Shown here one piece after another: positions 1 to 64,000 of a DNA stretch of 64,000 bases. Position numbers and translations under genes: made by a program. Where the stretch lies: the NCBI GenBank assembly GCA_002786025.1, contig NHNW01000059.1, positions 1 to 64,000 of the forward strand. Reading direction: 5' to 3'. Under the pieces are notes generated by a model that ran no database searches, was not told the DNA's origin, and saw nothing but the letters and a program-made list of their open reading frames with translations. The DNA comes from Zasmidium citrigriseum. Taxonomy: Eukaryota; Ascomycota; Dothideomycetes; Mycosphaerellales; Mycosphaerellaceae. The stretch's first letter is position 1, and each line of letters begins with the position of its first letter.

Positions 1-187
1 ATAGTCCCTATCGCGCCGTCCCTAGGGAACTAGGAACTAGACGGTTTCTTAGTAGTGTAAAACCTATTAGCGGGACCTACTAACGAAGCGATATACTAAT
101 AGGTTAGGACCGAGAGAGGCTAAAAGAGGGTGGAGACCGATTAAGTAAGCCTATTATTATGCCTATCCTTCTGCTTTAAATAACGCG

Positions 188-1024
188 ATGTCTTTAACCG
201 ACAAGACCTTCTCGTTCTCGCGCCTAAAGGGACAAGAGAACTACGAGATCTAGGCTCTAAGAATAGAGTCCTATCTTATCGAGAAGAGCCTATATACCGC
301 TCTAGAGGAGAACGGCGGCGCCGATAAGACCGTAAACAAACGCGCTCTCGCGGCTATCTGTCTAGCCTTAGAAGACGGGCCTCTACTTTAAATTTAAGGC
401 GTTACTAACGCTAAAGACGCGTGGGAGACTCTTAGATCTCTTTACTCGTCTAGAGGCTTTGCTTCCGAGTTCCTAACTTATAAGGAGCTATTTTAAATAA
501 CGCTTAAATCTAGTAGCGGCAAAATAGAGTCGTATCTTAATACGATCTGTCGGCTCTACGACCAGCTTAAGGCGAAGGGAATAGAGATCCCTAAGCAAGT
601 CATAATCGCCTAGACCCTAAACAACCTAACGGAGGAATACGACGGCTTTGTTACGACTATCTCGCAAGCGTACCGCGTAAACAAAGACGCATACTCGATT
701 AAAAGCCTCTTTTCGAACCTCCTAGACGAATCTAGAAGACACGAATCTAAGGAGCAAAATCTAGCTCTATGGATTCGAGAACGGCTTCCTAAGAACAACA
801 ATAAGCCTAAACGTCTAGGGGATAAGGGTCCTAAGCCGCATTGTACCTACTGCGATAAAGAAGGACATAGGGAAGCAAACTGTTTTAATAAGTTTCCCGA
901 TAAGGCTCCTAAATAGTAGAAGCCTACTAGGCTAGAAAATAAGAATAAGAAAGAAAGAGAGCAAAACGAGAATGCTCTTTATACGGCTAGTACGGTTGTA
1001 CCGCGGGACGATAGAGATCTAGAC
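188..1024 (+). pseudogene. gag: Copia gag region with CCHC zinc knuckle, stop-riddled
   Basis: The first ATG of the element is at 188. The same frame continues unbroken by indels into pol at 1025. In-frame stops lie at 251, 389, 395, 494, 611, 914 and 917. All are TAG or TAA and sit where Trp or Gln codons are plausible, as expected if RIP changed TGG or CAR codons. The nucleic-acid-binding knuckle is visible at about 848-890: Cys-X2-Cys-X4-His-X4-Cys (CTYC...GHREANC). Capsid-like sequence precedes it. The product would package element RNA. No intact protein can be made from this copy. Confidence 0.85.
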
Positions 1025-1532
1025 ATGGACAGAGATAGCGATTCTGTAGTCGACGTTCTTAATGTTAATACGTTTGATCTTTGCCCCGCGTCCACGTCTA
1101 CTTTTAAGCCTGAATTTGTCCTAGATTCGGGTGCAACGCGGCATATAGTTAACAAGCGAGAGTACTTTATGAACAACTCGTTTGTTAATAGTCCCACAAC
1201 TATAAGGTGGGCAAATGCCGGGACTATAGTGTCCTACGGAGTCGGGAACGTTAAAATCCGGTTTAACGATACTAATAAGGTCGTTGTACTAGAGCGTTGC
1301 CTATTTGTGCCTAAATTCACAACTAATATAGTGTCTCTAGCACAATTAGACTCTAAAGGCGTCTATGCCCGGCTAAAATCCGGAAAGATAGAGATGTATT
1401 TAGGCGAAGAGCCCCTAGCTAAGGCATTAAGGAAAGGCTCTTTATATTGCCTAGACGTTTCTATTCCTACCGGAAAAAGTAGGCATTCTAATAGCCTGCT
1501 ATTTAGCGAGTCTAAAGACTCGTTAGAATTAG

Positions 1533-1673
1533 AAGGAGCCTCTAAAGCTCCTTTAGAGGGCGCGTCTAAAACGCCCTTAGAGGACACCTATAAAGTGTCC
1601 TTAGAGGACGCCTATAAAGCGTCCTTAGAAGGCACCCCTAAAGTGCCTTTAGAAGACGCCTCTAAAGCGTCTT
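1533..1673 (+). repeat. Six phase-locked 24-bp hairpin repeats in pol
   Basis: Units start at 1533, 1557, 1581, 1605, 1629 and 1653, exactly 24 nt apart. Each forms a 7-bp (second unit 6-bp) inverted repeat around a short loop, mostly seven nucleotides, of the type CTCTAAA, CTATAAA or CCCTAAA. Stems differ between units (GGAGC, GGGCG, GGACAC, GGACGC, GGCAC, GACGC), yet the complementary arm changes with them. A seventh, out-of-phase hairpin lies at 1507-1522. In protein the array is an eight-residue repeat of the type LEDAYKAS, between the protease and GAG-pre-integrase regions. Confidence 0.85.
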
Positions 1674-2645
1674 TAAAGAACGAGGTTTGGCATAAGAGGC
1701 TAGCACACGCGGGACCTAAGGCATTAGAATCCCTAGGCCTAAAAGGGTGTGTAAATTGCGAGGTATGTATACAAGCTAATAAAACTCGCACTATAAGCCA
1801 TAAGCCTACGACTAAAGCTAATGCTTTCCTAGACAAGACGAGTTGCGATATATGCGGGCCTATAGAGCCTAAAACGCATGAAGGGTATCGTTACTTTATC
1901 TCGTTTATTAATAATTAGTCTAGGTATATAGAAGCGAATTTAATGTCTAATAAGTCGGAAGCTTTTAATGCCATTTCATTATATAAAACCCGTTCCGAAA
2001 ACGCATATAGTAACAATCTAAAGCGTCCAAGAATGAAGGTATTTAAGTCCGATAATGCTAAGGAGTTAATCTCTAAGAAAGTTGAGAATCTATTTAACAA
2101 AGACGGCGTAATCCATGAAACTAGCGCGCCGTATACTCCAGAGCAAAACGGACTAATAGAGCGTCCTAATAGGACACTCTTAAACAAAGTACGGGCTATG
2201 TTAGTCGAATCTAGATTGCCTAAGTGGCTTTGGGGAGAGGCTCTTAAAACAGCCGTATATATCTATAATAGAACCCCACATTCTAGTCTAGGAATGAAAT
2301 CGCCTTTTGAAGTTAAATACGACCAAAAGCCAGATCTATCGCACCTTAGAATCTTTGGTTCTATCGCCTACTATCGACATTATAAGGTAAAGAAACTCGA
2401 CTCTAGAGCTAGGAAAGCTGTACTAGTAGGTTTCGGCCAAAACCAATATAAGCTTCTAGATTTAGAGACAAAGAAGCTAGTTTGGGCACGAGACGTTACT
2501 ATACTAGAAGGTGTGTTTCTACGTAATATAACACCTACTAATAGCCTAGAAGTCGAGCATAAAGACGAGGAACCATTACAAGTTGAAATCGAAGGTGCTA
2601 GAAATTTTGAAGCTCAAGCGGCCCAATCGGGCCTAGCGCCGGCCG

Positions 2646-2684
2646 AATCGGGACCGCGCTATGCCCGATTAGGCAGTCTTGGCG
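2646..2684 (+). repeat. Internal copy of an LTR hairpin motif
   Basis: AATCGGG (2646-2652) and CCCGATT (2664-2670) form an inverted repeat around GCGCTAT, followed by a CTTGGCG tail. The LTR contains the same arrangement with the same spacing at 4646-4652 and 4664-4670, followed by GCTTGGCG. The internal copy lies in the pol linker between integrase and RT. Confidence 0.65.
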
Positions 2685-4457
2685 AAGAACATTCTAGACA
2701 TTCTGAAAATCCAGAGAATCAATTGCAAAACGAGTTGCAGACTACAACCCGTAGTTATAGGACTCTAGAAGACGACGGCGAAATCGATGAACTAGCTCTT
2801 CTAGCGAACGCGTCTAATCTAGAGGATCCTATTACCTTTGAGGACGCTATACGTCTAGACAAAGAAGGCTGGACTTAGTCGATGCAAAGTGAAATCGACG
2901 ATTTAAACAAGTTGAGAACTTGGGATCTAGTCGACCCACCTAAAGATCGGAAAGTCCTTAAAGGAAGGTGGGTTTATAAGACTAAAAGAGATCCTTATGG
3001 GAAGCTTATAAAGCTAAAATCGCGGTGGGTCGTTAAAGGATTTAAACAAGTAGAAGGACTAGACTACGATCAAACCTTTAGTTGTACTTGTAGACCTGAA
3101 ACGTGGCGTGCTCTATTCTATAAGGCGGCTTTTGAAGATTTAGAAATTCAGCAATGGGACGTTAAACTAGCGTTCCCTAACTCGCCTATAGATAAAGAGA
3201 TATACGTAGAGCAGCCACATGGATTTGTAGACCCTAATAACCGCGGAAAAGTATGTAGGCTAAATACAGCCTTATATGGACTTAAACAAGCCGCGCGACA
3301 ATGGTATAGGCACCTAGCTAAGATACTGTCGCAATACGGCTTTAGCGTCTTGCCTAAAGATAACGGGGTGTTTATAAATAAAGAAACGGGTATTACTATT
3401 GCATGCCACGTAGACGACATGCTGATTTTTGGACCTAAACTAGAAGACATTAGTACCCTTAAAGCAAACCTAAGTAAACACATAGAGGTTAGCGATCTAG
3501 GGGAAGTTAAGTACTATCTAGGAATAGAAGTTATACGAGACCGCCGTAATAAGACAATTAAACTATTGCAACAAGGCTATCTCGAAAAGATCCTAGATAA
3601 GTATAATAAGAGAGGTCTAACACCCGTAACAACACCCGCAGAAGTAGGTATACGACTAGAGGCTACGCCTAAAGATCGACCTACTAATGCAGAAGAAACT
3701 AAAGAATTTCAAAGGCAAATAGGCGCATTAATATATCTAGCAACAAAGACTAGGCCGGATATTGCTTATGCGACAAATCAATGCGCAAAATTCATGTCTA
3801 ATCCGGACNGACGCGGATTGGGGGGGTGACTATACGACTAGACGTTCAACTACGGGGTATGTCTACTTCCTAGGTAATAAAGCGCCTATTAGTTGGCGTT
3901 GTACGCTACAAAAGACAGTCGCATTATCTAGTTGTGAAGCGGAATATATGGCTTTAAAGGCCGCCGTACAAGAAGCGCTTTTCCTTAAGGATATTTGCGC
4001 TAGTCTAGGAATTAAAACTAGACAACAAGATCTTATTAGTACGGATAACCAATCCGCTATACAACTCGCAAACAATCCTGAACATCATAATAAGACTAAA
4101 CATATCGATATACAATACCACTTTATACGGGAGTGTCTAGAAGATAAGAGAATTTCAATTAGACACGTCCCTACTAAGAAGCAACTAGCAGACCTATTTA
4201 CAAAGGCGCTAGATACCTATAAGTTCAGGAGTTTATGCGAGAACCTATTCTAAAGGAATATAGGTGTTAGGGAGTCTAGGAGTACATAAAGGTCGACTAT
4301 ATAATGTCTAATAAGTATATAATAACTCAATTAAAAGGAGTCGTATACTAGGACATTTCTTAAAGGAATTAAAAGGAATCCTAAGTAGCTAAGGTAAGTA
4401 AATAGGCCTTCTATACCTAAACTAGCTCCTAGAAACCGGAACTAGTTTAGGGGGGTG

Positions 4458-4944
4458 TGTTAGAAGGCTATAGGGATCCAACGCCCATACGGGATCCAAC
4501 GCCCATACGGGATCCAACGCCCATACGGATCCAACGCCCATAGCCTTGCTTACTAAGCAAGGCTATGGGCGTTGGAAAGTCACGTGACGGCTTACGTAAT
4601 CATCTGGAACTTTCTAGATGATTCGTCCCCCCGTAGGCTAGACCTAATCGGGAAGGCGCTATACCCGATTGGGATGCTTGGCGTGGAACCTTCTAGCAGC
4701 TACCGGAATTCATTCCAGTTGATTTCTAATCAACTGCTAATCAATTCCTAATCAATGTGTCGACTGTATTCTATAAGATTCTATTAGGCGTAAGCATTAG
4801 TAATGCATATACGCTATAGAAGATTCTAGATGCGATATCGTCGTATATATAAGGGTGTGAATAGTCTTGCTAGATAGAAGGAATCTAAGCACTTCTCTTC
4901 TACTCTATACAACCCTCCTACTACTTCCGCTACTACTTTTAATA
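4458..4944 (+). repeat. LTR A of the Copia element (487 bp)
   Basis: The LTR begins TGTTAG directly after a G-rich polypurine tract (4450-4457) and ends TTAATA. Canonical Copia LTRs run TGTTA...TAACA, so the TAATA end fits one CA-to-TA change. It holds four 18-bp GGATCC-containing direct repeats (about 4473-4540), a 45-nt palindrome, an AATCGGG/CCCGATT hairpin and a TATATATAAG box near 4845-4855 that could be the element promoter. Sequence resumes at 4945 inside the RT gene, not at a primer-binding site. Confidence 0.85.
4531..4575. repeat. 45-nt perfect palindrome inside the LTR
   Basis: Two 22-nt arms (4531-4552 and 4554-4575) are exact reverse complements around a single central base. The left arm includes the last of the 18-bp direct repeats. 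The equivalent palindrome in the second LTR is at 6359-6403 and is also intact. Confidence 0.9.
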
Positions 4945-6098
4945 TAGAGCAGCCACATGGATTTAAAGACCCGAATAACCGCGGAAAAGTATCTAGGCTA
5001 AATATAGCCTTATATGGACTTAAACAAGCCGCGCGACAATAGTATAGGCATTTAGCTAAAATACTGTCGCAATACGGCTTTAGCGTCTTGCCTAAAGATA
5101 ACGGGGTGTTTATAAATAGACAAACGGGTATAACTATTGCATGCCATATCGACGATATACTAATTTTTGGACCAAAACTAGAAGACATTAGTACCCTTAA
5201 AGTAAACCTAAGTAAACACATAGAGGTTAGCGATCTAGGGGAAGTTAAGTACTATCTAGGAATTAAAGTTACACGAGATCGCCGTAATAAGACAATTAAG
5301 CTATCGTAACAAGGCTATCTCGAAAAGATCCTAGATAAGTATAATAAGAGAGGTCTAACACCCGTAACTATACCCGTAGAAGTAGGTATACGACTAGAGG
5401 CTACGCCTAAAGATCGACCTACTAATGTAGAGGAGACTAAAGAGTTTCAAAGGCAAATAGGCGCGTTAATATATCTAGCAACAAAGACTAGGCCGGATGT
5501 TGCTTATGCGACAAATCAATACGCAAAATTTATGTCTAATCCGGACCAAACCCACTTTAGAGCGCTAAACCGAATTTGGAAGTATCTAAACGGTTCCCTA
5601 GAAAGGAGTCTAGTCTATTCGGCCCAATCCGAGCCGCTTCTATTCGGATATTGCGACGCGGATTGGGGGGGTAACTATACGACTAGACGATCTACTACGG
5701 GGTACGTATTCTTCCTAGGTAATAAAGCGCCTATTAGTTAGCGTTGTACGCTACAAAAGACAGTCGCATTATCTAGTTGTGAAGCGGAATATATGGCTTT
5801 AAAAGCCGCCGTACAAGAAGCGCTTTTCCTTAAGGATATTTGCGCTAGTCTAGGAATTAAAACTAGACAACAAGATCTTATTAGTACGGATAACCAATCC
5901 GCTATATAACTCGCAAACAATCCTAAACATTATAATAAGACTAAACATATCGATATACAATACCACTTTATACGGGAGTGTCTAGAAGATAAGAGAATTT
6001 CAATTAGACACGTCCCTACTAAGAAGCAACTAGCAGACCTATTTATAAAGGCGCTAGATACCTATAAGTTTAGGAGTTTATGCGAGAACCTATTCTAA
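4945..6098 (+). pseudogene. pol: Second, 5'-truncated copy of Copia RT/RNase H
   Basis: From 4945 the sequence duplicates 3207 onward ([38 protein letters not shown]). It is colinear to the terminal stop at 6096-6098 and then through the element 3' end into LTR B. It retains the 108-bp block missing at 3809 in the first copy. Stops at 5040, 5307, 5739 and 5907 each face an intact TGG or CAA in the first copy, so each is one TG-to-TA or CA-to-TA transition. The product is non-functional. Confidence 0.9.
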
Positions 6099-6303
6099 AG
6101 GAATATAGGTGTTAGGGAGTCTAGGAGTACATAAAGGTCGACTATATAATGTCTAATAAGTATATAATAACTTAATTAAAAAGGAGTCGTATACTAGGAC
6201 ATTTCTTAAAGGAATTAAAAGGAATCCTAAGTAGCTAAGGTAAGTAAATAGGCCTTCTATACCTAAACTAGCTCCTAGAAACCGGAACTAGTTTAGGGGG
6301 GTG

Positions 6304-6771
6304 TATTAGAAGGCTATAGGGATCCAACGCCTATACGGGATCCAACGCCTATACGGATCCAACGCCCATAGCCTTGCTTAGTAAGCAAGGCTATGGGCGT
6401 TGGAAAGTTACGTAACGGCTTACGTAATTGTCTAGAACCTTCTGGATGATTTGTCCCCCCGTAGGCTAGATCTAATCGGGAAGGCACTATACCCGATTGG
6501 GATGCTTAGCGTGGAACCTTCTAGCAGCTATCGGAATTCATTCCAGTTGATTTCTAATCAACTGCTAATCAATTCCTAATCAATGTGTCGACTGTATTCT
6601 ATAAGATTCCATGAGGCGTAAGCATTAGTAATGCATCTACGCTATAGAAGATTCTAGATGCAATATTGTCGTATATATAAGGGTGTGAATAGTCTCGCTA
6701 GATAGAAAGAATTCAAGCACTTCTCTTCTACTCTATACGACCCTCCTACTACTTCCGCTACACTTTTAATA
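6304..6771 (+). repeat. LTR B of the Copia element (468 bp)
   Basis: This is the direct duplicate of 4458-4944. It starts TATTAG (TG-to-TA relative to LTR A) and ends TTAATA. It has three instead of four 18-bp repeats, and many CA-to-TA and TG-to-TA differences, for example CACGTGA in LTR A against TACGTAA here near 6410. Host sequence begins at 6772, so GCGAG (6772-6776) is the expected right half of a 5-bp target-site duplication. Confidence 0.85.
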
Positions 6772-7674
6772 GCGAGCTTGACCCCGACTCAGAAAGGCGC
6801 ATTCGACCAGAACACCATCTATACGATCCACATCTGCCATGATGTTGTGCCCGGCAAGAGGTACACTCTCAAGGACATCGAGGAGAATGGTCGGGTGCTT
6901 GAGAGGGCGTTGCGCTTGTTGCATAAGCAGCGCTTCGGGCAGGCAGACACCCAGTTGCGAATTGTCCCGTACCTCGACTACTCCAAGCTGAACTTGGAGA
7001 CTGGTTTGGCGGTTATGGACAAGGTCAACCACGAGATGAAGCGACAAGAGCTACAGGATATGGCGGATATCCTTGGATTCAAAGTCAAAACCCAATCGTA
7101 AGTTCCGATACATTCAATACTCGTCGTTAGGGTACTAACCAAATTCGGTAGGGAGCGAATTGCGCAGAAGGCCGAGGAGGACGCGAAACTCGAGCGTGCT
7201 AAGGCTGATGCGAAGAAGAACAAGGAGAAGATGGACGAAGACGATGGCGAAGGCCAACCTCGTCGTCGGAGAGGAGTCGGAAAGGGCCTTTTCCGGGACA
7301 ATGGCTACTCCAAGGCGACGATCAGCGACTCGGATGAGATGATTCGCGACTGGAAGGAATCCTCCGACTCCGAGGACGAGCTTTTGGATAACCTCGATGC
7401 TGACTTCGTTCCAAAGCGACGTCCTAAAGCAAGCTCAGGACCGGCAAGACTGGCCATGCCAATAGGGAAGACTCTCGAAGACGTCGTGAACAATCGCGAC
7501 TTTTCGAGATGGGAGCAAGACGAAGAGGCACTTCGTGAGATGCGAGCGAGCGAGCTCAAGAAGGATGAGAGCAAGGGAATGATCTATGAAGGTAGTGGCG
7601 ACGAAGCGGATGACGAGTTCGGCGACCTTGATGATATTGAGGTTGACGAGAATGGCGAGGTGATTGGCGAGTAG
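6772..7674 (+). pseudogene. 3' part of an unrecognised host gene interrupted by the retrotransposon
   Basis: Two exons are visible: 6772-7097 and 7152-7674, joined by a 54-bp intron (GTAAGT...TAG) that keeps the frame. The open frame starts immediately after the LTR with no ATG, so the 5' part is missing here. It encodes 282 residues: a globular N-terminal part (TIYTIHICHDVVPGKRYTLK), a charged helical stretch rich in K/E and an acidic Ser/Asp tail (DSDEMIRDWKESSDSEDE). Charge pattern suggests a nuclear or nucleolar protein. I do not recognise the family. It could be a dead remnant, or the 3' end of a gene whose 5' end lies left of the window. Confidence 0.6.
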
Positions 7675-7728
7675 GATGGGTAGACATCCCACTCTATAGC
7701 TTCCTCAATGAAGTGACTGTCTTGTACT

Positions 7729-9293
7729 CTAAAACATCTCATACCGCCAGTTCAAGTCAACCATCTGCTGCGTCACACCCCCTTTCATGGCTTTTGCAAT
7801 CATCTGCGGATCACCCGAATCCAGCCTCTTGTTTTCGCGGAGCACGAGCCAGCGATAGAGCGTGATAACCGCTGCAAACAGCACCGCACATGCCATCAAT
7901 GCCCCAAAGGCAGCGTAGTAGTGCGGCGGTGCATAATACAAGTAACTTGCCCAGATGTTGCTCGTACCACCAATAGCGTTAACTAACGCACTCGCCGCTG
8001 CACGCTTGGATACCGGACGGGCCAGATGGAGATTGATAGTCTTGTACAAGAGGATCTGAGGGCCGACCTAGGAACGTTAGTCAAGGCGAATGTTCGACAA
8101 AGTCGACTAGTACTTACGGATGAGAATGGTAGGATCATCATTGAGAAGTAGCGGGCTCCAACGTTGGTCGTGGCCATTGGGATAATGTACATGGCCGTCG
8201 CGATGGAAATGCAAAGCAGAATTATCGGATAGACTGTGTTCTTGCGGTCCGAATAGAACATAATTCCGTAGTACACGAACCCAGCCAGAATGTACGGCGG
8301 AGCTGTCAGAAGCAAGCTGATGGTACTCGAGTATCCCAGAGAGCCGACCAAAGATGGGAAGAAGTTTGCAATGGAGCCCTGACCTTGGGATAGCATGTTG
8401 CAAAGGATCAGAAGAATGAGCTTTGGGTCGGACAATGCTTTCGCGAAGCCCTTCCACACGCTCTCATCTTCCGTGCCTTCGGCTGCGCCAGCCTCGCTTT
8501 CGATCCTCCAGACAGCCAAGTCACGCTCGATAGGAGGGAGAAATCGACAGTTGTGAGGGAACTCCGGCATGATACAGGCACATATTGCTCCAACTCCGAT
8601 TGTAGCAGAGCCTTCAATGATGAACAGCCACTGCCATCCAGCAATGTTATGTGTTCCATCCAGTTGCATGATTGCTGCAGCGAAGAGGCCACCAAAGGCG
8701 TTTCCCACTTGCTGGGCAATGTACAGCCCTGCGAAACGCTTTCCCAGCTCCTTTTTGGTGTACCAGGCCGAGAGGTAGTATATCGCTCCTGGAAAGAACA
8801 CCGCCTCCACCATACCCAAGATGGCCCGGACGGCCAGCAGTTGACCATAGTTCTTGACGGCAGCCGTGGCCGCGGAGATGCCACCCCAGATGACGACAGC
8901 AACACAGATGTACATTCCAGGCCTTGGTATCTTGGTGATGATCATGTTGCTCGGGATCTGGAATGGCAAGTAGCCGACGAAGAGAATCGATATGGCCGTG
9001 GCGAACTCTTGTGTTGATAGGGAGAGATCCTCCATGATGCCTTGGAGCTTGGCCGCCGAGAGGTTTTGACGGTCGATGTAGTTCAGGATGTATAAGATGC
9101 CGATGGCTGGGAGGATGAGAAGATCTATCTTGCGAACAAGTCTCTTTTCGAGTCGGCGGCGCTCGTCATCGCTGAGAGCACGCAGTGATTCTGGCAGGGT
9201 GTCGGCAGGTGCATTGTAGTCTTCGACATCGCCTTCGGTGACGGAGTGCGCCTTCTCTGGAGTCTCATGGATCGAGCTCTTGGACATATCCAT
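7729..9293 (-). CDS. MFS permease, anion:cation symporter (allantoate/Dal5-like) family
   Basis: Exons 9293-8118 and 8067-7729 are separated by a 50-bp intron (GTAAGT...TAG) and give 504 aa. The ATG at 9293 was chosen because upstream in-frame sequence lacks another ATG. About twelve membrane helices are visible. The family start IDLLILPAIGILYILNYIDR and the loop FQIPSNMIITK are typical of the fungal ACS/Dal5-TNA1 group, which imports carboxylate-type solutes such as allantoate, nicotinate or tartrate. Substrate cannot be read from sequence. The gene is divergent from the aldolase at 9745, so the two may share control and act in one catabolic step. Confidence 0.85.
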
Positions 9294-9744
9294 GGCGAGC
9301 TTCTGCTCTGAAGAGCGTAATGTTGGAAAGAATACCAAAATCCCTTACCAACGACGGTGACGGGATGGCATTGTGGTTGGCCTCGTTCAAATGGCCGTCA
9401 AAGTCCATCGTCGTATTTATCATGTCACTGACAGTGGCTGACGCTTCCTATCTCCTCCAAGAGCCGTGTTGTGAGGGGTCGAGACATTGTAGAGATAAGA
9501 TAGCAGACAATAGGATTTGTGAGGAGTAAGAGGACGCAGGAGTGGATAAGGAGGAGGAGCGGCCGGCCCGGCAGGGAAGACCCCTGCAAAATCATCTCCG
9601 CCAGAAGGGGCAATTGCGGAGCTCCTCTCTTTTCGTGCAGTACCATGAGGAGTGTCACAGGAACACTCAAGGACATCGACTGATATACTCGACAATGGAC
9701 GACCTTCAGACTATTCAATCCTACCGTTTTGCAAACTCGAAACA
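9294..9744. promoter_or_regulatory. Shared intergenic region of the permease/aldolase pair
   Basis: These 451 bp lie between two divergent start codons and hold both promoters. I see no coding frame and no operator I can name. Confidence 0.5.
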
Positions 9745-10563
9745 ATGTCGCCGCCTCCGAACAACAGCTTTCCCACACCTCAGACGACTAACGTCAAGAA
9801 TTCTCGCCTGAGGCTGTTGAACGCACTTCAAAATGGACAATACCCACTCCTCACATTCATGGCCATTCCCTCAGTACGCATGGCTCAAATTGTTGCCTTG
9901 ACTGGACTTGACGGCATCATCATCGACTGCGAACACGGCAACATCGACGACGGAGCCAGCCACGATTCTGTTGCAGCCATATCCGCGCTGGGTGTATCAC
10001 CCATCATCCGGATTCGAGGCCCTACACACGACATCATCAAGCGGGCTCTCGACACTGGTGCGCACGGCATCATGGTCCCTCAAATCAACACCGCTGAGGA
10101 AGCGCGGCAGATCGTTCAGTCATCGAAATTCCCGCCGCAAGGAGTTCGAGGGCAAGGATCTGCCTTTCCAGCTATCGCACATGGCCTCACGACTCCGGAG
10201 TACATGAAGACAGCAAATGAAACGATCATCACAATGATTCAGATCGAGACCCGAGCCGGTGTAGAGAACGTAGATGCCATCTGTGCCGTGCCTGGAGTTG
10301 ATCTCGTCTTCATTGGGCCAAACGATCTGGCTCAATCGCTACTGGGCTACACGCCTGCGAGAGGGGACGAGCCAGAGTTTGTTCAGGCGCTGGAGAAGAT
10401 TGTGTCTGCAGCAAGGAAGCATGGAAAGTGGGCTGGCAGAATGGTGAATAACGGCACCGTTGCGAGAGACGTCAAGAAGACTTTTGACATGGTGGCGATG
10501 ACGGGTGATACGAAAGCCATTCAGAATTGGTATACAGCCGAGATCAATCTTGTTAGATCGTAG
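9745..10563 (+). CDS. HpcH/HpaI family aldolase/citrate lyase-like protein
   Basis: A single exon of 272 aa. The ATG at 9745 has A at -3; an in-frame upstream ATG (9652) would add 31 low-complexity residues and looks like leader. Class II pyruvate-aldolase hallmarks are visible: IIIDCEHGNIDD, the metal-ligand strand IQIETRAGVENVDAI and VFIGPNDLAQSL. The family is a TIM barrel using a divalent metal to cleave or form 2-keto-3-deoxy or 4-hydroxy-2-keto acids, releasing pyruvate. The exact substrate is unknown. The divergent permease suggests an uptake-and-cleavage module for an organic or aromatic acid. Confidence 0.88.
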   Translation: MSPPPNNSFPTPQTTNVKNSRLRLLNALQNGQYPLLTFMAIPSVRMAQIVALTGLDGIIIDCEHGNIDDGASHDSVAAISALGVSPIIRIRGPTHDIIKRALDTGAHGIMVPQINTAEEARQIVQSSKFPPQGVRGQGSAFPAIAHGLTTPEYMKTANETIITMIQIETRAGVENVDAICAVPGVDLVFIGPNDLAQSLLGYTPARGDEPEFVQALEKIVSAARKHGKWAGRMVNNGTVARDVKKTFDMVAMTGDTKAIQNWYTAEINLVRS

Positions 10564-10870
10564 TGTGAGATGCATATGAGCATGAAACAATTCGTTCGAC
10601 GAAGTCGTCTCCCTCACAACATGCCCAAAAGCTTGACATCTTCCTTCAATGATTAAACTTCTAGTGTTGGGTTGCAAGTTCTCTAGCAAAGATATGACCA
10701 TGGACCAGTCGTTATACTTCAAAAGTGATATAGCTCTGCTGGATCTATAGAACACAGTAAGAAGGGCATTCGAAGCAGACGGACTAACAACAGAAGCTCG
10801 GGAAGCTTAGACGGATGGAGAAATACAAATATATCTTCTTCATGAATCTATTGTATACAGAATGACTCAT
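10564..10870. other. Convergent 3' intergenic region
   Basis: 307 bp between the stop codons of the aldolase and the RidA-like gene. It is A/T-rich in places and presumably 3' UTR. No gene is seen. Confidence 0.5.
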
Positions 10871-11328
10871 CTAAGCCTGCGCTATGCACTCAATCTCAAT
10901 TACAGTGCCATCACCCGGCGGAACTGCCTGAAGGCACGATCTCGAAGGCATCGGCTGTGGCAAGAATTCTATGTACGCCTCGTTCATCGCCGCAAAGTCC
11001 TTCATGTCTGACAGATAGACATTGTACTTGACAACCTTGTCTAATGATGATCCTGAGAGCTCAAGGACCTCTTTAAGATTCTGCAACACCGTCCTCTGCA
11101 AGACGGACCATTAGCAGGGTAGTAAGGGAGGTGTGATGGTGCCAGACTTACGGTTGCCTGTTTGATTTCCCCTGTCGCTGTTTGACCGGCACAGAAGACG
11201 AGACCGGGTACTTTGACTGCTGGGCCTGGATACCGTGTTAACAAGGGCCTTCAGGTCGATCATTATGGTTTCATACAGTTGTGTGGCTTAGGAGGGAACT
11301 TCTCGCTTGAGATCAGTTGTCGAGACAT
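10871..11328 (-). CDS. RidA/YjgF/YER057c family reactive-intermediate deaminase
   Basis: Exons 11328-11277, about 11219-11152 (acceptors at 11225 or 11216 are also in frame) and 11095-10871 give about 114-116 aa. Both introns have GT...AG ends. Family features: VPGLVFCAGQTA, LQNLKEVLELSGSSLDKVVKYNVYLSDM, FAAMNEAY, SRSCLQAV (Arg that binds the substrate carboxylate) and the end VEIECIA-like IEIECIAQA. Family members hydrolyse enamine/imine intermediates. The length is slightly below the usual 125-130. The start MSRQLISSEK matches fungal members. The first intron acceptor is the weakest part of the model. Confidence 0.82.
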
Positions 11329-12088
11329 GGTGGGCGTTCGGCGTGGCGAGACTGATAGCAGAGAATGATGACGGGAATGGATCGATGGTTGGATTGTCGT
11401 TGTTGGAGAGTTCTTTCGCTTGCAAATTTATGGGTTGTTCGGTCGAGAAACCTGCAGTGCGGGTATTGACCAAGCTCGGACTGAGGCTGGAGGAGCTCCT
11501 CCCCGTGGGTCAGCCAAGAAGTACTGCTCCCCCTACGCCTCCTCCAACGCCTCCTCCTCCATGTTGCTCCGCCAACTCCGCCTTTCTGCTCCCTTGCAGC
11601 TCCTCCGCTACCAAGGCTGCCTCTATTACTCGCCTTTCAAGTTCCAACGTCTATCTGTGGCCAATCACTGCATCTTTGCAAGGCGGAGGAGCCCCTCGGC
11701 TATTCGCAACGCTCAATGCGGAGAGTTGCTCCTCCAAGTCTGAGTGATATGAGATTTCACTTGCGTTTAGTCGAGAACGCCGGTCGTTGGGTCTCTGATT
11801 CGTCTGCTTTGGTTGGTCGATAAGCTCGCAAGCGGTACTTGCGCAATAAGTCGGAGATCAATTGAATCTTGTCGGAATGCCGGCTGCCTCACTACGATCA
11901 TGTTCTCTAGAGTGCTTCTAATCATGCCACAACGGCCATCGACGGAGGAGCTCTTCCAGCCGACTCCCGCAGAGACGTATGCGCGGTGCTCAGCCTTGCT
12001 CATTCTCCTTCATCGACAATCTTATAAAGCCCCTAGGTCATCCCGTGAAGCTCTGTAGAGAAACAACAATCTTACAGTGTTTCCAACA
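11329..12088. other. Intergenic region with C/T-rich tract
   Basis: 760 bp between the divergent RidA-like and oxygenase genes. A CTCC-rich stretch lies at about 11530-11610. Open frames here are low-complexity and lack splice-supported continuation. It is probably promoter and 5' UTR for both genes. Confidence 0.4.
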
Positions 12089-13514
12089 ATGGCTCCTACA
12101 GCTCCCTTCAACCCTCCCTCTGCAGACCTTCCAAATAAGCCATTCGTTCCGGAATGGATACCACCTCCGGTGACGAACGAGAAGGAGAACTTCGCCGAGC
12201 TCAAGTCAATCGACCTTTCTCTGCTTGACTCTGACGATCCAGCTGTCGTGGACGAGCTTATTCAAAACGTCAAAACCGCAATCCGAGACGATGGCTTTCT
12301 ATTCCTCGAAAACTATGGCGTGTCATTGGAGCAGGTGAGAGAACGGAACTGTATCTGGGACATTCCCAAGCTGATTCGTGGAAAGCTTCATCGGCAATTT
12401 GCACTCGCTCAGTACCTTTACGCCAATATGAGCGAGCAGGATAAGGAGCGCCTGCTTTTCGATCCAGATACTGGCCGCTGGTCAGGATACAAACATCCAT
12501 TTGGATTCAAGGTCGGTTTCGTTCGGTTCGTCGTTGGCAACGTCCAGTAGCTGATGTCTCTTTCCATCACAGCGCCATCGGGCCATCCCAGACGGTATCG
12601 AGCAATTCAATTGGTACAAAGACGACTGGGAGAGCCCGGACAGAACACCGTCAGTTCTCCATCCGTTCATGGATGAGATTGAGGCATTCTGCAACTACTT
12701 GACCAAGTCAGTGAACAGGAGGCTGTTGACGCTCTTCTCCCGTGTGCTTGAACTACCAGATGACTACCTCTGGGACAATGTCCAATCGCATGGGAGCCCA
12801 ACGGGTGAAGGCTATTTCCGACATGCTCTCTTCCGCCCAGTCGAGAAGCAGACCGCCGAGGCCTCAAAGGGACTGCGTATGCACGGCCACACTGACTTCG
12901 GCTTGACGACTCTGCTGTTTTCTGTTCCCATCTCCTGCTTGCAGATCTGGGGACGTGATGAGAAGTGAGTGGCGGCAACAATCTTGCCATATACTTACAT
13001 CAGGACTGACTTGACCAGGTGGTACTATGTACCATACAAACCGGGCGCACTCGTCATCAACATCGGAGACACCCTAGAGATCGTCTCGGGAGGCCACTTC
13101 AAGGCAACTCGTCATCGTGTGTTCAAGCCGCCGGTGGACCAGCTGAACCAGGAGAGGTTGTCTTTGGTCCTTTTCAACAGCTCTGTTGGCGATCTTCGAA
13201 TGTCGCCGGTCCTTTGTAAGTGGTTTCTCCAATTCTTGCTATAGTCTAGAAGCGCTGACGAGTCCGTAGCATCACCACTCATCCAACGCGAAGGCTGTGT
13301 TGAAGAGCAAGGAGTATACAAGGAGTTCAAGAAGCGGACGGCCGCGGGCAAACTCGTGCCAACCAACAGAGAATGGCGTGAGATCCAGATTGCCACTGCC
13401 ACTGATCCGACCGATACCGTCCGCAACCGCATTGGTGCTGATCAAGTGCTGATCGATGGGAAGCTCATGCATCAACGGGAGTACATGGGAGTCAAGGTCG
13501 TGTTGCCGGTGTGA
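12089..13514 (+). CDS. 2-oxoglutarate/Fe(II)-dependent dioxygenase (isopenicillin N synthase-like)
   Basis: Five exons, 12089-12334, 12386-12511, 12573-12964, 13019-13215 and 13270-13514, give 401 aa; all introns are GT...AG and 51-61 bp. The N-terminal DIOX_N region (AIRDDGFLFLENYGVS) precedes the double-stranded beta-helix core. The iron ligands are visible as HTD (MHGHTDFGLTTLLF) and the distal His (GGHFKATRHRVF), followed by RLSLVLF, which fits the 2OG-binding R-x-S. Members hydroxylate, desaturate or close rings in small molecules, often in secondary metabolism. Substrate is unknown. A regulator gene follows about 270 bp downstream on the same strand, so a small co-regulated pair is possible. 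Confidence 0.88.
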
Positions 13515-13786
13515 TCCGGGTATATAGTCGAGTGTAGTGAAAGGAGTCAGGAGCTCCTGCTGTAGTAACACCAAGTTTGTGATTCGCCTACAGCCGCGGT
13601 CAGCCTTGGCCTATCTCCCTTCCTTATCGCAGGCCAGTTGCCGGCGCTTGCCGCCATTTGCCGACATCACTATCATCAACATGGAGCCCCCGCTTCTTGA
13701 CCCCAGCGAACAGGTCAGCAATCAAAGACCTCACCTGCGAACACCAATCTAGGCTTCGCTCTCTTTCACGTTTTGTGTTGGGCTTC

Positions 13787-15682
13787 ATGGCGACCTTCAT
13801 GGCAGTTCCCAGGCGTGATGCTCACCAGCCTTTTCAATGCTCAATCTGTCAGCGAGGTACGAACAACAGACATATTGCATGCATCGGCGTGTACTGAAGT
13901 CCTTGTCCAGGATTCACCAGGAAAGAGAATCTGAAGCGACATACGGCTCTCCATTCCCACCGTGGCATCGAGTTCCCGTGCGAGTCGTGCCCTGCCACGT
14001 TCTCTCGTCGGGACCTACGCCAACGTCACATGAAGAAGAAACATCAGAGCCAACATTCTCCCCGATCATCTTGTCGACGTGGCAGTCGTCCGGGTCTGAC
14101 TACTTTCGAAGACAGCACATCTCCAGAAAGCGACTCGTCAACAGCCTCTCCATCGGCCTTAGCCGGCCAATGGCATGTCTCACCTGAAGACGGCGAGGAC
14201 ACCGAAGCACTTTTCCGACAGACTGTCGACAAAGAACCACCTGTAAACGAGATACTCCAGCACGCCCCACTTCAGGACATCGATATCCAATACGACTACG
14301 AACCTGGCCCTTCGCCCGCCCGAGACAGCTGGTTTCCCACAGCGTCGCAGATCTCTGCTGGTCACCGCCTGTATTTCGACCATGTCTCACCATTCATACC
14401 GTTTCTCCACGAGCCGACATTCGATGCGGCCAAAGCTCCATCACATCTCACGTTGGCAATATTGAGCCTAGCATATCAGCATGGAGAAGACCCTGACACC
14501 ACTCAAGCGGAGAATTCTGGCCTGGCATTGTCTGTGCGGTGCTTTGAAGCTGCACGAGCACACACTGACGCAGCTACACATCCCGAGAGCGATTTGATAC
14601 AGAATCTTCATCTGGTTCAATCGTTGCTCATGTTACAGCTATGTTCGATACTATATCTTTGCGGGAATTACTCAACTCGTGGCTTCGAGATGCACCATCG
14701 AATGGTTGCCTTTGCCCGGTCGGCCGGGTTGATGACACCTTCGAACATTGAGACCATCCCTACCGAAGATTTGAACTCTCTGTGGCAACAATTTGCTCTG
14801 GCGGAATCTTTGAAACGCACCATCCTAACAGCTCACCAAGTCGATGCGCTCTGGTATCAGTTTCTGTCCATCCCACGCCTGGTCTCAAATCCGGAGATCA
14901 AACACGATCTTCCTTGCCCAGCGGAAATTTGGACCGCAAGTACTGCTCAACAATGGGCGCATAGACAGCTGGTCATGGGAAACTCCAATGCCAGGGTAAA
15001 ATATGGAGATGCGGTCAGGAGCTTTCTCGCTCCGGACGCCAGCACTGAATGTCTGCCAAATTTCGATCCATGCGGAGCCATCAACATCGCACAATTCCTC
15101 CTCTCAAGCGCTCGAGAGCTCTCAGGATGGGCCATCATGACGGGAAGGCTAAGTTTGGAAAGGTTTGAGCCACTGAAAGCATCACTTATCGCTCTCGAGC
15201 CTTTCGTCCGCTCGAGCTCAGCTTCACCCCATGTCTGCCAGTCGATATCTTCGCAAGCCGCATGGGAGATGTCGATGATCGAACTGCCAGTCTGGTGGAT
15301 CTCGCATACTAATGGTATCGTGCTGGGGAGCATGGATGCTTTTCTTGAGCATGCAACCTGGATAGCGGCGTCGTCTGAGTTCTGCTCGGAATCAGAGACT
15401 GCGAAGTCGATCAAGCCGCATATTGAGTGGTTTTTATGCTATCTGGATGGCTGTGTGGCCCGACCTTCCGAACCTCCTTGGCTGGTTCTGTACGCATACA
15501 AAGCTTTCCTCATAGCATGGCAGCTTCTGGACAACGGGCTTCCGGAAGCTATGGAAGTTGTCAGTGTGCATAACAGAGCAGAGGCGCTATTATGGGCGAA
15601 GGAAGTCTTCCAGAGGAGAAAGCCGCTGCAGCTAGCGAGGACCATCACTCATTGTCTGGAGATGTTACAAGCTCGAGTGTAA
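13787..15682 (+). CDS. Transcription factor with two C2H2 zinc fingers and a fungal-trans domain
   Basis: Exons 13787-13856 and 13911-15682 with a 54-bp intron inside the first finger give 613 aa. The start at 13787 could instead be the in-frame ATG at 13799. Finger 1 uses C18, C21, H34, H38 and finger 2 C47, C50, H63, H68. A low-complexity linker leads to a fungal-trans (PF04082-like) region that begins around GHRLYFDHVSPFIPFLHEPTF and includes LQLCSILYLCGNYSTRG. This architecture belongs to fungal regulators of carbon or secondary metabolism that replace the Zn2Cys6 head with C2H2 fingers. It is nuclear. The adjacent oxygenase is a plausible target. Confidence 0.85.
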
Positions 15683-16097
15683 CAACATCAGATTGATTCT
15701 ATTGGTCCTGCTCTAATGTGTCACTCGAAGTAGAAAATCATTGGAAGATGCTGCTCTAATACATATGGATGCATTCGGCCATTTGCTGCTGACAGCTGCA
15801 TGTGAAAGTGGCCTGAGCGCCAAAGGCTGCAACGTTCATCGGGCTCGCCGAAGTCGTGACCGACGGTGAGCCATCTACCCCGACCATACACCAACCTCGG
15901 CTACTTCACAACAGCACTTACAAGACAGAGTGTGTTCGACTGCCGATTGCTTGCACCTTCAACCTATTACAGTGTCTGCAGCAACGCAGATCTGCCGACA
16001 TATTCACGGGCGCTTGCTGAAACGTTGAGGAGGCACAGCCTCGTCCCAGTCATGCGAGCCTGAATACAAGATTTTACCAGCGCTCTGCATTCTTAGT
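15683..16097. other. Intergenic region
   Basis: 415 bp between the regulator stop and the F-box start codon. I see no supported gene or RNA in it. Confidence 0.4.
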
Positions 16098-16862
16098 ATG
16101 AATCAACAGTGGAATTCGACAACACCTCATCACCCAGATCTATTCTCCTCCGCTCCCGAGATGGCAGGATTCGGCACACTTCCACGAGAGCTGCACATAC
16201 TCATTTTCGTCCTTTGTCCCGATTTGCCAACGGCCATCAGACTCTCGAGCGTCAATTGCGACATGCACGACATTTGGCTGGATCAGTGCGACCATATCAT
16301 CAGGACTATCCTGGAGCCCGAAATTCCGGCTTACGACGACGCACTGGCGCTGGCGAAAACGGAGCTCCGAACTCTGGCGTCTGGCGATTTCGCAGATCCT
16401 CAGGCAGAAGCTGATGGTCTTACCATTCGCCAATGCCTTCCAAATCTTGTCCGCGCTGGCGAGAGGGCCGCATCGACATGCGCCCTCAACGAGAGGTTTC
16501 AAGCGCAGCGACCAACTTCCTGCTATAGCTGGAAGATGAAGTTCACTTCGTGGCACGAATCATACTACTTTATTAGGATGCTCGTAATGTCCTATCACTT
16601 TCCTCAGCTAAGGTCTACAACGATGGCGAGATTGGAAGATTCCACCATCGGCACTCTCAATACCAACGCGGAGCTTGCATTCTTCATGAATGAATGCATG
16701 GACTCAGATGAGCAGCGTGCACATGGGATGCCAAAGGAACCTGAGGAATTGACGATCGAGGATGAGCTTATTTTGAATCCAAACAAGCTGGATTGGGATG
16801 ATGCGGAGGAGGTGATTAGAGACGCCTTCAACCGGAAAGGAGGTATGGCTGCTATCTCCTAA
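16098..16862 (+). CDS. F-box-like protein
   Basis: A single exon of 254 aa. An F-box-type start (GFGTLPRELHILIFVLCPDL, residues about 24-43, then TAIRLSSVN) is followed by an uncharacterised C-terminal region (FTSWHESYYFIRMLVMSYHF). F-box proteins couple substrates to SCF ubiquitin ligases through Skp1. A later Met at residue 22 (16161) is an alternative start just before the domain. The C-terminal half is repeated in the next open frame at 16894, showing local duplication. Substrate is unknown. Confidence 0.65.
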   Translation: MNQQWNSTTPHHPDLFSSAPEMAGFGTLPRELHILIFVLCPDLPTAIRLSSVNCDMHDIWLDQCDHIIRTILEPEIPAYDDALALAKTELRTLASGDFADPQAEADGLTIRQCLPNLVRAGERAASTCALNERFQAQRPTSCYSWKMKFTSWHESYYFIRMLVMSYHFPQLRSTTMARLEDSTIGTLNTNAELAFFMNECMDSDEQRAHGMPKEPEELTIEDELILNPNKLDWDDAEEVIRDAFNRKGGMAAIS

Positions 16863-16893
16863 ACGCCAAATGGTTGGCATAGTCTCATCATAA

Positions 16894-17403
16894 CTAGACA
16901 GCGGTTGCCATTTGAAACGGCCTCCTCACCTCTGGCTACCTCGCCTTCTGGAGAACATGAAGATGGCATCAGCTGTCCGTGCCGAGAACCTCGCATGGCA
17001 AGACAAACTACTACGTCCCAATGACTATCGGCGAAGGTTGACGTACACGTCATGGCCGGCTTCATACTATTTCTCGAGACGCCTCGCCCTCTCCTATCAT
17101 CTTCCTCAAACTCAGCCCACATTACTGTCAACATTGGAGACTTGCTCAATCGAAGAGCTGGACACAATCCACGAAATGTGCGGTTTCATGACATCGAATC
17201 TGAGCCCCGAGGAGCAGTTACGGCATGGTATTCCAAAAGCTCGCGAGGAGCTTACCCTCGATGACGAGCTGAATAACAATGACTGCTGGCCGGAGTGGGA
17301 GCAAGCATATGATATAATATTCGAGGTGTGGGAACGCAGAGGAGCCAGGAGACTTCGCCATCAAGTGCACTTCAGAGCTGCTGCGGCAGCCAGTGGGGCT
17401 TGA
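16894..17403 (+). pseudogene. Headless tandem paralogue of the F-box protein
   Basis: The frame opens after TAA at 16891 and has its first ATG at 16957. From about 16930 it aligns with the C-terminal half of the preceding gene: LTYTSWPASYYFSRRLALSYH against FTSWHESYYFIRMLVMSYH, then LRHGIPKAREELTLDDEL against RAHGMPKEPEELTIEDEL. The F-box half is absent, and only 31 bp separate the upstream stop from this frame. It is either a truncated duplicate or a short protein without F-box. I cannot exclude a missed 5' exon. Confidence 0.5.
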
Positions 17404-17958
17404 TTGTGGGTTTGACTAGCTCTGGCATTTGGACTAAATACCAGCTCTGCATGCGATGTCGTATGATGATGTCTCAGTAGACGGTAGCAGAGGAAAGCCA
17501 GTGAAGCGGAAGACGGCCACTGTACTTCCTGAGCTGACTCTGAGAGAGCGTTGGATCGAGCGTCGCTTGACTACGACCGCCCGATCGAAAGATCCTGATC
17601 TGTTGTTCGAAGTTGCGGAGAGGAGTCTCAAACAAAGCATCATTATTGCCACTTCAAGTATCTGACACAGATATCGATCACCTCAACTCCTCCATTAGGG
17701 GGCACAAGGGGCAGCGGTCTTAATCAATATTTAGTGAGACTTAGTTAGACACCGCGCTAAATTTCTTCCCCCAACGTCACTTCCTTCAATTTAAACTTTC
17801 TCGCACCAACACCACGTGTCGAGGCGCATGCATGCACGCCGCATCATCACATTCTTGTCGCTGCGGCGGATCAGATGAGAGCTCAGTCTGACACCATCGC
17901 GGTGATGAAGAAACGACGCCGGCGACATTCAAGACCCCCACCGCGGCAGATTTGAGAG
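17404..17958. other. Intergenic region upstream of ASA1
   Basis: 555 bp. A 69-residue frame at 17456-17665 (LPELTLRERWIERRL) is too short and unplaced to call. The 3' part, A/T-rich and then C-rich, is likely the ASA1 promoter. Confidence 0.4.
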
Positions 17959-19143
17959 ATGGCGCAAAATGCAATCCAAAGCTCAGAACAGGCTCCCGCC
18001 CAGCCTGCATATATCTTACGAGGCCACTCGGCGCAAATTCATGCGATTCACTTTACGAGGGAGAATACGCGCTTGCTGACCGGTGATGCTGATGGGTTTG
18101 TGGTGGTGTGGAGCATGACGACGAAGAGAGCGACGGCGGTATGGAAGGCTCATGAAGGGAATATTCTTGGAGTGGGGAGTTGGGAGGACGACAAAATAAT
18201 TACGTAAGTCCCTTTCTACCAGAGTAAACATCCATACTGATGAGAATATAGCCACGGCCGCGACAACAAGCTCCACATCTGGCAATTCGCCCCATCTGAC
18301 GAAGCCAACCTCTCCACAACCCTCCCTATTGACAACCCTTCGCCATCCAGCCTCAAAGCTCCCTGGCTCCTGCACACTCTCCCCGTCAACTCCCTCAACT
18401 TCTGCTCTTTCACCTCCATCCCGGCACATCCCCACGGACACAACGACCTCCCCTCTGAAGGCCTCTTCCTCGCCACCCCGGGCGTACAAGACGGTCATAT
18501 AAACGTCTCTGCACTTCCCTCCGAAGACCGGCTTGCCACAATTCCCGCTCCTCAGGGCGAGAATACTGGGATGACGATGGCACTGGGTATGACCTTCCTC
18601 CCGTCGCGCCACATGCAGGCATTGCTGGTCCTCGCGGGCTACGAATCTGGCCACGCCTGCGTCTGGCGCCAGAAAGGATCTACTCGGGCGTGGGAGCTGA
18701 TTTACATGCACAAAGCACACACACAACCGATCCTCTCCCTGGCCATATCAACTTCCCAGAAAACCTTCTTCACATCCTCCGCAGACGCTCTAATCGTCCG
18801 GCATCCGCTCGAGAAATCGGGACTACCAACAAAGACCATCCAGACCAAACATGCTGGACAGCAGGATCTGACAGTCAGGAACGACGAGAAGATCTTCGCG
18901 ACGGCGGGGTGGGATGGCAGGCTACGGGTGTATTCTGTCAAGACAATGAAGGAGTTGGCGGTATTGAAGTGGCATAAGGAGGGGTGCTACGCTGTGGCGT
19001 TTGCAAAAGTCAGTAATATAGAAGAGGAAGGTACAGGCAAGGAATTGACAGTGAGCGAGAGGAGAGAGGAGACGGCAAAGAGGACGCATTGGTTGGCGGC
19101 GGGAAGTAAAGATGGGAAGGTGTCGTTGTGGGAAGTTTATTGA
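17959..19143 (+). CDS. ASA1: ASTRA-associated protein 1 (WD40 repeat)
   Basis: Exons 17959-18203 and 18252-19143 with a 48-bp intron give 378 aa. WD40 repeats span the protein: [14 protein letters not shown] near residue 19, then [63 protein letters not shown] and the C-terminal [15 protein letters not shown]. The order and termini match fungal Asa1, a subunit of the ASTRA complex with Tra1, Tti1 and Tel2, a chromatin- and PIKK-maturation assembly. It is convergent with DBP7 (54 bp between stops). Confidence 0.85.
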
Positions 19144-19197
19144 GTGCGAGATACCCCAAGAATTTCAAGTTTGTTGATTAGCTACGGAGGAGCTGTT

Positions 19198-21432
19198 TCA
19201 GTCCAAATTGAACTCACTCGCGCCGCCCATTGCTCGTGACATGGCGAACATCTTCTTGCGCGCCTCAGCTGCGTCTGTTTCGGCAGGGATGTCATCCGTA
19301 TCTCTCTCAGGCTTCTTGCTTTTCAATGCCCTATCCTTCTTGCTCTTCGCTCCAGCGTCCTTGCCCGGGCGGAGACCGGGGACTCGGATGCTCCCTGGCT
19401 TATCTCTCAAAGCGAACGCCTTTGCCAGATGCCCCAGATGAAGCTCCTGCATGTTGAATATCCCTCTCTCGGCAGCCACATGAGTCGCGTAAGCGCGAAT
19501 ATGACTCTGATAAGCCCTCCTCGCCTGCTCGAGATGCTTGGGATTATCAATAGCCCAACGCTCGACATCCAGCTGCCAATCTGTCGCACGTTCTTCCCAG
19601 CTTTTCTGAGCATCATCTGAGCCACCGAATCCCTTCTTCAGTAACTCATCGGCGTCGTGTCTGGTGAGATTGCGCGGCTTGCCTTCTTTCAGCACCTCCA
19701 CGTAGCCCTCTTCACATCCGGGCTGTAGAAAAATCATGGCTCGTCCATCTCGGCCTGCTCGAGCCGTTCTGCCGATTCGATGGAGGTGATCCTCTTTGCT
19801 GAATGGCGGGTCGTACTCGATGACCAGATCGACGTTGGGGAGATCCAGACCTCGAGATGCCACGTCTGTACATACGAGTACCGCCGGCTCCTCGCATTTT
19901 GTATACGCTTTGAGAGTGCTGGTTCGAGTCGCTTGTTGTAGAGAGCCGTGAAGACGAAAGACCTGCGTGGTGTTGTCCTTGCCTGAGAAGCTTGCAACGC
20001 CTTGTGTGCGAGCTTCAGTGATTGTGTTGCCTTGGGGTATGCTGCCCGGTTTCTTAGATGATCTCGCAGCTTTCCCACCGGGAACGTCTTTGACTGGGCT
20101 GTCGTCGACCTTTTCGGGACCTTTTCTCCCGCGACTCCTGGTGAGAAGCTCAAAATGAAAGTCCACGCTATCGGCACAGCTCATGAATACTATGCATTTC
20201 ATGACGCTGCCTTTTCGCTTGAACGTCTGTCTCAACGCTGCCGCAAGTGTGACAAGGCGCTGTTTGGCTGGGACAATAGCGTAGCTCTGTTTCAGCTGTG
20301 CTGGTGCAGAAAAGTTATTCTCCTCAACAGCACCCTCTCCCGTCTGTTCTGAAGCATCCGCGGAGATTGAAGCAGGGTTCTTCAATGAGATCCTCTGTAG
20401 TTCCTCCACGTTCGCCTTGATGGTTGCAGAACAGAGTACCGTAGTCCGTCGCTCTGGAAGCCCTGGTGTCGGGGTCTCTTGCTTCTTTCGCGATCTGAGG
20501 TTCAGTAGGCCAATGATCTTCTGAATGTCTTGGTCAAATCCCAGCTCCATCAGGCGGTCTCCCTCGTCCAGTACAAGCCACCTCACTAGGCTCACGTCCA
20601 AGTTCTCAGTGTGCTCGAGATGGTCAGCCAGTCGACCTGGTGTGGCCACAAGGATGTTGAGGCCTTTCCGTAGACGAGCTTTCTCTGATTTCTTTTTCTC
20701 TCCTCCGATCACGATCCCCGTGACAACCCAATGGTAGCATGCCAACAAACTCTCGAGCACGGTGCTGATCTGCTTGGAGAGCTCGCGAGTGGGAGCCAAG
20801 ATGATTGCGAACAAACCGCTGTGGCGATCGAACTTCACCCCGGCATCCCTCATGCGCCGCGAGATGGAAGCTATCCTCTCGACTATGGGAAGAAGATACG
20901 CGAGCGTCTTTCCAGAGCCGGTTTGCGCTTGTATAAAGGCGTCGGTGTCATTTTCACACAACTGCTTCACCGCCTTGCGCTGGATCGCGGTTGGTGCCTT
21001 GATGTGAAGTTTGTTCAACAAATGCGCTGCAAGGGCGGGAGAGAGGCCGAGTGAAGTGAACTTGGCTGTCTCATCGTCCGCAAGAGGCGCATTCGATGGG
21101 TGAACGTCCACTTCCTCAGGTGCGGTCTCCTTGGGGGCCTTGGAAGTGGGGTTGTATGTGAACAAGGACGACACAAAATCGCCACTCTGGGGCTTGTGCT
21201 CCTTTTCACCCGTGCGTGCGCGCTTGGGAGGCCGTCCGTCCTGGTGAGAATAGGGCTCCCTTTCCGCTGGCGGGGGTGGCTTCTTCTCCTGGGCCTTCTT
21301 GCGGGCGTATTCGGCGGCCTTCTTCGCGGTGAGGCGGTCCTTCCAGCGGCCGCCGGTGAATTTAGGCACAGGAGGGATAAAGTCGCTCGCCGACGGGATC
21401 TCGAAATTGACGAGCAAGCCGTCGTCGGCCAT
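19198..21432 (-). CDS. DBP7: ATP-dependent DEAD-box RNA helicase DBP7
   Basis: A single exon of 744 aa starting MADDGLLVNF, the usual Dbp7 start. The open frame extends 5' without ATG support. Motifs: Q-motif region FTSLGLSPALAAHLL, Walker A AQTGSGKT at 169-176, APTRELSKQI, DEGD in LVLDEGDRLMELGF (the family variant of DEAD), SAT, then helicase-C VLVCTDVASRGLD and HRIGRTARAGRDG, and a lysine-rich nucleolar tail. Dbp7 acts in 60S ribosomal subunit assembly in the nucleolus. The length fits fungal orthologues. Confidence 0.93.
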   Translation of the reverse strand: MADDGLLVNFEIPSASDFIPPVPKFTGGRWKDRLTAKKAAEYARKKAQEKKPPPPAEREPYSHQDGRPPKRARTGEKEHKPQSGDFVSSLFTYNPTSKAPKETAPEEVDVHPSNAPLADDETAKFTSLGLSPALAAHLLNKLHIKAPTAIQRKAVKQLCENDTDAFIQAQTGSGKTLAYLLPIVERIASISRRMRDAGVKFDRHSGLFAIILAPTRELSKQISTVLESLLACYHWVVTGIVIGGEKKKSEKARLRKGLNILVATPGRLADHLEHTENLDVSLVRWLVLDEGDRLMELGFDQDIQKIIGLLNLRSRKKQETPTPGLPERRTTVLCSATIKANVEELQRISLKNPASISADASEQTGEGAVEENNFSAPAQLKQSYAIVPAKQRLVTLAAALRQTFKRKGSVMKCIVFMSCADSVDFHFELLTRSRGRKGPEKVDDSPVKDVPGGKAARSSKKPGSIPQGNTITEARTQGVASFSGKDNTTQVFRLHGSLQQATRTSTLKAYTKCEEPAVLVCTDVASRGLDLPNVDLVIEYDPPFSKEDHLHRIGRTARAGRDGRAMIFLQPGCEEGYVEVLKEGKPRNLTRHDADELLKKGFGGSDDAQKSWEERATDWQLDVERWAIDNPKHLEQARRAYQSHIRAYATHVAAERGIFNMQELHLGHLAKAFALRDKPGSIRVPGLRPGKDAGAKSKKDRALKSKKPERDTDDIPAETDAAEARKKMFAMSRAMGGASEFNLD

Positions 21433-21745
21433 GGCGGCGATTGGTGGCGTGGATTGAGAGAGAGTCGGCGGGGATCGAGAATTTCGAGATGTCGAAGTCG
21501 AGATGATGCTAGCGCGAACCTTGTTCTCCGGCACGGCCCGGCCAGTCGGCGCCAGTGAGGCGAGGTGAGGTGAGCTCCACTCCCTCCGAGCAGGCAAAGC
21601 AGGTCCACTGTTTGCTGTGATCAAGTCTCCAGCGTAGAGCCTCACACACCTGCCCCGACCACGTCGTCGCCGTGGCCCGTCTCGGCTCAGTTGAGGAGGC
21701 GCCATGAAGCCATCGAAATCCCCGCCGCATCCCCAATAGCGAAAC
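21433..21745. promoter_or_regulatory. Divergent promoter DBP7/pantothenate synthetase
   Basis: 313 bp between two divergent ATGs (21432 minus, 21746 plus). It must carry both core promoters. No motif I can assign. Confidence 0.5.
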
Positions 21746-22849
21746 ATGGCCAGCCTGTTCTCCGGTAGCAGAGCCATTCGCCGAGCTCGCGAGATAGTGC
21801 TCTCACATGCTCGACCACTATCGCTCAGTCGATACACTCTGAGTCGCGCCTTCCACGTCTTCCGAGATGTCGACCCGCTGCGAGCTCATCGCCGCGAGCT
21901 TCTACTCAACGGGCAGTCGGTCGGGCTCGTGCCCACCATGGGAGCCTTGCATCACGGCCATATCTCACTCGTGAGAGCCGCCGCAGCGGAGAACAGCAAG
22001 GTGTTTGTCTCCATTTACGTCAATCCCACTCAATTCGGAGTCAACGAGGACTTGGACAGCTATCCGAAGACGTGGGACAGTGATCTACGGCAATTGAACG
22101 AGCTGGACAGCGAGCTGGAAAGGGAGGGCAAGGGTCGTGTCGAGGCTATATTCGCTCCTACGACTAAGACAATGTACCCCACGCTCCCTCCTGACTCAAC
22201 ACTGCCTGGCGTCGGCTCATTCGTGACCATCACTCCGCTTGCAAACGTCTTGGAGGGCAAGAGCAGGCCCGTCTTCTTCCGAGGAGTGGCTACGGTGTGT
22301 ATGAAACTGTTCAACATCGCCCAGGCAGATCGTGTCTACTTTGGTCAGAAGGATGTCCAGCAGACGGTCATCATCAAACGCATGGTTCAGGACTTCCACA
22401 TCAACACCGACGTCCGCATCATCCCGACTGAACGAGAGCCGGACGGTCTAGCGATGAGCAGCAGAAATGCATACCTCGGTGAACGGCGACACAGAGTTGG
22501 ACTGGTCTTGTCAAAGGCTTTGAGGGCCGCAGAAAATGCATACAATATGGGCAGGACGAACAGAGATGAGATACTGGCTTTTGCGTGGGATGTTACGAAT
22601 CGCATGGGCATGGAGCAGGAGGTGCTGGAGAAGAATGAGCGGGCGTTGTTCGAGGTGGACTATATCTCGCTGGCGGATCCAGATGACTTGCAAGAGGTGG
22701 AGACCGTGGACAAGTCCAAAGGTGCGATTTTAAGCGGCGCTATTAAGATGCTGCCATTGGAAGAGGTGAAAGAAGGAGAGAAGCTGGGTCTTGGCGAGGA
22801 CAAGGTGGCTGTCAGGTTGATTGACAACATACCATTGAAGCCGACTTGA
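21746..22849 (+). CDS. PAN6: Pantothenate synthetase (pantoate-beta-alanine ligase)
   Basis: A single exon of 367 aa. It condenses pantoate and beta-alanine with ATP to pantothenate, the CoA precursor. The HIGH-type nucleotidyl-transfer motif PTMGALHHGH is at residues 63-72, followed by FVSIYVNPTQFG, RGVATVCMKLFN, YFGQKDVQQ and the KMSKS-like REPDGLAMSSRN. The first 40 residues are arginine- and serine-rich without acidic residues up to E17, so a mitochondrial presequence is possible. The C-terminal part is longer than in bacteria but usual for fungi. Confidence 0.95.
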   Translation: MASLFSGSRAIRRAREIVLSHARPLSLSRYTLSRAFHVFRDVDPLRAHRRELLLNGQSVGLVPTMGALHHGHISLVRAAAAENSKVFVSIYVNPTQFGVNEDLDSYPKTWDSDLRQLNELDSELEREGKGRVEAIFAPTTKTMYPTLPPDSTLPGVGSFVTITPLANVLEGKSRPVFFRGVATVCMKLFNIAQADRVYFGQKDVQQTVIIKRMVQDFHINTDVRIIPTEREPDGLAMSSRNAYLGERRHRVGLVLSKALRAAENAYNMGRTNRDEILAFAWDVTNRMGMEQEVLEKNERALFEVDYISLADPDDLQEVETVDKSKGAILSGAIKMLPLEEVKEGEKLGLGEDKVAVRLIDNIPLKPT

Positions 22850-23241
22850 GTGTTTGTCCGGACCGACCGAGCATCCGCAGACTGGTCCGGAATAACGGGA
22901 TTTCGGGAACAGACCCAAGCCGAACAGCAGAAGCAAAATCAGTCACAGCAACACGCACATTGTGCCCCTGCTCGATGGCCACGGAATGGCATACGGTGTT
23001 CCGAACTCATATCTATTGAGTTCGAGGCTAGGAGACAGATTTGGGCCTAGTTATGAGACAATACGTAACAGGCAATTCAGCGCCATGTGACAATGCAAAG
23101 ACTTCCCGGGCCACTGACCTACCAAGAACGATTCTTCGACTAATAAGTGAGTTGGTAAGGCTTTATCTATCAATCCTTCACTTCATCTCATCACTTCACA
23201 ACAAGATAGAATCATCCTGCCCGAAGACGAACGTCGCCACC
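22850..23241. other. Intergenic region
   Basis: 392 bp between pantothenate synthetase and the DUF3237-like gene. No coding signal; likely 3' UTR plus promoter. Confidence 0.4.
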
Positions 23242-23781
23242 ATGCCCCCAACCCTCGAGCATCTCTTCACCATGCGCTTGTACCGCAATGCACCCGACAC
23301 CCTCCCCTTAGGCGCAACCCGCGGCACCAACATGCACATCATAACCCCCTACGCCAACGGCTTTCTTCGCAGCAACAATCCGGACAGTCCCATCAACGCA
23401 ACCCTCACAGCCGGCAGCTCCAACAACATCCACCTTGCCCCACTCGCAAACCCCGTCCCGACAACCTACCTCGACGCCCGAGTTCACTTCCGCGACAACG
23501 ACCTCAACGCTTTTTATAGCGTGAACTTCCAGGGTGTGGCGAGGATGGACGAGTTGGTGCAGAAGATTTTGGATGGGAGTCCTGAGGCGAGATCGACGGA
23601 CTGTAGAGAGCATTATGAGTTTTGTTGGCCGGTCTTTGAGGTTAGTAGGGAGGAGGATCGGTGGATGGAAAGTTCGGCTTGGGTGGGGTGGGGGAGGTAT
23701 GTTGTTGAAGGTGCTGAGGGTGACAAGGCTGGGAGGGAGTTGGCGGTTGAGTTTGAGGTTTATAGATTGGGGAGTGGGTAA
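23242..23781 (+). CDS. DUF3237-like protein
   Basis: A single exon of 179 aa. The ATG at 23242 sits in a strong context (GCCACCATG). The protein starts LEHLFTMRLYRNAP and shows alternating beta-strand segments (TNMHIITPYANGFL, INATLTAGSSNNIHL, TTYLDARVHFRDND), the layout of DUF3237 beta-barrel proteins found widely in fungi and bacteria. No catalytic residues are established for the family. There is no signal peptide. Assignment rests on overall pattern only. Confidence 0.6.
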   Translation: MPPTLEHLFTMRLYRNAPDTLPLGATRGTNMHIITPYANGFLRSNNPDSPINATLTAGSSNNIHLAPLANPVPTTYLDARVHFRDNDLNAFYSVNFQGVARMDELVQKILDGSPEARSTDCREHYEFCWPVFEVSREEDRWMESSAWVGWGRYVVEGAEGDKAGRELAVEFEVYRLGSG

Positions 23782-23984
23782 GCAAGGCAGCGGAGCTGGA
23801 GATTAGTTTGAGAGGAGATGATGGCTTGGAAAGGGAAAGTAGGAAAATTGAGTTTGATCTGAAGAATCAGTGCTGTTTGCAATCTATCCAAAATGACTAT
23901 CACCGCCCAAGCTGCTCGTCTGCCAATCTTGCAGCATTTACTTCGCCTATCGTACAAAACTCACCGGATCCCCCATGCACCCCC

Positions 23985-24281
23985 CTAAGTCGACTTCTTG
24001 CCCTTCTTCGTCTTTCGCGGCTCACGCTTCTTCAACACCAGCGTCCGCTCATTGACATGCGGGATCTCATAGACGACCGCGGTCTTGGGCTTGGGAGAGG
24101 GAGAAGAAGACTTCTTCTTCTCATAGCTGACGGTGGAGAAGCCGGAGAGGTCGGCTTTGGAGACTGTCGAGGCGGTGCCGGGGTTGTAGCTGGAAGAGGT
24201 GTTTTGCATGGGGGTGCTGGGGTTGGTCGAGGTGGTGGTTTGGGCGCTGGAGAGGAGGGCGAACATGTTGGTGGAAGACAT
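23985..24281 (-). CDS. Small low-complexity basic protein, unrecognised
   Basis: 98 aa starting MSSTNMFALLSSAQ. It is Ser/Thr/Pro-rich through residue 50, followed by VVYEIPHVNERTLVLKKREP and a very basic C-terminus (KTKKGKKST). The lysine tail suggests nucleolar or nucleic-acid contact. It has no known domain. It overlaps longer open frames on the plus strand that look like compositional shadows. It may be a real small conserved gene. I am not confident. Confidence 0.4.
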   Translation of the reverse strand: MSSTNMFALLSSAQTTTSTNPSTPMQNTSSSYNPGTASTVSKADLSGFSTVSYEKKKSSSPSPKPKTAVVYEIPHVNERTLVLKKREPRKTKKGKKST

Positions 24282-24905
24282 GGTTGTGGTGTGGTCGGGG
24301 TCTCTGTGCCTGACAGAGAGGGTGGCGCTGGGTTTGAGTGTGGTTGCGGATGCTTGGGTTCTGAGAACTTGGTTGAGGAGAGAATTTGATTTTGGCGAGC
24401 AAGGCCGCCGCATATATGTGTTCTCGAGAATTGGCAAGACAGAGCCATTGTCTTTGTTCACAACGTGCGTCGCAGCGTCGAAGCCACAATGCTATTGTGT
24501 TTGCGACAAAGCCTTGAGAAGCCGTCGTTCTACGACTTCTCCTACCGACCAAATTGCCGAATGAATTCGTTGGGTCCTTTGGTACAATGCCATACTGTCA
24601 GTCCCAGGTTCACTGCATCCATTGCCGTGCAAGCCAAGCGATCGGCCGATCGATCTTACATGGCTCGCGACAAAGCTCTCCGATGCCCCATCGAACTGGT
24701 TTGTTCTTGACAGAAAGACCTTTTCTCGCTGGGGCGGAGAAACACAATGGCCTGGTGCACGGCATTCGGGTTTGCCACAGGCCTGCTCGTTCTAATCGTC
24801 ATTTCGCCATGCGCATGATGCTATACAACCCTAGTACGCTTCCTCGGTCTCCAATATGGTATTTTGGCTTTTCGCATTCAGCGTTGTGGTGTAGTCTCTT
24901 TTCAT
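24282..24905. other. Intergenic region
   Basis: 624 bp. Only short frames without splice support; nothing I can name. Confidence 0.4.
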
Positions 24906-25229
24906 TCATATGAGACGAAACATGTTGTTCTTGACGCTGCGTTTCATGGCCACAGGCTTGCCGTCCTCGTATTCAATGCCTGCTTCGCCACCTTCTCCGG
25001 AAATGCCAGCCAGCTTCCGCATCATCTCAGCATCTGCTTCTGCGACAGTCTTTTTTGTAGCCTTGTTGTTGGCCTGAGCTTCCTTGGCATTGTCCTGGAG
25101 CGATTTGTCGTCCTCGGATGGAGTCTCAGGCGCGGTGGCGTTGGATTTCGAAGTTGCCAGTTGTCGTACGTTCAATATTGATCCAGCCCGTGATGATTGG
25201 AAAGCTTTTCTTCCAGCTGATCGAAGCAT
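24906..25229 (-). CDS. Small conserved fungal protein with mitochondrial presequence
   Basis: A single exon of 107 aa. The N-terminus MLRSAGRKAFQSSRAGSI is arginine-rich and free of acidic residues, as in matrix-targeting signals. The middle is hydrophilic. The C-terminal block (EMMRKLAGISGEGGEAGIEY, then MKRSVKNNMFRLI) is the conserved part of a family I recall from many filamentous fungi, function unknown. It is not the ATPase inhibitor IF1, which lacks this block. It is divergent from CEF1, with 198 bp between the two ATGs. Confidence 0.7.
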   Translation of the reverse strand: MLRSAGRKAFQSSRAGSILNVRQLATSKSNATAPETPSEDDKSLQDNAKEAQANNKATKKTVAEADAEMMRKLAGISGEGGEAGIEYEDGKPVAMKRSVKNNMFRLI

Positions 25230-25427
25230 TTCGAGTGTGAAGGTCGACCCTCTAGTGCTGGGAGCAAGAAGTTAAGAGAGGAAGTTCAATCGAACGTCCA
25301 AGTGAGGTCATTAGAGTTGACGCTAGCGAGCTGACTAAGCATGCACATGACTCGCGAGCTTCCACTTTCTTCAAACCGACTGCAGACAGTCGCAGCAACA
25401 CCAACACCCACCGTCACCACCGCAAAC

Positions 25428-27758
25428 ATGCCCGTCGTCAAGGGCGGCGTCTGGACCAACATCGAGGACGAGATCCTCAAGGCCGCCGTCTCCAAATATG
25501 GCCTCAACCAATGGGCGCGCGTCTCGTCGCTGCTCGCTCGCAAAACGCCCAAGCAGTGCAAGGCGCGATGGTCAGAATGGCTGGACCCGGGCATCCGCAA
25601 GATCGAGTGGAGCAGGGAGGAGGACGAGAAGCTGCTGCACTTGGCCAAGTTGATGCCCACACAATGGCGGACCATTGCGCCGATTGTGGGAAGAACGGCC
25701 ACGCAGTGTCTAGAGCGCTACCAAAAGCTGCTGGACGAGGCAGAGGCGAGAGAAAACTCGGAATTCGGGCTGGCTGGACCAGAGGGCGGCGAGACACAGG
25801 CGCCATCAGCCGACGATGTGCGACGGCTGCGACCTGGAGAGCTGGATCCCGATCCAGAGAGCAAACCTGCCAGGCCGGATACCATTGACATGGACGAGGA
25901 TGAGAAGGAGATGCTGTCCGAGGCTAGAGCGCGTCTTGCGAATACTCAGGGAAAGAAGGCGAAGCGAAAGGCAAGAGAGCGACAGTTGGAGGAGAGCAGA
26001 CGGTTGGCTGTGTTGCAAAAGCGGAGAGAGTTGAAGAGCGCGGGAATCAACGTAAAGGTCACGACCAGGAAGAAGGGCCAGATGGACTACAATGCGGACA
26101 TTCCATTTGAGAAGGCACCCGCGCCGGGGTTCTTTGATACCCAGGATGAGCAGGCCCAGAATGAGCACGAGCGTGAGATGTTCGATCCGCGAAAGCAGCA
26201 ACTGGCAAATAAGCGCAAGGGAGATGCTGCAGAGCAAGAAGGTCAAGAGACTAAGCGCAGGAAAAACGACAAGGACAGTGGCTCGTCCGCGTTCGCAGCT
26301 GCTGCCAAGGCAGGTCAGATGCAACGCATTCGGGAAGCAGAGCAGAGCAGCAAGCGGAGGGGCCTCGTCTTGCCCGCTCCTCAGGTCAGCGAAGGTGAGC
26401 TTGAGGATATCGTCAAGATGGGCATGTCAGGCGAACGCGCACATCTGCAAGCCGAGGGCAGCGACAGTGACACCACTCGAGGACTGCTCAGCAAATACGA
26501 CAGCACCGTTGGTGCAACTCCCATTCGAACTCCTCGAGCACCGCAGGAAGAAGATCGAATCGCGAACGAGCTGCGTAATGCTAGAGCAAGGACTGAGACT
26601 CAATCTGTGCTGTTTGGTGGTGAGAACACGCCGCTGGCGGAAGGTGGCTCTACAACAGGCTACGGGGGCGTTGCGCCTTCAAAACAAGCCATGTCGACAC
26701 CAAACCCAATGGCTACGCCGTTCCGACAACAGAATGGTGTGACCAACGGCGTGGGAGCCACACCCATGCGAACACCGCGAGACAACTTTCACCTCAACCA
26801 CGAAGACAGCTCAATGCAGCTTGTAGGCCAGACTCCAAGAGATGTCCGCCTTCGCGAGCAAGCCGCACGTAGTAGTCTACGAGGCAAGCTGGCAAGTCTT
26901 CCCAAGCCTCAACAGACAGAGTGGGAACTTGAAGCAATGCCAGAGGAACGACCGGAACTGGCTGCGACACAGCAGCTGACCGAGGAAGATGCGGCAGAAC
27001 GCGACAGGCGGAACGCTGAGCTTGCCAAAGCCGCTGCACTAGCAGACTTCAGAAGGCAGACAAAGGTTGTACAGAAGGGGCTGCCCCGACCCACCGCCAT
27101 CGACATAGGAGCCATGCTGAAGAACGCCAAAGATGCACAAACGCCACTTGAAAGACAGATCGCTGAGGAAGCCGCCTTGCTCATGGCGAACGACGCCCAA
27201 AGGTTTGGTGGCGCTAAGGTGAAGGGACAAGCCAAGCTACCACAACCTTTCGAGGACGAAGCTTTGCAAAGAGCACAAATGGAAGTCATCCTGGAGATGG
27301 GCCAGGACGCCGATCGAGCTCAATTTGGACGGGCATTTGAAATCGAATGGGAGCGCGCACATGCTGACAACATGTTACCTGGGCTCGCTGGCTATGGCGA
27401 GGACGAACTGGACGAAGAGCAGCTGCTTACTGAAGCATTTGATAACATCCAGGAGTCCATCACCAAGATCTCAGACAAGGGCAACTCGCTGGAGAAGAAA
27501 CTCGCCAAGCATCATGGCGGTTACATGAATCGGCAGAGGCAGCTGCGAACGAAAATAGTCGAGGCGAACGAGGCTTTGGCCAAGGTCAAGCTCGACGTCG
27601 AAGTGAGTCGCCAGGCACAGTTTGCCGAAGAGGCCGGCATTCAAGGTAGGCTCGAGAAGCTGCGGGATGATGTTGCATTGGTTAGCCGGAGGGAGAGGGA
27701 GGCTCAGGATGTTTATCGCGCCAGGAAGGAGGAATTGGAGAGCATGAACGCGGCGTGA
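25428..27758 (+). CDS. CEF1: Pre-mRNA-splicing factor CEF1/CDC5
   Basis: A single exon of 776 aa. Two Myb repeats are at about residues 4-53 ([20 protein letters not shown]) and 57-104 ([19 protein letters not shown]), followed by a charged linker ([24 protein letters not shown] region), TP-rich repeats (ATPMRTPRD) and a C-terminal coiled coil. Cef1/Cdc5 is a core subunit of the Prp19 (NineTeen) complex needed for spliceosome activation. The ATG at 25428 starts [10 protein letters not shown], the conserved start. The upstream in-frame ATG at 25341 is not used in the family. Confidence 0.94.
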
Positions 27759-28793
27759 TGATGGGGGCTGCTGACGTACAGGTAAATATTCATCGGCAGA
27801 AATGCCAAGCACCTTCGAAGCATTCCCCCGATCGCATCATTATTCCGTTTCAAGCATAGCATCCATTTGAAACCACAGTACGGCTGACTTGGACAGAGAC
27901 TTGTCTCTGAGACACGCTTCTATTCTACTCATCGACTTCGCCCAAGGCTGAACACTCCGCGTTCCACCCACGCCAACCTATTCCTGTCGTCATAAGGAAG
28001 GGTTACACAACACAAGGCACCGCGCCGACCCAGTGCACCGGGTCATGAAGACGTGGGGAGCGCATAGGGTTCCTACCATCGTCCACGCAATCAGCAGCCA
28101 AGCAACCCAGCAGGACAGCCTTCCGGTATGTCGTGCCCTGCTGAGCGGTGTGCAAGCTCCCCAAAGCGGCCCACAAGGCGCTGTCTCATCTTTGTGCACG
28201 AACTTGGGTGGTGCATAGCTGAAAGCCACTGATTGCATCTCTGGGACCGCTTCGAGAAATGTTTGGTTCGAAGGCTCAGCTATGTGGAACCTGGTGTTGG
28301 TGCTGCATGCGCTCGATCGCTGCGGTTTGCAGCAATGCGCCTATGCCTACCTGTTGACCATCGTTGATCTCCCGCGCGCACGCGCTCGGACTTGCCGGGA
28401 CAGGACGTCTTTCCGTACAGATTGCAACATCGTGTCGATCGTCGCAAACCGTTGCTCTTGCTGCGTGGCATCACATTGTGCACCCTTCGGCGGTTGCGAC
28501 CGGTCAGACGCGACCTCTTGGCCTTCCTGGTGAGGGCTCTTGATCTGTGCAGTTTCGTATACGTGTACGGTGTGTCCTTCACCGGTAATGCCATGGCGAA
28601 GCGAGAACTGGAGGGATGTGTGTTCCTTTGCTCAGCCTGGGGAGGATGGAAGGTCGAGCAATTGGGAGAACGTGTACCTTTATAAAGTACCCGCGGAAGA
28701 CATGGGGATGGGGATCACGATCTGGTTTCTTTGCTGACTCTACGATTACGATCTTGGCGAGTTTATCGACATCCTTAAGTTTCGAGATTCGAC
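27759..28793. other. Intergenic region upstream of a Zn2Cys6 regulator
   Basis: 1035 bp without a supported gene. A TATAAA-containing stretch (TTTATAAAG at about 28679-28687) lies about 110 bp before the next start codon and could be its TATA box. Confidence 0.4.
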
Positions 28794-29918
28794 ATGGACG
28801 TCGACTGCGATGGAAGCCCGCTATCTTCTGACCTCTCGAGCCGGGATCGAGAACCACCGAGGACGAAGGGTACTTGCGATCGATGTGCTCTGTCGAAAGT
28901 CAAGTGTGACCGTTCGAAGCCTCACTGTGTTCGTTGCCAATTGATTGGAGAGGACTTGGGAATTGCTCCGCCTTGCCATTATACCGTCTCTCTACGGTCG
29001 ATGAAGAGACGCAAGGGACGCAGTGCCTCGAAGAGAAACTCGGGCGGCCGACCGAGAAGTAGCACGGAGTCAAAGCAGTCAACAGCAACACCACCTACGC
29101 CAGAGTCACGCCCTTTCACTTCCTCGCCCATGTTGGACCGGGACGGGTCTCTTGACCTAGGAAGTGAGGCTGGTTCAGCGTATGGGACGCCACCAATGCA
29201 GCCCGACTTGCCTCTGCCGACGCATATCCGACATACTAAGAGCGAGCCCGGTCGTTCTTTCGGCATGATGAACTTATCCACATCAGCGCCTAACGCATCT
29301 CCTTTGGCGTTTCCCAGGTTTCTCAGAACGCCGCCGCAATGCCCGCCTTCAACACCAAACACCAGTGCCATCAGCAGGAGCAACAGCAACGAGAGTCAAA
29401 ACATCAATCGCGCCGGATGTACAGCTCTGATCCACTCTTGCGTCAACGATATGATCCAAGCAACGAGCCGCAACGACTGCCTCGCCCCTCAACAGCCAGC
29501 TCCCATCTCCCTCTATCAAGTCCTGAGCCTCAACCAAAATGTCATCGACGCCTTCAACAAAGTCCTCGACTGTCCTTGCTTCAACTCGCCCGACTCAGCA
29601 TTTGCCATTGCATATCTTCTCAACACTGCATTTCTGTTCTTCAGGAGCGCCGTGGAAAGTCTCCTGCCGAAATTCGATAGGCCAGTCGGACCAACTCCAC
29701 TTCCAAATTCTGTCCCACCGTCCAGGAGCACTCCGATGTTGCCGAGGCTGAGGAGTGAGCTGGAGAAAATATCCAAGCTGGCGGATGAGTTCAATGCGAG
29801 GTACAGTCGGAACGTGAAGGGAGATGTCGTGCAGTATCAGCTATTTAATTACAGTTTGAATATGGAGTTGAAAAAGTCGTTGGATGCTCTGGATGAGCGG
29901 GCAGGAGGAAGTATCTGA
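28794..29918 (+). CDS. Zn(II)2Cys6 transcription factor, AflR-like layout
   Basis: A single exon of 374 aa. The binuclear cluster uses C28, C31, C38, C45, C48 and C61. The final spacing (12) is longer than the usual 6-9. A basic linker (MKRRKGRSASKRNSGGRPR) follows, then a Ser/Pro-rich region and a C-terminal part (CTALIHSCVNDMIQA, CPCFNSPDSAFAIAYLL) that resembles the AflR-type regulatory region. AflR-type proteins activate secondary-metabolite genes, but no polyketide or other backbone enzyme is in this window, so no pathway can be assigned. Nuclear. Confidence 0.78.
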   Translation: MDVDCDGSPLSSDLSSRDREPPRTKGTCDRCALSKVKCDRSKPHCVRCQLIGEDLGIAPPCHYTVSLRSMKRRKGRSASKRNSGGRPRSSTESKQSTATPPTPESRPFTSSPMLDRDGSLDLGSEAGSAYGTPPMQPDLPLPTHIRHTKSEPGRSFGMMNLSTSAPNASPLAFPRFLRTPPQCPPSTPNTSAISRSNSNESQNINRAGCTALIHSCVNDMIQATSRNDCLAPQQPAPISLYQVLSLNQNVIDAFNKVLDCPCFNSPDSAFAIAYLLNTAFLFFRSAVESLLPKFDRPVGPTPLPNSVPPSRSTPMLPRLRSELEKISKLADEFNARYSRNVKGDVVQYQLFNYSLNMELKKSLDALDERAGGSI

Positions 29919-30023
29919 CCATGGTCTGAGACTCTGGTGATTACAATGGAGGTGGGTTCTATTCGACCTATACATAGATATTCCGATCTACAAGGCTCGT
30001 CACAGAGTCGCTTGCCACCCTCA

Positions 30024-31003
30024 TCACACCATCAACTCAGCATCAGCAACGACAGCCCGATGATCACTCAAATAGACTCCATCATCAGAAAGATTCGGCA
30101 GAACCTCATACCCCCTCACACTCCAAGTCGACACCTTATCCAAGAAGACATGATCCAACAACGAATTACTCGCCCCATCAAACCCCGTAAAAGTCCCCTC
30201 ACTCGTATCCCCCTCAACCCGATCCCTCACATCAAAGACCGGCGAGTCCTCCCCCTCAATAATCAAATACGCCTCATCATCCGGCGGCGAATTCAAATCT
30301 CCCGTCACTGTCACCGCTGCCGTTTGACCGCTCGTCTCATTGAAGACCTGCCTTTGACGGATCTGCTCGAGGAGGATGTTCGCTGAGTTTCGACGGGAGA
30401 TGGGACCGGCGTTATCGAAGTGGGTGTTTATGGCTATGAGTTGCTTCGCCGTCGAAGTATGTTGGAAGTTGCCAATGGTGAGGATTCTTATACTGCCGGC
30501 GTCCCAGCCTTTGGAAGGCACATCTGGGGTCTCGGAAAGCCAGACGGTCGTCCAGTTCTCGAGGGTGTAGATCGAGGGGCGGTAGAAGATGGGGCTGTAT
30601 TCACCGGCCTTTTTGCCGTCGTCGCGGCCTACGCCGATGTCTAATGATGAGAGTCAGTGGATGTTCCTGATACCGGAGACTAAGTGTTGGTAAACGTACA
30701 CGCCCACTCAGGCTCAGAAGCCGAGCTGTTCGCATTCAAGCCATCCAAGATGTCCACGAGTTGCTCGTGGAGGACTTCTTGACATCCCACAAGAGCGTTC
30801 GGGTAATCGGCGACTTGAGAGGCGATCTGATTGATCACCAGCGGTGCTCGTGTACTCCAAGGTTCTTCGCCTTCAGATACCGGATCAGCCGCATATCGAA
30901 TGTCTAGTATCGTGTCAGTCGCGGCCACAGAAGGAAGAGCTTTTGGCTCACTGAACGTAATAAGCCGGAGCAGTAATGTGCTAGCTGCCTGTCGGATATA
31001 CAT
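30024..31003 (-). CDS. Endonuclease/exonuclease/phosphatase (EEP) family hydrolase
   Basis: Exons 31003-30952, 30903-30700 and 30640-30024 give 290 aa; introns of 48 and 59 bp have GT...TAG ends. Splicing restores the family start LRLITFNIRYA. Further motifs: VGCQEVL (metal-binding Glu), YSPIFYR, AINTHFDN, VTGDLNSPPDD and SDHRAVVADAEL (catalytic Asp-His). The fold cleaves phosphodiesters or phosphomonoesters; fungal members of this type are mostly uncharacterised. The N-terminus is uncertain: secreted relatives have a signal peptide, and an extra 5' exon upstream of 31003 may have been missed. Confidence 0.78.
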
Positions 31004-31288
31004 GTTTAGTCTACTCTCTCCAGATAGCAATGGCTTTTCTCACAGTGAGGACGTGCTGAGACATGTCCCTTCTTATACCAGGGTGTTGTTATGAACGAAG
31101 ACGTAGGTCAAGCATGGCATCCTTGTCAGACTCCACCTTGGCAGGCACGAGGGTCGAGCTTGCCTGATGACTTGCCGAACTGGGTGGTGGCCAAGATTGA
31201 TCAGCTGCCAAGACGGCATCGTTGATCCAGTTTGATATTGAAGATACGACATTGTCGAAGTTGAAGACTGTAACCGATTGGCAAGCTA

Positions 31289-33194
31289 TTATATCAACCA
31301 TTTCCGCCACCAAGACAATGTGGGCACATCTGCTTCGACCAGCTTTGCTTGCTCTTCCTCTTGTTCAATCAAATAGATTTCTGAGAGATCCATCTCTGCC
31401 AGAGGAACGACTTTTGCTCGAAATACAATCCATGCAACAGCCCACAGGACTGCGAAATCCCTCGTTAGCTAAGCTCTCGCCGCACAATTCCATAAAAAGG
31501 CTTACCGATGAATATAGCGATGTCGATGTAGTATGTCAAAAAACTCGAGACGCTCCAATGGCCAGGGAAGAACACGCTATAACCTGTACGGGTTCAGCGG
31601 TGCTCAAACATCATCGCATACTCACATACCTGAGAAGAGAATCACAAGAACGAGTGATCCGAGGGTGGCCCAGGCCATGTAAGGCTGCAAGGGACTTCTA
31701 TACGGAAGACCTGCTTTCTCGTCAGCCATTGTTTGTACTGTTCCGGTGTAAAGGCATACTCACGATTTCGATTGATATGCTGCCTCCGTAGTCCATAAAA
31801 GAACCGCAGATAGGTGACACAAATGACAAGCCATCCGATCAATTCAGCTACGGTGGTGATGTTCACGAACCTGAAAACTGCGTCAGCTCAAATCAGTGAT
31901 AGCGTAGATTGACTTACCAGCCAAACACAACACTACTACTGCTTCCCAACGACAGGTACACCAGGGGCATGAAGATGGACGATACGGCCACGGCCACATA
32001 AGGCGTACCAAATCTGTTGGTACGTTTGAGGAACATTGGTGCTTGCCCCTCCTCGGCGAGGCCGACGAGCGTGCGAGAAGCTAGAAAGATGCATGAGCTG
32101 CCCGTGCTGAAAGCGCTGGTACCTAAGAGTAGTTTTGTCAGTCTTTCGCCTTCCAAGCAGTCTCCTGATCAATTCCACATACAGACTACGGCATTGATGA
32201 TGCTAGGAAGCACCTTGATCCCAGCACGTTGAAAAGCGATGACGAACGGACTCTGTTCTGCAGTACCGGTCGAAGTTGCCAGATCCGGGTCATTGTATGG
32301 GACCAAGAGTCCAACAACAAATATCGATAGCACGTAGAACACCAGAATTCGCCAAAAGGTCATTCTAACGGCGTTCGGAATGACCTTTCTTGGGTTCTGA
32401 GTCTCTGCTCCAGCAAGGGCAATGACCTGAACATTGGCATAGCTATACGCGGCTGAGATCAAAGTACTCCAGAAGCCCAAGAAGCGGCCCGTGTCGCCAG
32501 GTACCAAGTGGCTATTAAAAGGGCCTGGATCCTTCCAATACCTGAAGCCCAAACGATCCTGTCCAGGTGCTCCGCCCAGATCGACGACGATGCCAGCGAT
32601 GATAAGGCCAATGATCAGAAGAATCTTCAGAGCCGCGAAGAAGACTTCGCTTTCGCCGTAGGCTTTGACCGGGCTGAAATTGAGGAGCAGGATGACCACA
32701 ATAAAGACAGAGTACCACACAGCCTGGTTGATCGAAGTATTCCAGAAAGTAATGACCGTTGCCGCAGCAGACAATTCAGCAGGCGCTGTGATTGCCATCG
32801 TATACCAGAAATTGAATCCCGTGGCCGTCCCAAGTGCTGGCTGAACGAACTTCGTGGCATGACGAATGAAACCTCCCGTCACTGGCATGAAACTGGAGAT
32901 CTCTCCTGTCATCAAGGCGACGCCCCAAGTTATCAATCCCATGGCTAGGTAGCCGAACAGGGCTCCAACGGGCCCTGCTGTTGCGATGGATTGCGACGAG
33001 GCGAGAAAAAGGCCCGTGCCGATCATGCCTGCGATAGCGATCATGTTGATGTGCCGTCGCCGGAGATCTCGTTTGACATCGGCTTGTCCTGTTGGGTTTG
33101 GATTTGGTAGGGCTTCGAGGTCGCCTTGGACGATGGCATCGGCCTCGACGACGTCTCCTTGAACACCCATCTTCGTTGTCTTGTCTTGTTCCAT
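31289..33194 (-). CDS. Amino-acid permease (YAT/AAT family)
   Basis: Six exons, 33194-32183, 32122-31918, 31870-31764, 31710-31630, 31583-31506 and 31449-31289, give 547 aa; every intron is 46-61 bp with GT...AG. The APC-superfamily core starts LRRRHINMIAIAGMIGTGLF and continues GFNFWYTMAITAPAELSAAA, then IALAGAETQNPRKVIPNAV and, after splicing, TSAFSTGSSCIFLASRTLVG. The C-terminus WWRKWLI is typical of the yeast-type family. It is a plasma-membrane, proton-coupled uptake carrier with about twelve helices. Which amino acids it moves cannot be told. It faces away from the TIGR04076-like gene. Confidence 0.9.
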
Positions 33195-33642
33195 ACTGGT
33201 GGCGGTGCCACTGTGGCCGTCGAATATGAAGTAGCAATGCCGCGAGAAAGATGTTCAGCCTCAAGAAGGACGGCGATAAGGTATCGAGGACCCGCTGCTT
33301 GAAGCCCAGAATTCGCCAGTGGATCACCTGCAAGATCCTCGTCCGCTATCTCTTCGATCAGACTGCATTCCACCCCGGACCGAGACCGATTCCAGAATCT
33401 TGAAGATGAAGTTCTTGAAAAGAGCCGCGAAGCTGATAATCGGATATGTGGTAACCTTCTTGGCCGACAGCCGGCCGGCCGGTCAAGATAGGCACCGCAG
33501 CTTTTACGAGAAAGCAGGAGGATTGCCGTTCGACCAATGGGGAAAATATTCGGCACATTATTCCCAAAAGATTCGAGCCTGACAGCCAGATTTTCTCCAT
33601 CAGCTCAAGATCGGGTATTTCCACAACCAGCTGAATGCATGA
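33195..33642. promoter_or_regulatory. Divergent intergenic region
   Basis: 448 bp between the permease ATG and the TIGR04076-like ATG. No supported coding frame. Confidence 0.4.
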
Positions 33643-34057
33643 ATGGAAATGGACGACTCGTTCGAGCTATACGACCTGAAAGTGGAAGTCATCTGTCCGC
33701 CGGGCGAGAAGATCTATTGCGGAGCCAAAGAAGGAGACCATTTCTTCTTGAGAGGTGAAATGCTTCACTTGCCGAAAGATCAGGGGTTCAGCATATATAG
33801 TCTCTGTGAGTCGCTTCTTTCAGCAGCTGGTGGTCGAGTTGAGCTGATGTTCAGCTGCAGCGGCGGTACTTCCTCTTCTCGCGGCGAAGCAGAGACAGAC
33901 TCATCCAAACGACTGGATGTCGACTGATGCGATCGTGGCATGTCCTGATCCTGGCTGCGGGAGCAAGCTGAAGATCTCGAGGATCGGAAAGCGCAGTTTT
34001 AGCCATGCTGAGACCACAGCGGTGCCTCTGACGGGGAATGGGAGCGAGGCATCATGA
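33643..34057 (+). CDS. TIGR04076-like small protein
   Basis: Exons 33643-33805 and 33855-34057 (or 33861) give 119-121 aa. The intron is GTGAGT...CAG. The order YDLKVEVICPPGEKIYCGAK, GDHFFLRGEMLHLP, SIYSL, VLPLLAAKQRQTHPNDWM, CPDPGCGSKLKI and FSHAETTAVPL matches fungal proteins of the TIGR04076 type, a small family of unknown function with conserved Cys and a Pro-Asn-Asp-Trp block. Both candidate acceptors keep the frame. No targeting signal is seen. Confidence 0.75.
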
Positions 34058-34358
34058 TGGCGATGCACGAAAGGTCAGTTGAGAGATGCAAAAGGATGGA
34101 TGGTGATGGATTGTTGTTGATGCAAAGAAGTAGATGCAACCGTGGCGACGCCGAAAGCCAAGGTTTGGCGTCTTGGTCAGTGCGACTTCACCTCCCACCA
34201 GTCTGCCCGGATGTACGACGGTATGAGGCCTTAACGATGCTAAGGTCATGATACATGTGGAAGGTATCCAGACTTTGAGAGTAGAAAGATCTTCAAGCAG
34301 TTCGAGTGCTGAATCAATGCACCATTTGGGTACTATCTCTTCCTGCCAGGCTCAGCCA
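34058..34358. other. Convergent 3' intergenic region
   Basis: 301 bp between the stop codons of the TIGR04076-like gene and the alpha-galactosidase. No gene seen. Confidence 0.4.
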
Positions 34359-36008
34359 CTAACAAGCACTCTGCAAAAGCAGAACAGCCGTATCGTACGA
34401 ATTGAGACTCATGTCAACGCTTCCCTGTTTGCATCCCATGTCCTCGCCCGTCCATGCATTGAGCACACTGTAAGAACCGCTCTCAAGACCAGGTACCTCG
34501 GCGTAGTTGAGAGTCATAGTCCTCGTCTTATCAAGCGAGTTGAACATGGCAACCATCATGCCCTTTGACGACTGACCGGCCCAGAATTCAGCCGGGTTTG
34601 TGGAGTTGTACGTCCAGTCTGGGTTGGTCCCCTGATAACAATATGTCAGTTAAGTCAACCGGCAGGTTTAACGTGCGGCTTACCCATTTGTAAGGAGTGG
34701 CAGGCTTGCCATACGTTGAGTCCTGGTTGAAGGCGATCAAGTGTTCGTTCTGCAGGATGTTGATATTGTCCTGGCTAAGCTGCGTAATGTCCGTGCCGAT
34801 GAGGAGAGGGGCTTTCATCAGTGCCCACAACGCGAAATGCGTTCGAGTTTGCTCAGTAGTCAGATCTCCGTTTCCTACTTCCAGCATATCTGACCGAAAC
34901 CGTTAGTCATTAAGGAATGGATTTGGACTGGGTTGATTTACCTGGATCGTTGTGTCCGAAGAAGTCGCCGTAGTTGCCCAAGAACGAGTTCATGTTGAGG
35001 ATGCGCGTCACGTCTCCCCAAGTGGCTGCTTCAACGTCAGCAACATACAGTGCTCATAAAGAAGGCGGTACTAACGCTGAATGTCGTTGCTCATTCTCCA
35101 AGAGTCGCCGACGTCTTTTGCCCACGTCCACACTTCGTCTGTGCCCCAGTTGCACAAACTGAAGAGGATCGTTCGACTCTGCTGGGCGAGAGCGTCGCCT
35201 GAGAGGTTATCAGCCCATGTCACGATGTAACTCAATGCCTAAATCAGACTTACTCATCGCGCGGTAGCGCTTCGCGGTGTTGGTCTGGGAATAGTCTCTG
35301 CCATCGACAGGCCAAATAGGGTCACAGATTGGCATCATGTTGGAGGCTCCTTTTTGGACAGTAGTGTAGAGACACGTTCCATTCTGCAGATTTGTGGCAT
35401 ACGTCGGATCAGCATTGCAGGCGTAACAGGACTCATCGTACGATGAAGGGACTCCGCAGCTGTCATCTGTGTCAGCGCTGGGACGCTCCGGCCTGGTCAA
35501 TCGACACTTACTTGTCGTACTTGAGATAATCGATGCCCCATTCCGCAAAAGTGGTAGCATCGATCATCTCATAGCCCAAGCTGGCGGGATACCCGCCACA
35601 TGTGTTCTCGCCAGCGCTGCTGTAGATTCCAGCCTTGAGGCCCAGGTTGTGGACCTTGCTGACCCAGCCGTCGATGCCATCTGGGAACTTGCTGGTGTCG
35701 GGCTGGATGCGGTTTGAAGAGTCGCGGCCGCTCTGGATAGACCAGCAGTCGTCGAGGATAACGTAGTTGTAGCCGGCCGTTTGGAAACCCTTGTCCACAA
35801 TGTCGTTTGCCGCTTGCATCATCTTCGTCTCGTCGACGTCGCAGTGGTATGCATTCTGGGATCATCAGTCACAATATTTGTAGGTCAGGGCCTAAAGGCA
35901 TACCCATGAGTTCCAGCCCATAGCTGGCAGTCGCCCAGTTCCATCATCGTGGTTTCTGGCCAATACTAGTGGAATGGCTGTCAAAGCGAGAGCGGTAAAG
36001 CGAGACAT
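34359..36008 (-). CDS. Secreted alpha-galactosidase, GH27
   Basis: Seven exons, 36008-35904, 35855-35512, 35459-35254, 35198-35076, 35028-34942, 34889-34684 and 34631-34359, give 447 aa. A signal peptide ([17 protein letters not shown]) precedes [10 protein letters not shown]27 motifs: [21 protein letters not shown], the nucleophile Asp in YLKYDNCG and the acid/base Asp in SWRMSNDI. The C-terminal beta-sandwich domain is present (GTNPDWTYN to VLLLQSAC). The enzyme releases terminal alpha-1,6-galactose from galactomannan and raffinose-type sugars outside the cell. The acceptor of exon 5 has a second in-frame AG three bases on. Confidence 0.92.
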
Positions 36009-36676
36009 TCTGAGAGTGAGTCGCTGGAAAGATGCAATCAGCAGAATGTCATCGGCCTGAAGGGTATTTCTATAGCTGTCCTCATGGGGCCAAAATATGG
36101 AAGGGTTTTGGTTGCATCATGAAAGAGTAGACCAAATGTTGGGCGCGGCGACCGTTATTGGCCGAACAGACCTCCTCCATCGGAACTGAAACAGAAGTCC
36201 TCAGATCTCTGCCTTTCAAAGCGTAGCCCGCAGAGAGCAGCGATGTAACGATACATCCTCGGGTTGTGGATGGAATCTTCTTATTCATCCATGTGCGTCA
36301 CCACGTGCGTCCGGCACGAGGTGGTATGTTATTCTCCACTTCCCCGCGATTTCTCCAGGTAGTGGGCACTCGCCTCTTTGTTTAGGATGAGGAGCGTGAT
36401 GAGCCTTGAGGTCTATCAGATGTAGGTCGACAAGAAGAACAAGCACAGGACATCGGAAGAGTGACGTGGCCGACCCGTGTTCGAAGCTCGGACCAGCTGA
36501 GATAGGGCCTTCTTGCCGGCCGGACCTCACCTCTCGCCGTTAATGCAAACAATTCAGTACGTAAATTCTTTGAGCAATATGAGCCGGTAAGCATATTCGT
36601 GTCTCTTCCCTTTCGAGTTTTCAACGAGCAACATCGCCTTTCAAGATCTTGAACAAGAACATTCAGAGCCATCAGA
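36009..36676. promoter_or_regulatory. Divergent intergenic region, alpha-galactosidase/aldo-keto reductase
   Basis: 668 bp between divergent start codons. No supported coding sequence. Confidence 0.4.
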
Positions 36677-38354
36677 ATGGCGGAGCAAAAAGCACCCAAA
36701 ATGGCACACGTCAACCTCATGGCAGACACAGTCATAGCCAATCTCCCGGAAGAAGGCCTCCGCTCTGTCTTAAGATCGATGCTCGCAACCGACCCAACCA
36801 TCACACAAACATTCGAAAGCCGAGCAAGAGACTATCTCCGCAAGACCCATGGACAGCTGCCAGAAAACCTGCTTCCGAAGGATCCCACCCAAGAGCTTCA
36901 TCTCGCACAGCAGAGGCTTCGATCGATGCTTGGATGCGGGATGTGTTATGAAGCAGTCCCGGTCTTGACTGCAATCGTGGCCGCGGTCGTGGAAATTCCT
37001 ATAACGTCGGATTTGGCGGATATGCTCTCTGCCTTGGATGGGGATATCATTCAGACTGTTACGGCTGTGCAGAAGACGCTGCTTTCACCCTCAGGATCAC
37101 GGGCTCTTACACAAGAAGAACGCAGCGATCTGGAAGAGTTGCTCGCTACCTTACGGCGCCTCCGGACCGACTCCAAGTTTAAGAATCGACAATCCCTGTT
37201 CGAAAGGAGCCTGATTGCCCTGGCCAGTCTACTCGGCGTCGAGAAATCTGCCACCGAGGCGCAAAAGTCCATACCCAAGTTCACGGTCCCCTCTCCGCCA
37301 TTCGCCATAGAGACTTTCCAGCTAAACGGCACTCCGCTCCCTCGCCTCTTCTCTGGTCTCTGGCAGCTCTCAAGCCCCTCATGGGGTGTTGCATCATCTG
37401 AGAACATAGCCACACACTTCAAAGACCACGTCTCCCAAGGCTTCACGGCCTTTGACATGGCAGGTAAGCAGCGAAATTTAGAAGCCACGTTGTTGTGTCT
37501 AAGACATTTGCTGAGCTTTTCCAGATCACTACGGAGATAGCGAGATCATCTTTGGCAACTTCCGAGCTTCGTGTTCGAATCCCGAGAGCCTCTTTGGGGC
37601 CACAAAGTACTGCGTCTTCACACCACTCACCGTAACTCGCGAAGTCGTGGCCGCGAATGTGACAGAGAGATGTCAGAGGATGCGAGCAGATCATGTGGAT
37701 TTGCTGCAGTTTCACTGGCAGTTCTATGAGGATAAGCAGTACGTCAAGGCGCTGCAATACCTGCAAGAGGACCCGCGGGTTCGCCAGCTAGGTCTGTGTA
37801 ACTTTGACACACAGCATCTTGAAGAAGTCGTCCAAGCTGGCATCAAAGTCCATACAAATCAGGTCCAGTTCAGCTTGATTGACTCTCGGCCAGTGTTCAA
37901 GATGGGCGCGGCCTGCGAGAAACACAACGTCAAGCTGCTGACGTACGGGACACTGTGTGGTGGGTTCATTGCTGAGAAATGGCTGGACCAGCCCGAGCCC
38001 GAACTCTTCCATGGCGGCATCACTCCCAGTCAGCGAAAATACTACGAGATGATATTGAACTGGGGAGGATGGGACCTGTTCCAGCAGCTTCTTCGCGTGC
38101 TGAAGTCGATCGCATTGAAGCACAGCGTTGTCATCTCGAACGTGGCGACCAGATGGGTTCTGGACTTCCCATACGTTGGCGCCGTCATTGTCGGCACTAG
38201 GATGGGCGTCAGCCAGCATGCAAAGGAGAATCTCGCAACGTACGGGTGGCATCTAGATGACAAAGATCAGGCCGCAATAAAGGAAGTTCTCGACCGCAGC
38301 AAGAGGTCTCAGTTGATCGACCTCCTGGGCGACTGTGGCGGGGAATATCGATGA
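36677..38354 (+). CDS. Aldo/keto reductase with a ~210-residue N-terminal extension
   Basis: Exons 36677-37463 and 37525-38354 (61-bp intron) give 538 aa. The AKR barrel begins near residue 215 (GTPLPRLFSGLWQLSS). Splicing restores the catalytic-Tyr motif FDMADHYGDSEI. HVDLLQFHW, LGLCNFDT and VGTRMGV (NADP pocket) follow. The first 210 residues are helical, including LRSMLATDPTITQTFESRA and LGCGMCYEAVPVLTAI, and match no domain I know. Typical AKRs are 280-340 aa, so this is a fusion or an added regulatory domain. The frame is continuous across the junction, so it is not a chance neighbour. Substrate unknown. Confidence 0.85.
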
Positions 38355-38437
38355 TCGATGAATGTCAAAAGTAAAGATGCTTTCATTCCAACTCCTCGCT
38401 AAAGTCACAGTATATTCGACACCGAATGAACCACGCA

Positions 38438-39601
38438 TCAAGATGGCAACGGAGTACCCGCCCGACTATCCGGAGTTGCTGCTCCATCAATCGGCCTCTT
38501 CTTCTTTTTCTTCTTCTTCGGTACGACAGCCGGCTTCTGTCCGTAGTTCGCCATCATGAGCTGACTTCCACAAGTCAGGCAAGTGCTATCATGTAGCGGC
38601 TCGCAGAAGATGCTCAGGCAGATAGAGCAGACAAAGCCAATGTCCACCACTCGCCGATGACAGAAACATGCAGCACGGAAATCCACTCCTTCACCCTCTC
38701 CTGGCATTATCAGATGGTCTCGAGAAGTCTGATCCGGTAGATACGCGAACATGAGGTACTGCAAGAACCCAGCTCGGGTCTCCTCGTTCAGCGCCATGTA
38801 GACGCCACCAGTAGCGTCTGCCGCTTGTTGTAGGAAGACAGTGTCACCGGCAAGTTTCAGGATATCGATTGGAATACTCAGTCGTTGACAGGCGAATATC
38901 GAGTTCATGACTGGAATGTATTGATTTGCCAGATCGCCAGAGACGGATAAGATCAAGATTCGTGATGTGAGTCCCATCGCCGCATTTGACTTTGTTCCGT
39001 CTGAGGAGAAATCGTTGCCACCGACCGTAGAATTCGGATCTGAATAGTTGAACTGTGTGCTTGTAGTGGCAGCAGGTAGAGCAGCGGATTGCTTTGAGAT
39101 GTACGTCAAAGCCATTGTCAGAGCCCCAGCCATCATTGTCGCAGGTGTCGAGGATATCGCAGATGAAGTAGTGCGGCTCATCAGATCGCGAAGATTACTT
39201 GTAAGAGCATGCTCGATATGAGCGAATGGACGATACTTGTTCGCATCGTCCGGTGCCTGAACTGGACCTCCTTGCCCAGCCGAGTCGCCATCAGTCATGC
39301 TCACATCGCCGTCTCCAGTCCCGTTCGCATGTGATGCTGCTGGCTTGGGTCGCGATGGCGTCGGATAGAGGAATTCAGCGCGTTCAGCATGACTGGCCAG
39401 TACGGCAACGCGGTTCGCGTGGTTGATGGCGATGTGGGCATTGATGAAGACCAGGAGATTTGCCACGACCTTTGACAGCGATAATGACTTTTCCAGCAAG
39501 GCCCAGGCGTGAGGGTTGGTGTCCAGGATGATGGTCAGAAGGGCGGCCGGCTCGACTTCAATGTGGTCGCCGCCGCGGTCTGTGGCGTCCACGCCGTCCA
39601 T
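38438..39601 (-). CDS. TFB4: TFIIH core subunit TFB4 (p34)
   Basis: A single exon of 387 aa. The von Willebrand A-like fold starts LLTIILDTNPHAW and includes RILILSVSGD, MNSIFACQRLSIPIDIL and the family block FLQQAADATGGVY. A C-terminal C4 zinc region follows (CFCHRRVVDIGFVCSICLSI, CLTCGS), then a poly-lysine stretch. Tfb4 binds Ssl1 within the TFIIH core used in transcription initiation and nucleotide-excision repair. It is convergent with the aldo/keto reductase (83 bp). Confidence 0.93.
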   Translation of the reverse strand: MDGVDATDRGGDHIEVEPAALLTIILDTNPHAWALLEKSLSLSKVVANLLVFINAHIAINHANRVAVLASHAERAEFLYPTPSRPKPAASHANGTGDGDVSMTDGDSAGQGGPVQAPDDANKYRPFAHIEHALTSNLRDLMSRTTSSAISSTPATMMAGALTMALTYISKQSAALPAATTSTQFNYSDPNSTVGGNDFSSDGTKSNAAMGLTSRILILSVSGDLANQYIPVMNSIFACQRLSIPIDILKLAGDTVFLQQAADATGGVYMALNEETRAGFLQYLMFAYLPDQTSRDHLIMPGEGEGVDFRAACFCHRRVVDIGFVCSICLSIFCEPLHDSTCLTCGSQLMMANYGQKPAVVPKKKKKKKRPIDGAATPDSRAGTPLPS

Positions 39602-40171
39602 TCTGGATCACGCCGCCAGAAGATGATGTCGATGTTGTTGATGGAGAGGTGAAGTCGGAGTCAAGCTTTGCCGCGAAAAGACGTGGGCGTTTTGAGACAA
39701 AACTCAAGGGCGGCCGCTCCCGAGATGACGATGTCAACAACTCCAACGACCTCCACGTCACTCTTTGGCATCTTATATCCACGACACACATGCATCTTGG
39801 ACATCTCAAGTTCGCATTTGCAAACATTCACTTCACCAGTTCATTCACGTGATCGCCAGTAGACGCCCCACTATTCGCGACTGCCGAGAAAAGGGCCGAC
39901 GGTCCGGTATACACCGCGAAGGCATTCGCGATGCAGGTCATCGGAATTGCTGCATTCTGCCTACGTACGGTGTGCCAATCGTTCTGCCTCTAGACAGCTG
40001 TCTGCTGCGAAGGGCGCGGTATGCTCAACTTGGTGTTGAACTCCGTGAGTCGATCACTCACTCTTTCCTCATAGTGGGTTTGCCACTTTCCTTCCACTTA
40101 TATCGAGTTTCCTCAACCCTTTGAGTCGATCCACGAGCGCACGAAGACTCCGCAGGCGAAAGACAGCAGCC
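39602..40171. promoter_or_regulatory. Divergent intergenic region, TFB4/MFS transporter
   Basis: 570 bp between divergent ATGs. No supported gene. Confidence 0.4.
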
Positions 40172-41796
40172 ATGGAGAGTGGGAGACCGAATGCGGGCTC
40201 ATCGACTACGGTCCTAGAGCCCATGGAACTACAGTCTATCCAGCTCAAGACTGATCTTGACACGCCATCCAAAAGGCCTTCCATCGGCGGCAGGAGTCTT
40301 GGCTCGAAGCAAACCTGCGATCACAACTCTGATGACCGAAATGAGACTCTCCCATCACCCACCACAGCCAGCGAGTCACTGGAAACATGGAAGTACCCAA
40401 AGAGGAACATCTACAAAGTTTCCGCTGCATTCTGGGCTTTCGCCATCATGGGCATGAACGATGCAACGTACGGAGCCATCATTCCTTACCTGCAAGACTT
40501 TTACAACCTGGAGTATGCCGTCGTCTCCCTTGTCTTCCTATCGCCCTTTGTCGGCTACAACCTCTCTGCAGTGCTCAACAACTCTGTTCATCTGAAATTC
40601 GGCCAACGTGGCGTGGCCTTCTTTGGACCGTTGTGCCATCTGCTGGCATACATCATCAACGCGGTTCATCCACCGTATCCGGTTCTAGTCGTTTCCTTCA
40701 TTCTTGCCGGATTCGGCAACGGGCTGATGGTAAGTGGTCAAGGCCAATCTCCGCGCCGTCTACTGACGCTTCATCCAGGACGCCGGCTGGAACGCATGGC
40801 TTGGTGCAATGGCAAATGCCAACGAGATCTTAGGCTTCCTCCACGCCTTTTATGGTCTCGGTGCCACCATTGCACCTCTCATCGCAACGACGATGATCAC
40901 GAAGGCTAATTTGCCCTGGTACTACTGGTATTACTGTATGGTTGGCTTTGCCGGCCTTGAGCTAGCCACCTCAGTGCATGCCTTCTTCAAAGAGACAGGC
41001 CAAAAATTCCGCGAGCAGAATGCCCGGACGTCGAATGAGGGTGGATCCAGGCTGAAAGAAGCGACTCTGAAGCAGCCGGCGGCGCGAGTGACTTGGCTCT
41101 GTGCGTTGTTCTTGCTCGGCTATGTTGGTGTCGAAGTTGCGCTCGGAGGCTGGATCGTCGAGTTCATGATCCGTAAGTTGGGTTCGCGAGCTTTCATATG
41201 CGAGGCGCCTGCTGACGTTGCCGTTTCTTCGTAAGGCATCAGACACGCTGCGAACTTTGCTAGTGGCATGTCCGCAACGGGCTTTTGGCTCGGAATGACG
41301 ATCGGTAAGTGAAGGAATCCAGATCCTCTTAACTGTAGCTAACTTTTTTCAGGCCGTGTTGTGCTTGGCTTCGTCACGCCAAAGATAGGCGAGAAGCTGG
41401 CTATCATGGTAGGTCAATCGTGCAAGAGATTAAGTGCCTGCTAATGCTCTGCAGATCTACTTGCCAATCGCAATGGGTCTCGAGCTGCTGTTCTGGCTGG
41501 TGCCCCAGTTTTACGTCTCGGCAGTCGCAGTAGCCTTCCAAGGCTTTTTCCTCGGGCCTCTGTTCCCTGCGGCTGTCGTCGCTTGCACGAAACTCTTACC
41601 GAAGCACCTGCATGTGTCCAGCATTGGATTTGCAGCCGCATTCGGTGGAAGCGGAGGAGCACTATTTCCATACGCCGTGGGTGCTATCGCACAAGCTAAA
41701 GGAGTTCAGGTCCTTCAGCCCATCGTCTTGGCCCTCATGGCTGTAATTTGGCTCCTTTGGCTGGGACTTCCGAGAATCAACAAGAAGAAGGAATGA
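40172..41796 (+). CDS. MFS transporter, fucose-permease/BSC6-like
   Basis: Exons 40172-40729, 40779-41172, 41236-41304, 41353-41408 and 41455-41796 give 472 aa. A soluble N-tail of about 85 residues precedes AAFWAFAIMGMNDATYGAII. About twelve helices are visible, including GNGLMDAGWNAWLGAMANAN (the family half-turn around Asn/Asp), FLHAFYGLGATIAPLIAT and FLGPLFPAAVVACTKLLP. The layout fits fungal FucP/BSC6-type MFS proteins. Substrate unknown. Exons 3 and 4 are short (69 and 56 bp). Confidence 0.85.
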
Positions 41797-42174
41797 GCAA
41801 AGCTCCACCACCCCGTGACAGCTTAATTAGGGCAAGTAAGCGGAGTCCACGCGGCCTTCACTACAATTTGAGATGCTGTCTGTATACACTTTTGACTGGT
41901 TACAGATCCATGCGAACTCGGACTCCTCATTCTAATAGACCTATCTCCACTTTGAGGAAGTATGCAACCAAGCTCCTTCCGCCATTGAAGCTCAGCCGCA
42001 TTTCAAAATACATACTCATAGCTAGCGGTCGATCTATGCGCACTAGTAGATTTGCAGCCGACCGAACGACGCTTGACAAAGGTACCTAGGCCTTCTCTTC
42101 CCTTTCTCTTTTCCTTCTACATCGATTCGACGTTGATGCTCTCTAAGGTATACTGCTCATCGCAATCACCCAGG
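41797..42174. other. Intergenic region
   Basis: 378 bp. Contains an in-frame upstream ATG at 42136 that would add 13 residues to the methyltransferase. Nothing else seen. Confidence 0.4.
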
Positions 42175-43029
42175 ATGACGACCCAGAAGACCTACCAAAT
42201 CAACGACTCCCAGGGATCTTATCCCTTCGTTCCCTCAACAGAAGAACACAACCGCCTCGAAGAGCAAAGTGCAGGCCTCAACAAAGCAATGCTCGACAGA
42301 CCCGTATGTGCACCATTGAACCGCCCCACAAGAATTCTCGACATCGGCTGTGGCACAGGCTTTCAAACCGACCTCCTTGCCCAACTCTACCCCAACGCCG
42401 AAATCATCGGTCTTGATAAATCGCCAGTGCCAGATCTGCGCCCGAAGAGACCGAACATCACCTACATCCTGGGGGATTTGACCGACCTCTGCGGCAAACA
42501 TGAGTTGCTTCAACCCGGTACTTTCGACCTCATCTACCAGCGCATGCTCGTAATGGGCATAACCTCCTGGCCCACGCACCTGCACGTAATGAAAACCCTC
42601 CTCAAACCCGGCGGCTACCTCGAAAGCCAAGAAATGAACCTCTGGGACATCTATTCCAAAGACGAAACCCTCGTCTCACCAAACCTGAGATGTCTAGACG
42701 TCTCCGTTCGCGGGCCTTTGACGCAGGGGGTCGACGTGCAAGTGGGCAAGAAATTGCCGGACTTGATGCGGGAGGCTGGGTTTGAGGATGTGGAGTTGAG
42801 GAAGTTTCCTATGGCCTTTCGGGAGGGATGGGAGGAGAAGCCGGAGACGGAGGCGTTGGCGAGGTATTTGAATTGGGCTTGTCGGCCGATGTGGAGGTTT
42901 CTTATCGAGAAGGGGGCGAGGGAGGGGCAGGATGCTGGGGTTTTGTACAGGGAGTTTGAGAGGGAGGTTTTGGAGGGGGACGTTGGATTGCATGCGTATT
43001 TTATGGTGACAGTTGGGAGGAAGGGTTGA
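42175..43029 (+). CDS. SAM-dependent methyltransferase (Methyltransf_23/25-type)
   Basis: A single exon of 284 aa from ATG 42175 (297 if 42136 is used). Motif I ILDIGCGTGFQTDLLAQL and the acidic end of strand 2 (IIGLDKSP) bind S-adenosylmethionine. DLIYQRMLVMGI and LLKPGGYLESQEM follow in the usual order. Similar free-standing enzymes in ascomycetes include LaeA-like regulators and secondary-metabolite methyltransferases, but neither role can be shown here. Cytosolic by default. The acceptor is unknown. Confidence 0.82.
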   Translation: MTTQKTYQINDSQGSYPFVPSTEEHNRLEEQSAGLNKAMLDRPVCAPLNRPTRILDIGCGTGFQTDLLAQLYPNAEIIGLDKSPVPDLRPKRPNITYILGDLTDLCGKHELLQPGTFDLIYQRMLVMGITSWPTHLHVMKTLLKPGGYLESQEMNLWDIYSKDETLVSPNLRCLDVSVRGPLTQGVDVQVGKKLPDLMREAGFEDVELRKFPMAFREGWEEKPETEALARYLNWACRPMWRFLIEKGAREGQDAGVLYREFEREVLEGDVGLHAYFMVTVGRKG

Positions 43030-43232
43030 CTGTTGGCATGTGAAAGCCGGAATAACTTCACCACATCTCGTTTCGCCATTCTGCTCGAAGTCACACGTAG
43101 CAGAGAGCCAATATACCGTCTCGTGCTTCTTAGCGGCTCTCTACTCAGTCTCGGAAGTAAAGTTCGTGGTGGTCATGTTAGGGTTGCTACGAGGTCGTCA
43201 GCCATTGTGTAAACAGTCTCGGTGCTGTAGAC

Positions 43233-45216
43233 CTACCCAGGCAAAATGTATGGCTTGATCTTCGGCAGACGATCCAAAGTATCATCAGAGAAACCAAGAT
43301 GATCCTTGACAACTTGTCGTGGCGTCAATCCGAGCCACTGAGCAACCGAGATGTCGTTGTAGAACGGTGCCTGGAGGATTTCTGCAGCACTTATCAGCAG
43401 ACATTCATGCACCTTTGGTCGGCTCCGCATACCCAAGTAGACCAAATCCGTATCTCCAGTGTTCTCGAGGTAATGAGCATCGACAACAGGCACATATCCC
43501 GTGTCACCAGCCTGGAAGTTGAACGTTCGAGATGCTTGTGGGGCGACGTAGACTGTCAAACGGCCTTGACCAGCGAGGATGTAGTCCCACTCGTCGCTCG
43601 TAGTGTGCCAGTGGAGCTCACGCATAGCTCCTGGCTTGATCTATCACGCCATTAGCAATGAGACTGAAGGATCGATTAGCACCCGCGACGTACCGTGAAG
43701 AGTCCAACAGCAAAGTCCTTGGCGATGGGGAAAGAGCCGGTGTCCAAAATCTTGACAGAGCCTCCTGGAACTTCGTACGCCTCTTGTTGGCTCCAGTGAT
43801 AGGAGTATGTTTGATCGCCTGGGATGATGCCCGCAGGACCAGTAGACTACATAACACCCATGTCAGCATCCCATTTGTCTTCAGGGCCTCAACATTGGAC
43901 ACTCACGTTCTGCTCGCTGATGTTTGCTGGCGCTGGAGTGCCAGGGAAGATGTACAGCTGCTCTTTTGGAATGTTCTTCAAATCGCTGACATCGATCCTG
44001 AGGTCCTTAGCAAGGACGGATAGCGGATTGCGAGCGAACGTCTCGGAGACCAATGCTGTGTTGTCTTCACTGAATTCACCGCTGTCAAAGACAAGCAGGA
44101 ACTCGCAGCCATCTTGAAGAGCTTGGATACTATGCGGCTTGCCCTACATTGAAGTGAGCATCTGCGTTCAATCATAATCGCAGCATCGGGGAGAGCTTAC
44201 AGCAGGGAAGAACCAAACGTCACCAGCTTGCAAATCGTCCAGGAACGTACGGCCTGCCTCGTCGACTGCAGCGACACTTGAATCTTGTCAGTACAATACA
44301 CCACGAGACCGTTGAGAAACCATGACGTACCGAACGGAGCCATTGAAGATGTATGCCCATTCGTTGGCCTGATGCCAATGTAGCTCTCGGTATGCGTTTG
44401 GAGTTAGGTACATGTCCACACCCGCCTGGATCCATGGGATCAGCAATTGTATCAGCAAACGGTATAATACGTTCTCACCATCGCGGTCGCCACAGGGAGC
44501 TCATTTGTGTTCTGTTGACGTGCCCAGCCAGATGCATACACGCTGCCGTGTCGGTTGTGACTGAGGCCCAAAGGCCACTTCGCATTGGGCACACTACCAG
44601 AGTCCGTGCCAGGTGGGGCGTACAGATCGGGGTTCTGCTTCTCGAGAGGTCGGTTGCGAGGGCCTGGGTCTGTTGGGGCGTCGGTGGACTACATTGATAT
44701 CAGCAACTGAAATCGAAGTCGAGAGAGAACACCACTTACACCGCGGATTGGCTGTGGGTTGTCGACTTCGCTGCATTGCAGTCAGATATATTTCCTCTAG
44801 CTTTGACCATGCATTTCGTGCTCTTACTTCAAGTCAAGATATAGTCCCAAGTCTTCACTCTCAGTCTGGCCGGGAACAAGCTGGAACTGATCTGAAGGAA
44901 CAACGGCTGGAAGCTCGGTATTGACGGGATTTGATGGATTGTAACCAACAAGATTGGTTGGCCCTAGATACCACAATCAGTCCCCTTCAAAGATCGCCGC
45001 TTGTTCCTCAACTATACCTCTTAGCTGACCGCTTCCTTCTGTCGGTCCGAGTGGTGTTTCTGTTGGCACCGAGAGGAACTCGAATGGAGGCGCTCCGCTT
45101 TCTTCAGAGCCAGGATATTGTCTTCTTTCGATCATGGTCGGCATTGGTTTAGGTGCAGCCCATGATGATGCAACAAGTGTTGCCGCAACCAAGTAGCTGC
45201 GCATTGGAGGAGCCAT
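43233..45216 (-). CDS. Oxalate decarboxylase, bicupin, secreted
   Basis: Nine exons, 45216-45018, 44963-44828, 44770-44740, 44688-44479, 44425-44331, 44276-44201, 44143-43907, 43846-43694 and 43640-43233, give 514 aa with the frame kept throughout. The start MAPPMRSYLVAATLVASSWA is a signal peptide. Both cupin domains carry the Mn-binding pattern: RELHWHQANEWAYI with PHSIQAL, and RELHWHTTSDEWDYI with DAHYLEN. The family converts oxalate to formate and CO2, protecting the fungus from its own or host oxalate. Exon 3 is only 31 bp. An upstream in-frame stretch to 45366 lacks support as coding. Confidence 0.92.
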
Positions 45217-48099
45217 GGTGTTGTGAACTGCCGAAACAAACAAAGCTGAATGCGCCGAGAGCTCACAATACCTGGGAGGATGGATGATACTTTGTAGGAG
45301 CAGGAAGTCTGGCCGTTTATATATTGAGTTAAAGCCTCGGACAAGCCATTTGTAACTTTCAGCCATGATGTCTCACATCGGCGTCGATTAGGCGATGACG
45401 GGATCATGGCGGAGTGGCGGATACCCTACCTTTGGTGTATGCGCAGTAGACACTTGACCATCGTGATCACAACTCTCCAGCAGGCAGATGCGCCGGGGAG
45501 CTGAAGTGATGCATAGTCGGTATAGAGCATCCTGCTGCGGCCAACTAAACGACCGTTCCTGCATTAGCGTATCTCGATGGCAGCGTTGATCAATTTCGAT
45601 GGCGCCTGGCCCAACGGACGCGGACGTAGGATGTGTCCCGATGGAAGACCACCAACAAGCGTAGACTCACGATCCGTCATGCGGTATGCCAGATCCAGGA
45701 AACGGTGGACATTGGCTGAACTTTGGTGAGGTTGCCGGGTCCTCGCGGTAAGGCTTTCCAGACTCAACTCAGTTAAGGTTGCGCCCGATGCATAAGAAAT
45801 CCAGTGCCAGTCTTTGTCAGCAGTCGTTAGGGTCGCAAGTGCTGCAGTTCAAAAGAAACAGTGCTCTCGAAAGCAGGATACTGGAGTCTTGGCTGTTTTT
45901 CCAACAGCGATAAACCTGTGCCTCAAGCTCGCGAAGCCACTTTGATCGTGACTAAGCTGCTCTTCGTGGTGGTCAGCCTAAGCCTCTCGTTGGCTCTGTG
46001 CGCATCTGGGATGATGCCACACGGTGCAAGCTCTGCGCGATGTACGCTTTGCGTTTCGGCCGGCCCAGTGGGTTGAAAGAGGGCTCCAAAGTGTGCGACT
46101 GAGTCTGGTTTCGTGATCAAAGCAATTGACGCGAGCGGATAAATGTCAGTCCGGCCCCGAACGCGTCATACTCGACTCCAGCTCCTCGTTTGGACTTCGT
46201 GATCATTGCGGATGATGCGGATGCTTGTTTCGATACACCAACGCATCTGTCCTTTCATGCATAGTAACACGTGTGCATGTACGCGCATGAAGAAGTCACC
46301 TCGACCATAGCTCGGGGACTCGTTGCCATGTCGTTTGCGATGCGAGCGGCGTGGTGTGGACTGGAGTAACATCGAAAAGGCTCGGAAATAGCTCCTTGAT
46401 TGCTCGACTGTTCTTACCCGTCATAGCATCACGATGAGTCGCTCATATGGCCACGAAGCGTGCTCGAGACTCGCTCTTTCACCTCTCTCGTCATTTGAGG
46501 TACTTGACAATTCTTGTCTCTGCAGAGAGTGCGTCTTGCTTCCTTTGCTTGTGTGAGAATAGCGTCCGTGAGCCGGTGGCATGCTTCCACGGCCTCTCGT
46601 CATATCGATGCGTGGATGGATTGGATATGAATCTGGGCATTGAAATCGTCCCGACGGTGCGTCGGCGGCGTTGTTATGTGGATTGTGTTCGAGGTCGATG
46701 GTGTCGATGTACCAATGTGGACCGGAAGTCTTCTTGATGCCAAATTAGGCTGTGCGGCCGACCTATCATTCGTAAGATCTCGGTATGGTTGAGGAAACTC
46801 GGCAAATCAGGCCAAATGGTCGTGAAACGCAGTCGAAGCCAATGTGTCCCGCCAGAAAGGTGCATCGGAGAAGAGTGGCATGAGACCTTGGCGCTTTGAT
46901 GATGACTATATAGTCAACCCGAGCTTGCGTGGAGGAGACTTCTGACTGATAGAGCATTCCTTCTATAGCAGTACCGAACCTGTGAATTGGCTGTAGTGAT
47001 CATCAACAGCTTGTGAGTAATGCTCACGGCGGAGTAGAGGAATGTAGCCGTGGGCATTGGCGAATAAAGAGAGCCGATAGACATCAGTAAGACGCCTCCC
47101 GTGCTGATATGACCCAGACTTTAAGAGATCAACAACCTTTTGAATGTCACTCGCTCCGGTTCAGGCGCAATTGACGAGGGCAGGCGTCTTTCAACTGATA
47201 GCTGAGGCCAGTCGAGCGCCATGGCATGACTCAATCTGACAAGATGAGAATGAAGCATTGAGAGCCTTCACGCAGTGCCGTGCTTTTTGTGATGAACGGA
47301 GATGATGGAAGATGCAGAAAAGGAGTCTGCAATCTGGAAGTTGAGTCGGAATAAGGTTGGCGCTTGTCCCAATCTGATCGAGTGAGCGGTCCGGGCTCCG
47401 TCGGACTCCACTTCTCAGATGGTGAGAAAGAGTTGAAACCATCTCTTTCTCTTTCTCTTCCATCTCCATCTCCGTCATCATTGATGACACTCCTCTGCAT
47501 GAAACTAATTGCCAGCCAAATCGACAAGATGCTGCTTTGGCAGCAGTGTCGGTATCATTGAAAAATCCGCACAGGCCACTTTGGTCGAAGCAACGTCAAT
47601 GGATGTGCCATCGGTTCGACCGCCTCGGGATCCAGTGTTTTCTGGGAGCTTTCTCGCCTTATCCAGCGGTGCTGCAGTTTCTCGGCACATGGCAACAGGA
47701 GCTCCAACGAACCCAAGTCGTCTATCGTTCTGGAGGCTGGCTGAGAATCTACGCTTGCGACATCAAGCGCCAGGCGTCTTTCCAGATTCGGAAGGAGGCG
47801 TTCAGAAGCTCTCGCTTTGACTGGCCAGACCGCCGGATTGAAACATCTCGACATCCAACGTGGGAGCCATATGCACAATTTGGTGAGTTGTCCATGCAGC
47901 CCGGACTATTTCTCAAGCTCGAACAGCAGGCGAGCCGGTTCTCAGCTGTGTCTTTGGACGCCTTCAGCGGCAGGAATGCAGAAGCTTGGCCCAAGCCATA
48001 GATGCATCAATTTCCTGGATGGTTATTATATAGAAGGGGAGCGGCTTCCGCGAAATTGTTGGGCAAAACTCTTTGCGTACCTTCACAGCTTCATGCAAC
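45217..48099. other. 2.9-kb gene-poor stretch
   Basis: No frame here has a credible start, splice continuation or family motif. The longest (47537-48001 plus) lacks an early ATG. The stretch presumably holds the oxalate decarboxylase promoter, the promoter of the secreted protein at 48100 and decayed sequence. It does not look RIP-mutated like 1-6771. Confidence 0.4.
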
Positions 48100-49134
48100 A
48101 TGAGATCCCACTTGCCCTTGTATGCTTTGGCCGCGGTGGTAGCGCAGGCAGTGTATGCTAGACCGCCTGTCAACACCTGCGCTGCGGTCATGAAGGTCGT
48201 CAACGCGCTACATGCAGCTTCTACAGCAGCATCGTTTTGCTCGTCATTCCTTCCCATTAAGACAGCGACAGTGTGAGCAAGCGCTCGAGACGGTCAACGA
48301 GAGTCTCATGCTAATTCTCGAGAATCTAGACTCAAGTCAGCGACTACAACCGTTTACACCAGTACTTCGATAGACGGAATCGCCTCTGTAACAACGACGA
48401 CCACGACGGTCGAAGCCACCATTACACCCGCAATCCTGCTGGGCCCCGATTGCTCCCCTACTGCCACAGCAATTCCTCCAGCAAAACGCGATGCACTCGC
48501 AGCACCTAGGGTCAATCCTCTTCTAAACGCATTCGCACGATCCGCACTGTCCTCCGCGTGCAACTGCCTCTCCCTTCCGACGCCAACAACAACCATAACC
48601 TCGACCTCGACCATCAAGGCCCTCGCAGTGTCTACCTCCGTCACCAGCACCTCGATTTCCACAGTCACCACCACCAGGGGAACCACCCTCGCCTCCCCAG
48701 CCGCGACCTCAGGGCCGAGCTACTGCACCGCCAACGGACCCTACGGCTCCAGTTTCTACATCTGCACTGACACGGACATCAATAACAACAACTGTCTGCG
48801 ACAAACCACAATCACATCCGCCGGAACCCAGACTTCGTTCAATCTCTACTCCGGCAAGGTCAAAGACGGCTATTACGGAGATGCCATGCACGTCCCAGAC
48901 GGCGTCAACGGCGGACTCATAGATTTCAACTTCGTCGACCAAGAGTCAGCCAGCGATGTGGAGGTGCACTGTGACTACGGCGCACAAACTGGCGACGGAT
49001 CGTACCCGCTAAAGTGCTATAATGTTCAGGGCGTACAATATCTGTGGTATCGACCTAACGGCGGCGATCGGTTAGCGCTTGGTCTCGATGCGTTGTCGGA
49101 TGAGATCGTCACCGTGTATATGGTGTATAATTAG
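48100..49134 (+). CDS. Secreted Ser/Thr-rich cysteine-containing protein
   Basis: Exons 48100-48272 and 48330-49134 (57-bp intron, GTGAGC...TAG) give 325 aa. The signal peptide MRSHLPLYALAAVVAQAVYA is followed by a short Cys block (TCAAVMKVVNALHA, SFCSSFL), a Thr-rich mucin-like stretch, a Kex2-type KR at PAKRDA, a second Cys block (SACNCLSLP), another Thr-rich linker and a C-terminal globular domain (YCTANGPYGSSFYICTDTDI to LSDEIVTVYMVYN). The Cys/Thr arrangement recurs in predicted secreted proteins of plant-associated Dothideomycetes. Function unknown; cell-wall or effector roles are only possibilities. Confidence 0.75.
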
Positions 49135-49160
49135 ATTGCGACTTGGATGTAACGCTCCGT

Positions 49161-49200
49161 CAGCATGTGAGTGCCAAGACCCAACATCACTTGAATCAGC
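49161..49200 (+). repeat. Upstream block shared by the two tandem F-box genes (copy 1)
   Basis: ATGTGAGTGCCAAGACCC near 49165 is followed by CACTTGA. The same block stands upstream of the second F-box gene at about 50500-50535 (ATGTGACTGCCAAGACCC, then CACTTAA). It marks the left edge of a local duplication or a shared promoter element. Confidence 0.6.
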
Positions 49201-49372
49201 TGACCGGTTTTGCTGCAGCAGAAGCGAAGATATGACCGCCAAACCACATTCACTTTGACTCGCTTCCTCACTGCTTCAGCCTCCACTTCCTTCTCTTCTC
49301 TTCCGCCTACCAGCCTACTCTCTCTGATACACACACGTCCAACACCCGCCAGACACAATCACACACAGTGCC

Positions 49373-49983
49373 ATGGCAAACTCTCCTTCCGAAGAGCCGG
49401 CCGTCACTCGCGTGTTAAACACCAACGAGCTGCTCGAGCAAATTCTTCTAAATCTTGACATGAAGACCCTCCTTCTCAGCCAACGCACGGACAAGCAGTT
49501 CCAAGCGGTCATCGCCGGCTCGATCCAACTTCAGCAAGCTCTCTTCTTTCGTCATGTCCCACACAGCCAAGACGAACCCTCCAAAGGCACCCCGAATCCG
49601 CTCCTGCCACGCTGGGGAGACTTGCCAAGTTCAGTTGGATAGGCGGCTTCTTCCCTCTGAGCATCAAATGGACTCTCAACACGTCCGCCAGAACGGCAGA
49701 GCCCATCCCAAACTGGCAAAGCATGAGCTGGCGACGCATGTACCCTGCTCATGGCCCATTCACTTGGTGCTGGACTCTGTACGGCTATGCAGAAGCCCAC
49801 GTCAGTCTCTCGGGCAGATTATCGAAGAGAAAGATGAGGTACGACGAATGCATCACACTGCCTGCAGAACCGAAGACGATGGGAGAGTATGAGGATCTCA
49901 TGCTGGCGAAGGTCTGCGAATTGGGCGCTGAGGAGGATGAATTCATTGAGATGGCGATGAGGAACCCATTGTTTGGGGGGTAA
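49373..49983 (+). pseudogene. F-box protein gene, apparently frameshifted
   Basis: The first frame (49373-49642) encodes MANSPSEEPAVTRV and the F-box TNELLEQILLNLDMKTLLLS, then stops. Family-like sequence continues in another frame to 49983: FSWIGGFFPLSIKW, the conserved SWRRMYPAHGPFTW, then KTMGEYEDLM. No GT...AG intron joins the two frames, so one base appears lost near 49600. It is a paralogue of 50618-51391. Either a pseudogene or a sequencing error; the second frame is otherwise open for about 360 nt, which argues for a recent event. Confidence 0.6.
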
Positions 49984-50617
49984 GCTGACGCACATCGATT
50001 TGACGGGGCCTGACGAGGACGAGTGGAGCGAAGAGCGGCGTGAGCTGCGAGAGGCAGTGGGCGTCACCAGAACGACTTATTAGGTCAGCTTTGTCGTACC
50101 TAGCCTTGGTCTCATGGTCCAAAAGGGAGAATGTCCCAAGCGATCTTTGACTTTGTTGCAAAATAATGAGACTGCAACAAACCCTCAGGAGCTTACAGTT
50201 ATGCGCTCGTTCGGAAAGCGCTAGCTCAGGCAGAGTGGAAGATATAGGGCATGAAGTTCTGAGTAAAGGAGCTGGAGTGAGCCCAGACCAATGTCGAAGT
50301 CGTACGGCGAGGTGGAAACTAACATCAAGAGAGCAAGGCGTCTGCTACTGCTGGCCATGTAGTAGTTAGATCAAACCTGAACGAAAACGGAGCAAGTGTG
50401 AATGATGCAGCATACTTAACAGATACACGGGAAATATCTCCCTCGTCAAATCAAAACATCGAGATCTGACAGATAGCTCCAGTGAAACCAGAAGCCAGAC
50501 ATGTGACTGCCAAGACCCCAGCTTCACTTAAGCTAGCTCCTTCAGCTTCTTTCCCTCTCTTTCCTCTTCCATCAACCCTCCACCATCTCGCAACCGCCAC
50601 CTCCAACTACCACCGTC
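49984..50617. other. Intergenic region between tandem F-box genes
   Basis: 634 bp. It holds the second copy of the shared upstream block at about 50500-50535 and otherwise nothing I can name. Confidence 0.5.
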
Positions 50618-51391
50618 ATGGCGTCGCCGTCTACCGAAGAGACGTCCGCGGCACACCGCGTGCTAAACACCACCGAGCTGTTGGAGCAAATTTTGCTGGA
50701 TCTTGACACGAAGACGCTGCTACTTAGCACGCGCACCAACCGCAAGTTCAAAGACGTCATCGATGGTTCCAAGAAGCTGCAAGAAGCGCTGTTCTTCAAG
50801 CGAGCAACGGACGAGATCGGCAGCAGTCACGGAGTGGAGGGCATCAACCCTCTTCTAGTCGACATCAGAAGGGATCCAGAGCAGCCCATCGGCCGCTTCT
50901 CCATCTCGACATCGCATAGTTCAAGGTTTCAATGCCTCGCATTTGAAACCAGTAGAATCTGCATTTCTTGGACGTCAGACCTGCCTCCGCTGCGCAAGAA
51001 GGGCCACGGAGCCCCAGCCCGCAAGCGTCGCGGCGCTCCGCCGCCACCACCAGCGGCAAGACCAGAAGCCAGCTGGCGTCGCATGTACCTCTGTCACGGT
51101 ATCAAGGATCTTCAGGGCATCGATATGGGACGGACTGAGCATGGAGAAGGCATAGGGCCGCACTACGTGCGCGTGCCTGGAAAGCCATTGGTCATGTCTG
51201 CACTCGAGGAGCTGGTCTGGAAGGAGTACAAGCCCATGCTCAAAACGACCCGAGAGCTGCGGAAAGAGGACAGGTGGTATGACAAGGCGTTTCTCAACGA
51301 TGAAGTGTTGTACAGTCTGTGGCTCGACGATATTCTCGACGATAAGGGATGGGCCGAGGCACAAGAGTTGGGCCCACGACGCCGCTGGTGA
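50618..51391 (+). CDS. F-box protein (Mycosphaerellaceae-type expanded family)
   Basis: A single exon of 257 aa. The F-box occupies about residues 13-55 (RVLNTTELLEQILLDLDTKT, LLSTRTNRKFKDVIDGS, LQEALFF). The C-terminal part has the block ASWRRMYLCHGIKDLQ after a basic proline-rich insert (RKRRGAPPPPPAARPE). Related single-exon F-box proteins are highly expanded in Dothideomycetes and presumably recruit substrates to SCF complexes. Intact, unlike its neighbour at 49373. Confidence 0.75.
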   Translation: MASPSTEETSAAHRVLNTTELLEQILLDLDTKTLLLSTRTNRKFKDVIDGSKKLQEALFFKRATDEIGSSHGVEGINPLLVDIRRDPEQPIGRFSISTSHSSRFQCLAFETSRICISWTSDLPPLRKKGHGAPARKRRGAPPPPPAARPEASWRRMYLCHGIKDLQGIDMGRTEHGEGIGPHYVRVPGKPLVMSALEELVWKEYKPMLKTTRELRKEDRWYDKAFLNDEVLYSLWLDDILDDKGWAEAQELGPRRRW

Positions 51392-52012
51392 TGTTAGGGA
51401 TGGGCAGATGTGATGTGGAATGGAGCAGATCGGCGAAGCGAGAAACAGGCAAAATGAACCACAGTGGAGAAGGAGGAGCGCAGCAAAGAATAGGTCTGGT
51501 GTAAAACAGAATCCTCGTCACCGCTGGATACGGCTGCTTCCTAGATCCTCAAAAGCAGACAAAAGAAAGTGCATGAAGTTTGGTATTAATTCCATTTCAT
51601 TCACGTCCACAGCGGGACAAAAGAAACTCCAGATCCACCACCCCTTTCCTCAAAAAGGGGGCAGTCATAGATCCAGCAGAGTAGAGAGTATCGCACGGGG
51701 GGTATCCATCTATTCGTACATTTTTCGCATCAAAAACCAAAACCCCCACGCATCAGCTCACGCATGCCCATCAAGCAAGTGAAACGCTCGGCAGCGGCTG
51801 TCCACATCTGGTTTTCCATCATCCCAGCCAGCGCCTCGCAAGAGGGCGAAAGCAAAACTCCAGACTCCATCGCTAAAAGCAAGACTCCACGGCCGTTCCC
51901 GGTAAAATGCATTAGTGTATGTATGCCTCGTGGACAAAAGAGACCCAGCGTCCTGTTTCTCAAGGGAGGGTGTGAAAGCAAAAGCAAAAACGCCGGATCC
52001 CATGCGATTCAG
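51392..52012. other. Convergent 3' intergenic region
   Basis: 621 bp between the F-box stop and the PPR gene stop. Open frames are shadows of composition. No gene seen. Confidence 0.4.
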
Positions 52013-55000
52013 TTAGCGGACAAGTTCGGCGATCTTGCCAGCGACGGCGCTCGGGTATCCACGACTCAAGGCCTCGCGCACGACCGACTTCGCGGCATCG
52101 CGGTCCTCGGACGCCAAGTAGGCGCGGACCATCGTCTCGTAGGTGCTCGGCTCACGGCGGGAGAGAGGCACTCGGTCGAAAGCCTCCTTGGCCTTGGTGA
52201 TGTTCTTCTCCAGGGTCCAGCCGTGGATGAGGGCGTTGGCAATGTACGGGGTGAAGTCGACTCGTCGAGCAGCCATGTCGGCAAGCAGGGGCTCACACTC
52301 AGCAGACCGGTGGTTGGCGTTCAAGCTCTCGAAGAGAGCCTGGTACATGCATGGCTGAGGAGTGATCCTGCCTTCGGAGATGACCTTGTCGAAGAGAGAC
52401 TTGGCGGCATCCATATCGTGCTGGACGCAACCCTTGGCGTGGATCAGAGAAGCATAGTGGACGGCTTCAGGCTGGATGTTGCTAGCCTTCATGTCGTCCA
52501 GAACGGCCTCAGCTGCGGTCATGTTGACTGGCTCCAGGGTAGCGTGGGTGTCGATGAGAAGCTTGTAGGTGTGGACCGTTGGCTCGATGCCCTTCCCACG
52601 CATGCGCTCGTAGTAAGACAGAACCTTGCTGCGATCGCGCTTGGTGCTGAGGAAGAACTGCATCAGAGAGTGGTAGGGAGCTGGACGTGGCTTGTAGTTG
52701 GCGCAGGACTCCATCTCCTCGAAGATCTCCTCGGCGAACTTCTCGTCCGAGACACGGCAAAGAGCGTTGACAATCGTGCCGTAGGTGACAGAGGTAGGGC
52801 GAATACCAAGGTTGCGCATCTCGGCAAAGTAGAACAAGCAGTCGTCGATGCGGCGCGCCTTGCCAAGCTTGCCAATCAGAGCGTTGTATAAGAACGAAGA
52901 TGGCTCAACACCCTCAGCCTTGGCTCTCAGGAAGATCTTGACAGCTTCGGAGGCTTCATCGAAAGTCTTGGTGTTCTCCTTGAGCGTGGTGATGTACAGG
53001 CCGAACGTGTTAGCCGATGGAGCAAAACCCATGTCGAGCATGTCCTGGTGGTAGCGAGCAGCAAGATCCCGGCGGCCAATGTTCAAGCATCCAGCGACCA
53101 TATGGTCGAGGATCTGTTGCCAGCCGAATCGAACAACGCGGTAGCGGGCATCGAATGGAACGTCCTGCTTAGCCATCTCAAGGATATCGTGGGCGAGGTT
53201 GAGGTTGTTCTCCTTGGCAGCGGATTCGATGAGCTTGCCGTACGTGAACATGCGAGGGATGCGACCAACACGGCGCATGTTGCGGAACTTGGCAAGCGCC
53301 TCGTTCATGCGACGGCCGTGCGGCTTCTCGAGCATCTCGTTGATCAAGTTGGAGCCCTTGACATCAGTGCGGTTGGCGTACGGGTCGTAGGTGTCCTCGA
53401 ACGAAGTATGAGCCTGCTGGAAGGGGACCACGGGAGAAAACGGCGAAGGCTGGAACAGGGCTGGTGTTGTCGGGTAGCGATAGTTGTTCCAGAGTCGCGA
53501 AAGCTCCGCACGGTCAATGTTGATGAGAGTCTTCTCGAGCAGGACCTCAGTCTCGGCAGATGGCATCAAGGATCGGGAGACAATGTTCTCGAGCATGCAA
53601 CCGAATCGAGCTGGGCCAGCAGTCTCAGTAGAGATCTCATCCAAGATCATACCACTTTGCACTCGCAGCAAGAACTCCAAGTCAGCCTGGTTCAGACGAG
53701 CGATGTGCTCCGGACCGAAGCGAGCGACAAGATGCTCCGCAATCGGCGCAATGAGGCTGCCATTCTCGACCATCATACGCAGCAACTCCAGGCTAGCTTC
53801 TGGCATCAGCAACGCCTGGCCCTTGAACATGAATGTGCCAATCAGCTCGATGGCCTCGTCGATTTGCTCAGCGGTCTCGGCTTGCTGGCTCTCGGGCTGA
53901 GTCTCCCGAATTCGTGCGAACATGCGTCGGCTCTGGCGTAGGCCGCGCTCAGCTTGGCCAAGGCCGACCAGAGCAACAGCACGCATCGTCGTGGGCTCGA
54001 TGAAGGCGAGGCTCACGGGAGCAGATTCCAAGATGCGCCAAAATGGCTCGGCAGCCTCGACATTGGCGTTGCGAACGTGCATGGCCAGGATTGCCGTGCT
54101 TGGCTCGGCCAGATCTTGGGAATGTCGCGCCAGGGTGTCGAATGCCCGAAGGCTGATGTCGGGGATATTCTTGTCGGCGGCAGCGGTCGCGATGGTAGAC
54201 AGAGCAGAGGTGAAGGCGTGACCTGTGAGCGAGCCGGTCAGGTCGAAGGCGTCCTTGAAGGTGGTATCCTTGAGCGCAAGTGGGAGAAGAGCCTCGAGAG
54301 CAACCACTTCACGCAGCCTCTCGAGTTCCTTGGGGCTCTCGATATCGGCCTGTATGCTGGCCAAGAACTTCAAGCCCCCCTTCAGTCTGTCGGCAGATCC
54401 GTATGCTTTGATGAGTGCTGCGTAGATTTGGTTGTCGACTCGAGCGATGGCGTTCTTGCCAGAGTTGTTGGCAACAGCCAGCTCCTTGTACTCGTCGTAA
54501 ACCTCGACCGCGTTCCTCAGGTCGCCGTTAATACCGAAAGCGGCAATCATCGGGGCGTAAATGGTAGTCAGCGGTTCAAGTGAATGCTCCTCCATGTACT
54601 GGTAGACGCGGGTCATGTCCTCAACACGGCCCTGCTCGGCACTAGCAATGACCAGACAAGCGCATGCCTCGCTTGGAACATGTTCTGTAGTGGCGGCTGC
54701 TCGCTCGAACATCTTCATGGCAATGGAAAGGGAGCCGTCTTCCACAAGCATGGTGTGCTCAGACTGGCTGGAGCGGAACATGAACTTTCCGGGCTCCTCG
54801 AGACCACCATATCGGGTGAGACGCTGTTCCAGACTCTTCCTCATAGTGACAGAGTCGGAGGCTCTTGTAGACAAGAGCTCGATGAGCATGCCATAGGTCG
54901 CTGCATCGGGAGTGACTCTTCTCCTCAGCATGTCGGAGTAGACTTCCAGAGCCTTGGGGACCTTCAGGTGCTTGCCATGTGTAAGTTCGATGGCAGAGCT

Positions 55001-55870
55001 CAGCAGGGCCCTGTATGCTCCCTGCGATGGCTTCTGCACGCCAGCGCGCAGCATACCCTGGAAGACGGCCGGAATGTCGCCATACTGCTTGTCCTCGGCC
55101 AGCTGCAGGAGGTGCTCGGTGTAGGTGTCGCTCTCGACGGATTCAGCGCTCGAAAAGCTCTCGGTCGGTGTGAAGACAGTGGCGGGGCTGTCTGATCTCG
55201 GCTCGGATTCGAACGATTCGACGACTTGAGAAGATGCAGAAGGCGATGCAGCGCGAATGGTCAGGCCATCCTCGGACTCCTCCTTCGCCTTGGAAATCTC
55301 CTCCGCGATCGCATTGTTGACTTGCTCAAGCGCAACTGCTTCAGCCTCCAAGTCGTCTCTGAAAGCCTTGCCGAAGTTGTCGAGCGCGCTGGTGGTGTAG
55401 GAGCGCTTCAAAGCCGGGGCGGCAAATTCTTGACCGGATGTCTTCTCCTCAACATCTGCCACCTCCTGACTCTGACCTGGAATCACCGACGGCGGCTGCC
55501 ACTCGATTCTCCGCGCGAACTGAAACTGTTGCCATTCCTTGGCACCGTTGCGCTGATGCTTCTGCCAGGCATCGAAGTACTTGTCGAGTCCGGCATCGTT
55601 GTGGCTGGTCTCGGGGCGGGTGGTGGGTGCGGCCGATGTGGTGGCCTGGCGCGAGGTCTCTACGTGGCTGTAGACATTCTGGAGACGGTTCTTCTCGCTC
55701 TTCCGGAAGCGACCAATTAAGGTGTCGGCGAGCGGCGCAGTCGAGGTGTTCTGAGCAGCATACGAGGACTGCGAGGCGGCGACGACGGTCTGGGCGTATC
55801 CGTGGGTGAAAGACTTGAGGGCAGTGCCAGCAATACGCGAGAGATGGACGGTGGGCTTGACGTAAGGCAT
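52013..55870 (-). CDS. Large mitochondrial pentatricopeptide-repeat protein (CYA5-like)
   Basis: A single exon of 1285 aa. The N-terminus (MPYVKPTVHLSRIAGTALKS) is basic and lacks acidic residues, fitting mitochondrial import. PPR-type helical pairs recur in the middle (LEVYSDMLRRRVTPDAATYG, EPLTTIYAPMIAAFGINGDL) and especially in the C-terminal third (GIRPTSVTYGTIVNALCRVS, GIEPTVHTYKLLIDTHATLE). Fungal proteins of this size and layout, such as Neurospora CYA-5, bind mitochondrial mRNA and promote its translation or stability. The CYA5 equivalence is from layout only. Confidence 0.8.
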   Translation of the reverse strand: MPYVKPTVHLSRIAGTALKSFTHGYAQTVVAASQSSYAAQNTSTAPLADTLIGRFRKSEKNRLQNVYSHVETSRQATTSAAPTTRPETSHNDAGLDKYFDAWQKHQRNGAKEWQQFQFARRIEWQPPSVIPGQSQEVADVEEKTSGQEFAAPALKRSYTTSALDNFGKAFRDDLEAEAVALEQVNNAIAEEISKAKEESEDGLTIRAASPSASSQVVESFESEPRSDSPATVFTPTESFSSAESVESDTYTEHLLQLAEDKQYGDIPAVFQGMLRAGVQKPSQGAYRALLSSAIELTHGKHLKVPKALEVYSDMLRRRVTPDAATYGMLIELLSTRASDSVTMRKSLEQRLTRYGGLEEPGKFMFRSSQSEHTMLVEDGSLSIAMKMFERAAATTEHVPSEACACLVIASAEQGRVEDMTRVYQYMEEHSLEPLTTIYAPMIAAFGINGDLRNAVEVYDEYKELAVANNSGKNAIARVDNQIYAALIKAYGSADRLKGGLKFLASIQADIESPKELERLREVVALEALLPLALKDTTFKDAFDLTGSLTGHAFTSALSTIATAAADKNIPDISLRAFDTLARHSQDLAEPSTAILAMHVRNANVEAAEPFWRILESAPVSLAFIEPTTMRAVALVGLGQAERGLRQSRRMFARIRETQPESQQAETAEQIDEAIELIGTFMFKGQALLMPEASLELLRMMVENGSLIAPIAEHLVARFGPEHIARLNQADLEFLLRVQSGMILDEISTETAGPARFGCMLENIVSRSLMPSAETEVLLEKTLINIDRAELSRLWNNYRYPTTPALFQPSPFSPVVPFQQAHTSFEDTYDPYANRTDVKGSNLINEMLEKPHGRRMNEALAKFRNMRRVGRIPRMFTYGKLIESAAKENNLNLAHDILEMAKQDVPFDARYRVVRFGWQQILDHMVAGCLNIGRRDLAARYHQDMLDMGFAPSANTFGLYITTLKENTKTFDEASEAVKIFLRAKAEGVEPSSFLYNALIGKLGKARRIDDCLFYFAEMRNLGIRPTSVTYGTIVNALCRVSDEKFAEEIFEEMESCANYKPRPAPYHSLMQFFLSTKRDRSKVLSYYERMRGKGIEPTVHTYKLLIDTHATLEPVNMTAAEAVLDDMKASNIQPEAVHYASLIHAKGCVQHDMDAAKSLFDKVISEGRITPQPCMYQALFESLNANHRSAECEPLLADMAARRVDFTPYIANALIHGWTLEKNITKAKEAFDRVPLSRREPSTYETMVRAYLASEDRDAAKSVVREALSRGYPSAVAGKIAELVR

Positions 55871-56748
55871 TCAGGTGAATGGGGGACCCTTCAGGTGGGA
55901 AGGGAGGGACTGGGAGACTTTGTCAGCGCGCGTCTCGCGATGCGTGGAGTGATGGCGAATACGCACGGGGTGAGGTGGAATCGACGCGGGTGCAGGTTCA
56001 TTTGACGACTCCGGCCGTCAAACAAACGCGCGATCCAGATGATTATTGGTAGAGGGGTGGTGTGGTTGGTGGTGAGAGAGAAGTGCCTGAGTAGACAGAC
56101 GGCAAAAGACGTGGACAGAGTGGATGAATCACCAGCCAAGCCACGGACTCGGCCTGATTTTGACTCGATCTGATAATGCCACGCAAAAGGGGATGCCTAA
56201 TGACAATTGACGCACTTGATGAGGCATTTGATTAAGGCTGATGAGTCGCATTCGCTAAACTCGCTCCGCCAAAACCTCGTCGGCATTTGCAGTCCCCGGC
56301 GCTAGCGGAACAATCTGGCGGACGCTCCGATCTCGACCTTCCACGCCATTGTATCTCCTAGCGGCATGCAGCATCCAAAGCATCTCGCCGCCTAGCACAC
56401 ACTCCCCATCGCCATACCGCACCGAATGACATCTTGAACGACACTTTCACCAACAACACAAGAACACCCGCAGAGAAACGACGTTTCCAGCCAAAGCCGG
56501 CCGTACGAAGCGCCTCTCCGCAAAATCCCCTAGCGGATCCTGCAATCTGGGTCTGCAGTCAGCGCGCCCCTCGAATCTTCTGGTCATCTGCCTCGTGTGC
56601 GCCAGGAACCGGAATCTCGACTTCCCCCTTCCACCGCGACGCTACGCCAGACGAAACGATCATCACTGGAGCCTGCTTAACTCCAATCTCCACGTGTCTG
56701 TCCGTCAGCTCCGGCCGAATCACTTCTATCGCCTCCGAGTGGAGGAGG
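55871..56748. promoter_or_regulatory. Divergent intergenic region, PPR gene/ERG8
   Basis: 878 bp between divergent start codons. An open stretch in frame with ERG8 begins at 56434 but has no family resemblance and is probably 5' UTR. Confidence 0.5.
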
Positions 56749-58278
56749 ATGGGCGGCCACCACGGACCTGTCGCCGTCTCTGCCCCAGGCAAAGTGCTGC
56801 TGGCCGGCGGATACCTGGCATTGGATCGAAAGTACACTGGTTTAGTGTTTGGCCTGGATGCCCGCATTCATGTCTTGATCCAGGACATTCCGACGAGCAA
56901 CGGCATTGTTCTTAATGAGATCACCGTCAACTCGCCGCAGTTCCTCGATGCCGTCTGGGAGTATGGCTACCGGCTTGCCGAGAGGGATGGCGGCATTGAG
57001 GTTACACAGCTGAGAGCGTAAGTATCTTTCGAGTAGTAATGTCGATTGGGGGAGGATGTGCGGTTTCTTTTGATTTGCTTTAAGTCTACATTTCGTTCTA
57101 TCAAACCCTCACTTACTCAACCGGATACCCGCAGAGATGCCGACCTCAACCTTAACCGCAACCCGTTCATTGAGACTACAATCAGCTACGTCTTGAGCTA
57201 CATCACCAGTCTCGCGGGACCGAACATCACGCCCGCTGCCATCACAGTCCTGGCCGACAATGACTACTACTCCACGCCCGCCGATATATCCAACGGAACT
57301 TCCGGATCGAAACCACGGTTTCACAACTTCGCAGTTCCACTATCAAAAGCCCCAAAGACAGGGCTGGGATCCTCAGCAGCACTTGTGACCGCCGTCACAG
57401 CAGCCTTACTGACTTACTACCTCCCCAAATCCAAATTTGATCTTGTCACCAGCAACAGCAAGCGCCGTCTCCACAACCTCGCCCAGGCCGCCCATTGCGC
57501 AGCTCAAGGAAAGGTCGGCTCTGGCTTCGACGTTGCATCAGCCGTGTATGGAACATGTCTCTACCGACGCTTCTCCCCATCCCTCCTGACTAGCCACGCC
57601 GAGCCGGGAGTTCCCAAGTTTGCCTCTGAGATTCGGGACATCGTCGAAGAGAACCACCATCAACTGCAATGGGACACGGAGATCCACAAAGATGCTGTCA
57701 AGATCCCCAAAGGTCTGAGATTGGTCATGTGCGATGTGTCCTGTGGAAGCAAAACGCCCGGCATGGTGAAGAAAGTCCTGTCTTGGAGGCAGGAGAAGCC
57801 TGAGGAAGCCAATGCAATTTGGGATGATTTGCATGCAGCAAATCAGGCGCTTGCAGCAGAATTCAAAGCCGCAGCCGAAGGCGGCGACGAGAAAGGCTAC
57901 GCAAAGCTCTCCGACTGCTTCACCCGCATTCGAAAACTCATCCGCCTCATGTCGGAGAAGTGCGACGTGCCCATCGAACCACCTGCTCAGACTGAACTCC
58001 TGGACGCTTGTGAAAAGGTGCCAGGTGTAATCGGCGGCGTGGTCCCCGGAGCAGGAGGCTACGATGCCATTTCTCTTCTGATCGAAGATAATGAGAAGAC
58101 AGTCGCAGGTCTGGGAAAGCTCTTGTCGAGCTGGAAATTCAAAGGCGACGGCGAAGCTGCGGAATCAGGGGGCAAAGTAAGCATGTTGGGCGTAAGGGAG
58201 GAGATGGAGGGTGTCAAGGCCGAAGATGCGAAGACGTATCTGCAGTGGTTGAGAGACTTCTCATCACCCCAAAAGTAA
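56749..58278 (+). CDS. ERG8: Phosphomevalonate kinase
   Basis: Exons 56749-57017 and 57135-58278 with a 117-bp intron give 470 aa. It phosphorylates mevalonate-5-phosphate to the diphosphate in the sterol/isoprenoid pathway. GHMP-kinase features: N-terminal VAVSAPGKVLLAGGYLALD, the glycine-rich ATP loop KAPKTGLGSSAALVTAV, GKVGSGFDVASAVYG and C-terminal VPGAGGYDAISLL. The ATG at 56749 gives the usual short N-terminus. The intron is the longest in the window. Confidence 0.93.
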
Positions 58279-58398
58279 TTTTAGATAGACAGATTGGAAT
58301 TGGTATCCATCCGTCCATATCGCCACCATTTGCTTGATCACATGTCAAAGGATCCACCTGCCTCCTTCCCGCATAATCCTCGGGTCAGAAGGAAAGAG

Positions 58399-58407
58399 TA
58401 TATATTT
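58399..58407 (+). promoter_or_regulatory. TATA element upstream of the tRNA gene
   Basis: TATATATTT lies 29-37 nt before the first base of the tRNA. Upstream TATA boxes help recruit TFIIIB in some fungi (established for fission yeast) and could compensate for the split B box. Confidence 0.5.
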
Positions 58408-58435
58408 GCCAAAGAGCTCACTTTCGGAAAATCCC

Positions 58436-58589
58436 GGCAAGGTGTCCGAGTGGTTATGGAGCTGCGTTTAGGCTTGCACCTAAGCAGAATCCGCAGTGGC
58501 GTTGCCTCGTGGGGTGAGCTCGAGTCCACTCCTACTAGTTTGAGACTCCTTTCTAACGATGTATTTCAGTTCAAATCCCACCCTTGTCA
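58436..58589 (+). tRNA. tRNA-Leu(UAG) with a canonical intron plus a 56-bp insertion in the T arm
   Basis: Acceptor arms GGCAAGG (58436-58442) and CCTTGTC (58582-58588) pair fully, with one G-U, and the discriminator is A. The D stem is TCC/GGA. The anticodon stem is CTGCG/CGCAG with loop TTTAGG...C, anticodon TAG (58469-58471). A class II variable arm GGC-GTT-GCC (58498-58506) is present. An 18-nt intron at 58473-58490 sits after position 37 and contains CCTAAG, which pairs with the anticodon loop, as expected of nuclear tRNA introns. The T stem GTGGG (58509-58513) and T loop TTCAAAT with CCCAC (58570-58581) match perfectly but are separated by 58514-58569. Removing both insertions leaves an 80-nt class II tRNA with no mismatch. 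Confidence 0.85.
58514..58569 (+). other. Spliceosomal-intron-like insertion inside the tRNA-Leu T arm
   Basis: 56 bp between tRNA positions 53 and 54. It starts GTGAGC, has the branch-site consensus CTAAC at 58553-58557 (branch A 13 nt before the end) and ends TTTCAG. Length and signals are those of the protein-gene introns in this window. It separates GTGGG from TTCAAATCC and so splits the internal B box. Confidence 0.75.
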
Positions 58590-58615
58590 ACATTCAAGGT
58601 TGAACCAGCCGTTTC

Positions 58616-58628
58616 TTTTTGTTTTTTT
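58616..58628 (+). terminator. Pol III poly-T terminator
   Basis: Runs of five and seven T (58616-58620, 58622-58628) lie 27 nt after the tRNA 3' end on the sense strand. This is a strong Pol III stop signal. Confidence 0.75.
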
Positions 58629-59552
58629 GGTGTGATAGGATGGGGTTGGTACGGGTGTGAAAGTTATACCTTTTTGTTTGTTTTGGTGCTTGGAGTGATA
58701 GTGGAACTTATGGAATGGATATATTTTTGAATTTGAGTCTCGGATGGACTGCAAATATCGATTGAGATGCTGTGTTCGGTACAAGTTCTTTTCAAATAAG
58801 GCTGCGGAGTAAACTCCTAAACATGAACACATCTTGGATGTTCTCCAACATGTCCCGCCGCCTTTCCTTCCCCGTCGAAAGCTCATAGTTGATCGAAATC
58901 GTTCCCAACTGCATCGTATATGAACCTTGGCAAGAGAGCACGATTTCATGTACAGTCTTTCGTTGCTCAAGTGCTAGGCATATTGAACGATGTTCTTGGA
59001 CCGTTCAGATGCTAGAGTTTTGATGTTGAGATCCTTGTCCGTCTCCGTCCTCTTGTTGCCTTCCACTGTAGCACAGCCTTGCACGTCTAGAGGGAGAAAG
59101 ACGTTGCGAGGCTATTTATCCCGAGCGTGCTTTCATCGATCGAAGATTGCACGAAACGATTGTGGACGTACTCAAGCCCAGTTATATATGACTCTATACC
59201 CCGTTCGCACTTTGACCACAACATGTGTGTATACACTTGTCCGTCTGCGTGTGCATGCCATTGTTAGCTTTCGGTTTGGACATCAGAACATCCCTCAACC
59301 GTCCGAAGGCAATGCATTTGCGACGTTCTCCGTGACCTGACGTCTCTCCAGTGCCAATCACTCTGCTGCCATATCTTATAGAACTGTTTGCTAGCAGGGG
59401 ATAGCCATATTGGTCAAGATTGCAAGCAGCGTTGCGTTGATGCTTGTATGTTCTTCATACTCGCACTGCAGCCAGGGACTCATAGAAAGATTCAGGAGGC
59501 CAAATCGTCTTCATTGCCAGATGCATGATATCTCATCCAGTGAAGTGAAAAT
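58629..59552. other. Intergenic region
   Basis: About 920 bp with no frame showing a family motif or splice-supported extension. Confidence 0.4.
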
Positions 59553-61751
59553 TTAGGACTTCGACCGATTGCAAGCAACTATCAGTCGATACCTGATGTT
59601 CATCCAGCGCTCCGAGTCGTTGGACGTCCAGGAGAGATAGCTCTGCTGATTCATCCAGTGTAGCCAGGTCTTTAACACGCGCGGGCGAGTTGTCCACTTG
59701 GTTGTCACATGTTCGACGATGAGTTCGACTTGCGCAAGACAGTCCGATCGAATTCGACTACCAAACACCTCGACTGGATCGGGTATGCGAGCACCATGCG
59801 ATAGTAGAAGCCGTGTAATCTGAAGAAGGCAGTCGTCCCCGTCGTTTAAAGCGTAGTCTAGTGCTGTTCTGCCAGCGTCGTCAACTTTGTCCCCAGGGTA
59901 GCCTTCATCCAGCAGTCTAGCAACAGTCCCATTCATGGATCGCGGCCGAGGAACGTGACTCTTCGAAATTTGTCTCACAACCCAGGGCAGAAATCCACTA
60001 GACAAAGTTGGCGGACTCCCAGACGTGTCCCATCGGTAGATCCAGTAAAGCATACCGGTGGGCTTAGATTCGGCAATGGCTCTAGTGATGATTGTCCTGC
60101 CGCTTTCGTCGGGAGCGTTTAGCCATTCTCTGTTTCCGTCCAATCCGCCCTCACAATACAGACGCGCCAAGCGAGCGGTATCCCCGCAGGCTACTGCTTC
60201 ATGCATGAGTCGCTGCCTTTCGTGCCATTGAGGTCGTACTACTCCACCACCTCCGGTCTGCCCGGCCTGAGGAATCACAAATCGTGACTTCATTTCGAAT
60301 AATCGCTTATTAGATGGCACTTCAGCAGGAGACGGGCGATGAACCTGTTCGTATGCCCATGGCATCCGGATTCGCATGGGCGCACCGTAGTCAAATCGCT
60401 GATGGCTTGAACGCCATGTCGCCAGAGATACAGCTGCGAAACGTTTCACGGCTGGCCCAGCGGACACACTATAAGCTTGACGAGTTTCAATGACAATGCC
60501 GGTATTATATCTCTGCGTGCAGCCCTCTGACGATACAGCGTTCAGCTTGGGCACAGTCGAAGATGTGTGAGAGGTAACGCGGCTGAGGAATTCCTGAGTA
60601 GCGTGAAGTTGACTTTGTTCCCATTGTCGGACCCGGTAACAAAACTCAAAGCGATCGTTGCCGGTGGAACTGTGGCGTGTTCGCTTCCGACGAGACCCTG
60701 TGAATGTTTCTTTAAAGCCGTTGGGGGGATGGTGTCCGGTACACTTCTGTGTGTGCTTGAACATAAACCCGCAGTCTCTGGACTTAGCACTTTGGAGATG
60801 AGCGTGGAGGTCTTTCTCATATACAAAGCTAAATTCGCATTCGTCGCAAGTGTGGGGACCCTCGCATTCTTTGAAATGCCTATCGTCCAGGTGTTGGAAC
60901 AGGTGCGTTGGATCGCGGCCTTTGAACATCATGCCACAAAGGCCGCAGGTCAGACTTCTTGTCGCTAGCTTCAGGTCGGACTCGTTTACGTGAGAAGCCT
61001 CCATGACTAGTCGCAGGCATGGTTTTGAAAGTCCTGGATGCGTTATGGGAGTGTCCAAGGACGTATTCACCGATGATGCATTAGCACTCGAAGCGGCCAG
61101 TAAGGAAGACGCCGCGGTAACCGTACTTCTTGTCAATTTAGATGCTTGAACAGACACAAGTGCTTTCTGAACCCATGGTAGCGATCGCATTGGTGCGACT
61201 GACCATGGTCTTCCCGATACCGGGTGCCTCGAGACCGTGCTCTCGATGGGGCTATCGACTCCTTTTGTAGCCACCGCGGAGAGAGGTAGACAAGCCCCTA
61301 GGTCCGCATCATTGGTGGGGCGACCGGCAAGGAATTCTGGTTCTTTTGGATCCATGATCGAATGCTGAGGCATAGATGATCGCAGGCGTTCCCCACAGCC
61401 CCTTGAGTTCGTGGCCTCTCCCTGGGCCGCTACGCAAGCTCTACCAAACCCATCCCTGTGAGCCACGCCCATCCGCATGTGTCTGCCGCACCTTGGACAT
61501 GCGACTTTACCATTGCCATGTTGTTCGCTGACATGGCGCTCCAGATCGAATTGCCGCGTTAAGATCTTGCCACATCTCGAGCAGCTGTACCTCTCGGCCG
61601 GGTTTCCATTGACAGCGTGATCTTTCGATGTCCTTTGATGTCGATACAAGGCTGAAGATGTGGAGTAAGACTTCCCACACTCGCAGGCGAACTTTTGTAG
61701 AGCGTGGCCGTCGTGGATAGCAGATAGCTGGGGCTGAGTCACTGCAGCCAT
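59553..61751 (-). CDS. C2H2 zinc-finger protein with C-terminal ankyrin-like repeats
   Basis: A single exon of 732 aa from ATG 61751. The open frame continues to 61877 without an ATG, so an upstream exon is possible. N-terminal fingers: FACECGKSYSTSSALYRH (short CXC form), the canonical YSCSRCGKILTRQFDLERH and a degenerate CPRCGRHM. Two more are central: LTCGLCGMMF...HLFQHLDDRH and HTCDECEFSF...LHAHL. The C-terminal third has ankyrin-like units (LMHEAVACGDTARLARLYCE, DDAGRTALDYALNDG). Zinc-finger/ankyrin combinations occur in filamentous fungi with unknown roles, possibly nuclear scaffolds. Confidence 0.72.
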   Translation of the reverse strand: MAAVTQPQLSAIHDGHALQKFACECGKSYSTSSALYRHQRTSKDHAVNGNPAERYSCSRCGKILTRQFDLERHVSEQHGNGKVACPRCGRHMRMGVAHRDGFGRACVAAQGEATNSRGCGERLRSSMPQHSIMDPKEPEFLAGRPTNDADLGACLPLSAVATKGVDSPIESTVSRHPVSGRPWSVAPMRSLPWVQKALVSVQASKLTRSTVTAASSLLAASSANASSVNTSLDTPITHPGLSKPCLRLVMEASHVNESDLKLATRSLTCGLCGMMFKGRDPTHLFQHLDDRHFKECEGPHTCDECEFSFVYEKDLHAHLQSAKSRDCGFMFKHTQKCTGHHPPNGFKETFTGSRRKRTRHSSTGNDRFEFCYRVRQWEQSQLHATQEFLSRVTSHTSSTVPKLNAVSSEGCTQRYNTGIVIETRQAYSVSAGPAVKRFAAVSLATWRSSHQRFDYGAPMRIRMPWAYEQVHRPSPAEVPSNKRLFEMKSRFVIPQAGQTGGGGVVRPQWHERQRLMHEAVACGDTARLARLYCEGGLDGNREWLNAPDESGRTIITRAIAESKPTGMLYWIYRWDTSGSPPTLSSGFLPWVVRQISKSHVPRPRSMNGTVARLLDEGYPGDKVDDAGRTALDYALNDGDDCLLQITRLLLSHGARIPDPVEVFGSRIRSDCLAQVELIVEHVTTKWTTRPRVLKTWLHWMNQQSYLSWTSNDSERWMNIRYRLIVACNRSKS

Positions 61752-62316
61752 TGTGCACGCCTTAGCGGTTTGACCGGCTGCAAGAAAGGCCCCAGAAGCT
61801 GGAAAGAGAGTCAAGTCGTCCGGGATGAGAATCTGATGCGCTCCATCTTGAAGGTGCACAGCCGGCTGAGGCTGCACTTCACGTGGGCGCGGAGCACAGC
61901 ATCGCTGGCGGTACTAGCGCAAGCCAGCAGTACTAGCGTGGTCTGGCGGAACTAGTGTATGCAAGTGGTGCCGCTGTAGGGTCCCTTGTGATGCTCTGGG
62001 CTACTTCTAAACGTGGAGCTTGTCAACATCTCGCTCGAGAAGCAGGTTGATTGCCCTGCGCTAATACCGCCACAGTGAGCTTGCTTGAGACAGCTGTCAT
62101 GCCCAAGACTCGTCGTTGCTTCTCGCTTGTACCGCCCGGGCTCGCATGGTGCATATCAGCTGGAGAGCAGCAAAGAAATCGATGCCAGCGATCAGCATGT
62201 AGCCAGAGTGAGGGATCGGGCTGTGATAAGCGTACTTGGCGATACCGCCATAGGGGCTGTATAACACCGCGAGCTTCCAGCGCAGATGCCGTCGAGTGCA
62301 AGCACAAGAGTTCGCC
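61752..62316. promoter_or_regulatory. Divergent intergenic region
   Basis: 565 bp between the divergent zinc-finger/ankyrin gene and the small membrane protein. No coding frame is supported. Confidence 0.4.
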
Positions 62317-62708
62317 ATGAGCTTCAACCCTCCCGAAGCAGTAGCTTTCATTCTCGCGGTCATAAGTGCGATACTTGCGTTTGGAGGCACAATGATTGCT
62401 TTCAACCAGCTGGTCGTTGCCCGTCGACATTTCGACTTGGAATCTCAATCAAGAACGATGTCTACCGTCATTCAAGAAGAGCCAGACCGACACATCATTC
62501 CGGAAGAGACAATCCATGAACATGGTAAGGGGTATATATCGAAGTTAACTCTTATCGGTCGTTGCTGACGATGAGTTCGATAGGCAACATCGAGTTGCAA
62601 TCATGCTCAGTCATCGACTCGACTGAAGATAATGGCAAACCCAAGAGAGAGCATTCGGAGCTGGACAGCTGTGTTGGCGAAAGGACTGCTGCGGATACTG
62701 CCCACTGA
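62317..62708 (+). CDS. Small single-pass membrane protein, unrecognised
   Basis: Exons 62317-62524 and 62584-62708 with a 59-bp intron (GTAAGG...TAG) give 110 aa. One hydrophobic segment (AVAFILAVISAILAFGGTMI, about residues 8-27) near the N-terminus, then a basic residue cluster (VARRHFDLES) and a hydrophilic acidic tail. A signal anchor with cytosolic tail is likely. No family recognised. Its stop lies 33 bp from the convergent regulator stop at 62741. Confidence 0.55.
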
Positions 62709-62740
62709 GGCCGGGCATCGATTGTCGATCGGTCGTGGTA

Positions 62741-64000
62741 TCAGGGAATAGAGTGCGTTGCAAACAGAGCCTGCCATTCATCATCAGAAGTCGGCCAGCC
62801 TGAGTCCATCGTTCTGTTGAGCTCCGTTGCAGACATAGCCAGATAAGGAATATCGGCAAACAAAGAGCTCATCGCATCTGCCGAAGGCTCCTGTATCGAG
62901 GATGGCAGGTAATCTCCGATCAATCCAGTCCGTTCGGGAGGCACAGCATCTCTCTTTCGCTCAACCTGCTTTGCTTTCATGGAAGATGATTTCTGATTCC
63001 ATGATGGTTCCATCCGATCAAGAGCAGCGAGCGCATGTCGGGCAACATTATGCTTCTCAGCCACCCGTCGAACAACGTCATGTGCCGTCTGTAGTGACGA
63101 ACGGATAGTCTCATGCAAGCTCTCGCAACGCGGCTCGTCCAGTGCTGGGACGAGGTGGTAAACACATTCGACCAAAGCAACAATGCTGAAATACCCCACC
63201 AGCCGTGAGAACGAGAACGCAGAAAAGAAGACAAGATGGGCGGTCATGACTTCCAGTGCTACTTCTGCGCTCAATCGTGTGGATTCTGGCGTAGTCGTGG
63301 CAGGCGGATGTAGTGGGCTGTGCCTGATGAGTGCTCGGACAAGACTGACGTTGGTAAAGATCATCAGCCGTCTGAACAGGCTGGTGTCGGAGACACCGTT
63401 GGCAGCGTCTTGCAGTAGGGTGTCGGAGTTCCATCGTAAGTGTGGTGGCAGTCGTCTCAGTATACTGACAGCTCGGGTATCTATGACTTCGATCTCTTCC
63501 CAGTCGCTGAGCTTGTTGGCGCTGACGGCGAAGAAGTTGTCCCAAATCATGCCCCAGAGCCTGCTAGCATCCACAAGTGCCTGAAGCCACGCCTCGGAGA
63601 ACTCGTCAACGGTATTTGAGGAAGCACTGGTGGACGATTGGTTGACTGGTCCCCGAAAGTCATCCACGGCAAAGTCGCTGTCTCGGATATGATACGGCAG
63701 TCCGCATTTTTGAGCCACACGTCGATCCAGATGGTACAGAATCCACCACAGTCGCTTTCGATCCAGGCGTTCTTTCGGGGATAAGTCAGACGGCCAGGCA
63801 TTTTGGTTATTCAGCTTCATCAGAGAAGCGAATTGATACGCCGAGACTACAGCTTGGGAGCTCGATCGAAGCAGCTCCACGAGAATGAGGTAGATGACAC
63901 TCAGCAGATGGAACTGGACAAGCTGTAGGTCCACCTTGCCCGAATATGCGAGTCGATGAGCCAGAAGACAGCCTTGGGAATAGAAGCACCATCCTGGTCT
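62741..64000 (-). CDS. Fungal-trans-domain transcription factor, 5' part beyond window
   Basis: The frame is open from 64000 down to the stop at 62741 (about 419 residues). It includes the fungal-trans signature KERLDRKRLWWILYHLDRRV followed by CGLPYHIRDSDF. Upstream residues (GCLLAHRLAYSGKVDLQLVQ) fit the preceding helices. The DNA-binding head, probably Zn2Cys6, would lie past the window end. It regulates unknown targets in the nucleus. Confidence 0.8.
   Translation of the reverse strand, partial: RPGWCFYSQGCLLAHRLAYSGKVDLQLVQFHLLSVIYLILVELLRSSSQAVVSAYQFASLMKLNNQNAWPSDLSPKERLDRKRLWWILYHLDRRVAQKCGLPYHIRDSDFAVDDFRGPVNQSSTSASSNTVDEFSEAWLQALVDASRLWGMIWDNFFAVSANKLSDWEEIEVIDTRAVSILRRLPPHLRWNSDTLLQDAANGVSDTSLFRRLMIFTNVSLVRALIRHSPLHPPATTTPESTRLSAEVALEVMTAHLVFFSAFSFSRLVGYFSIVALVECVYHLVPALDEPRCESLHETIRSSLQTAHDVVRRVAEKHNVARHALAALDRMEPSWNQKSSSMKAKQVERKRDAVPPERTGLIGDYLPSSIQEPSADAMSSLFADIPYLAMSATELNRTMDSGWPTSDDEWQALFATHSIP

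Follow-up and report, generated by a model that had tools for sequence, protein, structure and literature searches.

The window, a stretch of 64,000 nucleotides, contains a tRNA-Leu(UAG) gene that is interrupted in its T arm by a 56-nt insertion with the ends and the branch-point motif of an mRNA intron. This insertion is very probably a U2-type spliceosomal intron in a gene transcribed by Pol III, and it is one of at least 30 such candidates in at least 18 tRNA genes of the same genome (44.4 Mb in 148 contigs, designated by C numbers; the window is C104:1-64000). The initial annotation had read the window gene correctly; it had missed the genome-wide pattern and the interruption of every complete tRNA-Asp gene that was found.

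The features of the window gene were as follows, with positions counted from the first letter of the window.

58436–58589, + strand: tRNA-Leu(UAG) gene, interrupted twice (ARAGORN call after removal of the insertion; pairing of acceptor and T stem)
58436–58472, + strand: 5' half to position 37, with acceptor strand, D arm, anticodon stem and UAG anticodon (sequence, ARAGORN)
58443–58453, + strand: TGTCCGAGTGG, which we take from the familiar consensus to be a box A-like internal Pol III promoter (sequence)
58473–58490, + strand: 18-nt tRNA intron of the endonuclease type at 37/38 (ARAGORN intron insertion position 37-38)
58491–58513, + strand: exon with 3' anticodon stem, variable arm and T-stem 5' strand GTGGG (sequence, stem pairing)
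58514–58569, + strand: spliceosomal-type intron, 56 nt, at tRNA position 53/54 (GTGAGC...CTAAC...TTTCAG; sole top-scoring product of blind deletions)
58514–58519, + strand: 5' splice site GTGAGC (sequence)
58553–58557, + strand: branch-point motif CTAAC, with 12 nt between it and the intron end (sequence)
58567–58569, + strand: 3' splice site CAG, whose G is shared in the DNA with the start of the B box (sequence)
58569–58578, + strand: GTTCAAATCC, presumably box B by the same kind of consensus, uninterrupted in the unspliced gene (sequence)
58570–58589, + strand: 3' exon with T loop, T-stem 3' strand, acceptor 3' strand and discriminator A (stem pairing)
58616–58628, + strand: Pol III terminator-like T runs (T5, T7), the first beginning 27 nt past the tRNA end

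Direct reading bore out the limits, length and terminal hexamers that had been proposed for the insertion, and together with ARAGORN it confirmed the site between the T stem GTGGG and the T loop and the ordinary 18-nt intron in the same gene. The branch-point motif had been placed one nucleotide too far upstream, at 13 nt before the intron end. The box B of this gene is intact before splicing because the intron ends in AG.

When 58514–58569 was deleted, ARAGORN, with anticodon-loop introns allowed, called tRNA-Leu(tag) with 80 bases and an 18-nt intron at 37-38, and it made no tRNA call on the unspliced stretch 58400–58660. The restored tRNA had 7/7 acceptor pairs (GGCAAGG/CCTTGTC, one of them G-U) and 5/5 T-stem pairs (GTGGG/CCCAC). 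The claim that the tRNA folds without a mismatch only after removal of the insertion was thus upheld by ARAGORN and by the pairing, provided that G-U is counted as a pair. An Rfam run at gathering scores found no RNA in the entire 64,000-nt window, and a lax scan of the tRNA locus gave no tRNA match.

The position of the ends was examined by a blind scan in which 4824 deletions of 38-85 nt with any ends were scored. A single product scored within 1.0 of the best value; two cutting registers, GT..AG and GG..CA, lead to it. A second scan with 4392 deletions left this result unchanged. By our own calculation, which assumes equal base frequencies, GT-AG ends in one of two registers together with a CTRAY motif within five positions would arise by chance about once in 6,500.

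The initial annotation had also compared the insertion with the mRNA introns around it, and this likeness was only loosely backed. A strict intron-motif scan of the window gave 23 candidates (median 53 nt, tRNA insertion included), and this reference set is noisy because two control motifs gave 17 and 14.

The same kind of interruption was found throughout the genome. The 18 genes of the catalogue, with one to three spliceosomal-type introns each outside 37/38, were the following.

tRNA-Leu(UAG), window (C104): one intron, at 53/54
tRNA-Leu(CAG): C59
tRNA-Val(CAC): C116
tRNA-Val(AAC): C61 and C106, two genes
tRNA-Ser(UGA): C94
tRNA-Gln(CUG): C62 and C81, two genes
tRNA-Gln(UUG): C62, three introns
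tRNA-Pro(CGG): C84, two introns
tRNA-Glu(CUC): C101, C58 and C138, two introns in each gene
tRNA-Asp(GUC): C83 and C127, two introns in each gene
tRNA-Asp(GUC): C74, three introns
tRNA-Arg(CCU): C61, three introns
tRNA-Gly(CCC): C59

Intron positions were assigned by hand numbering of the exon strings. In the acceptor stem they were 4/5, 68/69, 69/70 and 70/71 (twice), in the D arm 14/15, 15/16 (five times), 17/18, 18/19 (twice) and 21/22, and in the T arm 50/51, 51/52 and 53/54 (four times). The others lay at 9/10, 26/27, 28/29 (twice) and in the variable region (five times). None of the 30 junctions fell at the canonical 37/38 site.

The 30 introns were 48-78 nt long, with a median of 55.5 nt, compared with 53 nt for the noisy candidate set of the window (n = 23). 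All of them had GT-AG ends, partly through the design of the searches, and 28 carried G at +5, which was required by the automated splicing test and by the GTAAG and GTGAG searches but not by the patterns of branch point, AG and B box or of B box and TTTTT. The branch motif was CTAAC in 19, CTGAC in 7 and CTAAT in 4. The presence of CTRAY is partly by construction because most search patterns contained it; this does not apply to its narrow spacing, with 8-12 nt between the motif and the intron end in 30/30. The 3' ends were CAG (20), TAG (7) and AAG (3).

Removal of the introns restored a tRNA in every case. ARAGORN called a tRNA with the named anticodon in 18/18 genes after removal; with the introns left in, it made no call in 13 and a call with a false intron in 5, with the right isotype in one. 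The T stem was paired 5/5 in all 18 genes, and the acceptor 7/7 in 16 and 6/7 in two (one mismatch each in Asp C83 and Gly C59). The weakest member was tRNA-Arg(CCU), the acceptor of which has four G-U and just three Watson-Crick pairs. The T loop was TTCRANY in 18/18, as demanded by the searches. The first run of at least four T began at +5 to +38 in 18/18 genes; the loci that came from searching for a B box with TTTTT behind it had been selected for a T run within 37 nt.

Some exons were very short: one gene has an internal exon of only 10 nt, and in others as few as 3-5 nt of mature tRNA lie past an intron. TTTT occurred inside one of the 30 introns. For 24 introns this count was 1 against 3.2 in shuffles, which was not significant (P 0.126), and a comparison of the tRNA introns with the noisy window candidates gave a Fisher P of 0.09.

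To locate intron ends without splice motifs, each of the 30 introns was treated separately: the other mRNA-type introns of the gene were removed and every deletion of 38-85 nt was scored. The GT-AG product stood at the top for 12 introns and alone there for 7. It was top and alone for all six T-arm introns, and top for all five acceptor-stem introns (one alone, four tied). Among the remaining 19, it was top for one and another deletion scored higher for 18; the ends in the D arm, at 9/10, in the anticodon stem and in the variable region therefore rest on splice motifs. An earlier blind scan of seven loci had left the GT-AG ends unfixed in six. Thus, the tRNA itself dictates the GT-AG ends where base pairing constrains the junction, namely in the T arm and the acceptor stem.

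Two tRNA-Glu genes (C58 and C138) allowed a prediction. The DNA first read ended in an apparent T1xT72 mismatch followed by GTGAGC or GTCAGT, and because of this mismatch an acceptor-stem intron with a 3' exon starting GA was predicted. Further DNA read CTAACAATCAAGCAG/GA and CTAACCACTGAACAG/GA (the slash marking the junction), as predicted. With these introns out, 7/7 acceptor pairs were restored, and a T run stood behind each gene.

Several genome searches with control patterns were used to find these genes. Patterns of 5' splice site, branch point and B box gave 36 matches against 15 in the control for GTAAG, and 34 against 12 for GTGAG; the latter 34 included two known cases, and three others (L145, L146 and L051) were read by eye. 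Patterns of branch point, AG and B box were barely above control (11 against 9, and 5 against 4), and with a longer spacer the same design gave 26 against 6, many of them in repeat families. The search for a B box followed by TTTTT, which contains no intron motif, gave 88 rows with overlaps against 9 in the control. Pattern matches that did not look like tRNA by eye were L077, L130, L051, L145, L146 and L132-L134. L102 (C72) was left out of the 18 because its T stem was poor by eye and its anticodon unclear; at C72:126382-126422 it may be a further tRNA gene with two mRNA-type introns, with a well paired acceptor and a mismatched T stem.

An automated splicing test was applied to 66 B-box sites. 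Candidate introns (GTNNG..CTRAY..YAG, 38-115 nt) were removed in every combination of as many as three, and the products were given to ARAGORN. A tRNA call was created or improved at 14 of the 66 sites, compared with one each for two control sets whose motifs are about as frequent; this comparison tilts toward the real motif set because 12 of the 66 sites had been chosen by intron motif. Among the 60 sites that fit the motif-free B box and TTTTT pattern, the counts were 11 against 1 and 1, and among the 54 sites from that search alone they were 5 (one being the doubtful L102) against 0 and 1. With looser motifs and a score of at least 105, the excess shrank: 16 of 66 loci passed, and the three controls gave 4, 4 and 5. 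The automated test called Asp C127 as the wrong isotype, and its junctions for Asp C127 and the Arg gene differed from the final choice. Asp C74, two Glu genes (both longer-spacer matches) and two Val genes were added by eye.

The Rfam tRNA model gave 35 matches among 63 scored of 1309 candidates in the genome, which is not a census. Of these, 17 lay on the small contigs C41 and C51, taken to be mitochondrial, one on C49, and 17 elsewhere. An mRNA-type intron was seen by eye in three of the last group (Val(CAC), Leu(CAG) and Arg(CCU)) and was lacking in 14. Rfam runs also covered 24 of 50 other stretches of the genome. A tRNA match at gathering score was missing in the stretches of 14 of the 18 catalogue genes; for the Glu genes of C58 and C138, the final 3-nt exon lay outside the sequence given to Rfam. 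Such genes are therefore missed by annotation, and similar cases may hide in other fungi.

We then asked whether uninterrupted copies exist, beginning with tRNA-Asp. A single tRNA, with the anticodon GUC, serves the aspartate codons. A search with the Asp anticodon arm gave four exact matches, which correspond to the three complete genes (with two, two and three introns) and one fragment. The three one-mismatch matches were not tRNAs by eye, and no uninterrupted tRNA-Asp gene was present among the exact and one-mismatch matches. Extending the search to two mismatches gave 60 matches (53 with two mismatches) against 58 in the control, so that no excess was seen; a gene with at least two mismatches in the anticodon arm would be missed by this search. 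The fragment, at C83:684698 on the + strand (in L080), runs from the end of the D arm to the anticodon loop and includes part of the 37/38 intron. It has no B box and lies about 0.7 kb from a complete Asp gene.

For tRNA-Leu(UAG), a search for other copies had been suggested in the initial annotation, and none was found by two approaches that were not exhaustive. BLAST of the spliced gene against the genome matched only the gene itself, a method that distant copies would escape. A pattern from the D arm to the anticodon gave 7 matches against 14 in the control, and its only exact match was the window gene. As a positive control it picked up the Leu(CAG) gene with one mismatch; it also gave five two-mismatch matches, and would miss a copy with its own D-arm intron. 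For tRNA-Glu(CUC), a copy without mRNA-type introns does exist (L121), and ARAGORN calls it unspliced.

These results bear on the alternative explanations. Excision by the tRNA-splicing endonuclease at ectopic bulge-helix-bulge (BHB) sites, with GT-AG ends that are coincidental, is very unlikely for the insertions. Position 53/54 is among the non-canonical archaeal tRNA intron positions listed in PMC4090602, ectopic introns of the D and T arms are described for eukaryotes in PMC4090602 and PMC9602550, and a central helix of four pairs is possible in the window intron, though in a non-standard register. Nevertheless, in 24 of the 30 introns a strict BHB was present at 0/24 junction pairs (0.28 in shuffles) and a relaxed one at 1/24 (0.87 in shuffles), and an endonuclease has no place for GT-AG ends with CTRAY at 8-12 nt in every intron. 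The spliceosomal reading, which had been put forward for the window gene alone, is supported by this result, by the exact restoration of the tRNA, the GT-AG ends and the branch-point distance, by 17 further genes with 29 introns, and by the failure to find a second Leu(UAG) gene.

An equally small chance is given to the explanation that the interrupted genes are pseudogenes or silent copies with acquired introns, and that uninterrupted copies elsewhere are the working ones. According to PMC4090602, insertions in the eukaryotic D and T arms are supposed to mark pseudogenes, and the Glu(CUC) copy at L121 would be such a working copy. Against it stand the intact T stems in all 18 genes and acceptors in 16, the T runs behind the genes, and the searches for Asp and Leu(UAG) described above. 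The paralogues argue in the same direction. In four pairs (three Asp, one Gln), the exon strings including the 37/38 introns were 87-91% alike, whereas the introns were 64-83% identical in a gap-tolerant alignment that gave 73.6 (sd 6.4) for unrelated introns, and yet the splice motifs were kept across the compared introns. The two Gln introns look alike near their 3' ends. Such divergence would be as expected if mainly the splice signals were retained.

Two further explanations have next to no probability. The window intron could be a 3'-UTR intron of an upstream Pol II mRNA that lies over the tRNA gene by chance, since a same-strand reading frame, ERG8-like kinase by eye, ends at 58278, about 160 nt before the tRNA; this would leave the exact restoration of the T arm and the 17 other genes unexplained. 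An artefact of assembly or sequencing could be suspected in an assembly of 148 contigs, but misassembly does not give 30 insertions with splice motifs at 18 loci on many contigs.

We therefore retain the spliceosomal intron, and a pathway can be proposed for the window gene, in which transcription, splicing, their order and the U2-type snRNPs as agents are inferred from sequence. TFIIIC would find its boxes in the DNA, where at the 53/54 site the AG of the intron restores the G of box B. In all four 53/54 genes, GTTCRANNC is intact in the DNA because the intron AG supplies the G before TTC. Pol III would then read the whole gene from the internal boxes into one precursor that ends at the T run. 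The spliceosome would recognise GTRNGY, CTRAY and YAG, the intron would leave as a lariat, and GTGGG would be joined to TTCAAAT. The tRNA endonuclease and ligase would take out the 18-nt intron at 37/38. Since the T arm of this gene, and the acceptor or T arm of several others, is broken before splicing, spliceosomal removal would be expected to come before end trimming by RNase P and RNase Z.

On this basis, we consider it likely that the spliceosome is an obligatory tRNA-maturation enzyme in this fungal lineage, with tRNA-Asp, probably tRNA-Leu(UAG) and perhaps others present only as genes with one to three spliceosomal introns. Under such an obligatory role, two unrelated splicing machines would have to act on one RNA, because the spliceosomal introns mostly stand alongside a 37/38 intron. 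Furthermore, translation and splicing would be mutually dependent in a closed loop, as U6, which the spliceosome needs, would itself be a spliced Pol III RNA.

Three U6 matches with E <= 0.001 were obtained in the same genome (47 of 2195 candidates scored), namely L135 (C117:112082-112180), L136 (C72:164981) and L093 (C59:490950-491109). They fell below the Rfam cut-off, as would be expected because the genes are interrupted. Each contained one mRNA-type intron, at the same site in 3/3: GGCC/GTAAGT..AG/CCTGCACTAAGG. In the C117 and C59 matches, a B box of the tRNA type, GTTCGAATCC, lies within the intron. The U6 gene of fission yeast is likewise known to carry a B box in its intron. If the three matches are the U6 genes of this fungus, Pol III transcripts already pass through its spliceosome.

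The closest known systems are the introns of fungal U6 snRNA and U3 snoRNA, which like those described here have GT-AG ends and a branch site in genes for small structured RNAs; U6 also shares transcription by Pol III with tRNA and has introns in all three matches of this genome. PMC5832005 describes U3 introns as normal spliceosomal introns, cites U6 introns for fission yeast and other fungi, and names U3 and U6 as the only two small structured RNAs in which introns are known to be frequent. Unlike in those cases, the host here is tRNA, with many genes, many positions and up to three introns per gene.

Among tRNA introns, the eukaryotic endonuclease introns at 37/38 are present in the same precursors, and the new introns differ from them in other positions, mostly greater length and spliceosomal signals. 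Ectopic tRNA introns of archaea, nucleomorphs and Cyanidioschyzon merolae resemble those reported here, since according to PMC4090602 they occur several per gene, in the D and T arms and elsewhere. The same review bases the archaeal introns on BHB or related motifs and an endonuclease, and states that the BHB seems critical for the ectopic introns of C. merolae, in contrast to the lack of a strict BHB at the 24 junction pairs here.

Ascomycete nuclear rRNA genes carry spliceosomal introns. These are also mRNA-type introns in fungal non-coding RNA genes, with a Pol I rRNA instead of a tRNA as the host. A paper on them is cited in PMC11782384. The word stem 'spliceosom' is absent from the review of tRNA introns PMC4090602 and from the tRNAscan-SE 2.0 paper PMC8450103. 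A literature search, judged by titles and the starts of abstracts in a full-text library that includes only a minority of subscription papers, turned up no tRNA gene described as carrying a spliceosomal intron. The kind of intron and the class of gene are both known; their combination seems to be unreported.

Known tRNA introns are either self-splicing, in bacteria and organelles, or removed by protein endonucleases. The protein-endonuclease type is covered in PMC4090602. A spliceosomal class would be an addition to these kinds. If the reading is true, the spliceosome routinely processes Pol III precursors that are uncapped and highly folded and have very short exons, and the order of the two splicing pathways becomes directly testable. 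In addition, intron gain would have been placed in genes in which almost every base is constrained.

Other loci with Pol III-like features were recorded during the searches. One tRNA-like family comprises L108 (C78:194260-196127), L099, L100, L107, L112 and L115. With variations, its members share box A GGCTGATCTAGTCTAATGGTAAGACG, B box GTTCGACTCCGGCGGTCAGCAA and a T run, and they carry variable inserts at the place of the anticodon arm. Five copies lie within 2 kb on C78, and the isotypes called by ARAGORN keep changing; this is possibly a tRNA-derived small RNA family. The loci L104, L118, L123, L124 and L125 share box A, a B box, a T run and a conserved stretch, GGTAACTATCAAAC..TTTC.., that shows variations. 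By eye they are not normal tRNA and possibly encode a Pol III small RNA, and Rfam at gathering score matched neither L104 nor L124.

A further Pol III-like unit, in L085, L087, L094, L126 and L128, consists of CAGGGAAGTAGC or a similar sequence with a B box and a T run behind it; L085, L087, L094 and L128 gave no Rfam match. L098, L119 and L105 are tRNA-like with good acceptor, D and T arms. They lack U33 and have a long anticodon-loop insert, seemingly 5' of the anticodon; L098 and L105 exceed the Rfam tRNA cut-off. A dispersed repeat family with tRNA-like A and B boxes (TAGCCTAGTAGCCTAGTTAGTATCG...CTAGGTTCGATTC) was seen at C3:39271, C11:5586, C39:1732, C85:377016 and other places, including L097, and is perhaps a mutated tRNA-derived repeat.

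Within the window, stop-broken reading frames resembling a Ty1/copia-type retroelement were noted at 920-4253, with the translations judged by eye. Judged by one 1285-aa protein of the window, the source is probably a fungus of the Mycosphaerellaceae near Zasmidium: the protein showed 93% identity to a Zasmidium cellare protein and 76-82% to named proteins from Lecanosticta, Dothistroma, Pseudocercospora, Zymoseptoria, Cercospora and Septoria.
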